64,000 nucleotides of DNA, from positions 11,044,411 through 11,108,410 of the forward strand of contig NC_087073.1 in the NCBI RefSeq assembly GCF_026151205.1, given 5' to 3'. Position 1 is the first letter of the stretch. The number at the start of each line of letters is the position of its first letter. A model generated the notes under the pieces. The model worked only from the letters and a program-made list of their open reading frames with translations, did no database searches and was not told the origin of the DNA. The stretch is from Bolinopsis microptera. Taxonomy: Eukaryota > Ctenophora > Tentaculata > Lobata > Bolinopsidae. Positions 1-64,000 of the stretch are shown piece after piece. Position numbers and translations under genes: made by a program.

Positions 1-19
1 ATTACGTAATCAAGGTTTG

Positions 20-50
20 ACCCCCCCCCCCCCCCCCCCCCCCCTCCCCC
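20..50 (+). repeat. Poly-C tract
   Basis: An almost pure C run directly follows ATCAAGGTTTGA. A matching C run at 1789-1804 follows a second ATTACGTAATC, so the tract belongs to the element and is not random. Confidence 0.8.
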
Positions 51-154
51 CGTCATCAGGACCCAACCCCCTCCTATATTACGTAAATCAAGATTATTAA
101 AAGCGTTCACAACGGATTAATGAATAAATAAGCGCTAAAGCACTACGGGGTACG

Positions 155-1650
155 GCCTTACAAAATGACAGTCCCCACAAAATGTCAGCCCACAATACCA
201 TGCTGGTAAGCTTAGTTCCCTATACATTGAAACCCTAATCCTTTACTGTATAAAGAAAAAAGCATATAATTATACACTTCCAAGGAATGATAATGACATA
301 GAATCGATATTTCTTAACATAAATATGGACGTTTTTTTGCTGTTCAGAGGTCATTGGCCCCGGACTACTGTTACCCAGAATGGACACAACATCAAATTTA
401 GATTTAACCCAGAAATAACCATTACTCTCTACCATGACTTATGTCAATCAAAGACTACTCTGTTCAAATAAAAAACTGATTTAGTGCATTTTGGTAGTAG
501 AAATGGACAAAAAAATGAGACCTAAGCCTCACAAAATACAGTGTTATGGCCTCACAAAATGACAGTTTTTATTTTATGATACAAAGATGGCATATTTATA
601 ATTGGATCCCCTTGGCCTAATATATTGGTATTCTTAAACCCATAACTTATGACGAGCCTAAATGTGGTTTTGTTTGATCTCAATTTTTTGATCAAGAATG
701 TCCCTCACAAAATACACTGAAAAGCCTTACACAATGACAATGTCTTCAAGATGAATTACTTTCATCATCTAAAATGGATCAGAAACAGTCAATACAAGAA
801 GGAGTTAAAAAGAATCATACTCGACAGTTAACCATCAAGTAGCATTAAAAGAGTGCAGTTCTGATTTCAAAACTTTTGATTTCAAACTCTTTGATTTCTA
901 ACTCTGAGATCAAAACTCAACGAAATAAAGCTTCTATATTTGTGAAAGCAGAAGAGTAAAAACAACTCCTAAAACATGTCAAACGTTTAACTAAACACTG
1001 AAAAAGTGATCTATCACATAAAAGAAAATATCAAATATAACCAAATACAGTGTATCCAATATAAAACAAAAATTGATTTTAAACGCCTCAAAAATGACAT
1101 TTTTAAAATCTTTCAAAGTATAGCCAAGTTCCTTTTTTAATATATTTTTGGGTAAAAACAAACTGGTATCGATCTAAACAACATATAATATCTAACAGTA
1201 AACACGTGAAAAAAATGAAACTCTTTTCCCAAATCGATTTAGAGTGATGCCGTTTTGGTTGTCATTTTGGTAAGCACTATCTCACGCGATCATTTGCCCA
1301 ACTTTTTTTAATCATCCTTTTTCCTGTAAAAGCTATTCTAATCTCAATCTATTATATTTTATATCTAACTGTCCCTAGGTGAAATCAAATTTCTATAGGC
1401 TGCTGTTAAAAAATGACAGCCGTGACGAAATTGTCATTTATTGTAAGGCATTTTTTTTTGGAATGATTTCAAAGATGACAATTGTTTATCGCAAAATGTA
1501 ACGTTTTTTCATCAAATCAACCCCCGGGAAGAAAAAATATAACCTGTTAACTACCTATCGGATAATAAAACATGGAAACAAAACTCATTTTTGTGCATTC
1601 CACAGAGCAAGCTTCTTGATCTCCTTTTTTCGTGTCATTTTATAGTAAGG
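155..1650. repeat. Scattered motif (CCTCACAAAATGACAG) on both strands
   Basis: Variants of CCTCACAAAATGACAG occur about ten times between 155 and 1100, for example near 160, 178, 527, 550, 710, 730 and 1085. The reverse form (TGTCATTTTGTAAGGC-like) occurs near 1260, 1430 and 1635. The orientation flips toward the right end, as expected for subterminal binding-site repeats of a transposon. Function is inferred, not shown. Confidence 0.45.
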
Positions 1651-1875
1651 CCAATACCCGTACTATACGAAAATGGTTTTTAAAAAACGAAAATTTTGAG
1701 TAACATAATTAACGAAATTGTCCACAATGGTAGAGTCCGAAAATCGGTAAAAAATTAAAATGTAGATTACGTAATCACAATCCCAAACCCCCCCCCCCCC
1801 CCCCACCCGTTGCACCGTAAGCATTTGAAACCCTCCCGGTCCCCTCGGCCTGATTACGTATTATGTGACGACCCC

Positions 1876-4390
1876 ATAAAGTTAGTTATATATTATGTTT
1901 TTTGAGAAAAAAGTCATAACGCAGTAATTCTACAGAATGTGAGATTGTCTCAAATGGGGCCAATCAAATCAAAACTATGACAAAGCCTAGCTCTCAAACA
2001 ACCTGAAGTGTTGCGGATAGTAGGAAAAATCTCGCAATTGATTCAATTCGAGAATCGAAGTTTAAAAGTTTGTGAATTCAAGTACGAAATTGAATAACTG
2101 TTGCTAGTCCCATAAACGAGTCTATAAAGCAAATATCGTTGATATACGGCAGATTTTATAGATCAATTGAGACGACGAGGGACGAATTCAGGTATTGCAG
2201 ATAAAACAGCTATTTTAAGTTCGATAATAGGTTTGTCTTAATGCCATGAAGTTGCGTTCCAAATACGTCCAATCGATGTGACAGATCCAATTTTGGAAGC
2301 AAATAATCACGCTGCCATGACCATTATAAACCTAAACTAATTATAAAGTTGCTGCATTGATCACAAAGAAAAAACGATATTTCAAGAAACACTGTCCAAA
2401 TCCAAGCAATTCAATCATTTTAAAGAGGCGCATGTGATGTTGCAGTTGAAGCGAGACAGTAGAAACAGAAGCTGTCAATGATAAATGTTTGGATCGCTGA
2501 GACATATCTTGGTACTCCATTAAAAGCTACTATATATAAGTGTTTTTATAATTGTTCAAAGAATCGTGAATTGACTTCTATTAACTTGAAAATGCTAGTA
2601 CAAGTAATTTCGTTAATGACGTGGAGTATAATCGCAATTTAAAGTTAATCAAAGGTCGAATTCTGAAAATTGTGTAAATATTCTCAAGAAATCGATCCTT
2701 CACGTATTGAAGTTAGGTAGCGAAGAAATGTCATTTAAACTATCGAATCATAATAACTAGTGCAGCAAAGTCACCGGGGGCAATAAACCTTATTTTTGAA
2801 CAGTTTCGCAAAACAGTTATGTAAAATCTGTGCTTTTTATATTGGATTCCCATTACAAAGGACTGAAGAGTTACCTGCCAAAGCTGGATAATAAACGTCA
2901 TGCTTAAAATTTCCTTGAATGGTTTTTATTTATATTACGCTAAACTGTCGATCATTAGATTAAACAGATTGTTTTTACCATTAGAAACTGTCGAGTTGTG
3001 TTATGGCGTTTTAAACGTGTCCAGCCTTCTTTACTGCACTTCTATGATAAGAATTGACTTCTAAAAACGTTAATAGAAATAGAACGATTATAGAAATATA
3101 GTCAAGTTTATGTGAGTCTGTCAAGAAAGATCAAGTTTATTCAAAATTTAAACCTGAGAATCGGAGTTCCTTCAAAGAACAAAAGTCCAGGGTAGTGGGG
3201 TACACGTAAGCTGTGCACATTACAATCTGTATTTCATTTAGTTAATGTTCTAGGAAATCGTATAGGGACAATAACGTCATACGGTACATATCTCTTGGCT
3301 GAAATCATCGGATAAAAGGTATTTTACGGAGATCCAGCAGATAACCGAAGATCCAACATTTAAGATTAATATAACTTGCTTGAGTACATGGAGAGTGTGA
3401 TAAATGAATTGCTTTACTCTGGATAGATATGGTTTTCGAGCGAGAGAACGGAGCAGAAGATTGTCGACTGGTTGGTGGATAAAGTCGACAGTGACGTGCT
3501 CTCTTGCTGATGTCGGTCAAGTTTAGTGGCCTTTAAATGAGTTAAGCTTAATTTAATTCAGTGATAGTGGCGATTCAATTATGCGTTAAAATTAGTATGG
3601 TAATCAGTTAGCCTTTTGTACCGAAATAAGAAGAAAGAAAAATTATTTCTATAATATGAAATCAAACTCAATATAAACGTAAGTCGTAAATAATATTGAG
3701 GGGGGTCAAATTTGATTTAATCGAGAATATCGTTTTATAATCAGAACAGAAGACTTGCTATAAAAATCAATTTTAATCATTCCCAATCCATCTCCATGAG
3801 AGAATCTATAATTCAACGGCAGTATAAGAAAATGCTTGCGAGTATAATATGTAATTAAATTATTCAGCGGTCCGGCTTATGGCCGATAGGGTATTTTAAT
3901 GTCAGGATTAGAATGAACGCGAGCGTTTATTTATTAACCTATCTAAGGATTATAGAATTAGTTATTAAGTTTGCCCAATCATCGAATCTAGCCTACTTTG
4001 TTGGTCAATGTCACATAATAATCTTTCAAAGGCATGTTTCTGAAATGGATTTCTGTACAGTGTACCTAACTTATTCTCTAATTTATTTTTATTGTCAATA
4101 ATTGTATAATTAAATGTTGTGGTTATAAGAATGTACTCCCCCAGGAACGGGAACGGACGGGCACCGGCTCTCCTTGCGGCTGAGGAGGGATTTTCTAATT
4201 TAACAGGTTACTTTAACATTTTATACACTTAGGTCGCGTGATCAGCATTCTATTCAGCAAGAGCCTGTATAGCCATATAGCTGTGAAATTATTAATGGGT
4301 AAGTAGAGCCATTAATTGATCTTTACCGCATTGCAAAAATGCTAATACCTAAAAGGTAAATTAATTATTTAAAAGAATAAAGATCTCCTT
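1876..4390. other. No gene seen
   Basis: AT-rich sequence with only short ORFs that have no recognisable protein character, including those near 3305-3520 and 3913-4101. No tandem repeat or RNA gene is evident. Confidence 0.5.
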
Positions 4391-4394
4391 ATCA

Positions 4395-4640
4395 CAGATT
4401 ACCAGAACATGACGACACTTCACGTGTATGACGTCATGTCACGTGTTATGACGTCATGTCACGTGTTATGACGTCACAAAGGTAAATAATTAATAAAGAT
4501 TAAAATTACCTCCTCCTTTCTCCAGGTATTACCCATACAGGACGTCCCATGTCACATGTTTAGACTCATGTCTCTGTTATGACGTCCACAAAGGTAAAAA
4601 CTAATTAATAAAATTACAGATTATAGATCTCACCTTCTCC
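4395..4640. repeat. Two-copy tandem block with CRE-like and E-box palindromes
   Basis: Two roughly 140-bp units each run from GTCACGTGTTATGACGTCA-type sequence, through CACAAAGGTAAA and an AT-rich stretch, to CTCCAGGTATT. The first unit repeats TGACGTCATGTCACGTGT. TGACGTCA is a CRE-type palindrome and CACGTG an E-box, so binding sites are possible. Similar TGACGT/CACGTG sequence recurs in the arms at 47640-47720 and 52200-52280. Confidence 0.5.
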
Positions 4641-5518
4641 AGGTATTGATTACTCCGGCATCGTCGATAAAACTACAGCAGAAATCAACTCTGACTAGCC
4701 ACAAACATAAAGTTTATCTGTCTTGATGTGATCAACTCAACCACTTTCTCATCTCAGAAAACCCAAAAAAAATGAAATGTTTGTGTTTACAAAGGTATTT
4801 TTTGAAATGAAATAAATAAAGTATTTTTTTATCACCGCCCTTAAATCAACAATAAAAATTAAAGAAAGATTGCCGATGTCAAAGCGCTGGCCATGGCGAT
4901 ACAATCCAAAAATTATATACTCAAATATCTTTAAAATAACTTGTAAAAAGTTAGTTGATTTAAATGTGTAAAGTTTTCGTACCTAGCCTCCAAACGTGTC
5001 AATCACTGTCTCTGTTAATGATTATAACAGAGAGCGGTTCTGTAATCATAGTTGTTACGGTACGTCCTGTACGAACTTTAAAAAGGTGCCGAACTGACGA
5101 AATTTTTAACGAAATAGACGAACTTTAACCGAATTTTTTGTGATGACCTCGTCCAAAATTCAGGACACTAGGACAATTGAATACCATTTTCTAAATTGTG
5201 AGAGCTTTGCTATAATTGATGCTTATTGTAATCTGTGAACCAGCTCTGTTATATTGAAGTCCTAGTCAATGATCTGTTGTTGATCTGTTTTTTTTTTCAA
5301 TACAATATGTATAACTACTAACTGTATCATTTGTTTACAAGTGTAATTAGAGATCGCAACCTAAGCCATTCATTATAAAATCACAACATATGCCCAGAAA
5401 TTTAAGCAACGAATTGTCCCCGCTTTTTACACGAATTTTAAAAGGTGCCGAACTGGTACGAACTTTCGCATTTCTTCGACGAACTTAACAACAAGGTTCT
5501 TTTAAACGCAATAGGGAA
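4641..5518. other. No gene; degenerate CGAACTTTAAAAAGGTGCC repeats
   Basis: A degenerate phrase of the form CGAACTTTAAAAAGGTGCCG followed by AACTG recurs near 5072, 5432 and 5730. No coding sequence is recognised. Confidence 0.4.

Positions 5519-5552
<34 letters not shown>
5519..5552 (+). repeat. Poly-G tract of 34 bases
   Basis: Uninterrupted G34. No paired C run with inverted flanks was found nearby, unlike the tracts at 8319, 13584 and 28372. Confidence 0.9.
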
Positions 5553-5555
<3 letters not shown>

Positions 5556-6764
5556 GTGTTTTTACCAGTACAGCGTGGATACTGGTTAGATTAGAAGTAA
5601 TACCTATAATTGAACTATTTAATAATAACGTCATTCCGATCTTTCGGAGCAGTAGTTGGTTTTTACAAGGCCAATTTACGAATTAGCGAGTTTTTGACAA
5701 TTGATTTTGAACTAATGAAACATTTCGGAACTGGTACGAATGTCTCATAAATTATTTGACAAACCTGGGTTGAACTATTCTCAGCACTAAACTTTCAAGA
5801 TTTGCTCTGTTCGGAGAATTGCATTCTTCCTGATCAGACCAGATATCGTATAATTCTGTCTAGGACCAGCTTAATATATGCTAGCAATATTACGTTTAAT
5901 AAAATATATATTATTAGTTTCTGGTGCTTATTTAAGATTAATTATCTATATAATTTTGCGTGCCAAATATTATTTCTCCCGTCAAAATCCGAAATTATTT
6001 ATCGCCAATACAAGCGGTCCTTGACCGATCCGTAAGTATAAGTAGTAAAGATACTAAAATATGTCCGAATTATTTAATCTTTGCTCTCGCGTGCGAACAG
6101 CAATATCATAAATAACTTTGAGCATAACCACATTAGTATACTATTAAACTTCATGAACTAAAGTGCAGAAGAGTGAGGGTAATTTATGAGGGAAGCGTTT
6201 ATATTAACGAGCAACTTGCGGTTAGATGTCGGTGTTCTTACAGCTCGGAATTCACCACATTAATCATACAAATGAGGACAACATTCTGTTTGTGTGCTTT
6301 ACCTCCCTTAGGATAATTACAATTAGTTCTGAGTTTAACTATTCCCCAAATTAATAAGCAATTGCGTAGATGTTTATTGCAGTGACTAAGTTTAACGAAC
6401 GCTAATACTGCAAGTCCTTCAGGAACTGTGAGAATCCCTCAGTTTGGCGAATACCATCTGCAGCCGACAGGATAACTTACAAACAACGTATTCATTCATG
6501 GGTATAATCAAGATCAATTTTGAGTTCAAGTCGGACCTTTTTATTTTTCAACCTTTAATATTTGTAATTAGGTGGGTTTTTTCATAACCTAATCTGGAAC
6601 CATTTTCTAAGGCCAAGGTGCTAACCGTATTTTTTCGAATCGAGAGTGTGGTCTTTTCCTTATCCTAGTCTGTGCCAACCGACACGTGGGGGGGGGCCAA
6701 ATTTACCATACATTCTCAGGACTGGGTCTCATGAGGTGAAAATCAAGTCAAGTAATGTGTAATA
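5553..6764. other. No gene seen
   Basis: Only short ORFs without recognisable domains (for example 5802-6035). There is a G9 tract near 6690. Confidence 0.4.
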
Positions 6765-6990
6765 ATTAATTAATTAATTATTAATAATTAATAATTAAGT
6801 AATTAATAATTAATTATTAATAATTAATATAAGGAGGGTAATAATTAATAATTATAAATAGGGGGACGAGGGAGGGGAGTTAATAGAAGTGTGTTAGAAT
6901 AAGGATTAAGGAAATTAGAGAGTAGCATGAGTAATAATGTATAATTAATAATTAATAATTAATAATTAATAATTAATAATTACCCTCTGT
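6765..6990. repeat. AT-rich TAATTAAT microsatellite, partly palindromic
   Basis: Runs of (TAAT)n and (TAATTAA)n flank a G-rich spacer. GAGGGTAATAATTAATAATT at about 6834 and TAATTAATAATTACCCTC near 6967 form an imperfect inverted pair. Confidence 0.7.
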
Positions 6991-7031
6991 CTCCAGGTGA
7001 CTCAAAGACGGGCATGGTTCCGTGTTTTAGC

Positions 7032-7181
7032 CTCTTAAACTGGACAGCGGAGGAGTTATCAGAGTTCTGACTCTGTGAATTTTACTCGGACCATGTCCTC
7101 CCCTTGAAGAAGTTTACCTTCGGTGGTATTACCGGTCAGGATGTACATAGTTTCTTTAAACCGAAACATACTGAATTATGA
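7032..7181 (+). pseudogene. Possible SAM-like exon with one in-frame stop
   Basis: The frame from 7032 reads LLNWTAEELSEF, a TGA, then about 36 residues including KKFTFGGITGQDVHSFF before the final TGA at 7179-7181. The pattern W-x-x-E-E-L-x-x-F followed later by F-x-x-x-x-I-x-G-x-D resembles a SAM domain core, but the match is by eye only. CCAG and TTTTAG acceptor-like sequences lie upstream. The internal TGA makes it broken or mis-sequenced. Confidence 0.25.
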
Positions 7182-8104
7182 GGGGGAGAGGTGAGTTTAG
7201 TGTAGTCTAGACCATTTTAGGGGGTTCATATGTATTGAAATATTATCTTTATCTGTATTATTTATCACGGATAGCTTTAACTTACTAAAAACGCGATATC
7301 CTGATGTAAAAGTGGAGTGCTGAGAGGAAATGGTAAGCTTATTGATCGTCCGTAATAAAAAATCATACTAAAATTTGCAATCAGTTTTCAACAATTCAAC
7401 ATACAAAAAATTGCAGCTGAAAATAAAAAAGGTTAACTGTGTTGCTCTATTCAACAAACCTAAGATTTAAAAGATTTAGGTATAATTAAACTCATTTCTA
7501 CTTTTTATAGTGTCTCTTTATAAAAAACAGTTAAAGTGGTTAGATGCACTTAAACTGTGTTAAAAAATAGAAATTGTCGGGCCATCTGGAGTAGGTGCGC
7601 GACCAGGCTATCCCCACAATAAAACTCGTCCACTTAGTTTTCATCAAACCAAGTTGGCCGGCCTATTTTTTGGACTACAACAACGAATGAATTCTAGGTT
7701 GCTGTTGTGAAAACCTACCTTAATAAGGTAATTTAATAAAAACTTGAGTGTCCAGTTTTTGGAAATGTCGGAGTTTGTGTGTGGTTATTTAGTAGGTTAT
7801 GCTAGGGATATACCATTCATTACGTCAAATAATACCTCGATCCACTGGGCGCTCAAAACTTAACCACTGGCGTTAAATTCGCACCACGTTGGCACAACTG
7901 TGGGTGCGTTTACAGAGTCCATTGTGCTTTGTCCAATATGTTGTTTGCATTTGTTATTACTCTCTACAATGTAGCTTTTACAGCCTTCACAATGGTTGAA
8001 ATTGTGTGTACTCACAACCCAGTTCTGCGATGTAGTTACAGTCAGCAGCGCCGTCCAAAGTTTGCCTTTTATATTTGATCTTTAAAGTTACTCTGTCGCA
8101 TTTT
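7182..8104. other. No gene seen
   Basis: No coding sequence, tandem repeat or RNA gene recognised. Confidence 0.4.
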
Positions 8105-8780
8105 CGAGCATTTAGCCGCCAGCGTTTAGCAGCCAGCTTTTAGTGGCGCAGCTTGTTATGAGTCCGTTTTGTGAGAGACCCTGTTTTAGAACCAGCGGTT
8201 AGATACCAGCTTTTAGAGTCCAGCTGTAGATATCCAGCTTTTAGAAGACCGCAGCTTTAGAGACCAGCTTCTAGTGACCAGCTTCAAACCAGCTTTAATG
8301 ACCACTTCTATGACCAGCGGGGGGGGGGGGGGGGGCCAATGACTACCAATGGAGACTTTGGGGACTAAAAATCATGGGGACTAGAGGTCAACTCTTTCAA
8401 CGTAAATCACCATTTTCCCCCATAAGTCCCCAGAATTTTTGACAGTTTATTTATGGTTTTCAAGTTATTTAGGTACTCTAACAGCCCTCAATAGCTTCCA
8501 AGAAGTCAGGAATGTCGTGACCATTTATAAATATGCTAGACTTCAGTCTTGAGAAGTTTACGATCTGGTCTGGAGAAGCCAGATTTTTTGAAATTTAAAT
8601 GGGGACTAATGGGAGACTTATTGGGGACTAGCGGGAGGGACTAAAAATGGGATTCGGGGTAAAGATCGTTGACGTAATAGCCCCCAAGTCCCCAAAAGTA
8701 GTCATGAGTCCCCCCCCCCCCCCCCCCCCCCCGACCTGCGTTTAGAGACACGTTTAGTGACCAGCTTTTAGGAAGACCAC
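8105..8780 (+). repeat. GACCAGCTTTTAG minisatellite, split by an insertion
   Basis: About a dozen degenerate copies of a 13-15 bp unit (GACCAGCTTTTAG) run from 8105 to 8318 and resume at 8733-8780. The element at 8319-8732 interrupts the array. Confidence 0.65.
8319..8732. mobile_element. Short TIR element with poly-G and poly-C ends
   Basis: The element starts with G17 (8319-8335) and ends with C23 (8710-8732). Inside the runs the sequences are inverted: AATGACTACCAATGG then TGGGGACT on the left, and AGTCCCCA then GTAGTCAT on the right. There is no ORF, so this is MITE-like. The flanks read GACCAGC and GACCTGC, a possible 7-bp target duplication, but the host array is itself built from GACCAGC. 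Confidence 0.6.
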
Positions 8781-9054
8781 GTTTTGCGGCGTACTATGTA
8801 GTGGGCACAGTATTCCTGAAATCCAGATGTTAGACTTAGTTTGTGTTTTTAACAATTTTATTCCTCCAGCGAATATTTGATGTATTTGAAAGTTTTATTT
8901 TTGATTTAAATTATGGTTGACAACAAACTCATTGTCAGTAATTGAATAACCAAATTGAAACAGAAAACGATAATTCAACAATTGCAATTTTTGCAAACCT
9001 TAAAATTCTACAAGAATCCCACGACATGCCACAGTATGGTCCCACCCTAAAATT

Positions 9055-9180
9055 AACTAACCTATTATATACTTTGTAATAACACATACCCCACATTGTA
9101 ATAACCACATAACCCACATTGTTATAACCACATAACCCCACATTGTAATGAACCACATACCCACACTCTAGCAACTTAGG
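9055..9180. repeat. Tandem repeat, unit about 23-24 bp
   Basis: Four imperfect copies of ATAACCACATAACCCACATT. Confidence 0.6.
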
Positions 9181-9239
9181 TGCACCCGCTCCACCTGGCC
9201 CACTCCTGATTCCCCCAACAACTAGCTCCAGTCCGTGTA

Positions 9240-9364
9240 TTGTCACGTGTACCCAACTATCTCCCCCACATTACAACGAACGGACAGTTTGAGGGTGACC
9301 TGGGTTGATCAGGGACAGTATTCAGCAGTAAAGCCAGCTCCACTCTCGGGGAGGCAATCCTCAG
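9240..9364 (+). CDS. Candidate internal exon, unknown product
   Basis: A plus-strand open frame reads PTISPTLQRTDSLRVTW and then WVDQGQYSAVKPAPLSGRQS. It ends at a good donor (CTCAG then GTGAGA at 9365), with a second possible donor (CTG then GTAAGT) nine bases on. The composition is protein-like, but no domain is recognised and the 5' boundary is unclear. Confidence 0.25.
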
Positions 9365-9385
9365 GTGAGACTGGTAAGTTATTGC

Positions 9386-9415
9386 CCCCCCCCCTCCCTC
9401 CCCCCCCCCCCCCCC
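9386..9415 (+). repeat. C-rich tract
   Basis: Poly-C with two T interruptions, directly after the candidate donor at 9365-9379. Confidence 0.85.
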
Positions 9416-10340
9416 ACTAATTATTTTATTCTTTCCGTGGACTGTGCAAATGCGATCCGGCTTCTTTTCAGTTCATAAAAATACCGCATAAAAACAGAAA
9501 ATAAGGGGTAGTTAAATTACAATGTGATTCCAAAATCACTAATATAAGAATGCGTCTGAATGGTAACCGTCTATTTGAATAGAATCCTTAGATCGGTTAG
9601 AATTTGGCAGCAGGGTTTGTCTCCTGTTAATTGATCAATATTAAATCAGCCTAAATTAATCAATATATCTCTGTCGGCAGACAAGGTTACCCTGCAAAGG
9701 GCGCTAGCTATCTTCACCATCGTCTCTTGGCAGGTTAGATTTGACACAATAAGTCGTTTCTTGTGCAACTGTATTTATGCTTTGTTTATTTCTTGTGATA
9801 CATTGTAACTTTAAGGGTAGTCTGGAAGCAAATGCTATGGAATTTTATGTAAGAGGGAAGACGTTGCGCACCCTTTAAACCTTGAAGGGTTCATCTCCGA
9901 AAACTGGCTGTAAATCTAAATTAATCGAGAAAATATGTAGAACTATTACAAATTATCGATTTTGTATTGCTCAAGAGTTCTGGGGTAGATGTCTTCCATA
10001 ATCGACTGATAATTGACATCTGTTTGATAATTTGACATTCTGTTAAAGCTATGGTTAGACGGGTAGTAAGGAACATTTTGAGACGCTGATCTCTCTCTCC
10101 TCATCTCTCTCGCTCACTCTCTCCAGGTACAACGTGATAGTAGCCTGTACAAGTGGGTACTGAACACAATATAGGTTTACATGTTATTTAATGAGCCTGA
10201 GCTCTCATAGGACTCACTATAACCACTTTATTTTGGGTTAGTAATTTGATCCCGAATAGAAATTTTTACTGGTTTGGGGAACATAATTGGGAAATTTGTA
10301 AACAAAAATTTAAGATTCATATCATATCAATGGATTTTAA
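9416..10340. other. No clear gene; pyrimidine tract with CAG at 10081-10126
   Basis: CTCTCTCTCC...CTCTCTCCAG at 10090-10126 looks like a strong splice acceptor. The sequence after it hits stops quickly in two frames, so no exon is called. Confidence 0.3.
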
Positions 10341-10346
10341 AACTGC

Positions 10347-10568
10347 TTGAAGCAGAAAACTTTCAGCTCCACAACCTTCCCCAGGATTTCTGGTATGAAG
10401 AAGGAGACCTTTCACCCCAATTCCTCTACAGCACTACAGTCAGACCATCCTCCTTCTCATGTTCAGCATTCTGCTCTTCAGCTACTTTGGTATGGAGAAA
10501 AAAAGATGACTCATCTGGGGTTTGATCACAGTGTTTTGATCTCATTAAAGTTTGTAGATGTGAAATAA
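10347..10568 (+). CDS. Candidate terminal exon, unknown product
   Basis: An open frame of up to 73 residues (KQKTFSSTTFPRISGMKKET near the start, WYGEKKMTHLGF later) ends at TAA. AATAAATATTTTATGG overlaps the stop and could be a poly(A) signal. An overlapping frame (10274-10525) is also open. No domain is recognised. Confidence 0.25.
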   Translation: MKQKTFSSTTFPRISGMKKETFHPNSSTALQSDHPPSHVQHSALQLLWYGEKKMTHLGFDHSVLISLKFVDVK

Positions 10569-11114
10569 ATATTTTATGGTACAGGCTTGGTGGCCTTTCT
10601 ATTTAAAGCGCTGCGCATTTATATTTCGTGTGGTGACTTCTTTAAAAAAATTAGTTTCTTGTTATAATTGGTTTGATTGTCGTTTTAACGTTTACATGAT
10701 AAGATCTGCCTTAACCTGTTTTATCAGGCTTGACTTATAATTTGTATATCAATACATTAAAGTTTTAAATCAGTTTATTTTGGGATGTGGTGAGGTATAC
10801 TAATTTATTTTTTATATTCGATGATCTTTTACTTAAAAATCTAATTACCTTACGTTACGTCCATGAAAAGTCATTGTGTCACTTTATTTGGACAAATTTT
10901 GAAAATTACACCCACTGAAATGTAGTTAATACGATTTTTAACACCATTTTAAAACAAGACGAGTGTGAATTTATAACGGAGCATCAATCCCAAATACAGA
11001 CATTCAAAAATGTAAGTTCCAGTCCTTTATTATTGGAATTGAAAATTCGGCTCATATGGCAATAAAAACCGATAAATTAATTATCTCAGTAAAGTTTGTG
11101 GTTCCGAATGCTAC

Positions 11115-11263
11115 TCAACAATTTACAATTTTCAAGAAATGGACGAGGAAGATCCATCGCTACGTTTGCACAGCGGATCTCTAACGAAATCCCTGGGACC
11201 GAGAAACTGGCTCTACAAATATCCTCAAAAAAGCATATCAGAACAAAATCGTAGAGGTAATAC
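11115..11263 (+). CDS. Candidate exon, possibly frameshifted
   Basis: One frame starts with ATG at 11139 and stays open through a GTAATA donor at 11255. A second frame gives IFKKWTRKIHRYVCTADL, stops, and resumes after a one-base shift as PGTEKLALQ...KKAYQNKIVE up to the same donor. Either reading is tentative. Confidence 0.2.
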
Positions 11264-11399
11264 CAAAACTGAAAACATTAAACCAGACATGTACAGTTCA
11301 GATCTGATTCTAACATTTTACTTCAAATTTGAATTTTTGAGATTCAGGGTTTAAATAATTAAATATTATATTTAAAGTGTAAATGAAACCAATTAATCA

Positions 11400-11527
11400 A
11401 TCAGCTGCACCCAACAGACCAGCAGAGGAAACAAGGAGAACTTCAAAGTAAAGTTCCAGTCCTCCAACAGATTACACTCTCTTATCGAACCTCCTGACAG
11501 GAGGCAGGAGTATGATGATTGGTACCC
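11400..11527 (+). CDS. Candidate exon, unknown product
   Basis: The frame reading NKENFKVKFQSSNRLHSLIE and then PPDRRQEYDDWYPQSRT is open across 11430-11540 and is polar and protein-like. Boundaries are not certain. Confidence 0.2.
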
Positions 11528-11869
11528 TCAGTCCAGGACGATAACTTCCTGTTATTTTATTTGGATTATTGTTCATGATTGGAAAATTTCTTATTGTATA
11601 CAGGAACATTAACAAAGTAAAAATTATGAAGCTTTCACCAATAAACTCCAGTTGATGATAAAGCTTTTCAATTGTTTAAGATTTCCTCTGTGATTCTTCC
11701 AGTCTATTTTACTGCAAATATCTCTCCTTTAACATTATTTCTCGAGATGAGACATCTTCGATCTTACAAAATGCTAAAAAAAAAAAGTGATTGATATACC
11801 AATTTATTAATTGTTAATTTGGGAGTTGGGGAAGAGTCTAATTGTTGGATTAATGACATGTGTTTTCCT

Positions 11870-11976
11870 AGGACGCTCTTCGGACCAGTGGTCACAATAC
11901 TGGAGAAGAACTGTATCGGAAAAGTCTCTGTCGAGAAAGCGTGGAATTTTGAGAAGACCTACAAAGGGCAGTGAGG
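11870..11976 (+). CDS. Candidate terminal exon, unknown product
   Basis: After TTTTCCTAG (acceptor-like) the frame reads TLFGPVVTILEKNCIGKVSV then EKAWNFEKTYKGQ and stops at TGA. The short, well-composed reading and acceptor suggest a real last exon of a plus-strand gene that may include the candidates upstream. The family is not recognised. Confidence 0.3.
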
Positions 11977-12289
11977 AAGGAAAGGAACGATGTTAAGAAA
12001 TATTACGGCAAGTCAAAAGTTTTACAAATATTTGGGATTTTATAGTTTACGATCAATGGAATATTTTAGTATCGATGTTTGTTCATTTTTTTCTGAGAGG
12101 TAGCAGGTTAATATACATAATAAATAACCTAACGGTAAGAAATTAAATATATTAATCCATATACAATTCAAGGTGATTTGGATATAATCCATGGTCGATA
12201 TGCATAATGGGTGGGCCCGCTATGATGAGGAGAACAGAATTAGAGATATTATCAATGAACTATTTTCAACGAAGATAAGTCAAGAAGTT

Positions 12290-12710
12290 CAAAGCTTTCA
12301 ACGCGAGGTTTATAAAATGTGATTAATTTGAATATGTTCTTGAGGCTCGCTCCCACAAAAATTATTTTAATGTGGCTGGTATGATTTTGGTAATATTAAA
12401 GTATTATTAAATAATAACTTCCGTGTAACTTGGATGTTAAGTTACTGTGTAACACTAACCACTCATAGAGGCTCTCGTCGTTAGCGAGTTGAATTCCAAA
12501 GGGTACCATTGGTTTTGTCAGGGTGCATATTTGACAAATAAATAAAGTTACATTTACTGTGGCAACGTCCTAGCTGTTGGTACCGTAAATAATATCATTT
12601 TACACTGAATATGTGGATACGTGCGCAGATTACAATATAGTGTGTAATATATAGTGCACCACGTTTTGGATTTGATTTGAAACGTACAAAGAAGCTTATA
12701 AATGCTATAA
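12290..12710 (+). repeat. Dispersed repeat X, copy 1 (uninterrupted)
   Basis: Runs from AAGAAGTTCAAAGCTTTCAA to the AATATAGTGTGTAATATATAG region. A second copy starts at 13333 and continues after an insertion at 14456-14600. Copy 1 therefore shows the empty target of the G/C-run element (AAATAAATAAAGTTACATTT). The tail TACGTGCGCA...ACAATATAGTGTG is shared with the palindromes at 43580 and 45450. Confidence 0.7.
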
Positions 12711-12719
12711 TTCATTAAT

Positions 12720-13332
12720 GATCGCCTATCATGTTTTTCCCCGTCACATGTTTTTCCCCGTCAACATCATGAGTACGTTTAGGACGACTTGATATCACTA
12801 AGAATGTGTAGTATGTAGTACTAGTAATAGTATGTGACTGAGAAATTCCCAGAACTTATTGTGTTAAGATTTCTTGCTGGCTTGTTGTCCACTTCTCGTG
12901 GAACAAGCTCCATGAGGCTGGGTAACACACCAATAATTTATAGCGTAATATAATAATATATACGATGTACAGGTAACACACTAACTGATCACTGATTGAT
13001 AAGCATGAAGTGATGTAAGTTTTAAATATGAATCTTGTCTACTAAATTCCACAATGATCAAGAATCCGTCATGATTTTTGTTTTTCGCCAAAGTCTTTAT
13101 TTGGCGACAAAGAAATGGAAGCCGTTGGTAAATGTTTTGGATTTCACTGGTCATATATCGAGATTTTTTCTAAAATATAACTTAGATGGCAAGTAAGACA
13201 TGGAAAACGACGTTTTTACCGTGCCCAAAATAAAATTTATATTACGGTTAAATTACAGTTAATGGGAAAATATCTCTCATCTGATCTACCAGAAAAGACT
13301 GCGACTTTAATGAAAATTGAATATTTTTGAAA
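12720..13332 (+). repeat. Dispersed repeat Y, copy 1
   Basis: From TTTTTCCCCGTCAACAT through GTAATAGTATGTGACTG, GGAAGCCGTTGGTAAAT and CCAGAAAAGACTGC. A direct copy with many small indels is at 21515-22112. It is non-coding. Confidence 0.7.
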
Positions 13333-14600
13333 GAAGTCAGAAGTTCAAAGCTTCAACACCGAGGTTGATAAAATGTGATAAGTTAAATAAGTTTCTTGAG
13401 TCTCGCTCCACAAAATTATTTTATTGGCTGTATGATTTTGTAATATAAATGAAACACGAACTCCTGGTAACTTGGATGTTAAGTTACTGTGTAACACTAA
13501 CACCAAGGCTCCGTAATGCGAGTTGAATTCCAAAGGGGTACCATTGGTTTTTTGCAGGTTGATATTTGAAATAAATAAACTAAGGGGGGGGGGGGGGGGT
13601 GGTTCACCCTGATTTTTTTGGGAAACGTGTTTCGAGATAGGCAGTGACCAACAAACTAGGAACAGTGACCGAACTTTGAGGGGGTCCCGGACCCCCTACC
13701 GCCAAACGTCCCGCGGGCAGCCATGCCCCAATTTGGTTCCAAATTAGGCCCCATTTAGCCCAACAGAATTGCCCATATCTCAGTTTCGCGATATTGCAAA
13801 ACTGATTTCGCTCATTACAATAGAACGCAATATGGTTTCAATTTTTTGCCTGAAATTCAAGAATCAACGTAGAATCGCATTCGACCTAAGTTTTTGGGAC
13901 AGAATTTTGAGTTAGAGGGCCTTTAAAAAAATTTTGGCCGTGAGATATGGGGCAATTTTTTTCATTTTTTGCGATTAATTTGAACACAGAATCCACAGTA
14001 GGGTGAATACTGAGCTGATAATCCATAGAGAATGTGTAGTATAGGCTTACCTTCCATAAAAGTCTGTTTCATTCAAAAAATATTGATATATTTGACCAAG
14101 AGATGGGCCAAAATCGATCAAATTTGGTGCGTATGCCGCGAAATATGGTCATAGGTTTTTTTTCTCATAACTCAGTCATTTTTTACCAATCTGATGAAAT
14201 TCATATACGATTTCAGGGGGCCACTAGCTAACATTAGAGCACCTAAATTCTGATTTGGGCATGTTCCGGGATTGGCTAAATTGGCCTAATTTTGGACCAA
14301 ATATGGTCGTGGCTGCCCGGCGGCACCGTTTTGCGGTTGGGGTCCGGACCCCCTCAAGAAGTTCGGTCACTGTACTAGTTTGTGTTGGTCAACTGCTTTC
14401 TCGAAAAACCAAGTTGCACAAAAAATCAGGGTGAACCCCCCCCCCCCCCCCCCCCTTAAAGTGACTGTTGGCAACGTCCTTAGCTGTTGGTGACCGTAAA
14501 TAAAATCCATTTTACATCTAATATTGAATACTGCGCATGATACAATATATGTGTGATATATAGTCACCACTGTGATTTGATTTGAAACTTTTACAAAAAT
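13333..14600 (+). repeat. Repeat X, copy 2, split by an insertion
   Basis: 13333-13583 matches 12290-12545, and 14456-14600 matches 12546-12690. The gap is exactly the element 13584-14455. Confidence 0.7.
13584..14455. mobile_element. 0.87-kb TIR element with poly-G and poly-C ends
   Basis: G16 at 13584-13599 and C20 at 14436-14455 border inverted repeats of about 150 bp. The left reads GGTTCACCCTGATTTTT, then CAGTGACC...GACCGAACTT and GGGGGTCCCGGACCCCC. The right holds the reverse complements, including AGTTCGGTCACTGTAC and AAAATCAGGGTGAACC. The flanks are CTAA on the left and TTAA on the right, and the empty copy at 12546 supports insertion at a TTAA-like site. There is no ORF, so it is non-autonomous. 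A TTAA duplication suggests piggyBac- or Kolobok-type mobilisation, by inference only. Confidence 0.75.
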
Positions 14601-15239
14601 CAAATATGCAAATGTACACAAATCGGAACAAACATATAAAATGGGCCGAAATGTATAAATGCTATAAAGCTGGGTCATGAAACAGGACAGAGACAAATTA
14701 TCAAAACACGAGATTATGGCCGCACAAAGTCTCATAATATCACCATCCACCTAGTAATGAAATTAAGAAATTTGAAGTGTGAAACAATCAAAAAAAGAGT
14801 ATTCTAAATTATAAAATTGGTCTATCACATACAGAAACGTCCGAAAACTCTTAAGATACACAATAATCTTTCAAATAATGACATGTCCGTGAGACATAAA
14901 TTGCTTCATGGTGGCTTTTTTATCACTGCAACAGACTTTCGCCGTACAGGATTAAGTGGTAAAGATGATTCTGTTCAGCCCCTTTCTTCTTCAGTCCGTA
15001 ACCAGATGCGTCCTCGTTGCTGCGTTCTTCCTAGATTTACCCTGGACAGCATCCATACATTATGTGGGTCCTCACGTTGCCTCAGTCTCCCTGTTTTCAT
15101 CAGATCTGATGAATTGGCCTTGTTGATTTTGGGACAGTGATCTTGACTGGTCGGATAGCCTACACCTGGTCCTCTTCCTTCCGACTCTAGTCGCTTCGAA
15201 GTGAGGTTTCTCCCCAATATCTTCCAAACCTAAACTGCG
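14601..15239. other. No gene seen
   Basis: Overlapping ORFs on both strands (14817-15140 plus, 14975-15217 minus) have no recognised domain. The minus one may extend the relic at 15240-15556. Confidence 0.3.
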
Positions 15240-15556
15240 GTGACTAGCGCTGGAAGCTGTTCTCCCCTTCTTCTCTCAACCACCCAAACACAATTAAGTT
15301 CTTGCTCTGTCCACCTCTGCAAGCCACACTCTTATCACCTTCTTCAGGATGTAACAGTTTGCAGACCGTACGCACTTGCACTGGTTCTGTTGTAAGCTCA
15401 ACTGTAGCGCTGAAACCCAGACACCAACGTTGTTTGCACTGTCTCCTTGACCACGTCTTCAACAACTGTAGTTCTTTGTCCTTCTGCACAAGCAGCAGGC
15501 TCTGCAGCCTGATCAAACCTTATCCTTGTCGGCGAGCGCTTCCGCCTGCAAGAAAT
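15240..15556 (-). pseudogene. Minus-strand coding relic, unknown
   Basis: After CTTGCAG (acceptor-like, near 15550 on the minus strand) one frame reads RKRSPTRIRFDQAAEPAACA then EGQRTTVVEDVVKETVQTTL and reaches TGA. A shifted frame continues as ATVELTTEPVQVRTVCKLLH and GGQSKNLIVFGWLREEGENS. The switch from one open frame to another is typical of a single indel in a once-coding stretch. No domain is recognised; a transposon ORF is possible. Confidence 0.3.
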
Positions 15557-16251
15557 ATATGATCTCCTCTATTTCCAGCCATCTGGCATTCCCTGCCGTC
15601 CGACGAGGTCTATTGCTTCCACAACCGGAGTGCCAATGCGTTTTATAGACAGTTGGAGCCAAAATATTTCTGCCTGTCCCATAGCTCCACAAATATCATC
15701 GTTGTCGTTTTCAGTTCTTTTCCCACCGCAATGAACCACTTATAACACTGTCCTCCAATTTGTTTCTGTTCATCATTATTGAAATACTTAATTTGCTCCA
15801 AGATTGGGTCCGAATTATATCATCCCTCCAGAGTGTACTTGAATAGGAATGTACAAGTAGCCCAACGCAAAGGCTAACGACGCGGAGCAGCAAACTGGAA
15901 CTTATCGCAACGGTTACAATAAATTAAGAGAGCCACGATAAATTGCAACGTAAAGCTACAGACTGACTACACCAGTCAGTTCTGAGGTGTCTTCGCATCT
16001 GTGCTGATAATGCCCTTCGCTTCTCTGGCGGAAATATCTGCAAATATATCAGCACTCCAGTGTCCAAGAGTTTTAGTGCATATAATTCCCCTAAAAAATA
16101 TTGTTATTGATAATATTGCCTTACACGATTGATGATTTAACTCAACAAATTTACTTTTTTTTCCCATCTAATTTTGCAATTACTATGAGATGAACATGAT
16201 GACTGGGAAAATTTAAGATTTTTCAGGCAAATTGTATTAAAAAACTGCATT
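15557..16251. other. No gene seen
   Basis: Short ORFs on the minus strand (15711-15893, 15976-16167) without recognisable features. Confidence 0.35.
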
Positions 16252-16598
16252 TGGGTAATCCGGGACCAGGCAAAAGTCCCGCTCCACATTGGGACGTCCG
16301 GGCTCGGTTTCTCGATGTAATTCCCGACTTATATGGTCCTAAAAACACTAATACTCGGTACTCTTTTCACCAACCAGTGGGGCATTTCTCGAATCACGCC
16401 CTTTTTGACGCACCCCCATCGAGACCCCAACGATAAATTATCTCGGCTTCTGATTGAATACAGACCTCAAGCAGGATGAACTCAAAATTGCCTAACGATG
16501 CATGTTTAATTAGTGCTATGAAGCTAAGAAACTTAAGGAGCGCCTAAGAGACTTAGTATTTGAGAAATTCGCCAAAAATCCTATTTTACTATATTAGC

Positions 16599-17650
16599 AG
16601 TAAACAGTTTTTTGGGTTTTTCGCAAATTAGTTTTTCTGAGTATTCTGATTTGCGACAATGATATTGAACTGTTAGTATAAACGACGTTTCAAAGTAACA
16701 ACTTCTTATTCCATGCTGACAAAATTGGTAAATAGTGAGAAAACTGACTCATAAAATTTATTAACCCAAAATGGCTAAACGACACACAAATTGTTTCAAA
16801 TACCGACTAAAATTATAATCAAAATCTATCATATATACAGCCACTACTCGATCTGCCATGCAATAAAACTTAAAACATCCACTAAACAGCAGTACGTGAT
16901 TGTGATCGTGTGATGAATGACAATTACAGTGATAACAGATGATAAGATGTAAGTGAGATAACAATTTGATAATTAAAAGATACAATACATGGAGATGGTG
17001 TAATACACAATGAGCGTGAAATTATAGTGACTGGTAACTGATGAGAGCGAGATGGTGAAAAAACATTTAAAAATTAACTACTGCTAGAAAACTGAAACTG
17101 TATGCAATAAAAAGGGACTGCAACTAAAATATCTAAAATTCTCAGTACAAGCTATGAAAAAACTTTAATAGTTCAAGTTCTGCTCTCTTTTAATTGTAGG
17201 TTCAGATTAATAATTACATCTCTGCGAAAAATCTTTCTTCTGACAGTATTGGGCTCAATTCTTAAAATATCATACTTCAAATCTGGATTAACCCCGCATG
17301 ACAGCTCGAATTATGTATGGCAAAAGCTTACTAAACATTAGAAGGGTAGCAAGGTAGGTAGCGTAACGTAAGTGTTCTCCTACACGAACATGTACTTTCC
17401 TACTGGGTTTCTCCAACGTACCGCTGGTCACTTATTTACACTTAATCTTATATACTACAATCGTCACTTCACAAACTTTAAGTACAAACGATCAAAGGAC
17501 AAATTTTACATGAATTAATAGGGTCTGCACACAAGTTTATCATACGGTTCCCTGTCACTACATAAAATATTCCTCAATTTCGAAGTAGGTATAAAGTTTA
17601 CTTTAATAGGTTTATAATTGTTCTGCTCACATAATTTCTAATCTTATTGC
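16599..17650. other. No gene; interior of the inverted-repeat element
   Basis: AT-rich sequence. The ORF at 16761-16985 on the minus strand has no recognised character. Confidence 0.35.
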
Positions 17651-18870
17651 TAGACTGTCCGAATAAAATCTACATAAGAACTGTCCGGGAATCATCCTCA
17701 CACTTCTGACGCCTGTAAGAATTACTACTGTTCCAATAACGTCTTGGTTCTGGTACCCCGTTATTTCTGTAATAGATCATCAAGGAGTCTGAGAGAGTGC
17801 TCCTTTTCCGCTGGGCCCAGATTATATACGGCAAGCCTTGCATATAGGTTCTTCACTGTATTAATCTTAACAGACTCAGCTGGCAAAGTTGTTTGTGGCA
17901 GGGTAATATCCTTTTGTAGCGGCTTGCGGGAACATCTTGCTGGTTAATTTACCGTTTGGCTCGATCCGGACCTCAGTGGTTCAGAAGGGGATAAAAACGT
18001 CTGTTGTTCTGGAAAGTCGACCTCCCACTTCAACGTTTTGTCCGATCTTGTCAGCAATCTGTTGAACCAAGAAGGGCTTCTTCTTTCGTCTCTGCAGTAC
18101 TGGCAGCATCATCTATGTAGCGTTTGCAAGAAGTTTCGATAAGTATAAACCGATAGGTAGTGTCGATCGGTGTAGATAGATTCTTCTCGAACTTGTACAC
18201 GCTGATGATGGCACAGAAGGGCCCTGGCCTTCAAACCCACGAACAGACCATCCCGCTGTAGCCAAAGTTCCTGTAATACACAAAGAAAGAGATGGTAAGG
18301 ATTGTAGTAGGATCTCATGATGTCTGTCAGGCTGAGTCCCCATCAGGTCCAAACTGTCCTCGGTGCTCTGGTAGCTAGCTCAAATGACATCGTCTATAAT
18401 ACAGCCCTGTACGTTTAAAGTTAGTGTAGAAAGCTGAAAGATCCCGCGGCAAAGAACTTTCTCCTGGCAAGCTGTTCCTGAGAGATCTGGCGGAGCATCT
18501 CTATGTGCGGAGTAAATTACTCAGGAGACGAAGGCACCTCATTAAAGGAGAGGTTTTTAAAGAATGGTCGTCCCCCCCCCACTAGCCAACTGAGTCTCTC
18601 TGTAGGTGATCCACGCAGCTGATGATGGGTCTAAACCTTAACCTGCTCAAGAGGGATTCGGTCGAGCGGAAGAGCTCTCCGAGGGTTCTTGTGGGCTTTG
18701 ATTGGACGTTACAAGTCTGGGAGTCTGACAAGGTCAGTGAACTCTGATCCGTCTTTGTAGTCCGTCGTCAAGTTCCGCTTGATGAATCTTCTTCCACAGG
18801 TCCATTCGACTCCCTTCACCAGGTTCTCCGTCTTCTTCTTCTTGATGAGCTTGTGTGAGCTATTGAGAGG
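17650..18870 (-). pseudogene. Degenerate minus-strand coding region inside the element
   Basis: Read on the minus strand from 18850, protein-like pieces appear in order across shifts and stops: KKKTENLVKGVEWTCGRRFI, KRNLTTDYKDGSEFTDLVRL, AHKNPRRALPLDRIPLEQVK, FKNLSFNEVPSSPE, then EMLRQISQEQLARRKFFAAG. Nearer 17850-17750, YNLGPAEKEHSLRLLDDLLQ appears. The consistent composition suggests a gene, perhaps with introns, now carrying indels. It could be a captured host gene or the element's own gene. I do not recognise the family. Confidence 0.35.
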
Positions 18871-18904
18871 TGGTTTCGCTACTGAGACAAGTTTCGCATG
18901 TAAA

Positions 18905-20420
18905 CAATCATCACACTTATTTCAAGATATTCTCAGCTTCTGATTGGAGCTAAGCACTCATCTTGGCATTAAAATAGTCAGAAATCATCCATATGAGTGG
19001 TATAGCATGGATTAAAGTCTTGAGACTTTTCAAGTGTTGTTGAATTATTAGGTCAATTCCCATTTTTATCCTCTCGCGAGTAGCGATTGATGCACTTATT
19101 TCAAGATATCTCACTTCTGATTGGAGCTAGCGTTCATCGTGGGCCATTGAAAGGGTCAGAATCATCACATTGAGTGGGGTAGAGCATATTTTAAAGTCTT
19201 TGCGCTTCAGGTTGTTGAGTTATTAGGTCATATATCCCATTTTTTAGGCTCTCGCGAGTACGATTGATGCACCCATTTCCAAGATATTCATCAGCTTACT
19301 GAAATTGAGTTAAAACGCTCATCTTGGGCATTACAATGGTCCCAAATCTTCACATTGAGTGGGGTAGAGCAAAGTTTTAAAGTCTTGAACGTCATGTTTT
19401 GAGTTTTTATTAGGTCTATCCCCATTTTTACGCTTCTCCGACATTCGCGAGTAGCGATGTGATGCACCTTATTTCAAAGATATCTCAGCTTCTGATTGAG
19501 CTAAGCGTTTCATCTGTGCATGAGGATTGGCAATTGAATGGGCCTAATCCATCACATTGAGTGGGGTAGAGCATAGTTTTAAAGTCTTTGGAACTTCAGG
19601 TTGTTGAGTTTCGTAGTTCCAGATCCCATTTTTTTACCGTCTCTCGCGAGTAGCGATTGATGCACTTATTTTCAAGAATTTCTCAATCAAGAAGCGGGAG
19701 ATATCTTGTAATAAGTGTGTCAATCCCTACTCCGAGATTAAAGTGTAAATATGTTTAAACCGAACAATTCAACAACCTGAATCTCAAGACTTTGGAAACC
19801 ACGCTCTACCCCCACTCAATGTGATGATTCTGACCATGTAATGCCAAGATGACGATTAACTCCAATCAGAAGCTGAATATCTTTAAATGGGTGCTCAATC
19901 GCTACTCGCGAGAGCGTAAAATTGGGATCTGACCTAATAACTCAACAACCTGAATCGCATGACTTTAAAACTATGCTCTACCCACTCATGTGATGATTCA
20001 GACCATTTTTAATGCCCAAGATGAGCGTTTAACTCCAATCAGAAGCTGAGATATCTTGAAATGAGTGCACAATCGCTACTCCGTGAGCCTAAAAATGGAT
20101 CTGACCTAATAAACTCAACAACCTGGAATCTCAAGACTTTAAAACCATGCTCTACCCCACTCAATGTGAGAATCTGATCATTTCAATGCCCAAGATGAAC
20201 GCTTAGCTCCAATCAGAAGCTGAGAGATCTGAAATGGGTGCATCAATCGCTACTCGCGAGAGCATAAAAATGGGATCTGACGAATTAACTAACAACCTTG
20301 AAGTCCTCAAGACTTTAAAACCATGCGCTACCCCACACATATGATATTTTGACCTTTTAAATGCCCAAGATGAGTGCTAGCTCCAACAGAGCTGAGATAT
20401 CTTGAAATAAGTGTGATAAT
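18905..20420. repeat. Head-to-head tandem array, unit about 175-197 bp
   Basis: Five forward units contain TTATTTCAAGATAT, AGCTTCTGATTGGAGCTAA, TTGAGTGGGGTAGAGCAT and CTCGCGAGTAGCGATTGATG. They start near 18906, 19088, 19266, 19462 and 19659. Five inverted units follow, near 19695, 19868, 20050, 20225 and 20393. The symmetry centre is at about 19685. The array abuts the right terminal arm. Confidence 0.8.
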
Positions 20421-20771
20421 TGGTTAACTTGCGAGTCTTGCTGATATAGTAAAATCGGATTATTGCGATTTCTTTCTCAAAAACTAAGTCCTCTTAGGCT
20501 GAAGTTCTGCATAGCACTAATAGAAACATGCTCTTAGCACATTTTGGTTCATGCCTGAGTCGTATCTCATTCAGAAGCCAGATAATTTATAGTGGGGTCC
20601 GCGATAAGGGTGCGGTCAAAAAGGGCGGTGCTTCCGAGAAATGCCCCACTGGTGAAAAAGTGTAAACCCGAGTAATTAGTGTTTATTTAGGACAATAGAG
20701 ACGGATTAATCGAGAAACCGGAGCGGACGTCCCAATGTGAGCGGGACTTTTGCCTGGTCCAGATTATTGGG

Positions 20772-21514
20772 GATTTCAGGTAACATTCGGGTAGACCGTA
20801 CTCTATTTCATAAAGTAGATACCTTCATGTGCCTATATAGTTATACCCATGTGAACTTTTAGTTGTTTATCCCAATATATGAATAAATTAATCAAAAGCC
20901 AATGAGATCCGATACTTGCAGCAACGCGTTGCAGCAACGCCAACAGTTAAGCAGTTATATGAGTAGCTCCGTGTCTGCCAAGGCATGGGATCAAACAAAG
21001 AAATACTTAGCTTGCAGCTTACTACTCTATTGCTCGATACTATCACGAGAACTCGAATCCCCGCCCCCCCCCCCCCCCCCAAGATAGTTTGCCAAAAATA
21101 ATAAATTTTTCGTCGTAGTTTAACTACAAATAAAAAATTAATAATTAAATTTGATACTCGTTAAAATATTTGTTCCAAAAACCGTCGACGTGGAATCGTG
21201 AACAAAAGTAGTTTCTAGAAACACTTTGAAAAGATTTTTACCTAGCGGAGTCATTCTCGATACTACCTCTGAAGGCAGAGCTCCCCTTCCGAGCTCGTAT
21301 TGCAAAAGGGAGGTCTGCCTTTCGAATCGCATTAGAAATGGGGAAGCCTCGACTCCAAATTCGTACAAAACATTGAGGATATTAATTATACTAGGTGCTG
21401 ACTCGCTGAAAACCGGGAAAAAACATGTTAGGCGATCATAATGAATCCGGGTACATGCTTGAGCTACCCTGATCATTATGATCGCCCTAACATTTTTTTC
21501 CACAGCTCATCATG
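20772..21514. other. No gene; C17 tract and a palindrome
   Basis: A C run lies at 21064-21080. ATGTTAGGCGATCATAATGA at 21426 pairs with TCATTATGATCGCCCTAACAT ending near 21493, giving a hairpin with a loop of about 30 bases. The phrase CATAATGATCAGGGTAGC recurs near 25397 and 41292. The minus-strand ORF at 21138-21503 runs through this hairpin and is not credible as a gene. Confidence 0.5.
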
Positions 21515-22112
21515 TTTTTTCCCCGTCAACATGGCATGGAGTATCGTTTAGACACTTGATATCTTTTAAGAATGTTTAGTATGTATACTAGTAATAGTAT
21601 GTGACTGGAATTCCAGAACTTATTGTGTTAAAGAATTGCTTGCTGGATTATTTGTCTACTCTTCTCGTGAACTAGCTCCATAGAGGCTGGGTAACGACAC
21701 CAAGAATTTATAGCCGTAATATATATAAAAACGCTGTACACACTAACCTGATCAGCTGATTGGGGGGGGGGGGATGATCATGAAGTGAATGTAAATTTTA
21801 AACTAATGATTCTGTCTACGACATTCCTCAATGATCAAGGAGAATCGTCAAGATTTTGTTTCGCCAAGTCTTTATTTTGGCGACAAAAATGGAAGCCGTT
21901 GGTAAATTGTTTGGGATTTCACTGTTCATATATCCGAATTGTATTAAATATACTTTGATGGCAGTAAACATTGGAACGAATTTTACCGTGCACAAAAATA
22001 AAATTTTATATACGTAAATTACAGTTAATGGAAATATCTCTCATCCTAATCTATCTAACCAGAAAAGACTGCACTTTAATTAAAAATAACATTTTTTGAA
22101 AAAGGTTTTGAT
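21515..22112 (+). repeat. Dispersed repeat Y, copy 2
   Basis: A direct copy of 12720-13332 with many 1-3 bp differences and a G12 tract at about 21763 that is absent from copy 1. Confidence 0.7.
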
Positions 22113-22269
22113 TTGGTATGACTATAGTTTCAATCGGAAACCCAATAAATCTACGCTTTTGATTTCCAAACGCCAAAAATTTATCTACGATAGTGAAATA
22201 AAATAAAACTATCGATTAATTTAAAATATTAACACCGTTCTGTTTCTACCATTAAGTATTGCACACATA

Positions 22270-22710
22270 AACGTGAATATGACCCAGGACCAAATGTCCT
22301 CGCACATTGGAAACTCCACGCCGTTAATGGCTGTGTCGTCACACGTCGAGCAGGTACCCTGCTCCTTCTCCCTCTGGTCTTCAGTCCCGCAGATCACGAG
22401 CCAACCGCGACAATTCAGCTGCCTAAAAAAAACAACAAACGGGGTAAACCAAGCTCCCCAGAGGCATCCCGTTTTTTCTGTTTTGGAACGTCTTCTACCC
22501 AGTGTCCCATTGCAGAAAGCCGAAGGTCGTTAGCAGATGTGTCCGTCGACGTTACCTTGTCGGAATTCATACTGGAGCTTGGCGGCGACAAATCCCTCTT
22601 TGGCAAGTGACCTCATCGTCTCGTTCTTTGCACGTCGTCCCCAGTTTCCATGTTTCCTTGCCTGCTGCAAACGTCATCCCCGGGCTACATCCAAGACAGA
22701 TTGCGTTTTA
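22270..22710 (-). pseudogene. Possible LINE ORF1 N-terminal relic (minus strand)
   Basis: On the minus strand, MPKRDLSPPSSSMNSDKVTS and then STDTSANDLRLSAMGHWVED run from 22606. A shifted frame farther on gives STCDDTAINGVEFPMCEDIW, a spacing faintly like a PHD-type zinc finger. Ser-rich N-termini followed by PHD fingers occur in CR1-like ORF1 proteins, but the match is weak and other readings remain open on the plus strand. Confidence 0.2.
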
Positions 22711-22878
22711 GAGCTGTGTCGTCACCACTACCCTGATAAACTCCACCGTTAGCTTGAACGAGTTTACATATCCACCGTGGGAACAATACTCAACCTCCCC
22801 CCCCAATCTCCCCAGTACGGCGGGGAAAGTAAGTTTGTTGGTGTCCTGATAAGTGATAATTGTAGAATTTTATTAGTA

Positions 22879-23654
22879 CAGGGTGGGCCAAATGGTCATG
22901 GTGCAAACCTTGGTCTTATACCTCCGCCGTGTTTTATATTTGAGAGCTGTTGCTTGCAGATGCATATTCTGTACTTACTGGGTTCGAAGAATATCCGGTC
23001 GTCAAAATTAGAAATTCGAAATTTTTTAGACCACGCCCATTCAATATTAAAACACCTATATTGTTTCCTAAACATTCTGAACGCCTAATTTTTTCAGAGC
23101 ACGGTTGATTATCAAGATGTTGCATATGATCTGAAAACATGAGGCAAAACGGATTAAAAATGACAATTTATCAAGCATTATCTGTATCTCGTTAACAAAA
23201 TTGACTGGTGATTAGTGACAACTGGGGACACGATCACCTTAATTGGGCAACCATTTTTTCCATAAACAATTCCCATAAATGTTAACGGGTAGTTAACGGG
23301 GTCACCTTATCACGTGATTAGGAAACCAATCACCTGATCACACGTAATGAATAAACTCGTTATGCTCCTATCTCGGGTCTTCTGAGAAGCTACATTCTAA
23401 TTCGTTCAGGACAAACGTTATTCGATGGCCACAACACAATTCGAATAACATTTAGCTTGATCCGACTATCCAAACCTATCAAATAAATGTGAAAATGAAC
23501 CTCCATAGTGAAAAAAATGAACGCGATATTGTTCCGAGTTGACAAATTCCTCGAACCAGTGGTGGTACTAGCATACCAAAGGCAGTATTTCAATGGCACA
23601 CAGTGACTGAGCTCATGAAGGCCAACGTTTCCCACTGACTTTGGCCCACCCCTG
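22879..23654. mobile_element. Tc1/mariner-type element, degenerate
   Basis: The left end is TA then CAGGGTGGGCCAAATGG. The right end is ACTTTGGCCCACCCCTG then TA. CAGGGTGGGCCA ends with TA duplications are characteristic of mariner/Tc1-like elements. At 776 bp it is too short for an intact transposase of about 345 codons. Confidence 0.65.
23390..23635 (-). pseudogene. Possible mariner transposase remnant
   Basis: An 81-codon minus-strand ORF inside the mariner-type ends includes FFTMEVHFHIYLIG, resembling the FxDEaHFhlnG stretch around the second catalytic Asp of mariner-type DDE/D transposases. The Asp itself appears changed (Met-Glu). Homology is tentative. Confidence 0.35.
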
Positions 23655-23656
23655 TA

Positions 23657-24766
23657 TAATAATTTCCCGGTATTAGAACAAAATTGACCAGCTTTAAAGT
23701 ATTTAATAAATAAATTTTTTAATAATTTCCCTGTTAATCAAAATATTTACGGGTACTTTATTTGTATATTAATATGTAGAAGTAAAACGAGGGAACCCAC
23801 GTATGAATTAGCGAGGTAGGTCGAGGGTATCTAGTTTTTGTAGTATGCGGCAAGCCGAATTAAATTCATTCAAATTATCTTCAAGTCGGTGTCCGGTGAG
23901 AGGGACTTTGTCCGCCTGATGAACGCCACCACCACCCCGGCCGCATCTCCATGGCGCGACGAAGTAGAAGTTTCCCTCTATAATCAAGGTTTGTCCATGA
24001 AAATGAAGAGGTCTTCAGTGCATATGTTTTAAATCCCATGCTAGCGCATACACTAATGGTGGATTCGTGTGATGCTTGTCTGCCTGATAGTCATGCCATC
24101 AATGACGTAAGGGCTCCCCGGACCGTCGTATGCTCCGTCAACCAAGAATAGCATCGACGTACTCTTTTATCTTCATGTTTGTTTCCGTACCTAGCTGTCT
24201 TGTCAACTATTGTCTTTCTTCAGATATCCGGCTGAATCTACCCGTCGCGGATCCTGCGATTAATTTTGATTAGAAGATTTACTAATTTAATTATTTTAGG
24301 TTTCTAATCTCATTCCAAAAAGTGGCATATGGTGGAAATGGTTTGGAACATAGTCGTCACTATTATGGATTAATCAAATTCGAATGGTGTATGCCTTTTT
24401 CCACAGTGAACATTTGGGCAGAAAATAACTATAGTTTTCTTTGTATTTGTGATATGTCTGTAACCTACTGATCTTGTTTGATGTAGCTATCGTAAATTTT
24501 GTTCTCGTAGAACTCCAAGTTTCAACATCTTGTCACTCAATCGCGGACATCCTCTTCAATGTCCTCCAAGTAGCTTATATTATTTGTTTGATTTACCTGC
24601 GGTAAGTTAAATTATGACGTCATTAATTGGCTATAAAATTAATTCGAGAAGCTTAAGAACATGTTCTAGTGTATAAGACTAAAAAGCAACAAACTAATAA
24701 TATAATTAAATAATAATATGCAATATATCCGGTTATAACTATAATTACTGATTATCTCAACTGCAG
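23657..24766. other. Intergenic, with one candidate exon near 23880-23990
   Basis: FKSVSGERDFVRLMNATTTP then AASPWRDEVEVSLYNQ is open on the plus strand and ends near an imperfect donor (CAAG then GTTTGT). It may be upstream of the exon at 24767, but no family is recognised. Confidence 0.2.
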
Positions 24767-25046
24767 ACAGCATCTTCGCCCACCACAGTCAATATTCCCG
24801 CAACAGCACCACAAAGCGCAATCACAGCACCTCCTGCTGCTAACAGCTGCACACCCTAGACCAGCAGTACCCCGCAAAACCATTAAACCTAAAAGACACC
24901 AGCAGCGGCGGATGCAACTGCCACATGTTGCTGATGCTGTTGATGTTGCTGCGCAACCACAGTCGACAGCACTTGACCGAGCCAACAGGCTGGAAGCACA
25001 AGAAGAAACTAGAAGTTTGAACATTCTGTCCTGCAGTTTTTATTAG
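24767..25046 (+). CDS. Candidate 3'-terminal exon, Gln/His-rich protein
   Basis: ATTATCTCAACTGCAG is a good acceptor. The following frame is open for 92 codons to TAG at 25044-25046 and has no ATG at its start, as expected for an internal-to-terminal exon. It is rich in Gln, His, Ala and Pro (QHLRPPQSIFPQQHHKAQSQ), then basic (VPRKTIKPKRHQQRR), and ends with a charged helix-like TALDRANRLEAQEETRSLNI. The layout, basic patch then short coiled segment, recalls C-termini of Myb/SANT-like transposon or host proteins, but that is inference. The upstream exons are not identified. Confidence 0.4.
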
Positions 25047-25459
25047 TGGGTGATTAACGTAAATAGAGCGTAAGGATAAATAACTTAATAACTGTAAGAT
25101 ACTAACTAATCGGTCCAGATGTTTCTGTCGATCTGCGATCCGGCGATCGCTTGAACACAAAGGACAAAAGGAAATCGCGGCACGTGCCATGAATCGCGAT
25201 TTTTCTCATTCTCCGGCCGACCAAATCGCGATTTTTTGACGTTTGCCTGCAACTAATTGCGATTTTCTCAGGATCCTCAAGATATTTCAGTTTTTCACGA
25301 CAAATTACGCATTTTCCCTTAAATCTAGTCCAAGTATATATATAGAACCAATCACATCCATACCTTCCGAATGTATAGTACGGACTTCAGAAGCTCATAA
25401 TGATCAGGGTAGCTTGAAGCCATGGAAAACAATTGGTTTTCAGGAACCCACTTTTTGTT

Positions 25460-25620
25460 AATGGTTTGTTACAACCCTAACCCTACCCGCGTCCTAACTA
25501 ATCAAATTCGTGTTTTAAGCTAGCCTGTCACCGTACTTCCAAAAAGTTAGTTGCCCATAACTCTCCAGGGAAGCATTTTTGTCAAGCGTCCAAAGATTTT
25601 AATAAAGTGTGTTCTAATTC
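25460..25620 (+). repeat. Telomere-like dispersed repeat, copy 1
   Basis: CAACCCTAACCCTACCC leads into TAATCAAATTCGTGTTTTA, CTAGCCTGTCACCGT and GCCCATAACTCTCCAGGG. The same ordered blocks occur at 37205-37420 with a longer CCCTAA run. It is an interspersed family and not a chromosome end. Confidence 0.6.
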
Positions 25621-25859
25621 TAATAAATTACGGGGTTCCAGAAGCTACCACGTACACTCAACGACTATATTCCGAATAAGGCCAATTAGGTATTCACTAT
25701 TATACGGTTACATTATATTGTGATTATTCGTTCGCGTTGTTTATCGTGAGTTGGTGAATGTATGTTGTTGCATCGTGAGTTGGTGAATGTATGTTTTTGA
25801 TTATGCGAATGTTCAATTTATTGTCTATTTGGATCGTGTTTATATATCTATTTGTTCAA
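25621..25859. other. Spacer with a 25-bp tandem duplicate
   Basis: CATCGTGAGTTGGTGAATGTATG-like sequence is duplicated at 25744 and 25772. No gene. Confidence 0.4.
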
Positions 25860-26569
25860 GGTGTGGTGTATTTGTTAAGGATGTGTCGGTTAGATTTGCC
25901 ATCTTGATCTATGATTTGACATGTAATACGTACATTTCGACAGTTGCTTTTTTAAACCTTAACACAATAATTTAGGAGATGATATTAAAAAGAAGGATCG
26001 ATCACGGATCGAAGAATTCATTTATGACTGTGCTCACTGCTCGGTTGTATTTCACATGGTACCAGCCCTGCGAGCTGCCTCATACAACGGATTGGTGGTT
26101 TCATTTGCAAGATGACAGACTTCTACACTTCTCAATTCTCAAAGCTGTATCATCATATTATACTTATAGGATAAAGGTTGTTATTTTATACCTTAAATTA
26201 AGTACATTCATTTAGCAATTCACTTTACTCGATAGCATTAGCTTCTTTTAATTAACCCCTCTGATTTAACCCCTGCGAGCTAATTGCTATTATATTTTGT
26301 TATTAATATTATTTGCCATTTTATTTGTTAAATTAGTCACATTTCCACTTTCCAGGTTCAAATTATAGAGATATAGTAATTGAGAGCGGCTTAAGGAATC
26401 AAGGAACGTGCTATAGAATATCTCTTTAAACAGGTAACATGTTATATAAGTGAGAGTAATTACTAATTGGTATTATTTCTTAATGTGTACGGTAGATATC
26501 GTTAACATATAATAATAGTCATAATAGTACAGCTGCTATAGGTCAAAAATTTGCCCCTTACGGCTTACA
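25860..26569 (+). repeat. Duplicated block A, copy 1
   Basis: Nearly identical to 27639-28292. Copy 1 carries a roughly 40-bp insertion (around 26158-26200) after GCTGTATCATCA. Both copies keep an open frame starting MILKRRIDHGSKNSFMTVLT (78 and 70 codons), but the length differs because of the indel, so coding is doubtful. Confidence 0.8.
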
Positions 26570-26570
26570 C

Positions 26571-27528
26571 ACGTTACGTGAAGTCGAGTGCAGACTGTAA
26601 TCCAAAGTACTGTAATCCAAAATACTGTAATCGAGTGTTACTGTAATCGTAAAGTGATGGTCACCCTTTAGTTACGCCATTAAATAACCGCTTGTTAGTT
26701 CCTCTTGAAGATGTATGTGCAGTGAAATTTTGTACATATGCCCAAACATGGGCATATGGTTTTTGGCGCACAACTCCACCATTTCTTTTCTAATCTGGAT
26801 GGAAATTCATATACGAGTTCAGACGACAAAATCTGGGTTTTGAGCTTTTCGGGTGATTTGGATCTTCAACAAATACTGAGCTACATAATGGTCAATATGT
26901 AGTTTAGGCTTACCTTTCATACACCAAAATTTCCACTGCAATAATAGGTCATAAACTAAATTCACGATGAAACGAGAAAAGTGAACACTGGATATGGCGA
27001 GAAAGTTTCATAAAACTGGTTACTTTTAGCAAAATAGGGAACAAGGTACGTGAAAACTGGAAAATATTAGTTACCTTGAAGAATAAGGTACATCGAAACT
27101 AGTAACTTTTATTGAGCAGGCCGTATATCGAAAATGGTTACTTTTAGTGAACATGGCAAGTTAGTTTCATCAAAACTGGTAACTTTTAGTAAACATGACC
27201 TGGCGAGAAAATTACATCAAAACCAGTAACCCACTCTTTCTCTCAATCCCTCTGTCACAACCGTCTCACCACCTTTCTCACCCCTTTAATCGCTCACCAG
27301 TCACCCCTATACTACTAAGAGAAAGAAAACTTCGCCGGTTGAAGACGATAGTTTTGATATTCGGGTTAAAATATTTGATTTTTTCTTCACTTAAAGGTCA
27401 TTTCCGTCAAAAATTTAAGAAGAATGTTTACTGTTTAGGACACTAGTTTATATTACAACCTGAACGTGTTGGGAATTGTCAAGATACCACATTGCATATG
27501 ACACGTAGCATGGATCAATCAACGTCAA
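26571..27528 (+). repeat. Duplicated block B, copy 1
   Basis: From ACGTTACGTGAAGTCGAGTG to CAATCAACGTCAA, nearly identical to 30611-31527. Copy 1 has about 42 bp more within an internal degenerate repeat of TCAAAACTGGTAACTTTTAG. Non-coding. Confidence 0.85.
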
Positions 27529-27638
27529 AAATTATTTGGATATATTTTGGTTTTATGAACCTCTTTATATATAATAATGACCAGGCTAGGTGGTATGACC
27601 AAATAAGGATGTTTGTCTAATTTCTCGTACGGATAAGG
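27528..27638 (+). repeat. Duplicated block C, copy 1
   Basis: AAATTATTTGGATATATTTT to TTTCTCGTACGGAT matches 33119-33226. Confidence 0.8.
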
Positions 27639-28292
27639 TGGGGTGTATTTGTTAAGGATGTGTCGGTTAGATTTGCCATCTCGATCTATGATTTGACATA
27701 ATACGTACATTTCGACAGTTGCTTTTTTAAACCTTAACACAGTAATTTAGGAGATGATATTAAAAAGAAGGATCGATCACGGATCGAAGAATTCATTTAT
27801 GACTGTGCTCACTGCTCGGTTGTATTTCACATGGTACCAGCCCTGCGAGCTGCCTCATACAACGGATTGGTGGTTTCATTTGCAAGATGACAGACTTCTA
27901 CACTTCTCAATTCTCAAAGCTGTATCATCAAAGTACATTCATTTAGCAATTCACTTTACTCGATAGCATTAGCTTCTTTTAATTAACCCCTCTGATTTAA
28001 CCCCTGCGAGCTAATTGATATTATATTTTGTTATTAATATTATTTGCCATTTTATTTGTTAAATTAGTCACATTTCCACTTTCCAGGTTCAAATTAGAGA
28101 TAGTAATTGAGAGCGGCTTAAGGAATCAAGGAACGTGCTATAGAATATCTCTTTAAACAGGTGACATGTTATAGTGAGAGTAATTACTAATTGGTATTAT
28201 TTCTTAATGTGTACGGTAGATATCGTTAACATATAATAGTCATAATAGTACAGCTGCTATAGGTCTAAAATTGGCCCTTTACGGCTTACACA
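27639..28292 (+). repeat. Duplicated block A, copy 2
   Basis: Second copy of 25860-26569, lacking the roughly 40-bp insertion. The A-B-C-A' order shows the block has been reused locally. Confidence 0.8.
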
Positions 28293-28371
28293 CTGCACGG
28301 CTAACACACTGCACACACACATATTATTACTCCATACTTACCCGGGGACCCGAGGCTATAATGTAAGAAAT

Positions 28372-28418
<47 letters not shown>

Positions 28419-30296
28419 AGTATATCCCCGGGTCAAAATCGGAAAAAATCCTACATTTTAATATACTTTAATATACCTACAATTAGAAGATTTATATTCT
28501 TCGTTAAGATTTACATGATGAACTATATTTTTCACTCAGATTCGCAAGATAAGCCTGTTTTATGACTAGTACATGAATTTCCATCCAGATTGGTCAAAAA
28601 TTGGCTGAGCTATGAGCTTAAAAAATATGCCCATATTTGGGCATACTTTTTTTTATGAAAATCTTTTCAAAATTTACATACAATATAACATGTGGCGCAA
28701 AATAAAATCAAAATATAACTGATTGCGATCTCTAAAGGACAGATGTATGTAAATTTCAAAGGGAAACCAGAACGCAGTAAAATTGTAGTCGAAACCACAC
28801 CGCACAAGCCTAGTCCCTGGTAAATGAAAATCAATCAAATAATATGTTGATAAAAAATCATATCCCATCAGTCCTTCTCGGAGCTTACGATCTTATTGTT
28901 CCTTATAACATGAACTCGCTGAGGCTCCAATTCCCGTTTCTGCTTAACTTCAAGAACTAACTTCCTGAAGGCAGCTCTCTGCTCGGCTGATCGGTCGGGG
29001 CTGATGTACACTGAGTCATACCCCTCCACTTCTCTTAGTTTTCTCGCTTTGCTCAACACTCGCCGCACATGATCTGAGCCGCTGAGAGTGAACTTGATAG
29101 GTTTAACGGCTGGTCCTCCATCTGATACAGTTCTCCCCATCCTACAGCAAGAAACGATTCGAAGTTTCTCATCTATGTTTTCTAGTACCTCAAGCACTCT
29201 CTTTTCCAGGATTTCTTCACTCTTTTCTGGTAGACCGTAGATGACCAGATTTTGACTACGATCCTCTTCCTCGGAGGTACTTTTCAGAGCAGCTTTCATT
29301 TTCTTAGGCGCTAGCGCCTTGCTGCATGAATTCTTCACAACTGACGACCAGGCTTTGAGTTCGCTTTTCACTGTCGTCTGAACAGAGGTCAAATCTTCAC
29401 TTTTCTTCTCAAGCAATTGTCCTTGCAGTTTAATCACAGTGTTCTGATCTGCAATCTTTTCGTCCTTCAGTTGGTCGATTTCATCTTGTAGTTTGGTGGC
29501 TGAAAACAACAGCGGTGAACAATAACTGTCGAGAATGTCGATAAAAGTTTCCATCCAATCACACAGTATAGCCTTGGTGATCTGAGGCTTGTTGAGCGTT
29601 TCTTTACGTAACACATTGGATTTCTGAACACCTGCCGCTTGACGCATATCGTTGAGTAGCATAATCTGAGCACCCAAAATCTGTTCAGCATACATTGATC
29701 TGAATTTGAGTGTAGAATAATTCATCGCTATTTCATTGTCAAGATTCTCCAAGTATTTGTTAACCATGATGTACAATGTACACGCAGGGCCAGTTTAATA
29801 TACACGAGTATATTATCTGCTACACAGTGAGAGCTGTTTAAACCGACGCAAAAGCAATTAACTGATAAGACTGCCTTTACGCTTTTGCCCAAATTCGCTT
29901 TTGCCCAAATTCGATAAAATTTCAATATTTTTTAATGAGACTAACTCTATGTGAAAGATATAACTCAGTGTTTGTTGAATATAGTGGATACTAAGTAAAA
30001 AGACCTCCATGAACAAAATTGGGAAAATTGCACATAATATCTCGGTTCGGAATACTAGCCAAAATGACTTCATTAAAATTGAAATAACTCCATCAGTTTT
30101 CAATATTTTTTCAATAACTTTTTGGAATCGATTAAGAATTGCATTTCAAGCTTATTTTGGGCAACAATTTTTGATGTAGGCCTCCAAGGATATAGGGATA
30201 TATTAAAGTATATTGTAGGTATATTAAAGTATATTAAAGTATATCCCCGGGTCAAAATCGGGAAAAATCCTACATTTTAATATACTTTAATATGGT

Positions 30297-30331
<35 letters not shown>
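28372..30331. mobile_element. 1.96-kb element bounded by G43 and C33, carrying a LINE-type ORF1
   Basis: G43 (28372-28414) and C33 (30299-30331) mark the ends. Just inside each, a 57-bp module in direct orientation (28415-28471 and 30234-30290) starts TTAAAGTATATCCCCGGGTC and ends TTTTAATATACTTTAA, so each module has its own short inverted ends. The insertion splits a dispersed repeat: the left flank is CCCGGGGACCCGAGGCTATAATG and the right is CATAGAGATTCGGTGAAATGAC, adjacent parts of the repeat at 53305-53390. The flanks AAGAAATG (left) and AAGAATG (right) look like a target duplication with one base difference. The only gene is the minus-strand ORF1 at 28868-29776. Confidence 0.65.
28868..29776 (-). 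CDS. LINE-type ORF1 (RNA-binding) protein, 302 aa
   Basis: Intact ORF. Residues about 90-150 are heptad-like and Lys/Glu/Gln-rich (LQDEIDQLKDEKIADQNTVI), predicting a coiled coil. From about 175 comes an RRM-like region typical of non-LTR ORF1 proteins: QNLVIYGLPEKSEE (beta1 with an IYGLPE motif), VSCCRMGR, PIKFTLSGSDHVRRVLSKAR, VYISPDRSAEQRAAFRKLVL. ORF1 proteins of this kind bind element RNA as trimers. No reverse transcriptase follows in the element, so the gene stands alone, either a 5' fragment captured in a DNA element or a mobilised ORF1. The start at 29776 is the first Met; a second Met (MVNKYL) lies three codons on. Confidence 0.7.
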   Translation of the reverse strand: MYIMVNKYLENLDNEIAMNYSTLKFRSMYAEQILGAQIMLLNDMRQAAGVQKSNVLRKETLNKPQITKAILCDWMETFIDILDSYCSPLLFSATKLQDEIDQLKDEKIADQNTVIKLQGQLLEKKSEDLTSVQTTVKSELKAWSSVVKNSCSKALAPKKMKAALKSTSEEEDRSQNLVIYGLPEKSEEILEKRVLEVLENIDEKLRIVSCCRMGRTVSDGGPAVKPIKFTLSGSDHVRRVLSKARKLREVEGYDSVYISPDRSAEQRAAFRKLVLEVKQKRELEPQRVHVIRNNKIVSSEKD

Positions 30332-30333
<2 letters not shown>

Positions 30334-30400
30334 GAATGTACATAAATTCATAGAGATTCGGTGAAATGACAGACTGGCCGGCGCCGCCCATTATCTCCAC
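30332..30400. repeat. Right half of the split GGGGACC repeat
   Basis: CATAGAGATTCGGTGAAATG then ACAGACTGGCCGGCGCCGCC continues the repeat interrupted at 28371. Compare 53330-53385 on the same strand. Confidence 0.6.
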
Positions 30401-30610
30401 ACGTGCGCGCGGCTCTAACCATGAGCCCATGCCACAATCGTGGTTACACTCACACAGAATTAAGTAAACGAAATGTTTCTGATAATCCCATCTTAATAAC
30501 ACTTTTGTCAGCATTTAGCCTAAATATTTCCGTTTCGCGCTCTAATTTAATGTTAATCACCAGTTGAAATTAATCGCTCGATGACGCCAGAACTTTTGGA
30601 TTTTTCTAGG

Positions 30611-31527
30611 TACGTTACGTGAAGTCGAGTGCAGACTGTAATCCAAAGTACTGTAATCCAAAATACTGTAATCGAGTGTTACTGTAATCGTAAAGTGATG
30701 GTCACCCTTTAGTTACGCCATTAAATAACCGCTTGTTAGTTCCCCTTGAAGATGTATGTGCAGTGAAATTTTGTACATATGCCCAAACATGGGCATATGG
30801 TTTTTGGCGCACAACTCCACCATTTCTTATCTAATCTAGATGGAAATTCATATACGAGTTCAGACGACAAAATCTGGGTTTTGAGCTTTTCGGGTGATTT
30901 GGATCTTCAACAAATACTGAGCTACATAATGGTCAATATGTAGTTTAGGCTTACCTTTCATACACCAAAATTTCCACTGCAATAATAGGTCATATAGACT
31001 AAATTCACGATGAAACGAGAAAAGTGAACACTGGATATGGCGAGAAAGTTTCATAAAACTGGTTACTTTTAGCAAAATAGGTAACAAGGTACGTGAAAAC
31101 TGGAAAATATTAGTTACCTTGAAGAATAAGGTACATCGAAACTAGTAACTTTTATTGAGCAGGCCGTATATCGAAAATGGTTACTTTTAGTGAACATGAC
31201 CTGGCGATAAAATTACATCAAAACCAGTAACCCACTCTTTCTCTCAATCCCTCTGTCACAACCGTCTCACCACCTTTCTCACCCCTTTAATCGGTCACCA
31301 GTCACCCCTATACTACTAAGAGAAAGAAAACTTCGCCGGTTGAAGACGATAGTTTTGATATTCGGGTTAAAATGTTTGATTTTTTCTTCACTTAATGGTC
31401 ATTTCCGTCAAAAATTTAAGAAGAATGTTTACTGTTAAGGACACTAGTTTATATTACAACCTGCACGTGTTGGGAATTGTCAAGATACCACATTGCATAT
31501 GACACGTAACATGGATCAATCAACGTC
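30611..31527 (+). repeat. Duplicated block B, copy 2
   Basis: Second copy of 26571-27528. Confidence 0.85.
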
Positions 31528-32086
31528 AATACAGCCACGCACTTATCTCATGAATTTGTATTTACATATTATGTACAGTGTACACGTAATAACTTTATAT
31601 TACGTAATCAATCACTTTTTGAACAATTTTTTCCATGCAACTCATCCCACGTTACTGCAGGATATTATTTGACTTATTAGAATTAAAATCCCAATCGATT
31701 TTTCGCTAAACAAAATGACTATGCTAGAAGCCGTAATAAATGGGTTTCATATAGATTCTAAACGTAAACTTATTTTTCAGGAGAGGAATCTACAATAAAC
31801 AAAGACGATATATTTTTGGCCAGAAATTTGCGGAGTTCATTCGTCTTGCTAACTGTCTTGGCTGCAGATGTTTCTCTAAAAATCAGGTATTCACTATTTA
31901 ACTATCCTGTCAGGCTTAAACCCTGGTTGTTAAAACTAAAAGCCTTTTTGCATTATTCATCGTTAAATTTAATATAAAATAAATCAGATTTGTGAATAAT
32001 TTACTGTCATCTCCATGGTAATTTCATGATAGAAGTTGAACATTTTCTCTCATTTTCACACGTAGTATCTTATTTTCTTTCCCTCA
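31528..32086. other. Spacer with one exon-like segment at 31782-31887
   Basis: TTTTTCAG at 31773-31780 and CAG then GTATTC at 31885-31893 bracket an open segment (GEESTINKDDIFLARNLRSS, or in another frame GIYNKQRRYIFGQKFAEFIR). It may be an upstream exon of the broken gene at 32087; the phase is not certain. Confidence 0.25.
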
Positions 32087-33076
32087 GTGACGGTTCGAGG
32101 AGACACTGCATCTCACTGCTCGGTGAAGACACGGGGATATGAAGCTATTATCTCTCTCAAAGTCCATCGCACGTCGTCACAGAGCCTCAATCCGATCAGA
32201 GCAAGCAGCAAAGATCAAAAGAGACTTTACGTCCAATGTCAGACGATAAATTTCGACGGAAAACTCCTAGCAGAACTCAGAGGATTTAGGAGAGTAAACA
32301 GACTGGCTGTGGTCCTAGTACAAGATGAGGAGAACAAGATACTCGCAATCTGTAAGACTAGTGACTCTACAGTCTACAGGGACTAGGACGAAGCAGACAA
32401 AGTGAAGAAAATTCTCGACGACCGGAGCCTAGCAGATAAAATAATAGCCGTTGGATTTGATTCGACATCATCCAATACTGGATTTCACAAAAGAGCATGT
32501 ACTATTTTTCAGCAGCTCCTAAATCGACAGATCCTCTCGATGGCCTGCCCGCCTGCAGACATCACGCCCTGGAGGTGGAGCTTGTAAGAGGATCTACATC
32601 CAAGCAATTGTTCGGTGAACTGCAGAACATCGTCCTTCCTGATATGATCCCTACTTGCTTCAGGAACGACGTGTCGGAGACCTTCTATCCTTCATTAATG
32701 ACATCCGCCAACTCAACAACCAGCCCAGGAGATTACAAAGAAGTCCTAGAGCTTGCTAAACTAATTCATGGAGAAAGCATAGAGATGAAGAAAGGATACG
32801 TCTTCCAGATACAAAGACCTGGAGCTGACCACCGTCCACTATGCCATCTACATTATGAAGATGGTTCTTCTTTACTCGATACTATTTCACTGTACGAAGA
32901 AGAGAAACGTGCTCACCACGACAGTCTCAACATGGGCACACATGGTTCCTGAGTCCTGACTGAAGAGCTCGTCCCACTATCCTTGTTCGATGAAGACCTA
33001 TCTCCAGAGCGCAGGTGTCTCCTTGCAGCAAGAATAGGCCAACAAACTCTTGGAGCAATTCAAGTTGGAACTTGAA
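32087..33076 (+). pseudogene. Broken RNase H-like (hAT-like) transposase gene
   Basis: After TTTCCCTCAG (acceptor-like) the frame reads through LYVQCQTINFDGKLL and VNRLAVVLVQDEENKILAIC to a TAG at 32384-32386. It resumes with IIAVGFDSTSSNTGFHKRAC, shifts frame near 32545 to ACRHHALEVELV, and runs through GSTSKQLFGELQN to a TGA at 32950. The tail LTEELVPLSLFDEDL and PERRCLLAARIGQQTLGAIQ ends near 33076. The order Asp (FDSTSSNTG), then C-R-H-H-x-x-E, recalls the D and CxxH...E layout of hAT-type RNase H transposases. I have met similar uncharacterised repeated proteins in invertebrate genomes; assignment to a named superfamily is inference. At least two stops and one shift make this copy dead. 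Confidence 0.6.
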
Positions 33077-33118
33077 AAATTGTTTGGTTGTTATTGAACG
33101 TCAATTAAGCCTAATTGA

Positions 33119-33226
33119 TCAAAAATTATTTGGATATATTTTGGTTTTATGAACCTCTTTATATATAATAATGACCAGACGTGGTATGACCAAATAAGGA
33201 TGTTTGTCTAATTTCTCGTACGGATT
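33119..33226 (+). repeat. Duplicated block C, copy 2
   Basis: Copy of 27528-27631, joined here to unrelated sequence at GGATTAGGGTT. Confidence 0.8.
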
Positions 33227-34250
33227 AGGGTTTTCAACATCTACACTTTAGTTTGGGTTTGGATTTTAAATAGTCACTAAGGACTACTTGAAGTACGTGT
33301 TAAAGTATGTTATGTAGTAGAGTGTTGAGCGATTGATCATCTTTGCATGTTTAGTATAGACCTTGTTGTAGAAACTTAGTACGGTTCTCCGCAGTTAATG
33401 TCATTCTGTATTATACGAAAATGCATAGCTAGCAGTAGCATGAGGTATGATAACCTCACGTATCGAAATCTTTGAAATATCTAATCGATTGAGTCTTATT
33501 ATCTGGGGGCTCCGTTTAAGGTTTTCATACACTTATCAATTGAATATTGTTAAAATTAACTATAAATGTCTCATTAATATTACGACTGTTTGAGAACACA
33601 AAGCCCGGCCCTCGGGGTCCCCGGGTAAATCCAAAGCTAGGAATCATGATGAGTGATTCGTGTATTTGGTACTGGCCATAGCACTCTCGTAAATCTATTT
33701 TTCATGTCAATAGTTTACGATGACTCCATCATGTACTGTTCTCTTTTAACTTGAAGTATGTAATCAAATTATTAGAATATGAAAGTTAACATAAATTTTG
33801 TGATAACAGATATTATGTCTACCACCTTTTTCCACTTGAAGTTGATTATATTTACCTGTGGACCTCCTGCTTTTGTGTTCATTAACACAATTGCATATAT
33901 ATGGTGGAATTACATCGGTCGCATTTTTGGGGTGGAATGCTAGGCGAGTTGTCGTGTGATCATTAAGTAATAATAGTTAAATCATCCATGATACCTTTGA
34001 TCCGTCAAAGTTCGGAATTGCAATAGACCAAAAGACATGGGGAGAACCTTAATATAACATGAATGATAACATATAACGCTACTGCACTTAGAACTCAAAA
34101 CATGTCTCTTGTTGCCACTCGGTCACAAACTGCCTTCGTGAACGTCTAAAAGGTCTACCAAAATGCTATTATATTATTACAAAGCACGTTGCGTGCGCGT
34201 TAAGCATTCCACTCGCAAAACCGCGCCCGTTGCGCGTTTGAGAGGGTTAC
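33227..34250. other. No gene seen
   Basis: AT-rich sequence. CCGGCCCTCGGGGTCCCCGGGTAAATC at 33605 is a further copy fragment of the GGGGACC repeat family. No ORF of interest. Confidence 0.4.
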
Positions 34251-34257
34251 ATATCAT

Positions 34258-34305
34258 CAGGCTATGTTAATGAACATGATAGCCTGAGGTCCCCAGGTAA
34301 AGCAA
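34258..34305 (+). repeat. GGGGACC-family repeat with internal hairpin
   Basis: CAGGCTATGTTAATGAACAT then GATAGCCTGAGGTCCCCAGG: the first and middle parts pair as a hairpin. The second part recurs at 47556 and, inverted, at 53305. Confidence 0.6.
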
Positions 34306-35230
34306 TATATACATACAGATGAGCACTCAGGAGATGGTGCGTGTATGCGCGCGCACGCGCAGTGCTGACAATAGCGTCGTCTGTAACCCCGGGTGCACGT
34401 ACATCACTACATCGTGTGTGATGATTGATCTCTTATTGAAGCTAATTTCTATTTCAATGACAAATGAGTTTCTTAGACAATTATATATACCAAATAAAGA
34501 ATTGTGGTACATACAGTAATGAATAAGGAATTAGAAATTAAACATTAAAACAATTTTACCGCGCCCAGGAAACCTTACCGCCTGCTGGGCTTGCTAGAGG
34601 TGATAGACTTTAAACAGCACGTTTGGCGTCGCGCGTCACGTTAAGTTTACCTTTCGCACGCTGCATTGAGCCAAGTAGTCATGACAACGACATTTCTTTG
34701 CAAAGTTTAAAAGCTGTGATCCTTTTTTTAGCCCAAAATTAAACTTTTTGGTTTAATTCAGAATCTAAGTTGTCCCCAATTTGGCTCCTGGGGAGCTAAC
34801 TGTAAATTTACGAGACGGGAATTTTGTTGAAAACCGGAAGGTTCTATCTATTTTACTTTTGGAGATATACCCCATTGTGGATTGAAATGCAATTACAACA
34901 GAATTATATAAAAACTTACTCTAACCAGAGCCTTCTCGCTTGCAGTAGCCAGTAGCGCGCGACTGCCAAATAAGCACGTCACGCAGTACGCGTATACACA
35001 TGGCTATGTGAAAATAAAATATATATATATATGCTTTGTATATTTTAAAATAAATAGTTTTACATTTTTTGAATTGCATTTAATTGACGATGTCAATTCA
35101 TTGCAGCTCGGCGGGGCCCAGTAGCGCATTTCGCCGATCTAGCGGTGGTTGCGAAAACATAATTGACGCGTGCGCGGCGCGGCCTAGTAACGCATCGCGC
35201 TACAAGAATTGCATGTAATTGTTTAAAAAA
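34306..35230. repeat. GC-rich interspersed repeats, no gene
   Basis: Islands of GC-rich sequence in an AT-rich background, such as GTGCGCGTTAAGC and CAGCTCGGCGGGGCCCAGTA (35106), with GCATTTCGCCGATCTAGC and AACGCATCGCGCTACAAG after it. The last three blocks recur in the same order at 48499-48618 and inverted at 52575-52677. Confidence 0.55.
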
Positions 35231-35867
35231 TTTTCAAATTGCAAATGATTCTGCTATAAATACTAAAAACAAATGTTCTATTGCTCGCTTCTCTGACGTA
35301 AATCTAAAATGCTAGTCCTCCCAGAAACCCTTACTGGATCGATGGAGCCTAACTTTGAAAGTGAAAGAGTTAGAGACTTCCGGTTGTTTGTAACATGTTC
35401 GTCTTGTAAAAGTAACAAGTAACGTTACCTCCCCAAGAGGAAAATTTAGGACAACGTAGTTGTTGAGTTATCTCAAAATCTCCAGAAAAGTCCCATTTTG
35501 GGCCGATCAAAAGTTTGCAACTTTAACTTTGCGGATTCCTGTACTCTAATTGGCTGAATTGTGTCACGTGCTAGCTTCTTGAAAATTGGAATGGGCCACG
35601 CGTGCAAATCATGCTTAATGTCGCGCGCGAGGTCATCAGGTCAAGCCGTCTCTTTAAATTAAACCAACTCTAATACCACTACCAGCCAGTAACTTTTGTT
35701 GGGCTGTTCAGGAAGCTTGAAAAGTTGAAAAGCAAAGGTCGCTGCGCACAGGGCCGGACTGGCGTGCCAGATTGCAGATAATAATTTAGCACGCTTGTTT
35801 ATTTAATCGAAATTGATATTGATATAACAATTCAAATTTAACTTCTTACAAAACTACATTAGGGGTC
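35231..35867. other. No gene seen
   Basis: No coding sequence or clear repeat recognised. Confidence 0.4.
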
Positions 35868-36075
35868 GTTTACATATTATTATTAATCTTATGTAATGAA
35901 CCGAGACCGGGGTGGGAATTAAAAAAAACATAAAATGATTACGATAGTGTAATTATTTGACACAATACTAATAGCTATATGTAAAACTGATTATACGGAG
36001 GGGGATTGTTGGGGTTGAAAATGGGGGTTGAAAATGGGCCAATAAGTGATTACGTAATATGCGAACTACCCCTTT
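35868..36075. mobile_element. Short TIR element (about 208 bp)
   Basis: Left AGGGGTCGTTTACATATTA and right ATTACGTAATATGCGAACTACCCCTTT are imperfect inverted repeats. The ends resemble the right end of the element at 1-1875 (GTATTATGTGACGACCCC). Non-coding MITE. Confidence 0.55.
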
Positions 36076-36228
36076 CTAAGACCTAGAACTGTACAAAACT
36101 GTATCACTAATAAAGCCTTAATAATAATAACAGTTTTTGTGCTCTAGATCTAATTGAGTCAGGTTCGTGTCCTTTTGTAATATCTATTCAATTCTGCGAT
36201 CATCGAATAAGTCACTTGATAGAAAATT

Positions 36229-39200
36229 CTAAAAGAATGCTACTACCAGGAGAAAAATTATGATGGCTGAGCTGCTAGTAAGGATAGCAGCTTGCGAATC
36301 TTCTGGCGAATCTTCTGGCGAATCTTCTGGCGAATCTTCTGGCTTATCTTCTGGCTCATCTTCTGGCTCATCTTCTGGCTCATCTTCTGGTTCATCTTCT
36401 GGCTCATCTTCTGGCTCATCTTCTGGCTCATCTTCTGGCTCATCTTCTGGCTTAGCTTTAGCTGTAATTTAAAATATGTTAAATAATTGCGGAACTAACA
36501 ATCGTTTAAAATCGGTGGAAACACGAATTTATCTCATAAGAATCTTAGAGTCTCAGAGGACGGGGTAATTACATTACTTCTCTCCCAGACTAGAGACTAA
36601 AGAGCCGAGCAAGCTAGACAATACTATCACTATCATATAATTAGCTTTAACAGTAACTTACGGACACATTTCAAGGCATCAAAGATAGCCTTGAAGTCGG
36701 TGTATAATTTAGCGTAATCGTTGACGCAGCTGAAACTGATGGTGTCGTATCCAAACTGAGACTCATCATTGAAGTTTTCCGGGTCGTACTCGAACACATA
36801 CCTGGGATTCCAACTTTATCAATTGAATCATAATATAATCCTGAAACGTACAGACTTACTTTCTCGCTAAAACACAATTTTCTGTAGTTTGAAGAGGACT
36901 CCGCGACTTACAGACTTACTTTCTCGCTAACACACAATTTTCTGTAGTTTGAAGAGGACTCCACGATATTCAAAGGAGAAACAATTACTGCCCCCAGCCC
37001 CCTACCCCTGCCCTCTCCCCCCAGCTCCCTCTTTACATAATACCAGCAATCAAAATCATGCTCTGAATAGCAGTTACAAGCGGTAACAGATTAAACTGTT
37101 CCGCGCCATTTCTATAGCCAAAGAAAATGGCTCTTACTAAATCGCTCGCCCAAAAATTTCACGTGACTTTGGTTTTTTTGGTTTTGCAGCCGTACAAAAC
37201 GGTTTTACATTAACCCTAATCCCAACCCTTACCCTAACCATAACCCCGAAGCTATCCATATTCTTAACCACAACCCTAACCCTAACCCGAACCCTAAATA
37301 ATCGAATTCACGTTTTACTAGCCTGTCACGTGACCAAAACGGTTTTTTGCCCATAACTCTCCAGAGCAGCATTTTAACCCTACGTCATGGGGGGTGATTC
37401 GGAATCAGCGTCCAAAAATACACCGATCTGGATCACTTTCATGCCTAAAGGGCCTTTTCACAAGAATTTTCTTAAAGTTTGGGCGAGCGATTTAGTAGGA
37501 GCGAAAGAAAATAGGTTTAATAGGTTCACCAGCGATACTGTTCATACAATATAAATGTGACCAAACATATGACCATATATACATGATGTAGACCACTTAC
37601 TCGGCTCCATCATTTTTGTCTTTACAGATAAAGTCAAGTCTTTCCCCCAAGAAGATAACTTTGTCAAGATCCCCCTCCGACAGTTCCATTTCGACAAACG
37701 GTCCAAAGTTGTCCACGTGCACATCTATGTGCTCATCGGTAGTCATTACAATCGCATCAGCTTCCGACACACTACAAACTGAAAGTCACAGTTAAAAGAG
37801 CTATCTAAATCTGAGTAGCAATTACGACTAACTCTGAACTTATCGTACCTTATTTGGACAGACATAATTCTGGATGGATATATTTTTATTCTTGGCTTAC
37901 AATTTGTTTATTTGGCAACTTTTTGCTTCAAGCTTTGTTAATGAACAGCCAACTGATTCGAAGACAATATAAAAGCAGCCGTATAATACTCGTTTAAACA
38001 TAAAAAAGTCCATCACTAACTTTTAATGTCTGTCCAAATAAAGTCCCATAAGGTCCGTGCAATCACCCATATATTCCGCAACCATTAGTTAACAAATTTG
38101 ACAATCAAGGGATAAATTTGCTAATCGCGATAATAGTCCCATAACACATATTGACCTTTGTATTAACAAGTTATATCGTTTCTTACCTAAATTTTGTTTT
38201 GCATAACAGGTGCTATGAGTATCATCCCAACAGCTATATCTATCGCTTTGACACGTCTCTTTAGTATGATATTTACCGTAAGGCATTTTACTTTTAACCT
38301 CTCTGACGGTGTTGGGTTGAGGACAGTAGGGATTTTCACTCTGCACGAGATCCGTATACTTGTCTGAAGTGAAGGAGGTTATTTTATAAAAGCAAATAAA
38401 TCACGAACAAAATACATGTCTGAAGTGAAGGAGGTTATTTTATAACAGCAAATAAATCACGAACAATATACATGTCTGAAATGAAGGAGGTTATTTTATA
38501 AAAGCAACTAAATCACGAACAATATACATGTTTGAAATGAAGGAGGTTATTTTATAAAAGCAACTAAATCACGAACAATATACATGTCTGAAATATAGGA
38601 GGTTATTTTATAAAAGCAACTAAATAATAATCATAATATTATTTCGCTTATAGAGTCAGAATACCCCGACTTAGTATGTATAGCAACTGCTCGTAACTAA
38701 ATTAATAATACTATAAACGAGCGCATAGTCACCATGGAAACGCATAGTCACCATGGTAACGGTTTAAACTTTGGATTTACTCACAGTTGGCTGTGTTTAC
38801 GCATTCCGGGAATGAATAACCATTTATCATCACCGCAGCGCTACCGGGGTAGCTTTCCCGTTGCAGGATATAACCGAATCCAGCTTCTCCCATCACGACA
38901 ATTTCGATGTCACTGGTTGTAATAGAGTCTCCGGGGATGGCTGGGAAGTTGTTTTGCTATCAGTTTCAATACTTTCAACATTACTATATAACAAATAATT
39001 TGAGATCATGAATACGATGTTGTTACATTGAAACTTAGAACATATCCTTATCCTGATGAGAGCCTTTTCTCTGTCGCAACAAACGGAAAAACTGCAAATT
39101 TTGCCCCAGAATCATATATCAATATATTATAGGTGTGAACTGTGAAAACGTTTGGGCTTATTACTCAGTTACTGATACGACTAGCTATAATCATTCATTC

Positions 39201-40564
39201 GAGAAAAACATCAAATCAATCGATGAGGATGTTCACTCAGGGGAAGTAAAGTGCTTGACAATTGTGCTTGACATCAGGGTCCCATTGCATTGATAAAGCG
39301 GATTTGGAGGAAAGGGGAAGGTACGGTTAATTGGGGTTTACTGTATTATGATAGGAAAATGTTTTGTTGGATGTACTTTGATCATTTTTCAGATTAGCTT
39401 ACGGTATTGAAATGTGATTACGCCATCTGGATGATCCGGGCCCATAGACAACTCCAGGAACACTCCATCATAATTGTCCTCTAATTGCGTCTTCAAGAAC
39501 ATCCATGCGTTACTGGGAAATTTGTCAGTCGTCTTTAGTTTGCTATCTTCTGCCAGGAGACCATCTTTCCTGTCGCTCAGATAAACTTCCAACTGACCGT
39601 CCTCGTCGAAGGTGTACGTCACGTACCAATCGTTCATCGTGCCCTTAGCGTTGTCTCCGTCTACTGGATACGTATAAGACATTGTGGTGGTAGCTTCCGT
39701 CAGGACTTCCGGATCAAAAAAGATTATGTTCATCTGATACTCATGCGAATCCGTGAACATAGCTACCATGCGTACAGTTTTAACATCATATCCATTTTCA
39801 GTACTAAAAGTGGATACTTCGTGGCTAGTCTTGCCCTTCATACGTCCTTCTCCAATCTTGAGTGTCAGCGCCGCAACAGACAAGTCATATGCGATTTTGA
39901 ATTTGTTGCCGAAAGCTGCAGATGAGTCATCCGTCATAACTGAAAAAAAAGCATAAATTGTATCTTCAAATGGAATATTCGGGGTATTAGACTGAACTGG
40001 AAACAAACAGATTTAAAATTATGCGCCGTGGCATTGATTGACGATATCAACTCATCAATTGGAGTCTAATATTTCGAATAGACCTTGTACGGGTATCCCC
40101 TGTTAACAAAAAAGAAAGATTTGTGATCAAATATACTTACCTGAGCTATCCGGAAGAGCAGCCACTTCCTTCATAATATCATACAAGCTGCTAGCATCCT
40201 TCGTAAAATGGTACTGAAATGATTCCTGTAAAAACGTAGTTGAAGTTTCAGGAAAGCAATACTGTTCCGCTAGAGTACCACCGAACACGAACAGAACCAA
40301 GATCAAGATCTGAAAGAGGACAACAAATTAAAAAATATTAACAAAGTGGTTTTCCGAATGTCAATAATATAAGTTAAAATCTTAAACTTTGTTCAAATTA
40401 ATAAGAAATGGCCATAATTGCGCCGGATAGTTTGAGTTGGTAGGAGGACGTAGCTTTTCTGATTTTATTGAGAAATTACTAATCACGTGACGTGTTGAAC
40501 TTGACAACCCCTGCTAAATGAAAATGGTGCTTTAGGAACACATCAGTCAATCACTCACCTTCAT
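36229..40564 (-). CDS. Secreted, probably GPI-anchored protein with PED repeats; 8 exons, 531 aa
   Basis: Exons on the minus strand are 40559-40564, 40141-40309, 39403-39939, 38785-38940, 38187-38363, 37601-37778, 36662-36801 and 36229-36461. Every intron is GT-AG, all seven phases agree, and the total is 1596 nt. The N-terminus MKILILVLFVFGGTLA is a signal peptide, likely cut before EQYC. The large exon 3 region includes TDDSSAAFGNKFKIAYDLSV and ends WMFLKTQLEDNYDGVFLELS. Exons 4-7 add Cys-containing segments (NGYSFPECVN, ENPYCPQPN, RYSCWDDTHSTCY, DFICKDKNDG, FSCVNDY). Exon 8 encodes 13 PED[E/S/K] repeats, then AAILTSSSAIIIFLLVVAFF, small residues followed by a hydrophobic end, which suits a GPI signal (a short membrane anchor is the alternative). 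I do not recognise the family. The 5' UTR and promoter are not defined. Confidence 0.85.
36296..36451 (-). repeat. 13 x 12-bp coding tandem repeat
   Basis: Thirteen perfect-length 12-bp units encode PEDE, PEDK or PEDS. The variants are grouped: D-S types toward the C-terminus, one D-K, then D-E types. This makes a 52-residue acidic stalk just outside the membrane anchor. Because the unit is a multiple of three, all frames on both strands stay open. Confidence 0.95.
36847..36966. repeat. 60-bp tandem duplication in intron 6
   Basis: CAGACTTACTTTCTCGCTAA starts at 36851 and again at 36911. The two units differ at about three positions. Confidence 0.9.
37200..37425 (+). repeat. Telomere-like dispersed repeat, copy 2 (intron 6)
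   Basis: Degenerate CCCTAA repeats (ACCCTTACCCTAACCATAAC) then CCATAACTCTCCAGAGCAGC. It matches 25460-25620 in block order and sits within intron 6 of the host gene. Confidence 0.65.
38361..38640. repeat. 5 x 56-bp array at the intron 4/exon 5 border
   Basis: Units begin at 38361, 38417, 38473, 38529 and 38585 (TGTCTGAAGTGAAGGAGGTT on the plus strand). On the gene's strand each unit ends with the polypyrimidine stretch and CTTCAG acceptor that precede exon 5. Unit 1 contains the acceptor used in the model. Four of the five units keep AG; unit 4 has AA. Confidence 0.9.
38719..38762. promoter_or_regulatory. Duplicated X-box-like palindromes in intron 4
   Basis: CATAGTCACCATGGAAACG and CATAGTCACCATGGTAACG lie side by side. 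GTcaCCATGGtAAC is close to the RFX X-box (GTTGCCATGGCAAC). Whether it is functional is unknown; it may be chance plus a local duplication. Confidence 0.3.
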
Positions 40565-40867
40565 CTTTAATAAAAATAGATGTGCAGCACTATCGATAGT
40601 CGTTACACTTACTGTTTTGATTATTCCTACATTGCATTGAAAAATATTTAGAAAATTTCTTTTGAAATACATTAATTAATTATTATTGATCATTCACGTA
40701 ACGAGAACGGCAAAACGTGCCTCATGATAATATTAATAATACAATGATTCACATGTATTATAGCAGTATATATGATAAATGAGGGAGGGAAAAATTTGCC
40801 CTGAAAACCTTTAACTAGGTACTGTAATAAAATAAAAATAGTATTATAAAATATTATGAAGTAATTG
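40565..40867. other. Upstream flank of the host gene
   Basis: Should hold the 5' UTR and promoter of the minus-strand gene. AT-rich, with no unambiguous TATA box or other element. Confidence 0.35.
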
Positions 40868-41095
40868 AAGCCCATGCTTAAGACAAAAGTCCGGAAATGA
40901 TTTTCAGGGATCGATAGCTGGCAGTGGGATCGAATGAGAAACTGGCTTAGCCGACTGTATGATTCAATGAAAAAAGAAATGTAAGACTCATGTATAATTG
41001 GTGTGGGACAGCCCTTAAATAGACATTTTTCAATTTATGGAGGATTTCTGGAATGAGCGTGATCTTAATCAGGTAACCGGAAGTTAATTGTATCA
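40868..41095. repeat. Dispersed repeat, copy 1
   Basis: GAAGCCCATGCTTA, GTGGGATCGAATGAGAAACT, CAATTTATGGAGGATTT and GTGATCTTAAT occur in the same order at 46389-46610. An adjacent GAGGGAGG-AAAAATTTGCCC segment (40783) recurs at 42229. Confidence 0.65.
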
Positions 41096-41371
41096 TGAAA
41101 TTCAATTGTCCAGGAATTTGTTCACTGAGACTCACAAAGTTATACTCCAACAACAACAACAAATCTTTGCAAATCTGCAAGATAATTGTATTTGTAGTTG
41201 ACAGACCCAAGACCTTGTGCGGGAACGCATACCACAAATAAGTCAATCGCTAATAAGAAGAATACGGTCGCACTCAATCACTCACTAAAGATAATGATCA
41301 GGGTAGCAGGAAAAATAAAGATTTCCAGGATAACTTTTAAAAGCTTTTGACTTAAACATTTTTCTGTTAGC

Positions 41372-42075
41372 ACTTCGAGATGGCCAGGCCTACTCTCATG
41401 CTGTCTATATGTGATGATTAACTCTGAAAAAAACTAGGGACAACTGGGGAATGATCCCAGAACCTCGAGATTTCGCGTCTCTTGCTCTACCAATTGAGTT
41501 CTGGGATCATTCCCCAGTTGTCCCTAGTTTTTCAGAGTTAATCATCACATATAGACAGCATGAGAGTAGGCCTGGCCATCTCGAAGTGATAATAATAATT
41601 AAATGTTTCGCAGATTGGCAATTAATCGGTGTAGTTGGTGTTGTACACACTGCACTGATAACGATATCACGTTGTACGTGTAATGTAAATATAGTGTGGA
41701 TAAATGCGAATATATATTCTAAATAACTGATAAATGATATTCCACACAAAGCATGAAATTGTGCTGTATATGAGTGGTGATTTCGCTCTGAGAATCAAGG
41801 GTCAGTAGCTCAATTGGTAGAGCAAGAGACGCGAAATCTCGAGGTTCTGGGATCATTCCCCAGTTGTCCCTAGTTTTTCAGAGTTAATCATCACATATAG
41901 ACAGCATGAGAGTAGGCCTGGCCATCTCGAAGTGATAATAATAATTAAATGTTTCGCAGATTGGCAATTAATCGGTGTAGTTGGTGTTGTACACACTGCA
42001 CTGATAACGATATCACGTTGTACGTGTAATGTAAATATAGTGTGGATAAATGCGAATATATATTCTAAATAACTG
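41372..42075 (+). mobile_element. tRNA-derived SINE, inverted/direct composite
   Basis: A complete unit runs from the tRNA-like head at 41799 to CTAAATAACTGAT near 42076. The same body, 41499-41728, lies upstream in direct orientation. Before it, 41372-41498 is an inverted copy of the head and first body part, so the start is a palindrome centred near 41498. ATTTTTCTGTTAGC flanks the whole structure at 41358-41371 and 42076-42089, a 14-bp target duplication. This points to one integration event or one mobilised dimer. Confidence 0.75.
41799..41870 (+). tRNA. tRNA-like SINE head (pseudo-tRNA)
   Basis: A near-complete cloverleaf can be folded. The acceptor GGGTCAG pairs with TTGTCCC (one mismatch, one wobble), and the D-stem GCTC pairs with GAGC. 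The anticodon stem has four good pairs around loop CGCGAAA. The T-stem CTGGG pairs with CCCAG around ATCATTC. The A box is TAGCTCAATTGG and the B box GGATCATTCC. Position 33 is G rather than U, so I read it as a SINE polymerase III promoter and not a working tRNA. Confidence 0.65.
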
Positions 42076-42089
42076 ATTTTTCTGTTAGC

Positions 42090-43100
42090 GTCAAATGTCC
42101 GCTGATGTCCCAAAAAACACGTCCGTTTTCTCATAGAGTTCAAAAAGGAAACGGACATTGGCGGACATAAACCCACTCCCCCCTAATATAAGGCTAAAAC
42201 CACAAATAATTTCATATGCAAATTTTAATGAGGGAGGAAAAAATTTGCCCTTAAAACCTTTCACTACTGTAATCAAATAAAAACATTATTGCGAAGCTTT
42301 TAAATTGGGCTTCATTCTGAAAAATAGGATTCAAGCGATTAAACAATATAAAGAAATTAGAAAGTCATAATGTCAATGAGACGCATACGATTATTGCGCT
42401 TTTAGAATTTTTTTCGACTTTGACTAGTGGCATTGCCATTGGCAGCGGCTGAAAGCACTACATTTAGTATCGATGAAAAGGAGAGTAGAGCGTTATGATA
42501 TCATCCATATGTGGAAAATATTGCACAAACACTGCTCAAATGATCTGGGTATTCGTTTTCTACTCCATCAAGTCACTGAATCAAGGCCACTATTCCAAGT
42601 GTCGTGTCACCAAGACCAGTATACCTAATCGACGTCAACAGTCATTGTATGATGGTTCATTTGCCAAGTTTATGGAACTATATAAATTTCATCAGATCTT
42701 CACCTCATTGGAGACCCTGCCTCCACTGCTCTTCAAGGCAAAGCTGTCAGTATTTCTTAAATTGTATCCAAATAACAACATGTCAGTTAGCAACTATAAC
42801 CTGGGGAGTGGCGACCTCCTTTTGCGTGAAATTTTAGCTTACCCAAGCTTTTAAAACTATCACTACTTGACTTCTCAGTGTCAGTTTCCTTTGCAGTCTT
42901 TATCATTCGAGAAGTAATCCTTTACACTACAGTTCAGACTTCAGTATAAACACGAAGTCCGAAATCACAACGAAAGAGAAAAATTTGGATTATTGGACTT
43001 GAAGCCTTCGGCTGCTTCAATTCCCCTGATTCTGAATGCGAGATGCAGGATGCGTCCGCTCGACTAAATTTTATTTTATCAGTTAGTGGAGAAAGAGAGC
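42090..43100. other. No recognised gene
   Basis: The longest ORF (42495-42854, plus, 119 codons) includes KFMELYKFHQIFTSLETLPP. Its composition is plausible but no domain, splice pattern or repeat relation is seen. A hairpin (ACACGTCCGTTT...AAACGGACATTGG) lies at 42107-42165. Confidence 0.35.
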
Positions 43101-43946
43101 TTTTATAATATAGTAATACCTTCGCTTTTTTGGGCTCCGCATGATAATTCCCGACAGCTTGCTGGAGGGAATTTGCGGCCCGAAGAACCGAAGGTATTAT
43201 TTGTTATAATACCTTCCGGGAATTATATCCACTAAAAGTCTCGGACACTGAGAGCTGATAATTTGCCGATATATCCCGCAAGGGAAGCCAAGGTATTATC
43301 AGCATAGACCTCAGACTGGCTGGCGGCAAGTTGTAAAAGAAATAACACTGGCGTTCTATATATTAGTCACTATATTGTATCATGCGCACGTATCGGATTA
43401 CACCCCTTCCAATTCGGAACCGGAAAATATTATAATACATAATAGCTTGGCAATTTCGTGCCCGCGCGTTCCCTCCAGCAAGCTGTCGGGAATTATCGCG
43501 CTCAGCACTCATTAGCCAAGCTATTATCATATTATAATATTTTCCGGTTCCGATTGGAAGGGGTGTAATGTGATACGTGCGCATGATACAATATAGTGTG
43601 TAATATATAGAACGCCAGTGTTATTTGTTATAATACCTTCCGGGAATTATATCCACTAAAAGTCTCCGACACTGAGAGCTGATAATTTGCCGATATATCC
43701 CGCAAGGTATTATCAGCATAGACCTCAGACTGGCTGGCGGCAAGTTGTAAAACAAATAACACTGGCGTTCTATATATTAGACACTATATTGTATCATGCG
43801 CACGTATCGGATTACACCCCTTCCAATTAGGAACCGGAAAATATTATAATATAATAATAGCTTGGCTAATGAGTGCTGAGCGCGATAATTCCCGACAGCT
43901 TGCTGGAGGGAACGCGCGGGCACGAAATTGCCAAGCTATTATGTAT

Positions 43947-44138
43947 TATAACACACATAACCCCGGCATGCGCAGGGATTATATTTCAATTTTTCCCGCG
44001 ACGCGCGGGAAAAATTTATAATAATTTCGAGTGCGAAGCACGGGGGATTATTATGAAAATAACCCCGACGTGCTTTAGCACGAGGGGTTATTTTAATATA
44101 ACTTAAGCGTGCCGGTGTTATGTGTTATAAACCCCTCC
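43947..44138. repeat. Three-hairpin cruciform
   Basis: An outer stem, ATAACACACATAACCCCGGC against GCCGGTGTTATGTGTTAT, encloses two clear GC-rich hairpins and one weaker one. They are TTTTTCCCGCGACGCGCGGG (closing with AAAAA), ATAACCCCGACGTGCTTTAG (closing with CACGAGGGGTTAT), and the weaker TTTCGAGTGCGAAGCACGGG. Confidence 0.7.
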
Positions 44139-45085
44139 GGGTTAGTGCTAGGACCAACAAATTTGACATTTTACTCTTAATTCTAGCTATATGAGATCAG
44201 TATGGAAAATATGAAATGGAATTGGGGACTACCAAATAAATACAACTAAGGTACTATGACATTTGAAATTGGCGTTATATCTTGACGGATGTTACTCGTC
44301 TAAATTTCTTCGAAGTAGCGCGCGCCGCTTTCTTCTCGAAATGTTGACGGATGTTACTCGTCTAAATTTCTTCGAAGTAGCGCGCGCCGCTTTCTTCTCG
44401 AAATGTTAGACTGATGGCAAGAGCTACGAAGTAGCGCGCGCCGGGTCAGATCATTAACAATGGTCAACGTTATATCTAAACATTATTCGTCAGTCAGAAC
44501 GTTGGTCGTTGAATGAATATGAATATCGATAAGGGGCGTCGAGTTAAGCCTGGCAAGCGATAAAAGGTGGAACTAATAATGATATCGTGTCATCAAGTTC
44601 ATCAAAGTAGACGACTGTAATACATGGCTTATATCAAACACGACAAAATTAACCGCACAAAATCAAATGTAACCGTCGAGACAAGTTCTGGAACTGGTCC
44701 AATTAATGTAAGAGTTTAAGTAATGTAAGCAGTGTGCTGGAGTTTTGCCAGCGCCTGCAATTAGACCGATACGATCAAGTGTATTTATAGTTCTTACGTT
44801 AAGCCATAGGTCACGTGACATTTTTTACCAATGCGCGTCGTAGTAGTTAGTCACGTGATACACGTCATCAAAACACTTGACAGTGCGCGGTTGAAATTCT
44901 CATGGAATATCAAAACAAAACAAATCTTGTTGAGCCAAATTAGCGGGGCGGGATTATAGAAGCTCTGCTGGGGTTATTTATTCAGCGGGAAAAAACTAAC
45001 AGCGGGAGCCGGGATTATCAGAATCTATTTAGCGGGAGCCGGGATTATTAGAATCTTATTCTAACCCGGAGGGGTTTATAATACC
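44123..45085. mobile_element. Inverted-repeat element nested in the palindrome cluster
   Basis: GTTATAAACCCCTCCGGGTTAG at the left and CTAACCCGGAGGGGTTTATA at the right are inverted. The adjacent palindrome modules continue on either side. Non-coding. Confidence 0.55.
44281..44460 (+). repeat. 62-bp direct duplication plus partial third copy
   Basis: TTGACGGATGTTACTCGTCT...GAAGTAGCGCGCGCCGC is present at 44282 and 44344. A shortened form follows near 44430. Another copy with its own shortened follower is at 52770-52892. Confidence 0.85.
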
Positions 45086-45850
45086 TTCCGGGAATTATAT
45101 CCACTAAAACTCGGGGACACCGAGGGCTGATAATTTGCTCATTTTTCCCGCAAGAGAAGCGAGGGTATTATCAGCCCAGACTCAGACTGGCTGGCGGCAA
45201 GTTTCAAAACAAATAACACTGGCGTTCTATATATTAGACACTATATTGTATGATGCGCACGTATCGGATTACACCCCTTCTGCAATCGGAACCGGAACGT
45301 ATTATAAAATATAATACCTCCGCAACTTCGTGCCCGCAAATTCCCTCCAGCAAGCTGTCGGGAATTATAGCGCGCAGCACTCAGTGGCGGAGGTATTATA
45401 GTATTATAATATTTTCCGGTTCCGAATTGGAAGGGGTGTAATCCGATACGTGCGCATGATACAATATAGTGACTAATATATAGAACGCCAGTGTTATTTG
45501 TTTTACAACTTGCCGCCAGCCAGTCTGAGGTCTATGCTGATAATACCTTGGCTTCCCTTGCGGGATATATCGGCAAATTATCAGCTCTCAGTGTCCGAGA
45601 CTTTTAGTGGATATAATTCCCGGAAGGTATTATAAGAAATAATATCTTGGCTGCTTCGGGCCGCAAATTCCCTCCAGCAAGCTGTCGGGAATTATCACGA
45701 GCGGCCCGAAGCAGCCAAGGTATTATTGTATTTTAATACTTGCCGCCAGCCAGTCTGAGTCTATGCTGATAATATCTTCGCTTCCCTTGCGGGAAAAATC
45801 TGCAAATTATCAGCTCTCAGTGTCCGCGAGTTTTAGTGCATATAATTCCC

Positions 45851-47486
45851 GAAAATAGTTATAAAAGCTATACTTTTCTACATGTTTCGCTATCGCCTGA
45901 AGAGCTGTACACTTTAGTCTAAAGAAAAATTCAGAAAAAATTATATATTAATCCCTTACTCCTTCATAAATCTAATCAAGTATGGAATCGACCCTTTAAA
46001 TAACGGCCTAAATTATGGGTTTTAAAGTAGCAGTACATCACCACAAAATTCTGAAACTAAGGAAAAGTTCAAAAGATTGTCAACAGACTGCAGTTTTTGA
46101 ATTTTGTAATTTCGATATTCAGAAGTAAAGTTATGACCGGCCGTTGAAAAATATTGATTTCATCATAAAATACACATAATATTTCAACCACGCCAATAAT
46201 TCTGATGCACTCTGATGTACAGCTGCCCTAATGGAAATTCTTTGCTGAACTGAGCTGGAGTATGAATGAGGCAGCAGCGATAAATTCGATAAAAGTTCAA
46301 AACGTTATACATAATTCGAGCGAAAATAGCATGTTTTTAAAAATGTTTCCTCAGACTCTTCAGCAAAATTTGATGGACGAAGAAAATTGAAGCCCATGCT
46401 TATTATATTAGGACACATGAAGTGGATCAAGAGCTGGCGGTGGGATCGAATGAGAAACTACCTTAAACATTTTGCAATTTATGGAGGATTTATGGAATAT
46501 TACCGCGAATATCAATAAGCTGTGATCTTAATTTGCCTCACGTTTGCGCGGCTGTATACGTGACGTTGGGGGTCACGACGTGTTACAATTAAAAGTCTTA
46601 ATCAGGTAACCAGAAGTGGTCAACCCAGCTGTAGAGGAATCTACGAATCTATTTCTTAGCCATTTCTGTCACATTTTTAGTGACTTATGTTACAGGTCTA
46701 AGGTTTTCAAGTCAGTTGGGATCTAATTTCAGTAAGAAATTTCAATTAATCATGTGATCTAGTTAATCAGGTTATGATCAAGATCAATGACTGAGGAGGC
46801 TCACTCTGCGTGTGCATTCAACGCTGCAATTAGGAGAAAGATATTTGTTAGACAGCCATATAGATTTTGGTGACTGTGTAGAATGCAGAAAACATAGAAA
46901 CTAATATGATGAAGTATCTACAGACGTGATCGGAATAATTATAAACGTAAAGTAAAAATATCCACATTCCAGGAAAAAGGAAATGCGTAAAATAAAACGA
47001 AATAGCTCGAGGGATGGTAACATCATACCTGCTGCTAACCTAATACCCAGAATCCGTTGAGAGACGATCAACCGCGGAGGCCGGAGCTTCCTCTGAATCG
47101 CTATCAACCATAAATCAGAATGCAGTGTAATCAGTAATTAGTTGTATTTAAAAAACAAAACTCGAGATGGGTTATTAATCATTATCTTACTACCTTATCG
47201 ATCGGTCATAATTGTCACTGACAAGTTTTTCACGGCCAAATTTTTCACGGACATAATTATTTACGGTCATGACCGCCCAAATAATTGTAAACATTTTTAG
47301 TAAACTCTAGAATGTCATGTGACTGAGGACTAAGGACTAGCCGTAGGGCCTGTTGTGATATCATGGGTCGCTTAGGTTCCATCAGGATCTGGTAGTCCTC
47401 ATAATCCTACGGCCTCTATGTATCGTCATCTAGCACAACTCCTTAAGAATCTTATAAATTTGGCATGTGAAAATGTGCAGCCTTCC
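45851..47486. other. No gene; dispersed repeat copy 2 at 46389-46610
   Basis: 46389-46610 matches 40868-41095. The minus-strand ORF at 46901-47107 has no recognised character. Confidence 0.4.
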
Positions 47487-47830
47487 AGACATTACTGGGC
47501 CGCGCTCAGCCTGTCATTCCGCCTAATCTCTATTCTATTCATGTTAATGAATATGATAGCCTGAGGTCCCCAGGTAATCCAGACATTGATTGGGACAACG
47601 AGGTGTCGTACGTCACCTCAAGATCGGGTGACAGGGAGCTGACCTGATCATAACCCAGTTGATTGGGTCTGAGGTCACGTGATTATGAGCCTGAGGTCAC
47701 GTGGCTATGACGTCACCAGAGCTTGTTCTCCGTTTCCCGCTCATTGGACCAGGTAGTTGCATGCTTGTGAATGTGAGTGTAAGTTCAGCTGTACTGTAGT
47801 ATATATCTAATTACACCCCCCCCAAAGAAG

Positions 47831-48480
47831 TAAGAACTTATACTGAAAGAAAACTGAATGTTGGTGAACTGGAAGTGGAGCAGCTATACAAGGACAGCTG
47901 TGCTGATCATATTTGGTCTCAACATTCCTCCTTCTCAACATTCCTCTCCAACATTCCTCTCCAACATTCTTCTCCAACATTCCTCTTATCAAGATATATT
48001 TGTAGTCTCGTAGTTTAAGCGTAGTTAAACTGTGATGCACAGTTTAACTACGCACATAAAAAAACGAGGATTATTTAGTTCATTGTTCATATGATCTTGA
48101 CATACGTTGCATGCCACTTTTCGGGCGCTAAGCGCGCGCCGCCGAAGGCGAAACATCAAACATGTATCAAATATGATCCAAATTGTTAAATTTAAATTTG
48201 TAATTAATGTTCAAGTAAAATAAAACAGTTCTAAATAAGAATTTCGTGTAGTTTGTTTGTATCAATATACCTTGATGGCTTGTATCAAGATATAACTTAT
48301 AATATTGTCAATTGTAGTTGACGGATTAGATAAAAAATTCTAAATTTTATGGAAGTAAGAATTTCCAATGTGTCTTATCGAAAGTGAGTGAGAGCGAGAG
48401 AAACACTTCATATCACATTGTACTTGTGGCAATTTTATTAACTGATCCTCTTATTTGTAAAGCTACCCTCAATACTTAAT
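47831..48480. other. No gene; ACATTCCTCTCCA short tandem repeat
   Basis: (ACATTCCTCTCCA) repeats at 47930-47990. GGGCGCTAAGCGCGCGCCGCCG near 48123 is GC-rich and partly palindromic. Confidence 0.45.
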
Positions 48481-48680
48481 TGACGATGTCAATTCATCGC
48501 AGCTCGGCGAGGCACAGTAGCTGTAGCGCATTTCGCTGATCTAGCTGTGAGAAGCATCAATGAGTGTGAGAAGCCTCATTGAGTGCGCGACACGGCACAG
48601 TAATGCATCGCGCTACAAGTAGAACATATAATAAGTTTACTGGGCCGCGCTCAGCCTGTCATTCCGCCAAATCTCTATAT
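48481..48680 (+). repeat. GC-rich interspersed repeat, copy 2
   Basis: TTGACGATGTCAATTCATCG then CAGCTCGGCGAGGCACAGTA matches 35082-35215. TTACTGGGCCGCGCTCAGCC follows at 48637, a partial outer-arm sequence. Confidence 0.6.
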
Positions 48681-48688
48681 ATATGTTT

Positions 48689-49086
48689 ATGAACACTTAC
48701 TCTTAATAAGGAAAATGAAGTAGATAGTGCCGCCAATGTATTAGATCTTGATATTTCGATAAATAGAGACTAGAGAGGGGAAGTTTTCTTGTAGAGTTTA
48801 TGATAAAAGGGATAAGTTTGATTTTAAAGTGGTTAAGTTTCAACCTTTGATGAGTAATCAAGCTAGTAGTGTATTATATGGCACGTACTGTTCACAGGTT
48901 GTGAGATATTCTAGGATCTGTAATAACGTTGTTGCTTTTTCTGATAGGGTTTTGAAATTTACTGATGATTTAATTGAGTTGGGTTTTAGACGGGATCGTC
49001 TTAGTAAAATATACTTATCTGTGGTAAAGAGGCATGGGCTAAAGAATAAGTTTGGTATTGGGTGTGGAAATATATTAATGCCATAG
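48689..49086 (+). pseudogene. C-terminal fragment of a reverse-transcriptase-type ORF
   Basis: Reading through one stop and an adjacent shift gives VLDLDISINRD, then LYDKRDKFDFKVVKFQPLMS, SSVLYGTYCSQVVRYSRICN and FTDDLIELGFRRDRLSKIYL, ending at TAG. The order L-D-L-x-I, Y-D-K-R-D-x-F-x-F, Y-G-x-Y-x-S-Q-x-x-R-Y-x-R-x-C is one I associate with the C-terminal part of repeated RT-related ORFs in invertebrates; the exact class is uncertain. Only the 3' end is present. Confidence 0.45.
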
Positions 49087-49481
49087 CTTGACCTATTGGC
49101 ATCTATTTCTATTGTTGCGCAATATTTGTTGCACGTGTTGAATTTAGTTTTATAATAACTTTGCAACGGCGCAAATCGGAGTTCTAGAATTGCGCGGGAG
49201 ATTACGCGGGAGATCTATTAGTTTAATTATTGGGTCAGTTCGTGTTATGACGTGTCGACTACGTTTCGGTATACTTTATCCCTACCGTTTTATTACATTT
49301 TCTTTATTTACCTATTACTATACATATTTAATCTTAAATTGTCATTTTAGTGGAACTATGTAAAAGGGGATCGTTGCTAGCGTCGAGATTGTCTTAACCC
49401 TGCCTTAGTCAGTTGAAAGTCTGATAGCATATGTTCCGTTTGATTTGACCAAACTAATGCCTTTCATTGCTTTATAATAGC

Positions 49482-51968
49482 TAGTACAGTCAAATCCGTC
49501 CTTATTTAAGCCTTTGTCGGACAAAATTCGCAACAAAGCGATTTTAACGGGATATGGTCGGGACAGTTCCCAGGAATCATTCCAGAAAATTCCCAAAATT
49601 TCTGACTTGAGCAAAATCCACAATTACCACTTTTTTACCACCTTTTTACCACTTTAGTTTTCCACAAATAAGTCACGTTCTGAATATCCAAGAGGGTTCT
49701 AGTTTAAAGCAGTGTGTTAAGAAAACAAAGAAGAACAACTTTTCCTTTAACAACTTTTTCAAAAATAAATTATTTAATTAATTAATTAAATAATTAGTAA
49801 ATTTTCAAATATTTTAAAAATATATTTTGATCAAAAATGTTCACAATTACATTACACGTACAATGAACTAATTTTTATAAAACTTTTGAAAATTTTCACT
49901 TTCAATATTTTGGACTTGTAAAATTTTCGAAATTTGACAAGAATACCCACTATTTACCACTTTTTACCACATTGGATCTCCGCTAATAAAACGACTTCTG
50001 AATGTCGTAGAAGGTTCTAGATTGAACCGATGTGTTCAAAACATAAGAGAGAACAACTTTTTATTCGCCAACCTTTGGATTAGATAAATAATCAATTAAT
50101 TAATTAGATAATTAATTAATTCATAATGGACGGTGGTATGTTGCTTCATAAAACTACGTGGACTATTGGATTGACTTTTGCCGATATATGTGTCCAATAT
50201 TTCGATGTTTTAAGGAAATTTGAAGATGTAACAGTTATTTTCGATGGGTACCAGTCCAGTACGAAGGATATGATGCATAAAAAGAGGAAAAAAGATGACT
50301 GCATTGATATTCACCCTGGACTTGATAAAAAACTTTCTGTCTCTAAGGTACAGTTTCTTAGCAACAATGGAAACAAGAGCAGATTCTTCTTTATGTTAGG
50401 AAATTTCCTAGTTGGCAAAATTATCACGGTTCTACACGCAGAAAAAGATGCAGATGTTTTGATTTGCAGAGAGGCAGTTGAATGGTCTAATCAAGTTGAT
50501 GTTTCTGTAATTGGTGATGATACTGATCTGCTTGTCATTTTACTGCACATGACCAAACACTTTGCATTTGACCACCGACTGTTTCTCACCACCAAAAGCT
50601 ACATCTATGACATCGAGAAAATCCGAAGTGTGCTTGGTAAGAGGCACGTAAACACGATACTGCTGTGCCACGCTTTCACTGGATCAGACACCACCAGTCG
50701 GGTCCACGGAGTTGGTAAGGATCGGCTATTCAGAATGATCGCATCTATTGATGAAAGTACAATAGATGCTTTTTATTCGGCAAATTCTACGCCAGCTACC
50801 ATAAAGCATGTCGGAGAACTTTTGATGCTGCAGCTGATTTCATCAAAATCGAGATCACTAGATGAAGCCAGACTTTCTGTTCTTGAACAAAAGTCGCAAT
50901 CTTCATCAGCAGACATCAAGTGCGAACAGCTCCCGCCAACATCTGGGGCAGCTGAACAACATTCTTATCGTGTGTACCATCAGCTGCAGGCGTGGGATGA
51001 GAATGACCTAGATCCGATAAGCTGGGGATGGAAGATGAACAATGGGGCGCATGTACCAGTGACCACTCTTATGAGTACAGCTCCGAAAAAGCTCATTCAA
51101 AACATCAGTTGCAACTGTTTAAAGTCAGGTTGTGGCAATGCTTGTTCATGCAGAAAAGCAGGAATACATTGTGGATCAACCTGCCTCAAATGTCAGGACA
51201 ATTGCACCAATGTTCCAGCTGAGGACTCATAAGTATAGCTGTTTCGATTTCCCAATTAATTACATGAAAAGTTGTTAATTATTCGTGTTATGTAATTTTA
51301 AAATATTTTGATCGAAAATAATTTTTATAATTTTTGAATATTTGTTAAATAATTGATTAACTGATTAATTAATTATCTAATTCAAATGTTGGCAAATAAA
51401 AAGTTGTTCTCTCTTATGTTTTGAACACATCGGTTCAATCTAGAACCTTCTACGACTTTCAGGAGTCGTTTTATTAGCGGAGATCCAATGTGGTAAAAAG
51501 TGGTAAATAGTGGGTATTCTTGTCAAATTTCGAAAATTTTACAAGTCCAAAATATTGAAAGTGAAAATTTTCAAAAGTTTTATAAAAATTAGTTCATTGT
51601 ACGTGTAATGTAATTGTGAACATTTTTGATCAAAATATATTTTTAAAATATTTGAAAATTTACTAATTATTTAATTAATTAATTAAATAATTTATTTTTG
51701 AAAAAGTTGTTAAAGGAAAAGTTGTTCTTTTTTGTTTTCTTAACACACTGCTTTAAACTAGAACCCTCTTGGATATTCAGAACGTGACTTATTTGTGGAA
51801 AACTAAAGTGGTAAAAAGGTGGTAAAAAAGTGGTAATTGTGGATTTTGCTCAAGTCAGAAATTTTGGGAATTTTCTGGAATGATTCCTGGGAACTGTCCC
51901 GACCATATCCCGTTAAAATCGCTTTGTTGCGAATTTTGTCCGACAAAAAGACGGATTTGACTGTACTA
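49482..51968 (+). mobile_element. 2.49-kb long-TIR transposon carrying a FEN/PIN-like gene
   Basis: The left TIR is 49482 to about 50110 and the right TIR about 51345 to 51968, each about 620 bp. The ends read TAGTACAGTCAAATCCGTC on the left and its exact reverse complement on the right. TACAGTC fits Tc1/mariner-style CAGT ends with a TA duplication (49485-49486 and 51964-51965). TA-GTACAG with TA at 49482-49483 and 51967-51968 is the alternative. Inverted landmarks include GGGATATGGTCGGGACAGTT, TTTCTGACTTGAGCAAAATC and GGATCTCCGCTAATAAAACG. The left TIR has a small insertion (TTATTTAAGCC near 49503). The only gene is 50126-51232. No DDE transposase is recognised. Confidence 0.8.
50126..51232 (+). 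CDS. FEN/PIN-like nuclease-domain protein with CXC-like tail, 368 aa
   Basis: Intact ORF filling the space between the TIRs. The acidic positions follow the FEN/XPG-type PIN pattern: FDGY (Asp40), AEKDADVL (Glu106, Asp108, Asp110), IGDDTDLLV (Asp131, 132, 134) and AFTGSDTTS (Asp188). Residues 49-57 are basic. The C-terminus (about 329-360) has Cys-x-Cys-rich spacing, CNCLKSGCGNACSC then CGSTCLKCQDNC, like a tesmin/TSO1 CXC zinc-binding segment. Nuclease activity is inferred from these residues and not shown. The ORF starts exactly before the first DGG motif, and proteins of this type I recall are longer upstream, so it may be N-terminally trimmed or captured. Asp2 could be the first metal ligand. 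Confidence 0.65.
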   Translation: MDGGMLLHKTTWTIGLTFADICVQYFDVLRKFEDVTVIFDGYQSSTKDMMHKKRKKDDCIDIHPGLDKKLSVSKVQFLSNNGNKSRFFFMLGNFLVGKIITVLHAEKDADVLICREAVEWSNQVDVSVIGDDTDLLVILLHMTKHFAFDHRLFLTTKSYIYDIEKIRSVLGKRHVNTILLCHAFTGSDTTSRVHGVGKDRLFRMIASIDESTIDAFYSANSTPATIKHVGELLMLQLISSKSRSLDEARLSVLEQKSQSSSADIKCEQLPPTSGAAEQHSYRVYHQLQAWDENDLDPISWGWKMNNGAHVPVTTLMSTAPKKLIQNISCNCLKSGCGNACSCRKAGIHCGSTCLKCQDNCTNVPAEDS

Positions 51969-52089
51969 AGCCTGAGGTCCCAAGTAAATAATAAGTGTTT
52001 ACGTACGCTGACCAAATTTCAACGTCTATGTAGCGCATGTAGTCTTGGCACTTCTCCCTCCAGTATGCAGTAACCACTTTTCAGGTTTC

Positions 52090-52370
52090 TATAGTGCATA
52101 GTGACAGTGTATAGGGGTTAATTAGGTATAAACTACAGTACATCTGTACTTACACCTACATTCACAAGCATGCAAGCTCACCTGGTCCAATGAGCGGGAA
52201 ACGGAGGACAAGGTCTGGTGACGTCATAGTCACATGACCTCGAGGTCACGTGAATGTACATAGGCTCATAATCACGTGACCTCAGACCCAAACAATGATC
52301 AATTAGGTTCGGGCATGGTCAGCCCCCTGTCACCCGATCTTGAGGTGACGTACGGCACCTCGTTTACGCA
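52090..52370. repeat. Right inner arm of the composite
   Basis: Reverse complement of about 47600-47810, including CRE/E-box-like TGACGTCA and CACGTGA sequences and CATTCACAAGCATGCAAGC. Confidence 0.7.
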
Positions 52371-53300
52371 ACCAAAGGCTGAAAGGCTACACACGTCGCA
52401 TATGAAGACAAAAGCGCGGGTAATTTTGGCACCACTGTGGTGCTTTTACCGCCGTGAGGCGGGCGCGCGCAACTGCAAGTGCAAGGGCTCTGGATAAAGC
52501 AAGACATATTCTTAATTCTATTTCCCTAAAAATTCGGCCGCGCAATCGTGCGCGGCGGGCCTACAAGTACAACGTGAGATTGTAGCGAGATGCGCTACTG
52601 GGCCGCGCCGTGCATCCAATAATGCTTCTTCCAACCACATAAATCGGCGAAATGCACCACTGGGCCTCGCCGAGCTGGGAAAGATTGACATGATCGTGAA
52701 TCAAAACGTGAGACAACCCGAAAACCGTTGACGTGAGTTTGTCTGCAGCGCGCGTTTTGGTAGCCAGTAGTTGACGGATGTTACTCGTCTAAATTTCTTC
52801 GAAGTAGCGCGCGCCGCTTTCTTCTCGAAATGGCCCGACGGCAAGTGCTACGAAGTAGCGCGCGCCGGGCTAGATCATTAACAATGGTCAAGCCAGTAGC
52901 TGTACTGAATGTACTCTGTAAACATTAAACATACAAAATGTTGTAGGTTTATAACCTACCAGGACGCGTGCCGAGTTGGAACAGATATTTTACGAGTATC
53001 ACCCGTTAAACAAAATGTTAATTACCGACGCCACGCGATGTTAATCCTTTACACGTCACAGCGTTTAGCTGCTCAATAATGCATCGCTACTAATTATTAA
53101 TTAAATTGTTGCTCTATCCAGAGCCCTTGCGCTTGCAGTGGCGCGCCTCCCAACGGTAAACAAAGGCGCCCGCGCGCAGCGGCGCGAACAGCGAAAGCAC
53201 ATGGTTAGGTGAAATTTGTAGGTTTATAACCTACCAGGACGCGAGCCGTGTTGGACTCGTCGACGGTCACCCGTTAAGGTGAAATTAAATTGGCACCCGT
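52371..53300. repeat. GC-rich interspersed repeats, no gene
   Basis: Inverted relatives of 35106-35215 at 52575-52677 (TAGCGAGATGCGCTACTGGG, AATCGGCGAAATGC). A copy of the 62-bp unit lies at 52772, with its shortened follower after it. GTAGGTTTATAACCTACCAG, a small palindrome, occurs at 52944 and again at 53218. Confidence 0.6.
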
Positions 53301-53568
53301 TATTACCTGGGGACCCCAAGCTATTATGTTCATAAAAATAAAGATTCGGCGGAATGACAGGCTGAGCGCCGCCCAGTAACACCCGTTTGTTAAGGCGACA
53401 TCAAATTGACAAGTTGCAATGAATCTTCACTGACGGTTGCGATAAACATTTTAATGCACTCAACGCGGCCCAATATAATAGTGATATAATTTTGACATAA
53501 TGACATTTAGTCAAGTATTTTTTACTACTACAAAAGGTGTACAGCCATCTCTGAGGAACACTAGGATA

Positions 53569-53598
53569 GGATACAAGGATACAAGGATACAAGGAGCA
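53569..53598 (+). repeat. GATACAAG microsatellite, copy 1
   Basis: (GGATACAA)n. An equivalent run lies at 53798-53828, so the PHD-like segment is bracketed by the same microsatellite. Confidence 0.8.
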
Positions 53599-53609
53599 AC
53601 CCACATGTT

Positions 53610-53741
53610 ATGTCAACCTCATTATCTGCTACTAAGGTGTGCCATATATGCAATGCTAAAGCAACAAGAGGATTTTCTTGTCTTGGGCCATGTAAACAGT
53701 GGTACCATGTTAAATGTGCTGGACTGAAGAAAAATATTTAA
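53610..53741 (+). pseudogene. 43-codon PHD finger fragment (LINE ORF1-like)
   Basis: A short ORF starting MSTSLSATKVCHIC shows C-x2-C, then CLGPCKQWYHVKCAGL (C-x3-C-x2-W-Y-H-x2-C) before TAA. This is the first half of a PHD-type zinc finger. N-terminal PHD fingers of this size are common in CR1-like ORF1 proteins. The fragment is flanked by GATACAAG repeats and a broken continuation. Confidence 0.5.
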
Positions 53742-54266
53742 TATCGTGTCGATCCATGATGAAATTTAAAAAATGGCGTAAACCTCTAAAAACATCTAAG
53801 GATACAAGGATACAAGGATACAAGGATGCAAAAGTGATAATTACTTTATTGAGTACACAATAGTTGTAATTCTGAAATAATTTAAGTTACAAAATTCTAA
53901 TTATTTACATATGTGTAGGGATAATTTAGAAATGTTATGTAATGCTAAAGTAAAGTAAAATAAAGTAAAAATTATGACATAACATTATCACACATGTCTA
54001 CAAAGTATCAAATCACTATATGGAAAAATATAAATATCTTACCACCAAAATTAATAAATTATTAACTACAACTTTATTAAAAAATTCCAGATAAATTCAA
54101 AAAGCATTTCCAAAAGATAACCTTATTCATACTTCCCAGTGGAATAAAGATTTATAAATCGCTTTTTTGCTACAAAAGGCTGGAAATAAAGATAATCGTT
54201 ATGCTTCTCTTTATTACTAACATAGCTAGGTCCTTCAATTCTCCCTAATACTATATTTGAAACATT
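53742..54266. other. No gene seen
   Basis: AT-rich sequence with GATACAAG repeats at 53798-53828 and AAAGTAAAATAAAGTAAAA at 53948. Probably LINE 3' UTR debris. Confidence 0.4.
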
Positions 54267-54527
54267 CTAAAAATGTGAATCATTAGAAATATCCTTAGAA
54301 ATCATATCTTTCTTAAACCCTTCTAATTTAATCTTAAAACTTAAAACAGTCACAGAGTTCTTAACATCTGGAGGAAGTTTGTTCCAGTAAGGAATAACTC
54401 GCTCTGGAAGAAATGAACTTAGGAGATTCCTAATCTTTGCCATACTCTTACAACATCTGGAGACGAGACCGGCTAGGTCAGTGATGTTTTGGGGATGGAA
54501 ATTGAATTGAGTAAAGCAAACAGTCAA
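54267..54527 (-). pseudogene. LINE ORF2 C-terminal tail fragment
   Basis: SSFLPERVIPYWNKLPPDVK then NSVTVLSFKIKLEGFKK is the typical R-V-I-x-x-W-N-x-L-P ending of LINE ORF2 proteins. It ends with a natural TAA-type stop and AT-rich 3' sequence. Only about 86 codons remain. Confidence 0.65.
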
Positions 54528-54540
54528 TTAATACGCGACT

Positions 54541-55057
54541 TTTGTCCTCAATAGGCTCGAGCCCTTTGCTGAAATTAAGCAGTTAGTGCCACGTTCTTCT
54601 CCTTGTACAAGGGGGTTTCGTATCTGCCCCTTTCGATGTAGAGGTTGTGGCAGCTGATACGAAACCTTGTCAGACTTTTTCGAACATCAGATATTTTGAT
54701 AATTCGTAGATATGCCTCTGGACCTGGTTCGAAATCATGTTTAATTAAGTTATAGAATTCTAGTTTTGGCGAGGAGGCCTTGGCAGATTTCCAGGTATTC
54801 ACGAATTTTTCCCTCATGTTAAATGACTGATTTGGGTGGAGAGCTTAGATTTTGAGGAAGATGAGAGGGTGAAGTTGTATTTGGTGAGAAGCTTTGAGAT
54901 GTTGGTATACCAAGGAAGGCCCAGCATGATCTGCTCGTGAAATGCAGCAGAGAGTAGTTCGTTTTCAGTGTTTTCAAGGGGACTATAATAATATATTGCA
55001 AGTTTGCAGGCTTCAAAGAATAGAATCTAATATGTCCTATTTTAGGGAGGGGTGCCA
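54541..55057 (-). pseudogene. LINE ORF2 C-terminal fragment, different family
   Basis: Across one frameshift the minus strand reads LENTENELLSAAFHEQIMLG, NISKLLTKYNFTL, REKFVNTWKSAKASSPKLEF and VRKSLTRFRISCHNLYIERG. The LT-x-FRIS-x-H-x-L-x-IE-x-GRY pattern is familiar from C-terminal regions of invertebrate LINE polyproteins. The fragment joins abruptly to the one at 54267-54527, which looks like a separate family. Confidence 0.6.
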
Positions 55058-56146
55058 AAAGGGGAGTGGTCCCTTTTTCAGCGGTGCTGCCAACACTTAA
55101 CGTTACGCTACTGGCTCATGAGTAATTGTTTTGTGCGAGCAAATTTAAATTGCTCGCCATGAAAATTGAGTCTATAAATCTATCTTCTGAGTCTAAAAAT
55201 CTATCTTCTGAGTCTAAAAATCTATCTTCTCCTACAGTTTTTAAGCAATCACCCTGAAACTTCCAGGGTATGCTCTAGGGACCATTTAGAAGAGATAACT
55301 AAGATGAACAAATTTTATTCGATTGTGAAAATTTTGGAATCTCAAAATTCTGTCTGAGTCATAATGATCCCTATACTAGAACAAATCCTCAAAGTTTCAG
55401 GCTGATAGCTCAAAAACTGGGCAGTATCTAGATAGCCCGACCACTGTCCGCGGACAACTGTCCACAGACAACTGTCCACGAACAATGAAACTAATAAATC
55501 AAACTAATAAATCAATGTTTTAGCTCATTTTACAAAGTCAAATATTTAAAACAATTAAAATTGTATAGTGCTCAATTTGTAAATGACTAGTTGATCTTTG
55601 CTATTGGAAGTTTGTCAAGGACTGGCAGCTAGCGGGGGCAAGGAATGCACGGGCTTAGGGGCTTTTGTGCACACCAGAACACTAGCTCGGTAGATTTTTG
55701 GAAACTAGAAGGACTGAAAACTAAAATTGTTTTTGATGGAGGCTGAGGCATGTTTTTGAGAGGGACGGTATAATAGCTTGTGGTAACAACTGGCCTTTAC
55801 TTTAATAGGATGAAGTTTTAGTTTTAGGACAGGAAGAAGGCATTAAGAAGATTTGCTCTTTGTTTACAAGGCAGAATATAAGCAATGTTGGTTATAATAT
55901 GTATCAATATCTAGATCTTCGTTTATCAATTTTCACTAAATGGGTTTAAAATTTTAGGGAGGGAAATTCATCAACTTTATTAAGTACCTATCAAAAATAA
56001 ATCTTATATCAATGTAATATATTAAAAATCATAATCCTAAGTCTAATAATAAATCTGTTAAAAACACTTTCTCACTACACTGCGCTCACACACGTTAGTA
56101 AGACAAAGGAAAATGCACACCCAGCTAATTTTCAATTTCAAGATAA

Positions 56147-59100
56147 TCATTTTGGATGTGTGGACCCTAGGGTAGACTTAATGTCAAAATTTAGATTAGA
56201 GCATTCGAAATCTTTGTTTGTCCAATCAAGATCAGCATGGTTATGCTGGTTGACGAGCAGTGATTGCTTCATCCTAGACTTCAGGCAGGCCACACTTAGA
56301 CAGTAGTCACGTATACCAAGCTTAGGCACAATTACGTTCCAAATACGAGTCGTTCTGCTATTGAAGTTGTCAGGGGGGTCTGCTTGGCTTAGTATAAGGG
56401 TGGGTTTCCTACTTGAGCAGGTGAAATTTTCATGGAGGGAAATCGGAGCACGGAATTTCATGATTTTATAGAGCTCAAGGAAACAATGGTAAGTGTACAG
56501 GTTTTGGACGGCAAGTATTCCGTGTTCCTTGAACAAAGGTTTCGTGTGCTCTTTCAAGAAAAATTTTTTGTTCAGATTTTGGTTGCCAAACGGTCGAGCA
56601 CGAGCACATGTCTTAAATTTATCTAGGTATGCCTCCCTGTCGCCAAACAGTACCCTGAGACAATATTTTTGTGCTTTGAATACAGAACTTATACGAGTTT
56701 TGGCTGCCCCACCCCAAACCGTGATACAATAGGAGAGGTGTGATTCAAATAGAGTGTAATACAACTGGCGGTGTAAGAAATCTGGGAGGGAGCAGCGTAG
56801 GCGGCAGAGAGTTGATGTTGCATGGCTGAGAGAACGCCTAAGTGATTTTATATGTTCTTCCCAGGTTAGCTTTTCATCGATGACGACTCCCAGAAACTTA
56901 GCAGATGCAACTTGTTTTATTGGAAAGTTATCAATGGTTAGAGTATATTCAGAATTATTGTCAGTCTGGGAGGACGATGCTGGTTTAAAGTGAATGAAAC
57001 AGCATTTAGACAAGTTGACATGGAGTTTGTTTGCTCGCATGTAGGAATATAAACTAGCTAAAAGAGAATTACCACGCATATATGCCTCCTTTTTAGATTT
57101 CCCAGTCACAAATATATTGGTGTCATCAGCGAAGGTGACAAATGATCCCAAACTGGAGCTGTTGGCGATATCATTAATATATAGGAGAAATAAGAGAGGT
57201 CCAAGAATCGAACCCTGAGGGACTCCAAACTGTATTTTCAAGGCGTCAGATTTCTCACCAACAACTTCAGTATATTGTGATCTATTTGTTAAGTAACTTT
57301 TTATAAGATCATTTGCCACCCCACGTATCCCATAGCCCTGTAATTTGACAAGTAATGTACCATGATCTATTGTATCAAAAGCTTTGCTAAGGTCTATGAA
57401 TATGCCTAAGACATGATGCTTAAGTTTTAGAGATTCAGTTATAAGGTTTACTGAGTGATTAACTGCATGTGAAGTAGAGTGTGACTGCCTGAAGCCAAAT
57501 TGTGTTTTAGATATTATACCCTGTGAGCTAGCAAACGAATATATTCTTGAGTAAATGATCTTTTCAAAGATTTTACCAAATATAGAGAGAGTAGAGATTG
57601 GGCGGTAGTTTTCTATCTCTTCAGGGTTTCCCTTCTTAAATACAGGAGTTATTCTACCAGTCTTTAAAACGTCGGGGAACGTGCCATTAGACATTAAGAT
57701 GTTGATGTATCGACTAAGGATCGGTGTAATTACGTGAGATGATCTTTTGATTACACTAACAGGAATATCACTTGCTTTTCCATTTTCAAATCCTTTTATT
57801 ATTTCCGTTATCTCATAAGGTGTACAGTCTTCTAACATAATCGATTTTTCATTAGTCTTTCCAAGGAAATCATAGAATGTTTTTATAGGGAGAATTGGTA
57901 AACCAGAGGCCTCACTGCTACTAAGTGTTTCATTGAGCTTAGGGGCAATAGAAACAAAGTAAGAGTTGAATCCATTGGCTATGACTCTACGATTCATGAT
58001 TCTTTCGTTGTTTATGATAAAGGGAGGCTTAGTTTGCTTCTTTTTCTTGCCCCTGAGCTCATTGATTATCTGCCACGTTTTTTTGCTGTTTTCTATATTT
58101 TTATGGATTTCATTGCAGTAGTACGATCGTTTGGCGACCTTGATAATACTTTTAAGCATTCTTCGGTAGTCACTGAAGACTTTATAGAGCAGTACATTAC
58201 CCTCAGGGTTTCTATTTGTTACAGTGCTTGACCAGTCTCTACAGAGTTCATGTTTTCTTTCAACTGAGACAATGATTCCATCGGTAATCCACGGGTTGAG
58301 TTTGGGAGTCCTTTTGGTAACTTTTGGTACATCAAGCTTACAGTGTTTATCAAGTGTTTCATTGAAGCAGTCCAAGAACTCATTGAAGTTTACCGAGGGA
58401 GTTAAGTCATTCACCTTCACCTCGAGTTCATTAACAAAATTAGTGAGTTTGGAACTTGAATAATCATAGTAGCGAACATGTTTAAGTTTTTCAGTACTGT
58501 TTTCGGTAGGAATTGACGTGAAGGTGAATATAAAGGCATGGTCACCAATCCTATCATTCAATACACCGGAGAGAAGTACATGATCTATCTCTGATGTGAG
58601 GATATTGTCAATACATGAGTTTTTACAGTTAGGACGGAAGTGGGTAGCAAGTGATATAGTAGGATACATATTGTTACGAAGTAACGTGTCCTCAAATAAC
58701 TGGCTGGAGGTTTGTACATTGAGCAGGTTAGAGTTAAAATCGCCAAGAATATGGAACTTTTTACCAGCCAATTGCTTAGATATATCCTCAAGAGTTTGAC
58801 AAAAGGTCTCACTACAGCCATTTGGAGGACGATAAGCAACCCCATATGTCAGTTTATCACCCGAGCTAAGAGTAATTTCAACAAATAAGCACTCAATATC
58901 TTTTGTACAGTGAGATAGATTTTCGATTACTACAGCATTCAGGCGATCAGAGACATATAAGGATACTCCTGTTCCTTTTTTCTTATCAGGGAATGGTACT
59001 TGACAAAATGTTGTATAGGAGGGGATTTGGTATAAGCCTTGTTGGCTTGGATCGATGTTGGTCTCAGCCAATCCAATGACATCAAAATTACACGGGAGGG

Positions 59101-59542
59101 TCTTATGTTCTATTAAAAAGCTGTCAAAATTACTAGCAAACCCATCTATATTGCAAAACAGAGCGGGCAGATAAGCAGAATTTTTATTTTTCTCAGGAAA
59201 AAGTTTGCTGATTGAGTTTGCTAGTTCTTGTTTTGTGTAACGCTTACAGTCTTCAAGTATTGAAGAGAATTTAGCTATGGTGACATCTTCCTGGTTGTTT
59301 GTATCATAGAATTTATCTGAATCATCATATCTTTGGCTGCTTGGAAATGGGCAATACCTATCTTCTATTGTACTACAGCAATCACTACACATCCATAGAC
59401 CGTTTTTGCTTGTAAATTTCGCGGATCTGAAGCACTTAGTATGAACAACTTTGCTGCAATTTTCACATTCTAAGAGTGGCTGGCCAATATTAATGTATTT
59501 ACTACAGGGGTCACACACATCTTTAATAAGTTTCATAATCAT
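56147..59542 (-). CDS. LINE ORF2: PHD finger, endonuclease, reverse transcriptase, 1131 aa
   Basis: Residues 10-56 form a Cys4-His-Cys3 zinc finger (C10, C13, C26, C29, H34, C37, C52, C55). An apurinic-like endonuclease follows from about 125: FDVIGLAETNID (catalytic Glu160), YGVAYRPPNG, HILGDFNSN, SCIDNIL and GDHAFIF. The reverse transcriptase lies at about 640-880: YRPIS, QFGFRQSHSTSHA, FIDLSKAFDTIDH, GVPQGSILGPLLF, TFADDTNIF (catalytic FADD) and FLGVVIDEKLTWEEHI. The C-terminus has the usual RIWN tail. All catalytic motifs look intact, so the enzyme may be functional. It nicks target DNA and primes cDNA synthesis. ORF2 begins six bases after the ORF1 stop, which suggests termination-reinitiation. 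Confidence 0.92.
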   Translation of the reverse strand: MIMKLIKDVCDPCSKYINIGQPLLECENCSKVVHTKCFRSAKFTSKNGLWMCSDCCSTIEDRYCPFPSSQRYDDSDKFYDTNNQEDVTIAKFSSILEDCKRYTKQELANSISKLFPEKNKNSAYLPALFCNIDGFASNFDSFLIEHKTLPCNFDVIGLAETNIDPSQQGLYQIPSYTTFCQVPFPDKKKGTGVSLYVSDRLNAVVIENLSHCTKDIECLFVEITLSSGDKLTYGVAYRPPNGCSETFCQTLEDISKQLAGKKFHILGDFNSNLLNVQTSSQLFEDTLLRNNMYPTISLATHFRPNCKNSCIDNILTSEIDHVLLSGVLNDRIGDHAFIFTFTSIPTENSTEKLKHVRYYDYSSSKLTNFVNELEVKVNDLTPSVNFNEFLDCFNETLDKHCKLDVPKVTKRTPKLNPWITDGIIVSVERKHELCRDWSSTVTNRNPEGNVLLYKVFSDYRRMLKSIIKVAKRSYYCNEIHKNIENSKKTWQIINELRGKKKKQTKPPFIINNERIMNRRVIANGFNSYFVSIAPKLNETLSSSEASGLPILPIKTFYDFLGKTNEKSIMLEDCTPYEITEIIKGFENGKASDIPVSVIKRSSHVITPILSRYINILMSNGTFPDVLKTGRITPVFKKGNPEEIENYRPISTLSIFGKIFEKIIYSRIYSFASSQGIISKTQFGFRQSHSTSHAVNHSVNLITESLKLKHHVLGIFIDLSKAFDTIDHGTLLVKLQGYGIRGVANDLIKSYLTNRSQYTEVVGEKSDALKIQFGVPQGSILGPLLFLLYINDIANSSSLGSFVTFADDTNIFVTGKSKKEAYMRGNSLLASLYSYMRANKLHVNLSKCCFIHFKPASSSQTDNNSEYTLTIDNFPIKQVASAKFLGVVIDEKLTWEEHIKSLRRSLSHATSTLCRLRCSLPDFLHRQLYYTLFESHLSYCITVWGGAAKTRISSVFKAQKYCLRVLFGDREAYLDKFKTCARARPFGNQNLNKKFFLKEHTKPLFKEHGILAVQNLYTYHCFLELYKIMKFRAPISLHENFTCSSRKPTLILSQADPPDNFNSRTTRIWNVIVPKLGIRDYCLSVACLKSRMKQSLLVNQHNHADLDWTNKDFECSNLNFDIKSTLGSTHPK

Positions 59543-59548
59543 GATAAA

Positions 59549-61630
59549 CTAAGTGGGATAAACTCCCACTGGTCGGGTGGCCTTCCTTTGTCTTACTCTC
59601 TCCTGTCTCTCCCTCACATACACCCACTGTTTCAGACATCTCACAAATTTAGCAATACCAAGCTCTCCGAGATGGATTTCATCACCATTTCTCGTGAGTT
59701 TCATAGCAAGCAACCCTTTACCGTCTAAAAAGTGGCCAACACCAAGGTGCCATACATTCTGGTTAAAGCTAGAGTACAACATTTCATCAACCAAGCTGTT
59801 GAATGCCATAATGTTTTTATTCATCTTAGGGAGTCTAGACGGTAAAACTGCTGTGACAAACAACTTTGCCTTAGGGCACAGTTTCTGGATCTGCTGGATT
59901 TTCAGGTGGAGAATGTCTACCAGCTGGTGTATATCACCAGGTGACTGCACATTTTCAACTCGTAGATCGTTGGTCCCACAAACTAAGATGACGTTGCTAT
60001 AACCAATGCAGAGCTTAGGGTCTATTGCACTGACCTTGTTGGCTTTAACACGTTCACCTGGGAAGGACTGTCCAAGGGTTCCAGTACCGACACCGAACTT
60101 GATGGGCTTGGTGTTAGAGTCGCCCATGATGATGCAGCTCCGGCTAAACTGTTTGCTCACAGTTCTCAGTGTGATGGAGAACCTTCCTGTCTGCACAGAA
60201 GGCTGAGTTTCAGCAGGACCTGTTTCATCAATACCGTGACGATACCAGGCTTGTGACGATCGTGTCATCACATACACTGAGTTAGATTCTGGACTCACAC
60301 TATGAACATACTCAGTTGAGGCTTCGTTTCAGGTCTCATGGATGCACTTAAAGCACACCTTCCTGACGTCGCCTATGCTGATAGTAGCAATTTCTGAGTT
60401 AGCAATAATCTCAGACTCATCGTCAGAGTGAAAAGGGAGCTTGCTACTAGTGGTGGTATCAACTGAGGGAGGGTAGTAGTTTATTAGGATGGAGTTGGGC
60501 TTATGGGTCAGTCTGCACTTTGATGTAACTGCGTCTATGGCTGAGGCAAGGGGTGCTGGGATTGTGGGGGATAGGGGTGGGTCTGAATCACCAGTATAAG
60601 AGTAGTCTTCCCCAAACTTGAGGACCTGTCTTCCATTCTTCGGGATGAACTTATTACTAGCTTGGCTCTCCAGGAGAAACTCTGTAACTTCTTTGAGGAT
60701 CTCAGCACTTAGCACATCGACCAGGTAATCACACACTGGAGGTTCTGTGCATTTAGGGAGGGGGATTTCTGTAGCAGGTGGTGCTTCAGATGGACTTCTG
60801 GACTGCTGAAATTCATGAATCTCTTGACTCAGCTTCTTCAGTCTTGTCTCCAGGGATACAATCTCCACAGTAGGCATACTGTTACCAACAGCATTAGAAA
60901 TAGCATCTGATATAGCCTGTATGTTCTGGCTGTAGTCTACAGAGCTCTTTAGGTTGTTGTCCATCTTGGCTGACATGCTGGAGCCTGGTCTGGGGAATGA
61001 TGTATCGAAACACCATGGACATAGCCATTCTGAGAGAATAATATTCAGAGAAGCTTCAAGAGGTGTATCGTGCTGAATGTTGTTAGCACCCTTGAGATTG
61101 CAACAGGAAGCATGCCAGTGCTGAAAACATCTGGTACACTTGAACTTCCATTCCTTACCATCTGATGTTGATCGGCAAGGACAATCACTCTTTGAAGCCC
61201 GTTGTTTTACTGTAGGTTTATCCTGGATTTCAAGTTCTTCAGCAGACTCTTCAGCACGGGAGAATGGAGGAAAGGACTTGTACAGAGGGCTCATTGGACT
61301 GCTGGGGCTCTCTCTGAGGTTCGATGATTCTAAAGCTGATATCAGGTTTGGGCTGATCTTTTCAATAACCAGATTACCTGGAGGTTTAAGAACAGATGTC
61401 TCTGGTTGTTCTTGGGGTGACTTTGATGGGCGTTTACCCAGCACAGCTTTCTGGGCCATTGCGCTAGGGCTGTTCCTGCGCAGGGCTTTGTTGTCTGCTA
61501 GAGGTTTCTTCTTTTGGGAGGTAGCTCCTCTGCCGGATGGTGACATGCTAGCTCTGGATCCTGGGTTGGTAGAGGGAGGAGTGTGTCTAGGGGAACGCCT
61601 TTGGGTACTAGCACTTGAGGTAGTAGCCAT
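59549..61630 (-). CDS. LINE ORF1: PHD finger plus SGNH esterase, one in-frame TGA
   Basis: 61630-60329 (433 codons) is Ser/Pro-rich and basic at the N-terminus, with a PHD-type finger at about 149-207 (CPCRSTSDGKEWKFKCTRCF, then HWHASC and WLCPWC). It includes LETRLKKLSQEIHEFQQS, a short coiled coil. After TGA at 60329-60331 the same frame continues to 59549. The second part is an SGNH/GDSL-type esterase: MGDSNTK (Ser block), VCGTNDLR (Asn block) and GDEIHLGELG (Asp-x-x-His block). The PHD-esterase pairing is known from CR1-like ORF1 proteins. The TGA is either a recent mutation or a recoded stop. The second part also has an ATG at 60298. Confidence 0.85.
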
Positions 61631-61990
61631 GATGATATGATATCAGAGATATGTCCGGAGTCCAGGGGGCCAGCTTGGACAGACCCCTGCACCTGAAAGG
61701 AGAAGAGCATCAGCCGGTTCATTGTGAGTGATATGAGGTGGGTTAAGTGGGAATATGATTGAATAGAATTTTTTCAAGAACTTTCAAAAGAGTGATTGAA
61801 GTATTCAAAAATATATAAATCATTCAAAGGTCAGACACACTAACAACAACAGGACAAACTGGGTTTGGATGGGGTGATTTGGTTTGAAATTGTTAAGTGT
61901 GTAGGTAAAATTGTTTGAGCAGAATTTTCAGAGTAAAAATAAATAAACAAAAAATTTGTTGAGACAGGTATTCAGAGAATGCCTATCTTG

Positions 61991-62227
61991 GAATACTTCA
62001 ACACTACTATATATTTTTTTGGACTAGCAATGGTTTTTTATTAGGTGTAGTGACTAGTGGTATGTGAACACATGACGAACCGAACTGACAACTCAACTCA
62101 TTTTCTAGGAGCAGTGATCCATCCTCCCTGAGCCCCCCATCGTCCAAACAAGGTCTCTAGTTCATTGTTAACATAACCATTGCTAGTCCTCAAATTATTT
62201 GTTATATAGTAGTGTTGAAAGTATTAA
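61991..62227. repeat. Inverted repeat in the LINE 5' UTR
   Basis: AATACTTCAACACTACTATA...GGACTAGCAATGGTT (61991-62036) pairs imperfectly with AACCATTGCTAGTCC...TATAGTAGTGTTGAAAGTATT (62176-62226), giving a stem of about 45 bp at the extreme 5' end of the element. Confidence 0.7.
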
Positions 62228-62473
62228 AACAACTGTCCACGAACACCTGTCTACCAGATCATATTACTGCAACAAACAGGTGTTTGTTGATTGGTTACCA
62301 GATCATATGAATTAATGAATGGTATGTATGGTATCTTGGATGCAATTAGTTACGACTAGCATAATTAATTGTAGCGTAGTAAATTACTGGATCAAACTAT
62401 TGATTACGATTCTCGGATATAATTAGTTACGAATAATATTGATTGCTCAATGAAATAAATGATTACGATTTAA

Positions 62474-62836
62474 ATGTGGTATATATGTCGTTCGTTTTTG
62501 GTGAAACTATTCCAATTCCTGACATGGAAGATATTCATGCACACTCGAATCGCTGATTGGCTGCTTGCAAACCCTTGTCCTCTTGGTGGTCCTGGAGTTA
62601 TTGTCGAATTAGACGAAGCTAAGTTCGGAAAGAGAAAATACAACAAAGGTAGATACAGAGAGGGGGTGTGGGTACTTGGTGGAGTTGACCGAAACACAGG
62701 ACAATGCTTCCTCCTCCCTTGTCCGAACAACAAACGTGGAGCAACTACTCTCCTCCCTCTCATCCAGCGGTGGATTCTTCCTGGGTCTATCATCTACACA
62801 GACGAGTTGATGATAGAAATGATTGATGCAGTCTGA
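62474..62836 (+). pseudogene. Merlin (IS1016/ISXO2-like) transposase fragment
   Basis: The ORF includes RIADWLLANPCPLGGPGVIV, ELDEAKFGKRKYNKGRYREG, VWVLGGVDRNTGQCF and LPCPNNKRGATTLLPLIQRW, then PGSIIYTDE. These are the conserved ISXO2-like DDE domain blocks; the Asp of ELDE and of YTDE are the first two catalytic residues. After YTDE the sequence diverges and stops, so the third catalytic residue and C-terminus are lost. The N-terminal zinc-ribbon region is also missing. Confidence 0.85.
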
Positions 62837-63132
62837 TAATAGTTATTCTTTATATATTGCATGATGTGAACTGATCTCGTAAGGTTGCTTAATCGTTTAA
62901 TAAGCCTTGACACCACCGCTGATTGAAATTCGCATGCGATGATGTGAACCCTGCTTGATTCAGGGGATACTGTTATTATGCAGTAATATGATCTGGTAGA
63001 CAGGTGTTCGTGGACAGTTGTTCTTGGACAGTTGTCCGCGCACAGTGGTCGGGCTATCTAGATACTGCCAAAAACTGTAGAAGATAGACTCAATTTTCAG
63101 GGCAGGCTATTACAATTTGCCCGTGCAATACA

Positions 63133-64000
63133 ATTACACATGGGTGCTAACATTTTTTAAATTTGCAGATTTAAGTTACAACAAGCCTAGGCAACATAGA
63201 TCAGACATTTATTGCGCACAATTGTGTTGCGCAGCATTATTACCTACTTGCAATCACCTGGATCAGACAATTGAATCGAATATAAATTCCGTGACAACAT
63301 CTCGTAAGGACTTCATATCCAGGTGCTTGAATTTACTCGAATTTCTCGGATTCTCAGCGTGGCAATACAATGTTTTGCCAACCATGTAGGAGTCTCTTAC
63401 ATGTTTCCATCAAAAGTTAGCAAAATTGGGTCAGTGCTTGGCTAAAATCAGTTTTTGACCAATAACTGGAAATTAGATTTTTCTGGCATATCATGTTGCT
63501 TCATAAGTTGTAGATAAATGTTGCTATAGCGTTAATTTGAGCCTACTCAAAAGTCTCTACAATATTCAGAAGCTTAGATAAATATATGATATGAATATAA
63601 CACAAATGGGTGTGGCAAAAAGTGTGATTTTGCCTTCTAATATGAAATGCAGGTAAATCTTACTATACATAAAGCGAGGGGTTCCGAGGGGTTCTGTTCA
63701 GTGTTCAGGCCCTTCACACTTTGTTTCTGTCTAGTTCTAAAGTTCTAATGTACCGTCACAATAGTGACTTTAATATATATATATATTGTGTTTATATATC
63801 CAAACCGTTTTACTGACACCACGACATCAACTTTAACATGACTTTCCACAAAAACCGTAAATTATGATATACAACTTAAACTTTTTTGACTTGTTCAAAT
63901 GCTTTAATGGCTTTCAAATCAGCATGAAACAAAAATTTGCCAAAGAATAAGAATTTTAGTGCCCAAAATGTGGACCCCCAAGTGCATGGAGTCAAAAAAG
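63133..64000. other. No recognised gene
   Basis: A plus-strand ORF at 63117-63389 (90 codons, LPTCNHLDQTIESNINSVTT) begins inside the MITE end and has no recognised domain. (AT)n is at 63771-63786. Confidence 0.35.

Follow-up and report, generated by a model that had tools for sequence, protein, structure and literature searches.

The little-studied Academ superfamily of DNA transposons and its lineage AcademX reportedly go back to Kapitonov and Jurka in 2010 and Kojima in 2020. The nucleases of Academ are of the XPG type, and the superfamily also has a Cys8 zinc finger. Long terminal inverted repeats (TIRs) are a feature of C. elegans Tc4, a foldback element of the Tc1/mariner group. The DDD/E superfamilies include Academ (PMC9587614), for which curated bivalve elements have a mean length of 5,565 bp (PMC10294476). 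AcademX encodes a nuclease and generates target-site duplications (TSDs) of 3 or 4 bp, in contrast to AcademH with a helicase and duplications of 9 or 10 bp (PMC10045372). KolobokP (PMC9587614) resembles the family described here as a DNA transposon lineage coupling a transposase with an extra nuclease, but that nuclease is of the His-Me finger type, the duplications are Kolobok-type TTAA, and the proteins are unrelated.

The window, a stretch of 64,000 nucleotides (G000:C2:11044411-11108410) from a 264.7-Mb eukaryotic assembly, contains a 2487-bp element at 49482-51968 (Table 1). We consider it quite likely that this element belongs to a family of cut-and-paste DNA transposons of the Academ (AcademX) type, as a copy that has lost internal sequence and is not autonomous. 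The family shares with AcademX a nuclease, TIRs, a long multi-domain protein and an autonomous length near 5.5 kb, whereas the window copy differs in being a deletion derivative. Its TSDs have the 3 or 4 bp given for AcademX (PMC10045372), and its FEN/XPG-type nuclease is, as in that lineage, encoded by the element itself. The family has been likened to AcademX by published description, and membership is probable but unproven. The original prediction had named a nuclease-type transposon and a non-autonomous copy among its options, and the gene pieces kept by sibling copies indeed show a deletion derivative of a nuclease-encoding family. Its suggestion of an undescribed system is unsupported, since Academ(X) transposons that encode a nuclease and make 3-4-bp duplications have already been published (PMC10045372).

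Table 1. Features of the element in window coordinates
Feature	Position	Strand	Basis
TSD, left copy, AGC, 3-bp	49479..49481	.	flank comparison
Left TIR, begins 5'-TAGTACAGTCAAATCCGTCCTTATTTAAGCC...; holds two ~160-nt units of 72% identity, spaced 318 nt	49482..50121	+	
368-aa ORF, 3' end of longer transposon gene; starts at first FEN catalytic Asp	50126..51232	+	
FEN/XPG-like nuclease core: D2, D40, D108, D110, D132, D134, D188	50126..50755	+	profile alignment
CXC-like 9-Cys tail	51110..51205	+	
Right TIR, terminates ...GACTGTACTA; without the short stretch marking the left end	51340..51968	-	
TSD, right copy, AGC, 3-bp	51969..51971	.	flank comparison

The family gene and its remnant in the window

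The single long open reading frame (ORF) of the element, 368 amino acids in length, carries the blocks (I)DG, FDG, (E/A)xDAD, GDDTDLL and GSD, and these FEN/XPG-like acidic blocks and the Cys-rich, CXC-like tail of nine cysteines were found as predicted. ORF and Pfam searches of the window element revealed no DDE domain, in keeping with the earlier remark that no such transposase is visible. Siblings with the same ends keep different pieces of one long gene, N-terminal Cys-rich in some and FEN/CXC in others. For example, L012 retains the Cys-rich N-terminal part, and in L009 (C1:12023403-12027248) N-terminal pieces are followed by FEN/CXC in colinear order; upstream coding parts in siblings comprise N-terminal frames and a Cys-rich frame. 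It had been asked whether the ORF always lies within copies sharing these TIRs: parts of it adjoin the right end in nearly all siblings, and siblings also carry other pieces of the gene.

Two relatives, L039 and L040, have a multi-exon gene with a 46% identical FEN/CXC protein, and a query made from the N-terminal Cys-rich region matches this relative as well, at a point lying 3.8 kb before its FEN part (C6:4305821). Middle exons precede the FEN part in L039, the first of them belonging to a 471-aa frame, and the right end of this copy, the one end compared, matches the window family at ~68% across 305 nt and also in the last 20 nt of the terminus. Cousins at ~30-35% identity have long frames of up to 1,342 aa with both middle and FEN parts, a pairing present in many cousin loci, in one of them within a single 1,342-aa frame. 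Based on positions in L039/L040 and the long cousin frames, the intact family protein is estimated at ~1,200-1,400 residues, and its predicted order starts with a Cys-rich N-terminal region, followed by a middle region that ends in RRSDRFW..DQIIEQ, then the FEN/XPG-like nuclease and the CXC-like tail. No full-length copy with the window element's own TIR subfamily was found. DUF6589 (PF20231) was rejected as a link to the middle region, its matches being weak and at other loci.

Because the siblings and L039/L040 hold the other parts of the gene, the window ORF was not captured and does not stand alone: internal deletion has left it as the 3' end of the transposase-like gene that belongs to the family. 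The captured gene that had been among the earlier options, and with it capture from the host, is rejected, the other parts of this long gene lying in same-end siblings.

The FEN/XPG-like nuclease domain

Profile alignment against archaeal FENs, FEN1 and EXO1, the latter two with sequences identical to PDB chains, matched all seven catalytic acids and the GVG hairpin to their FEN1/EXO1 counterparts over 204-211 columns, which bears out the FEN/XPG-like reading of the ORF. Residues D34, D86, E158, E160, D179, D181 and D233 and the GIG hairpin align to IDG, FDG, DAD, DDTD, GCD and GVG, the catalytic carboxylates and helix-hairpin-helix follow FEN/XPG order and spacing, and in the window ORF the GVG hairpin sits after GSD. 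FEN1 has K93 and R100 after D86, and K47 and R54 of the ORF match this spacing at +7 and +14 from D40. A column-shuffle control reached the alignment score in 1 of 200 shuffles and the 200-column length in none of 200; the hhalign probability was low, at 2%, for a query profile of just two effective sequences. The FEN part is ~15% identical to FEN1/EXO1/XPG nucleases, matches a 5'-3' exonuclease profile at E=0.017, and gave two AlphaFold models at pLDDT 38, too poor for fold reading. The family shares with the FEN1/EXO1/XPG 5' nucleases seven catalytic acids, the K93/R100 equivalents and a GIG/GVG hairpin after the last Asp, but its domain is joined to N-terminal regions of the transposon and to a CXC-like tail. 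CXC domain scores for this tail were below the Pfam cut-offs (11.2 bits against 23.5 for PF03638, 13.6 against 23.3 for PF18264), and with nine cysteines in CXC-like order it may be called CXC-like only. Sequence searches of Pfam, NCBIfam, PHROGs and PDB returned no significant family, and no relatives were found in viral, phage, plasmid and prokaryote collections.

It is unlikely that the family is a distinct, non-Academ superfamily in which the FEN/XPG-like nuclease makes the transposition cuts without a DDE core. Such a superfamily would suit N-terminal and middle regions that, as far as read, have no Pfam match, a FEN part without a PDB match, and a longer relative that keeps all FEN catalytic residues; however, Pfam may have no Academ transposase model, the remainder of the middle region has room for a DDE core, and AcademX as published agrees with the family in its nuclease gene, in the 3-bp duplication and in element size (PMC10045372, PMC10294476). 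We regard as quite improbable the specific proposal that the FEN/XPG-like domain both excises and inserts the element, giving 3-bp staggers, in a transposon class devoid of any DDE core.

The start of the window ORF coincides with the first FEN Asp (MDGG, as against IDGG in the L039 counterpart), so the frame is a 3' remnant that lacks the first beta strand and all N-terminal parts, and by itself most likely no longer yields a working nuclease. Its dN/dS against most siblings is ~0.2-0.5, indicating that selection acted at the protein level on this part of the source gene. These ratios below 1, together with a frame that is open for 368 codons where siblings have stops, would also be expected if the product were functional per se, for example by repressing the family in truncated form or by serving it as an accessory nuclease. 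We hold this to be very improbable given a nuclease fold without its first beta strand and a structure found in one copy only, and the dN/dS values may stem from selection on the ancestral long gene.

Ends, target sites and mobility

The TIRs are ~610-640 bp long and 97% identical to each other. The long TIRs of the original prediction were recovered as a 608-nt ungapped block of 97% complementarity (49513-50120 and 51340-51947), from which they extend to both ends of the element at 49482 and 51968, and each arm has an internal repeat (~72% identity, 318 nt spacing). The outermost letters of the TIRs are TA, reading from 5'-TAGTACAGTC to GACTGTACTA in nearly all copies, and nearly all carry the shared sequences TAGTACAGTCAAAT and ATTTGACTGTACTA, one at each end. 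TA is part of the TIR, since nearly all copies have it within both shared ends.

Just outside the ends, AGC flanks the window element on both sides, and a 3-bp direct repeat is present in 15 of 18 genuine copies (two read as 4-bp). Of the 25 pairings scanned in total, which include spurious ones, 15 match at 3 bp, where unrelated flanks would be expected to give 0.88. The copies without a simple 3-bp repeat are L020, which is in an array, L022, and L023, in which an ATA repeat is present but beyond an extra GTACTA. In L016 a 37-bp tandem duplication holds the element in its second unit, and its first unit is a natural empty site; the empty unit reads uninterrupted AATATGCTTCTATTGCTG and the occupied one AATATGCTTCT-element-TCTATTGCTG, which establishes a TCT duplication and the exact element ends. 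Comparison of other insertions, as had been advised, therefore defines a 3-bp target duplication, and the TA duplication first supposed is ruled out by the repeats outside TA and the L016 empty site.

A search for further copies, also recommended earlier, found 282 genome-wide matches to the 19-mer terminus at up to one mismatch against 0 for the reversed control pattern, which excludes chance. Near-identical pairs occupy different sites with different flanks (L026/L027 99.7%, L019/L022 99.4%, L014/L015 98.2%), and L039 and L040 have 0 differences over 3,271 bp up to TACTA, after which their flanks are unrelated. These near-identical copies moved recently.

The ends had been read as mariner-like, and the resemblance is superficial: CAGT lies near the ends and the TIRs are long as in Tc4, but the TA duplication and mariner transposase of Tc1/mariner are absent from the window family. 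Siblings with the same TIRs and a mariner transposase, named beforehand as evidence that would count against the prediction, were not found among the siblings examined. A Tc1/mariner-derived foldback element with a captured host FEN-like gene is scarcely credible, since beyond the CAGT beside TA and the Tc4-like TIRs it is opposed by the 3-bp duplication and empty site, by ORF pieces in nearly all siblings with the 5' part of the gene also within siblings, and by the fact that none of the 13 genomic DDE_3 matches falls inside a copy whose position was listed (fewer than the 282 termini). Separately, Tc1/mariner DDE_3 occurs in unusually long open frames of 1,380-1,555 aa at G000:C3:10776274, C12:1193434 and C13:12949048.

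Several other repeats were observed. Sibling copies L024 (5904-6848), L011 and L018 contain a LINE endonuclease fragment (PF14529, E=2.4e-12) that has multiplied along with the element. L016, L026 and L027 are palindromic with an ORF fragment in each arm, which suggests a possible route to long foldback arms in this family. Elsewhere in the window, a cluster of long inverted and direct repeats at 43103-45865 (336-nt arms, 95% complementary and separated by 1,962 nt, and further pairs of 252, 135 and 134 nt) is possibly a further long-TIR or foldback element. A 62-nt tandem unit at 44282-44416 (TTGACGGATGTTACTCGTCTAAATTTCTTCGAAG...) has similar stretches near 52786 and near position 42 of L018, and is a dispersed short repeat. 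Several blocks of 170-300 nt at 25924-31469 recur at intervals of ~1.75 kb and ~4.0 kb with 97-99% match, which points to recent duplications, and tandem arrays matching at 94-96% comprise 12.9 copies of 12 bp (36298-36452) and 4.8 copies of 56 bp (38355-38625).

Proposed mechanism and significance

For a family of Academ type, we envisage that a full-length protein made elsewhere in the genome would recognise the long TIRs and mobilise deleted copies in trans. Its middle region would hold an RNase H-fold (DDE) core, as in other Academ elements, that carries out strand transfer with a 3-bp stagger; when the element is excised or integrates, the FEN-like domain may trim or cut the 5' strands or flaps. 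Apart from the question of what such a flap-endonuclease-like domain does inside an Academ transposase gene, the window element is an ordinary deletion derivative. With exact ends, a 3-bp duplication and empty site, many defective substrates (282 termini) and a recently mobile, longer relative, this genome makes that question testable.
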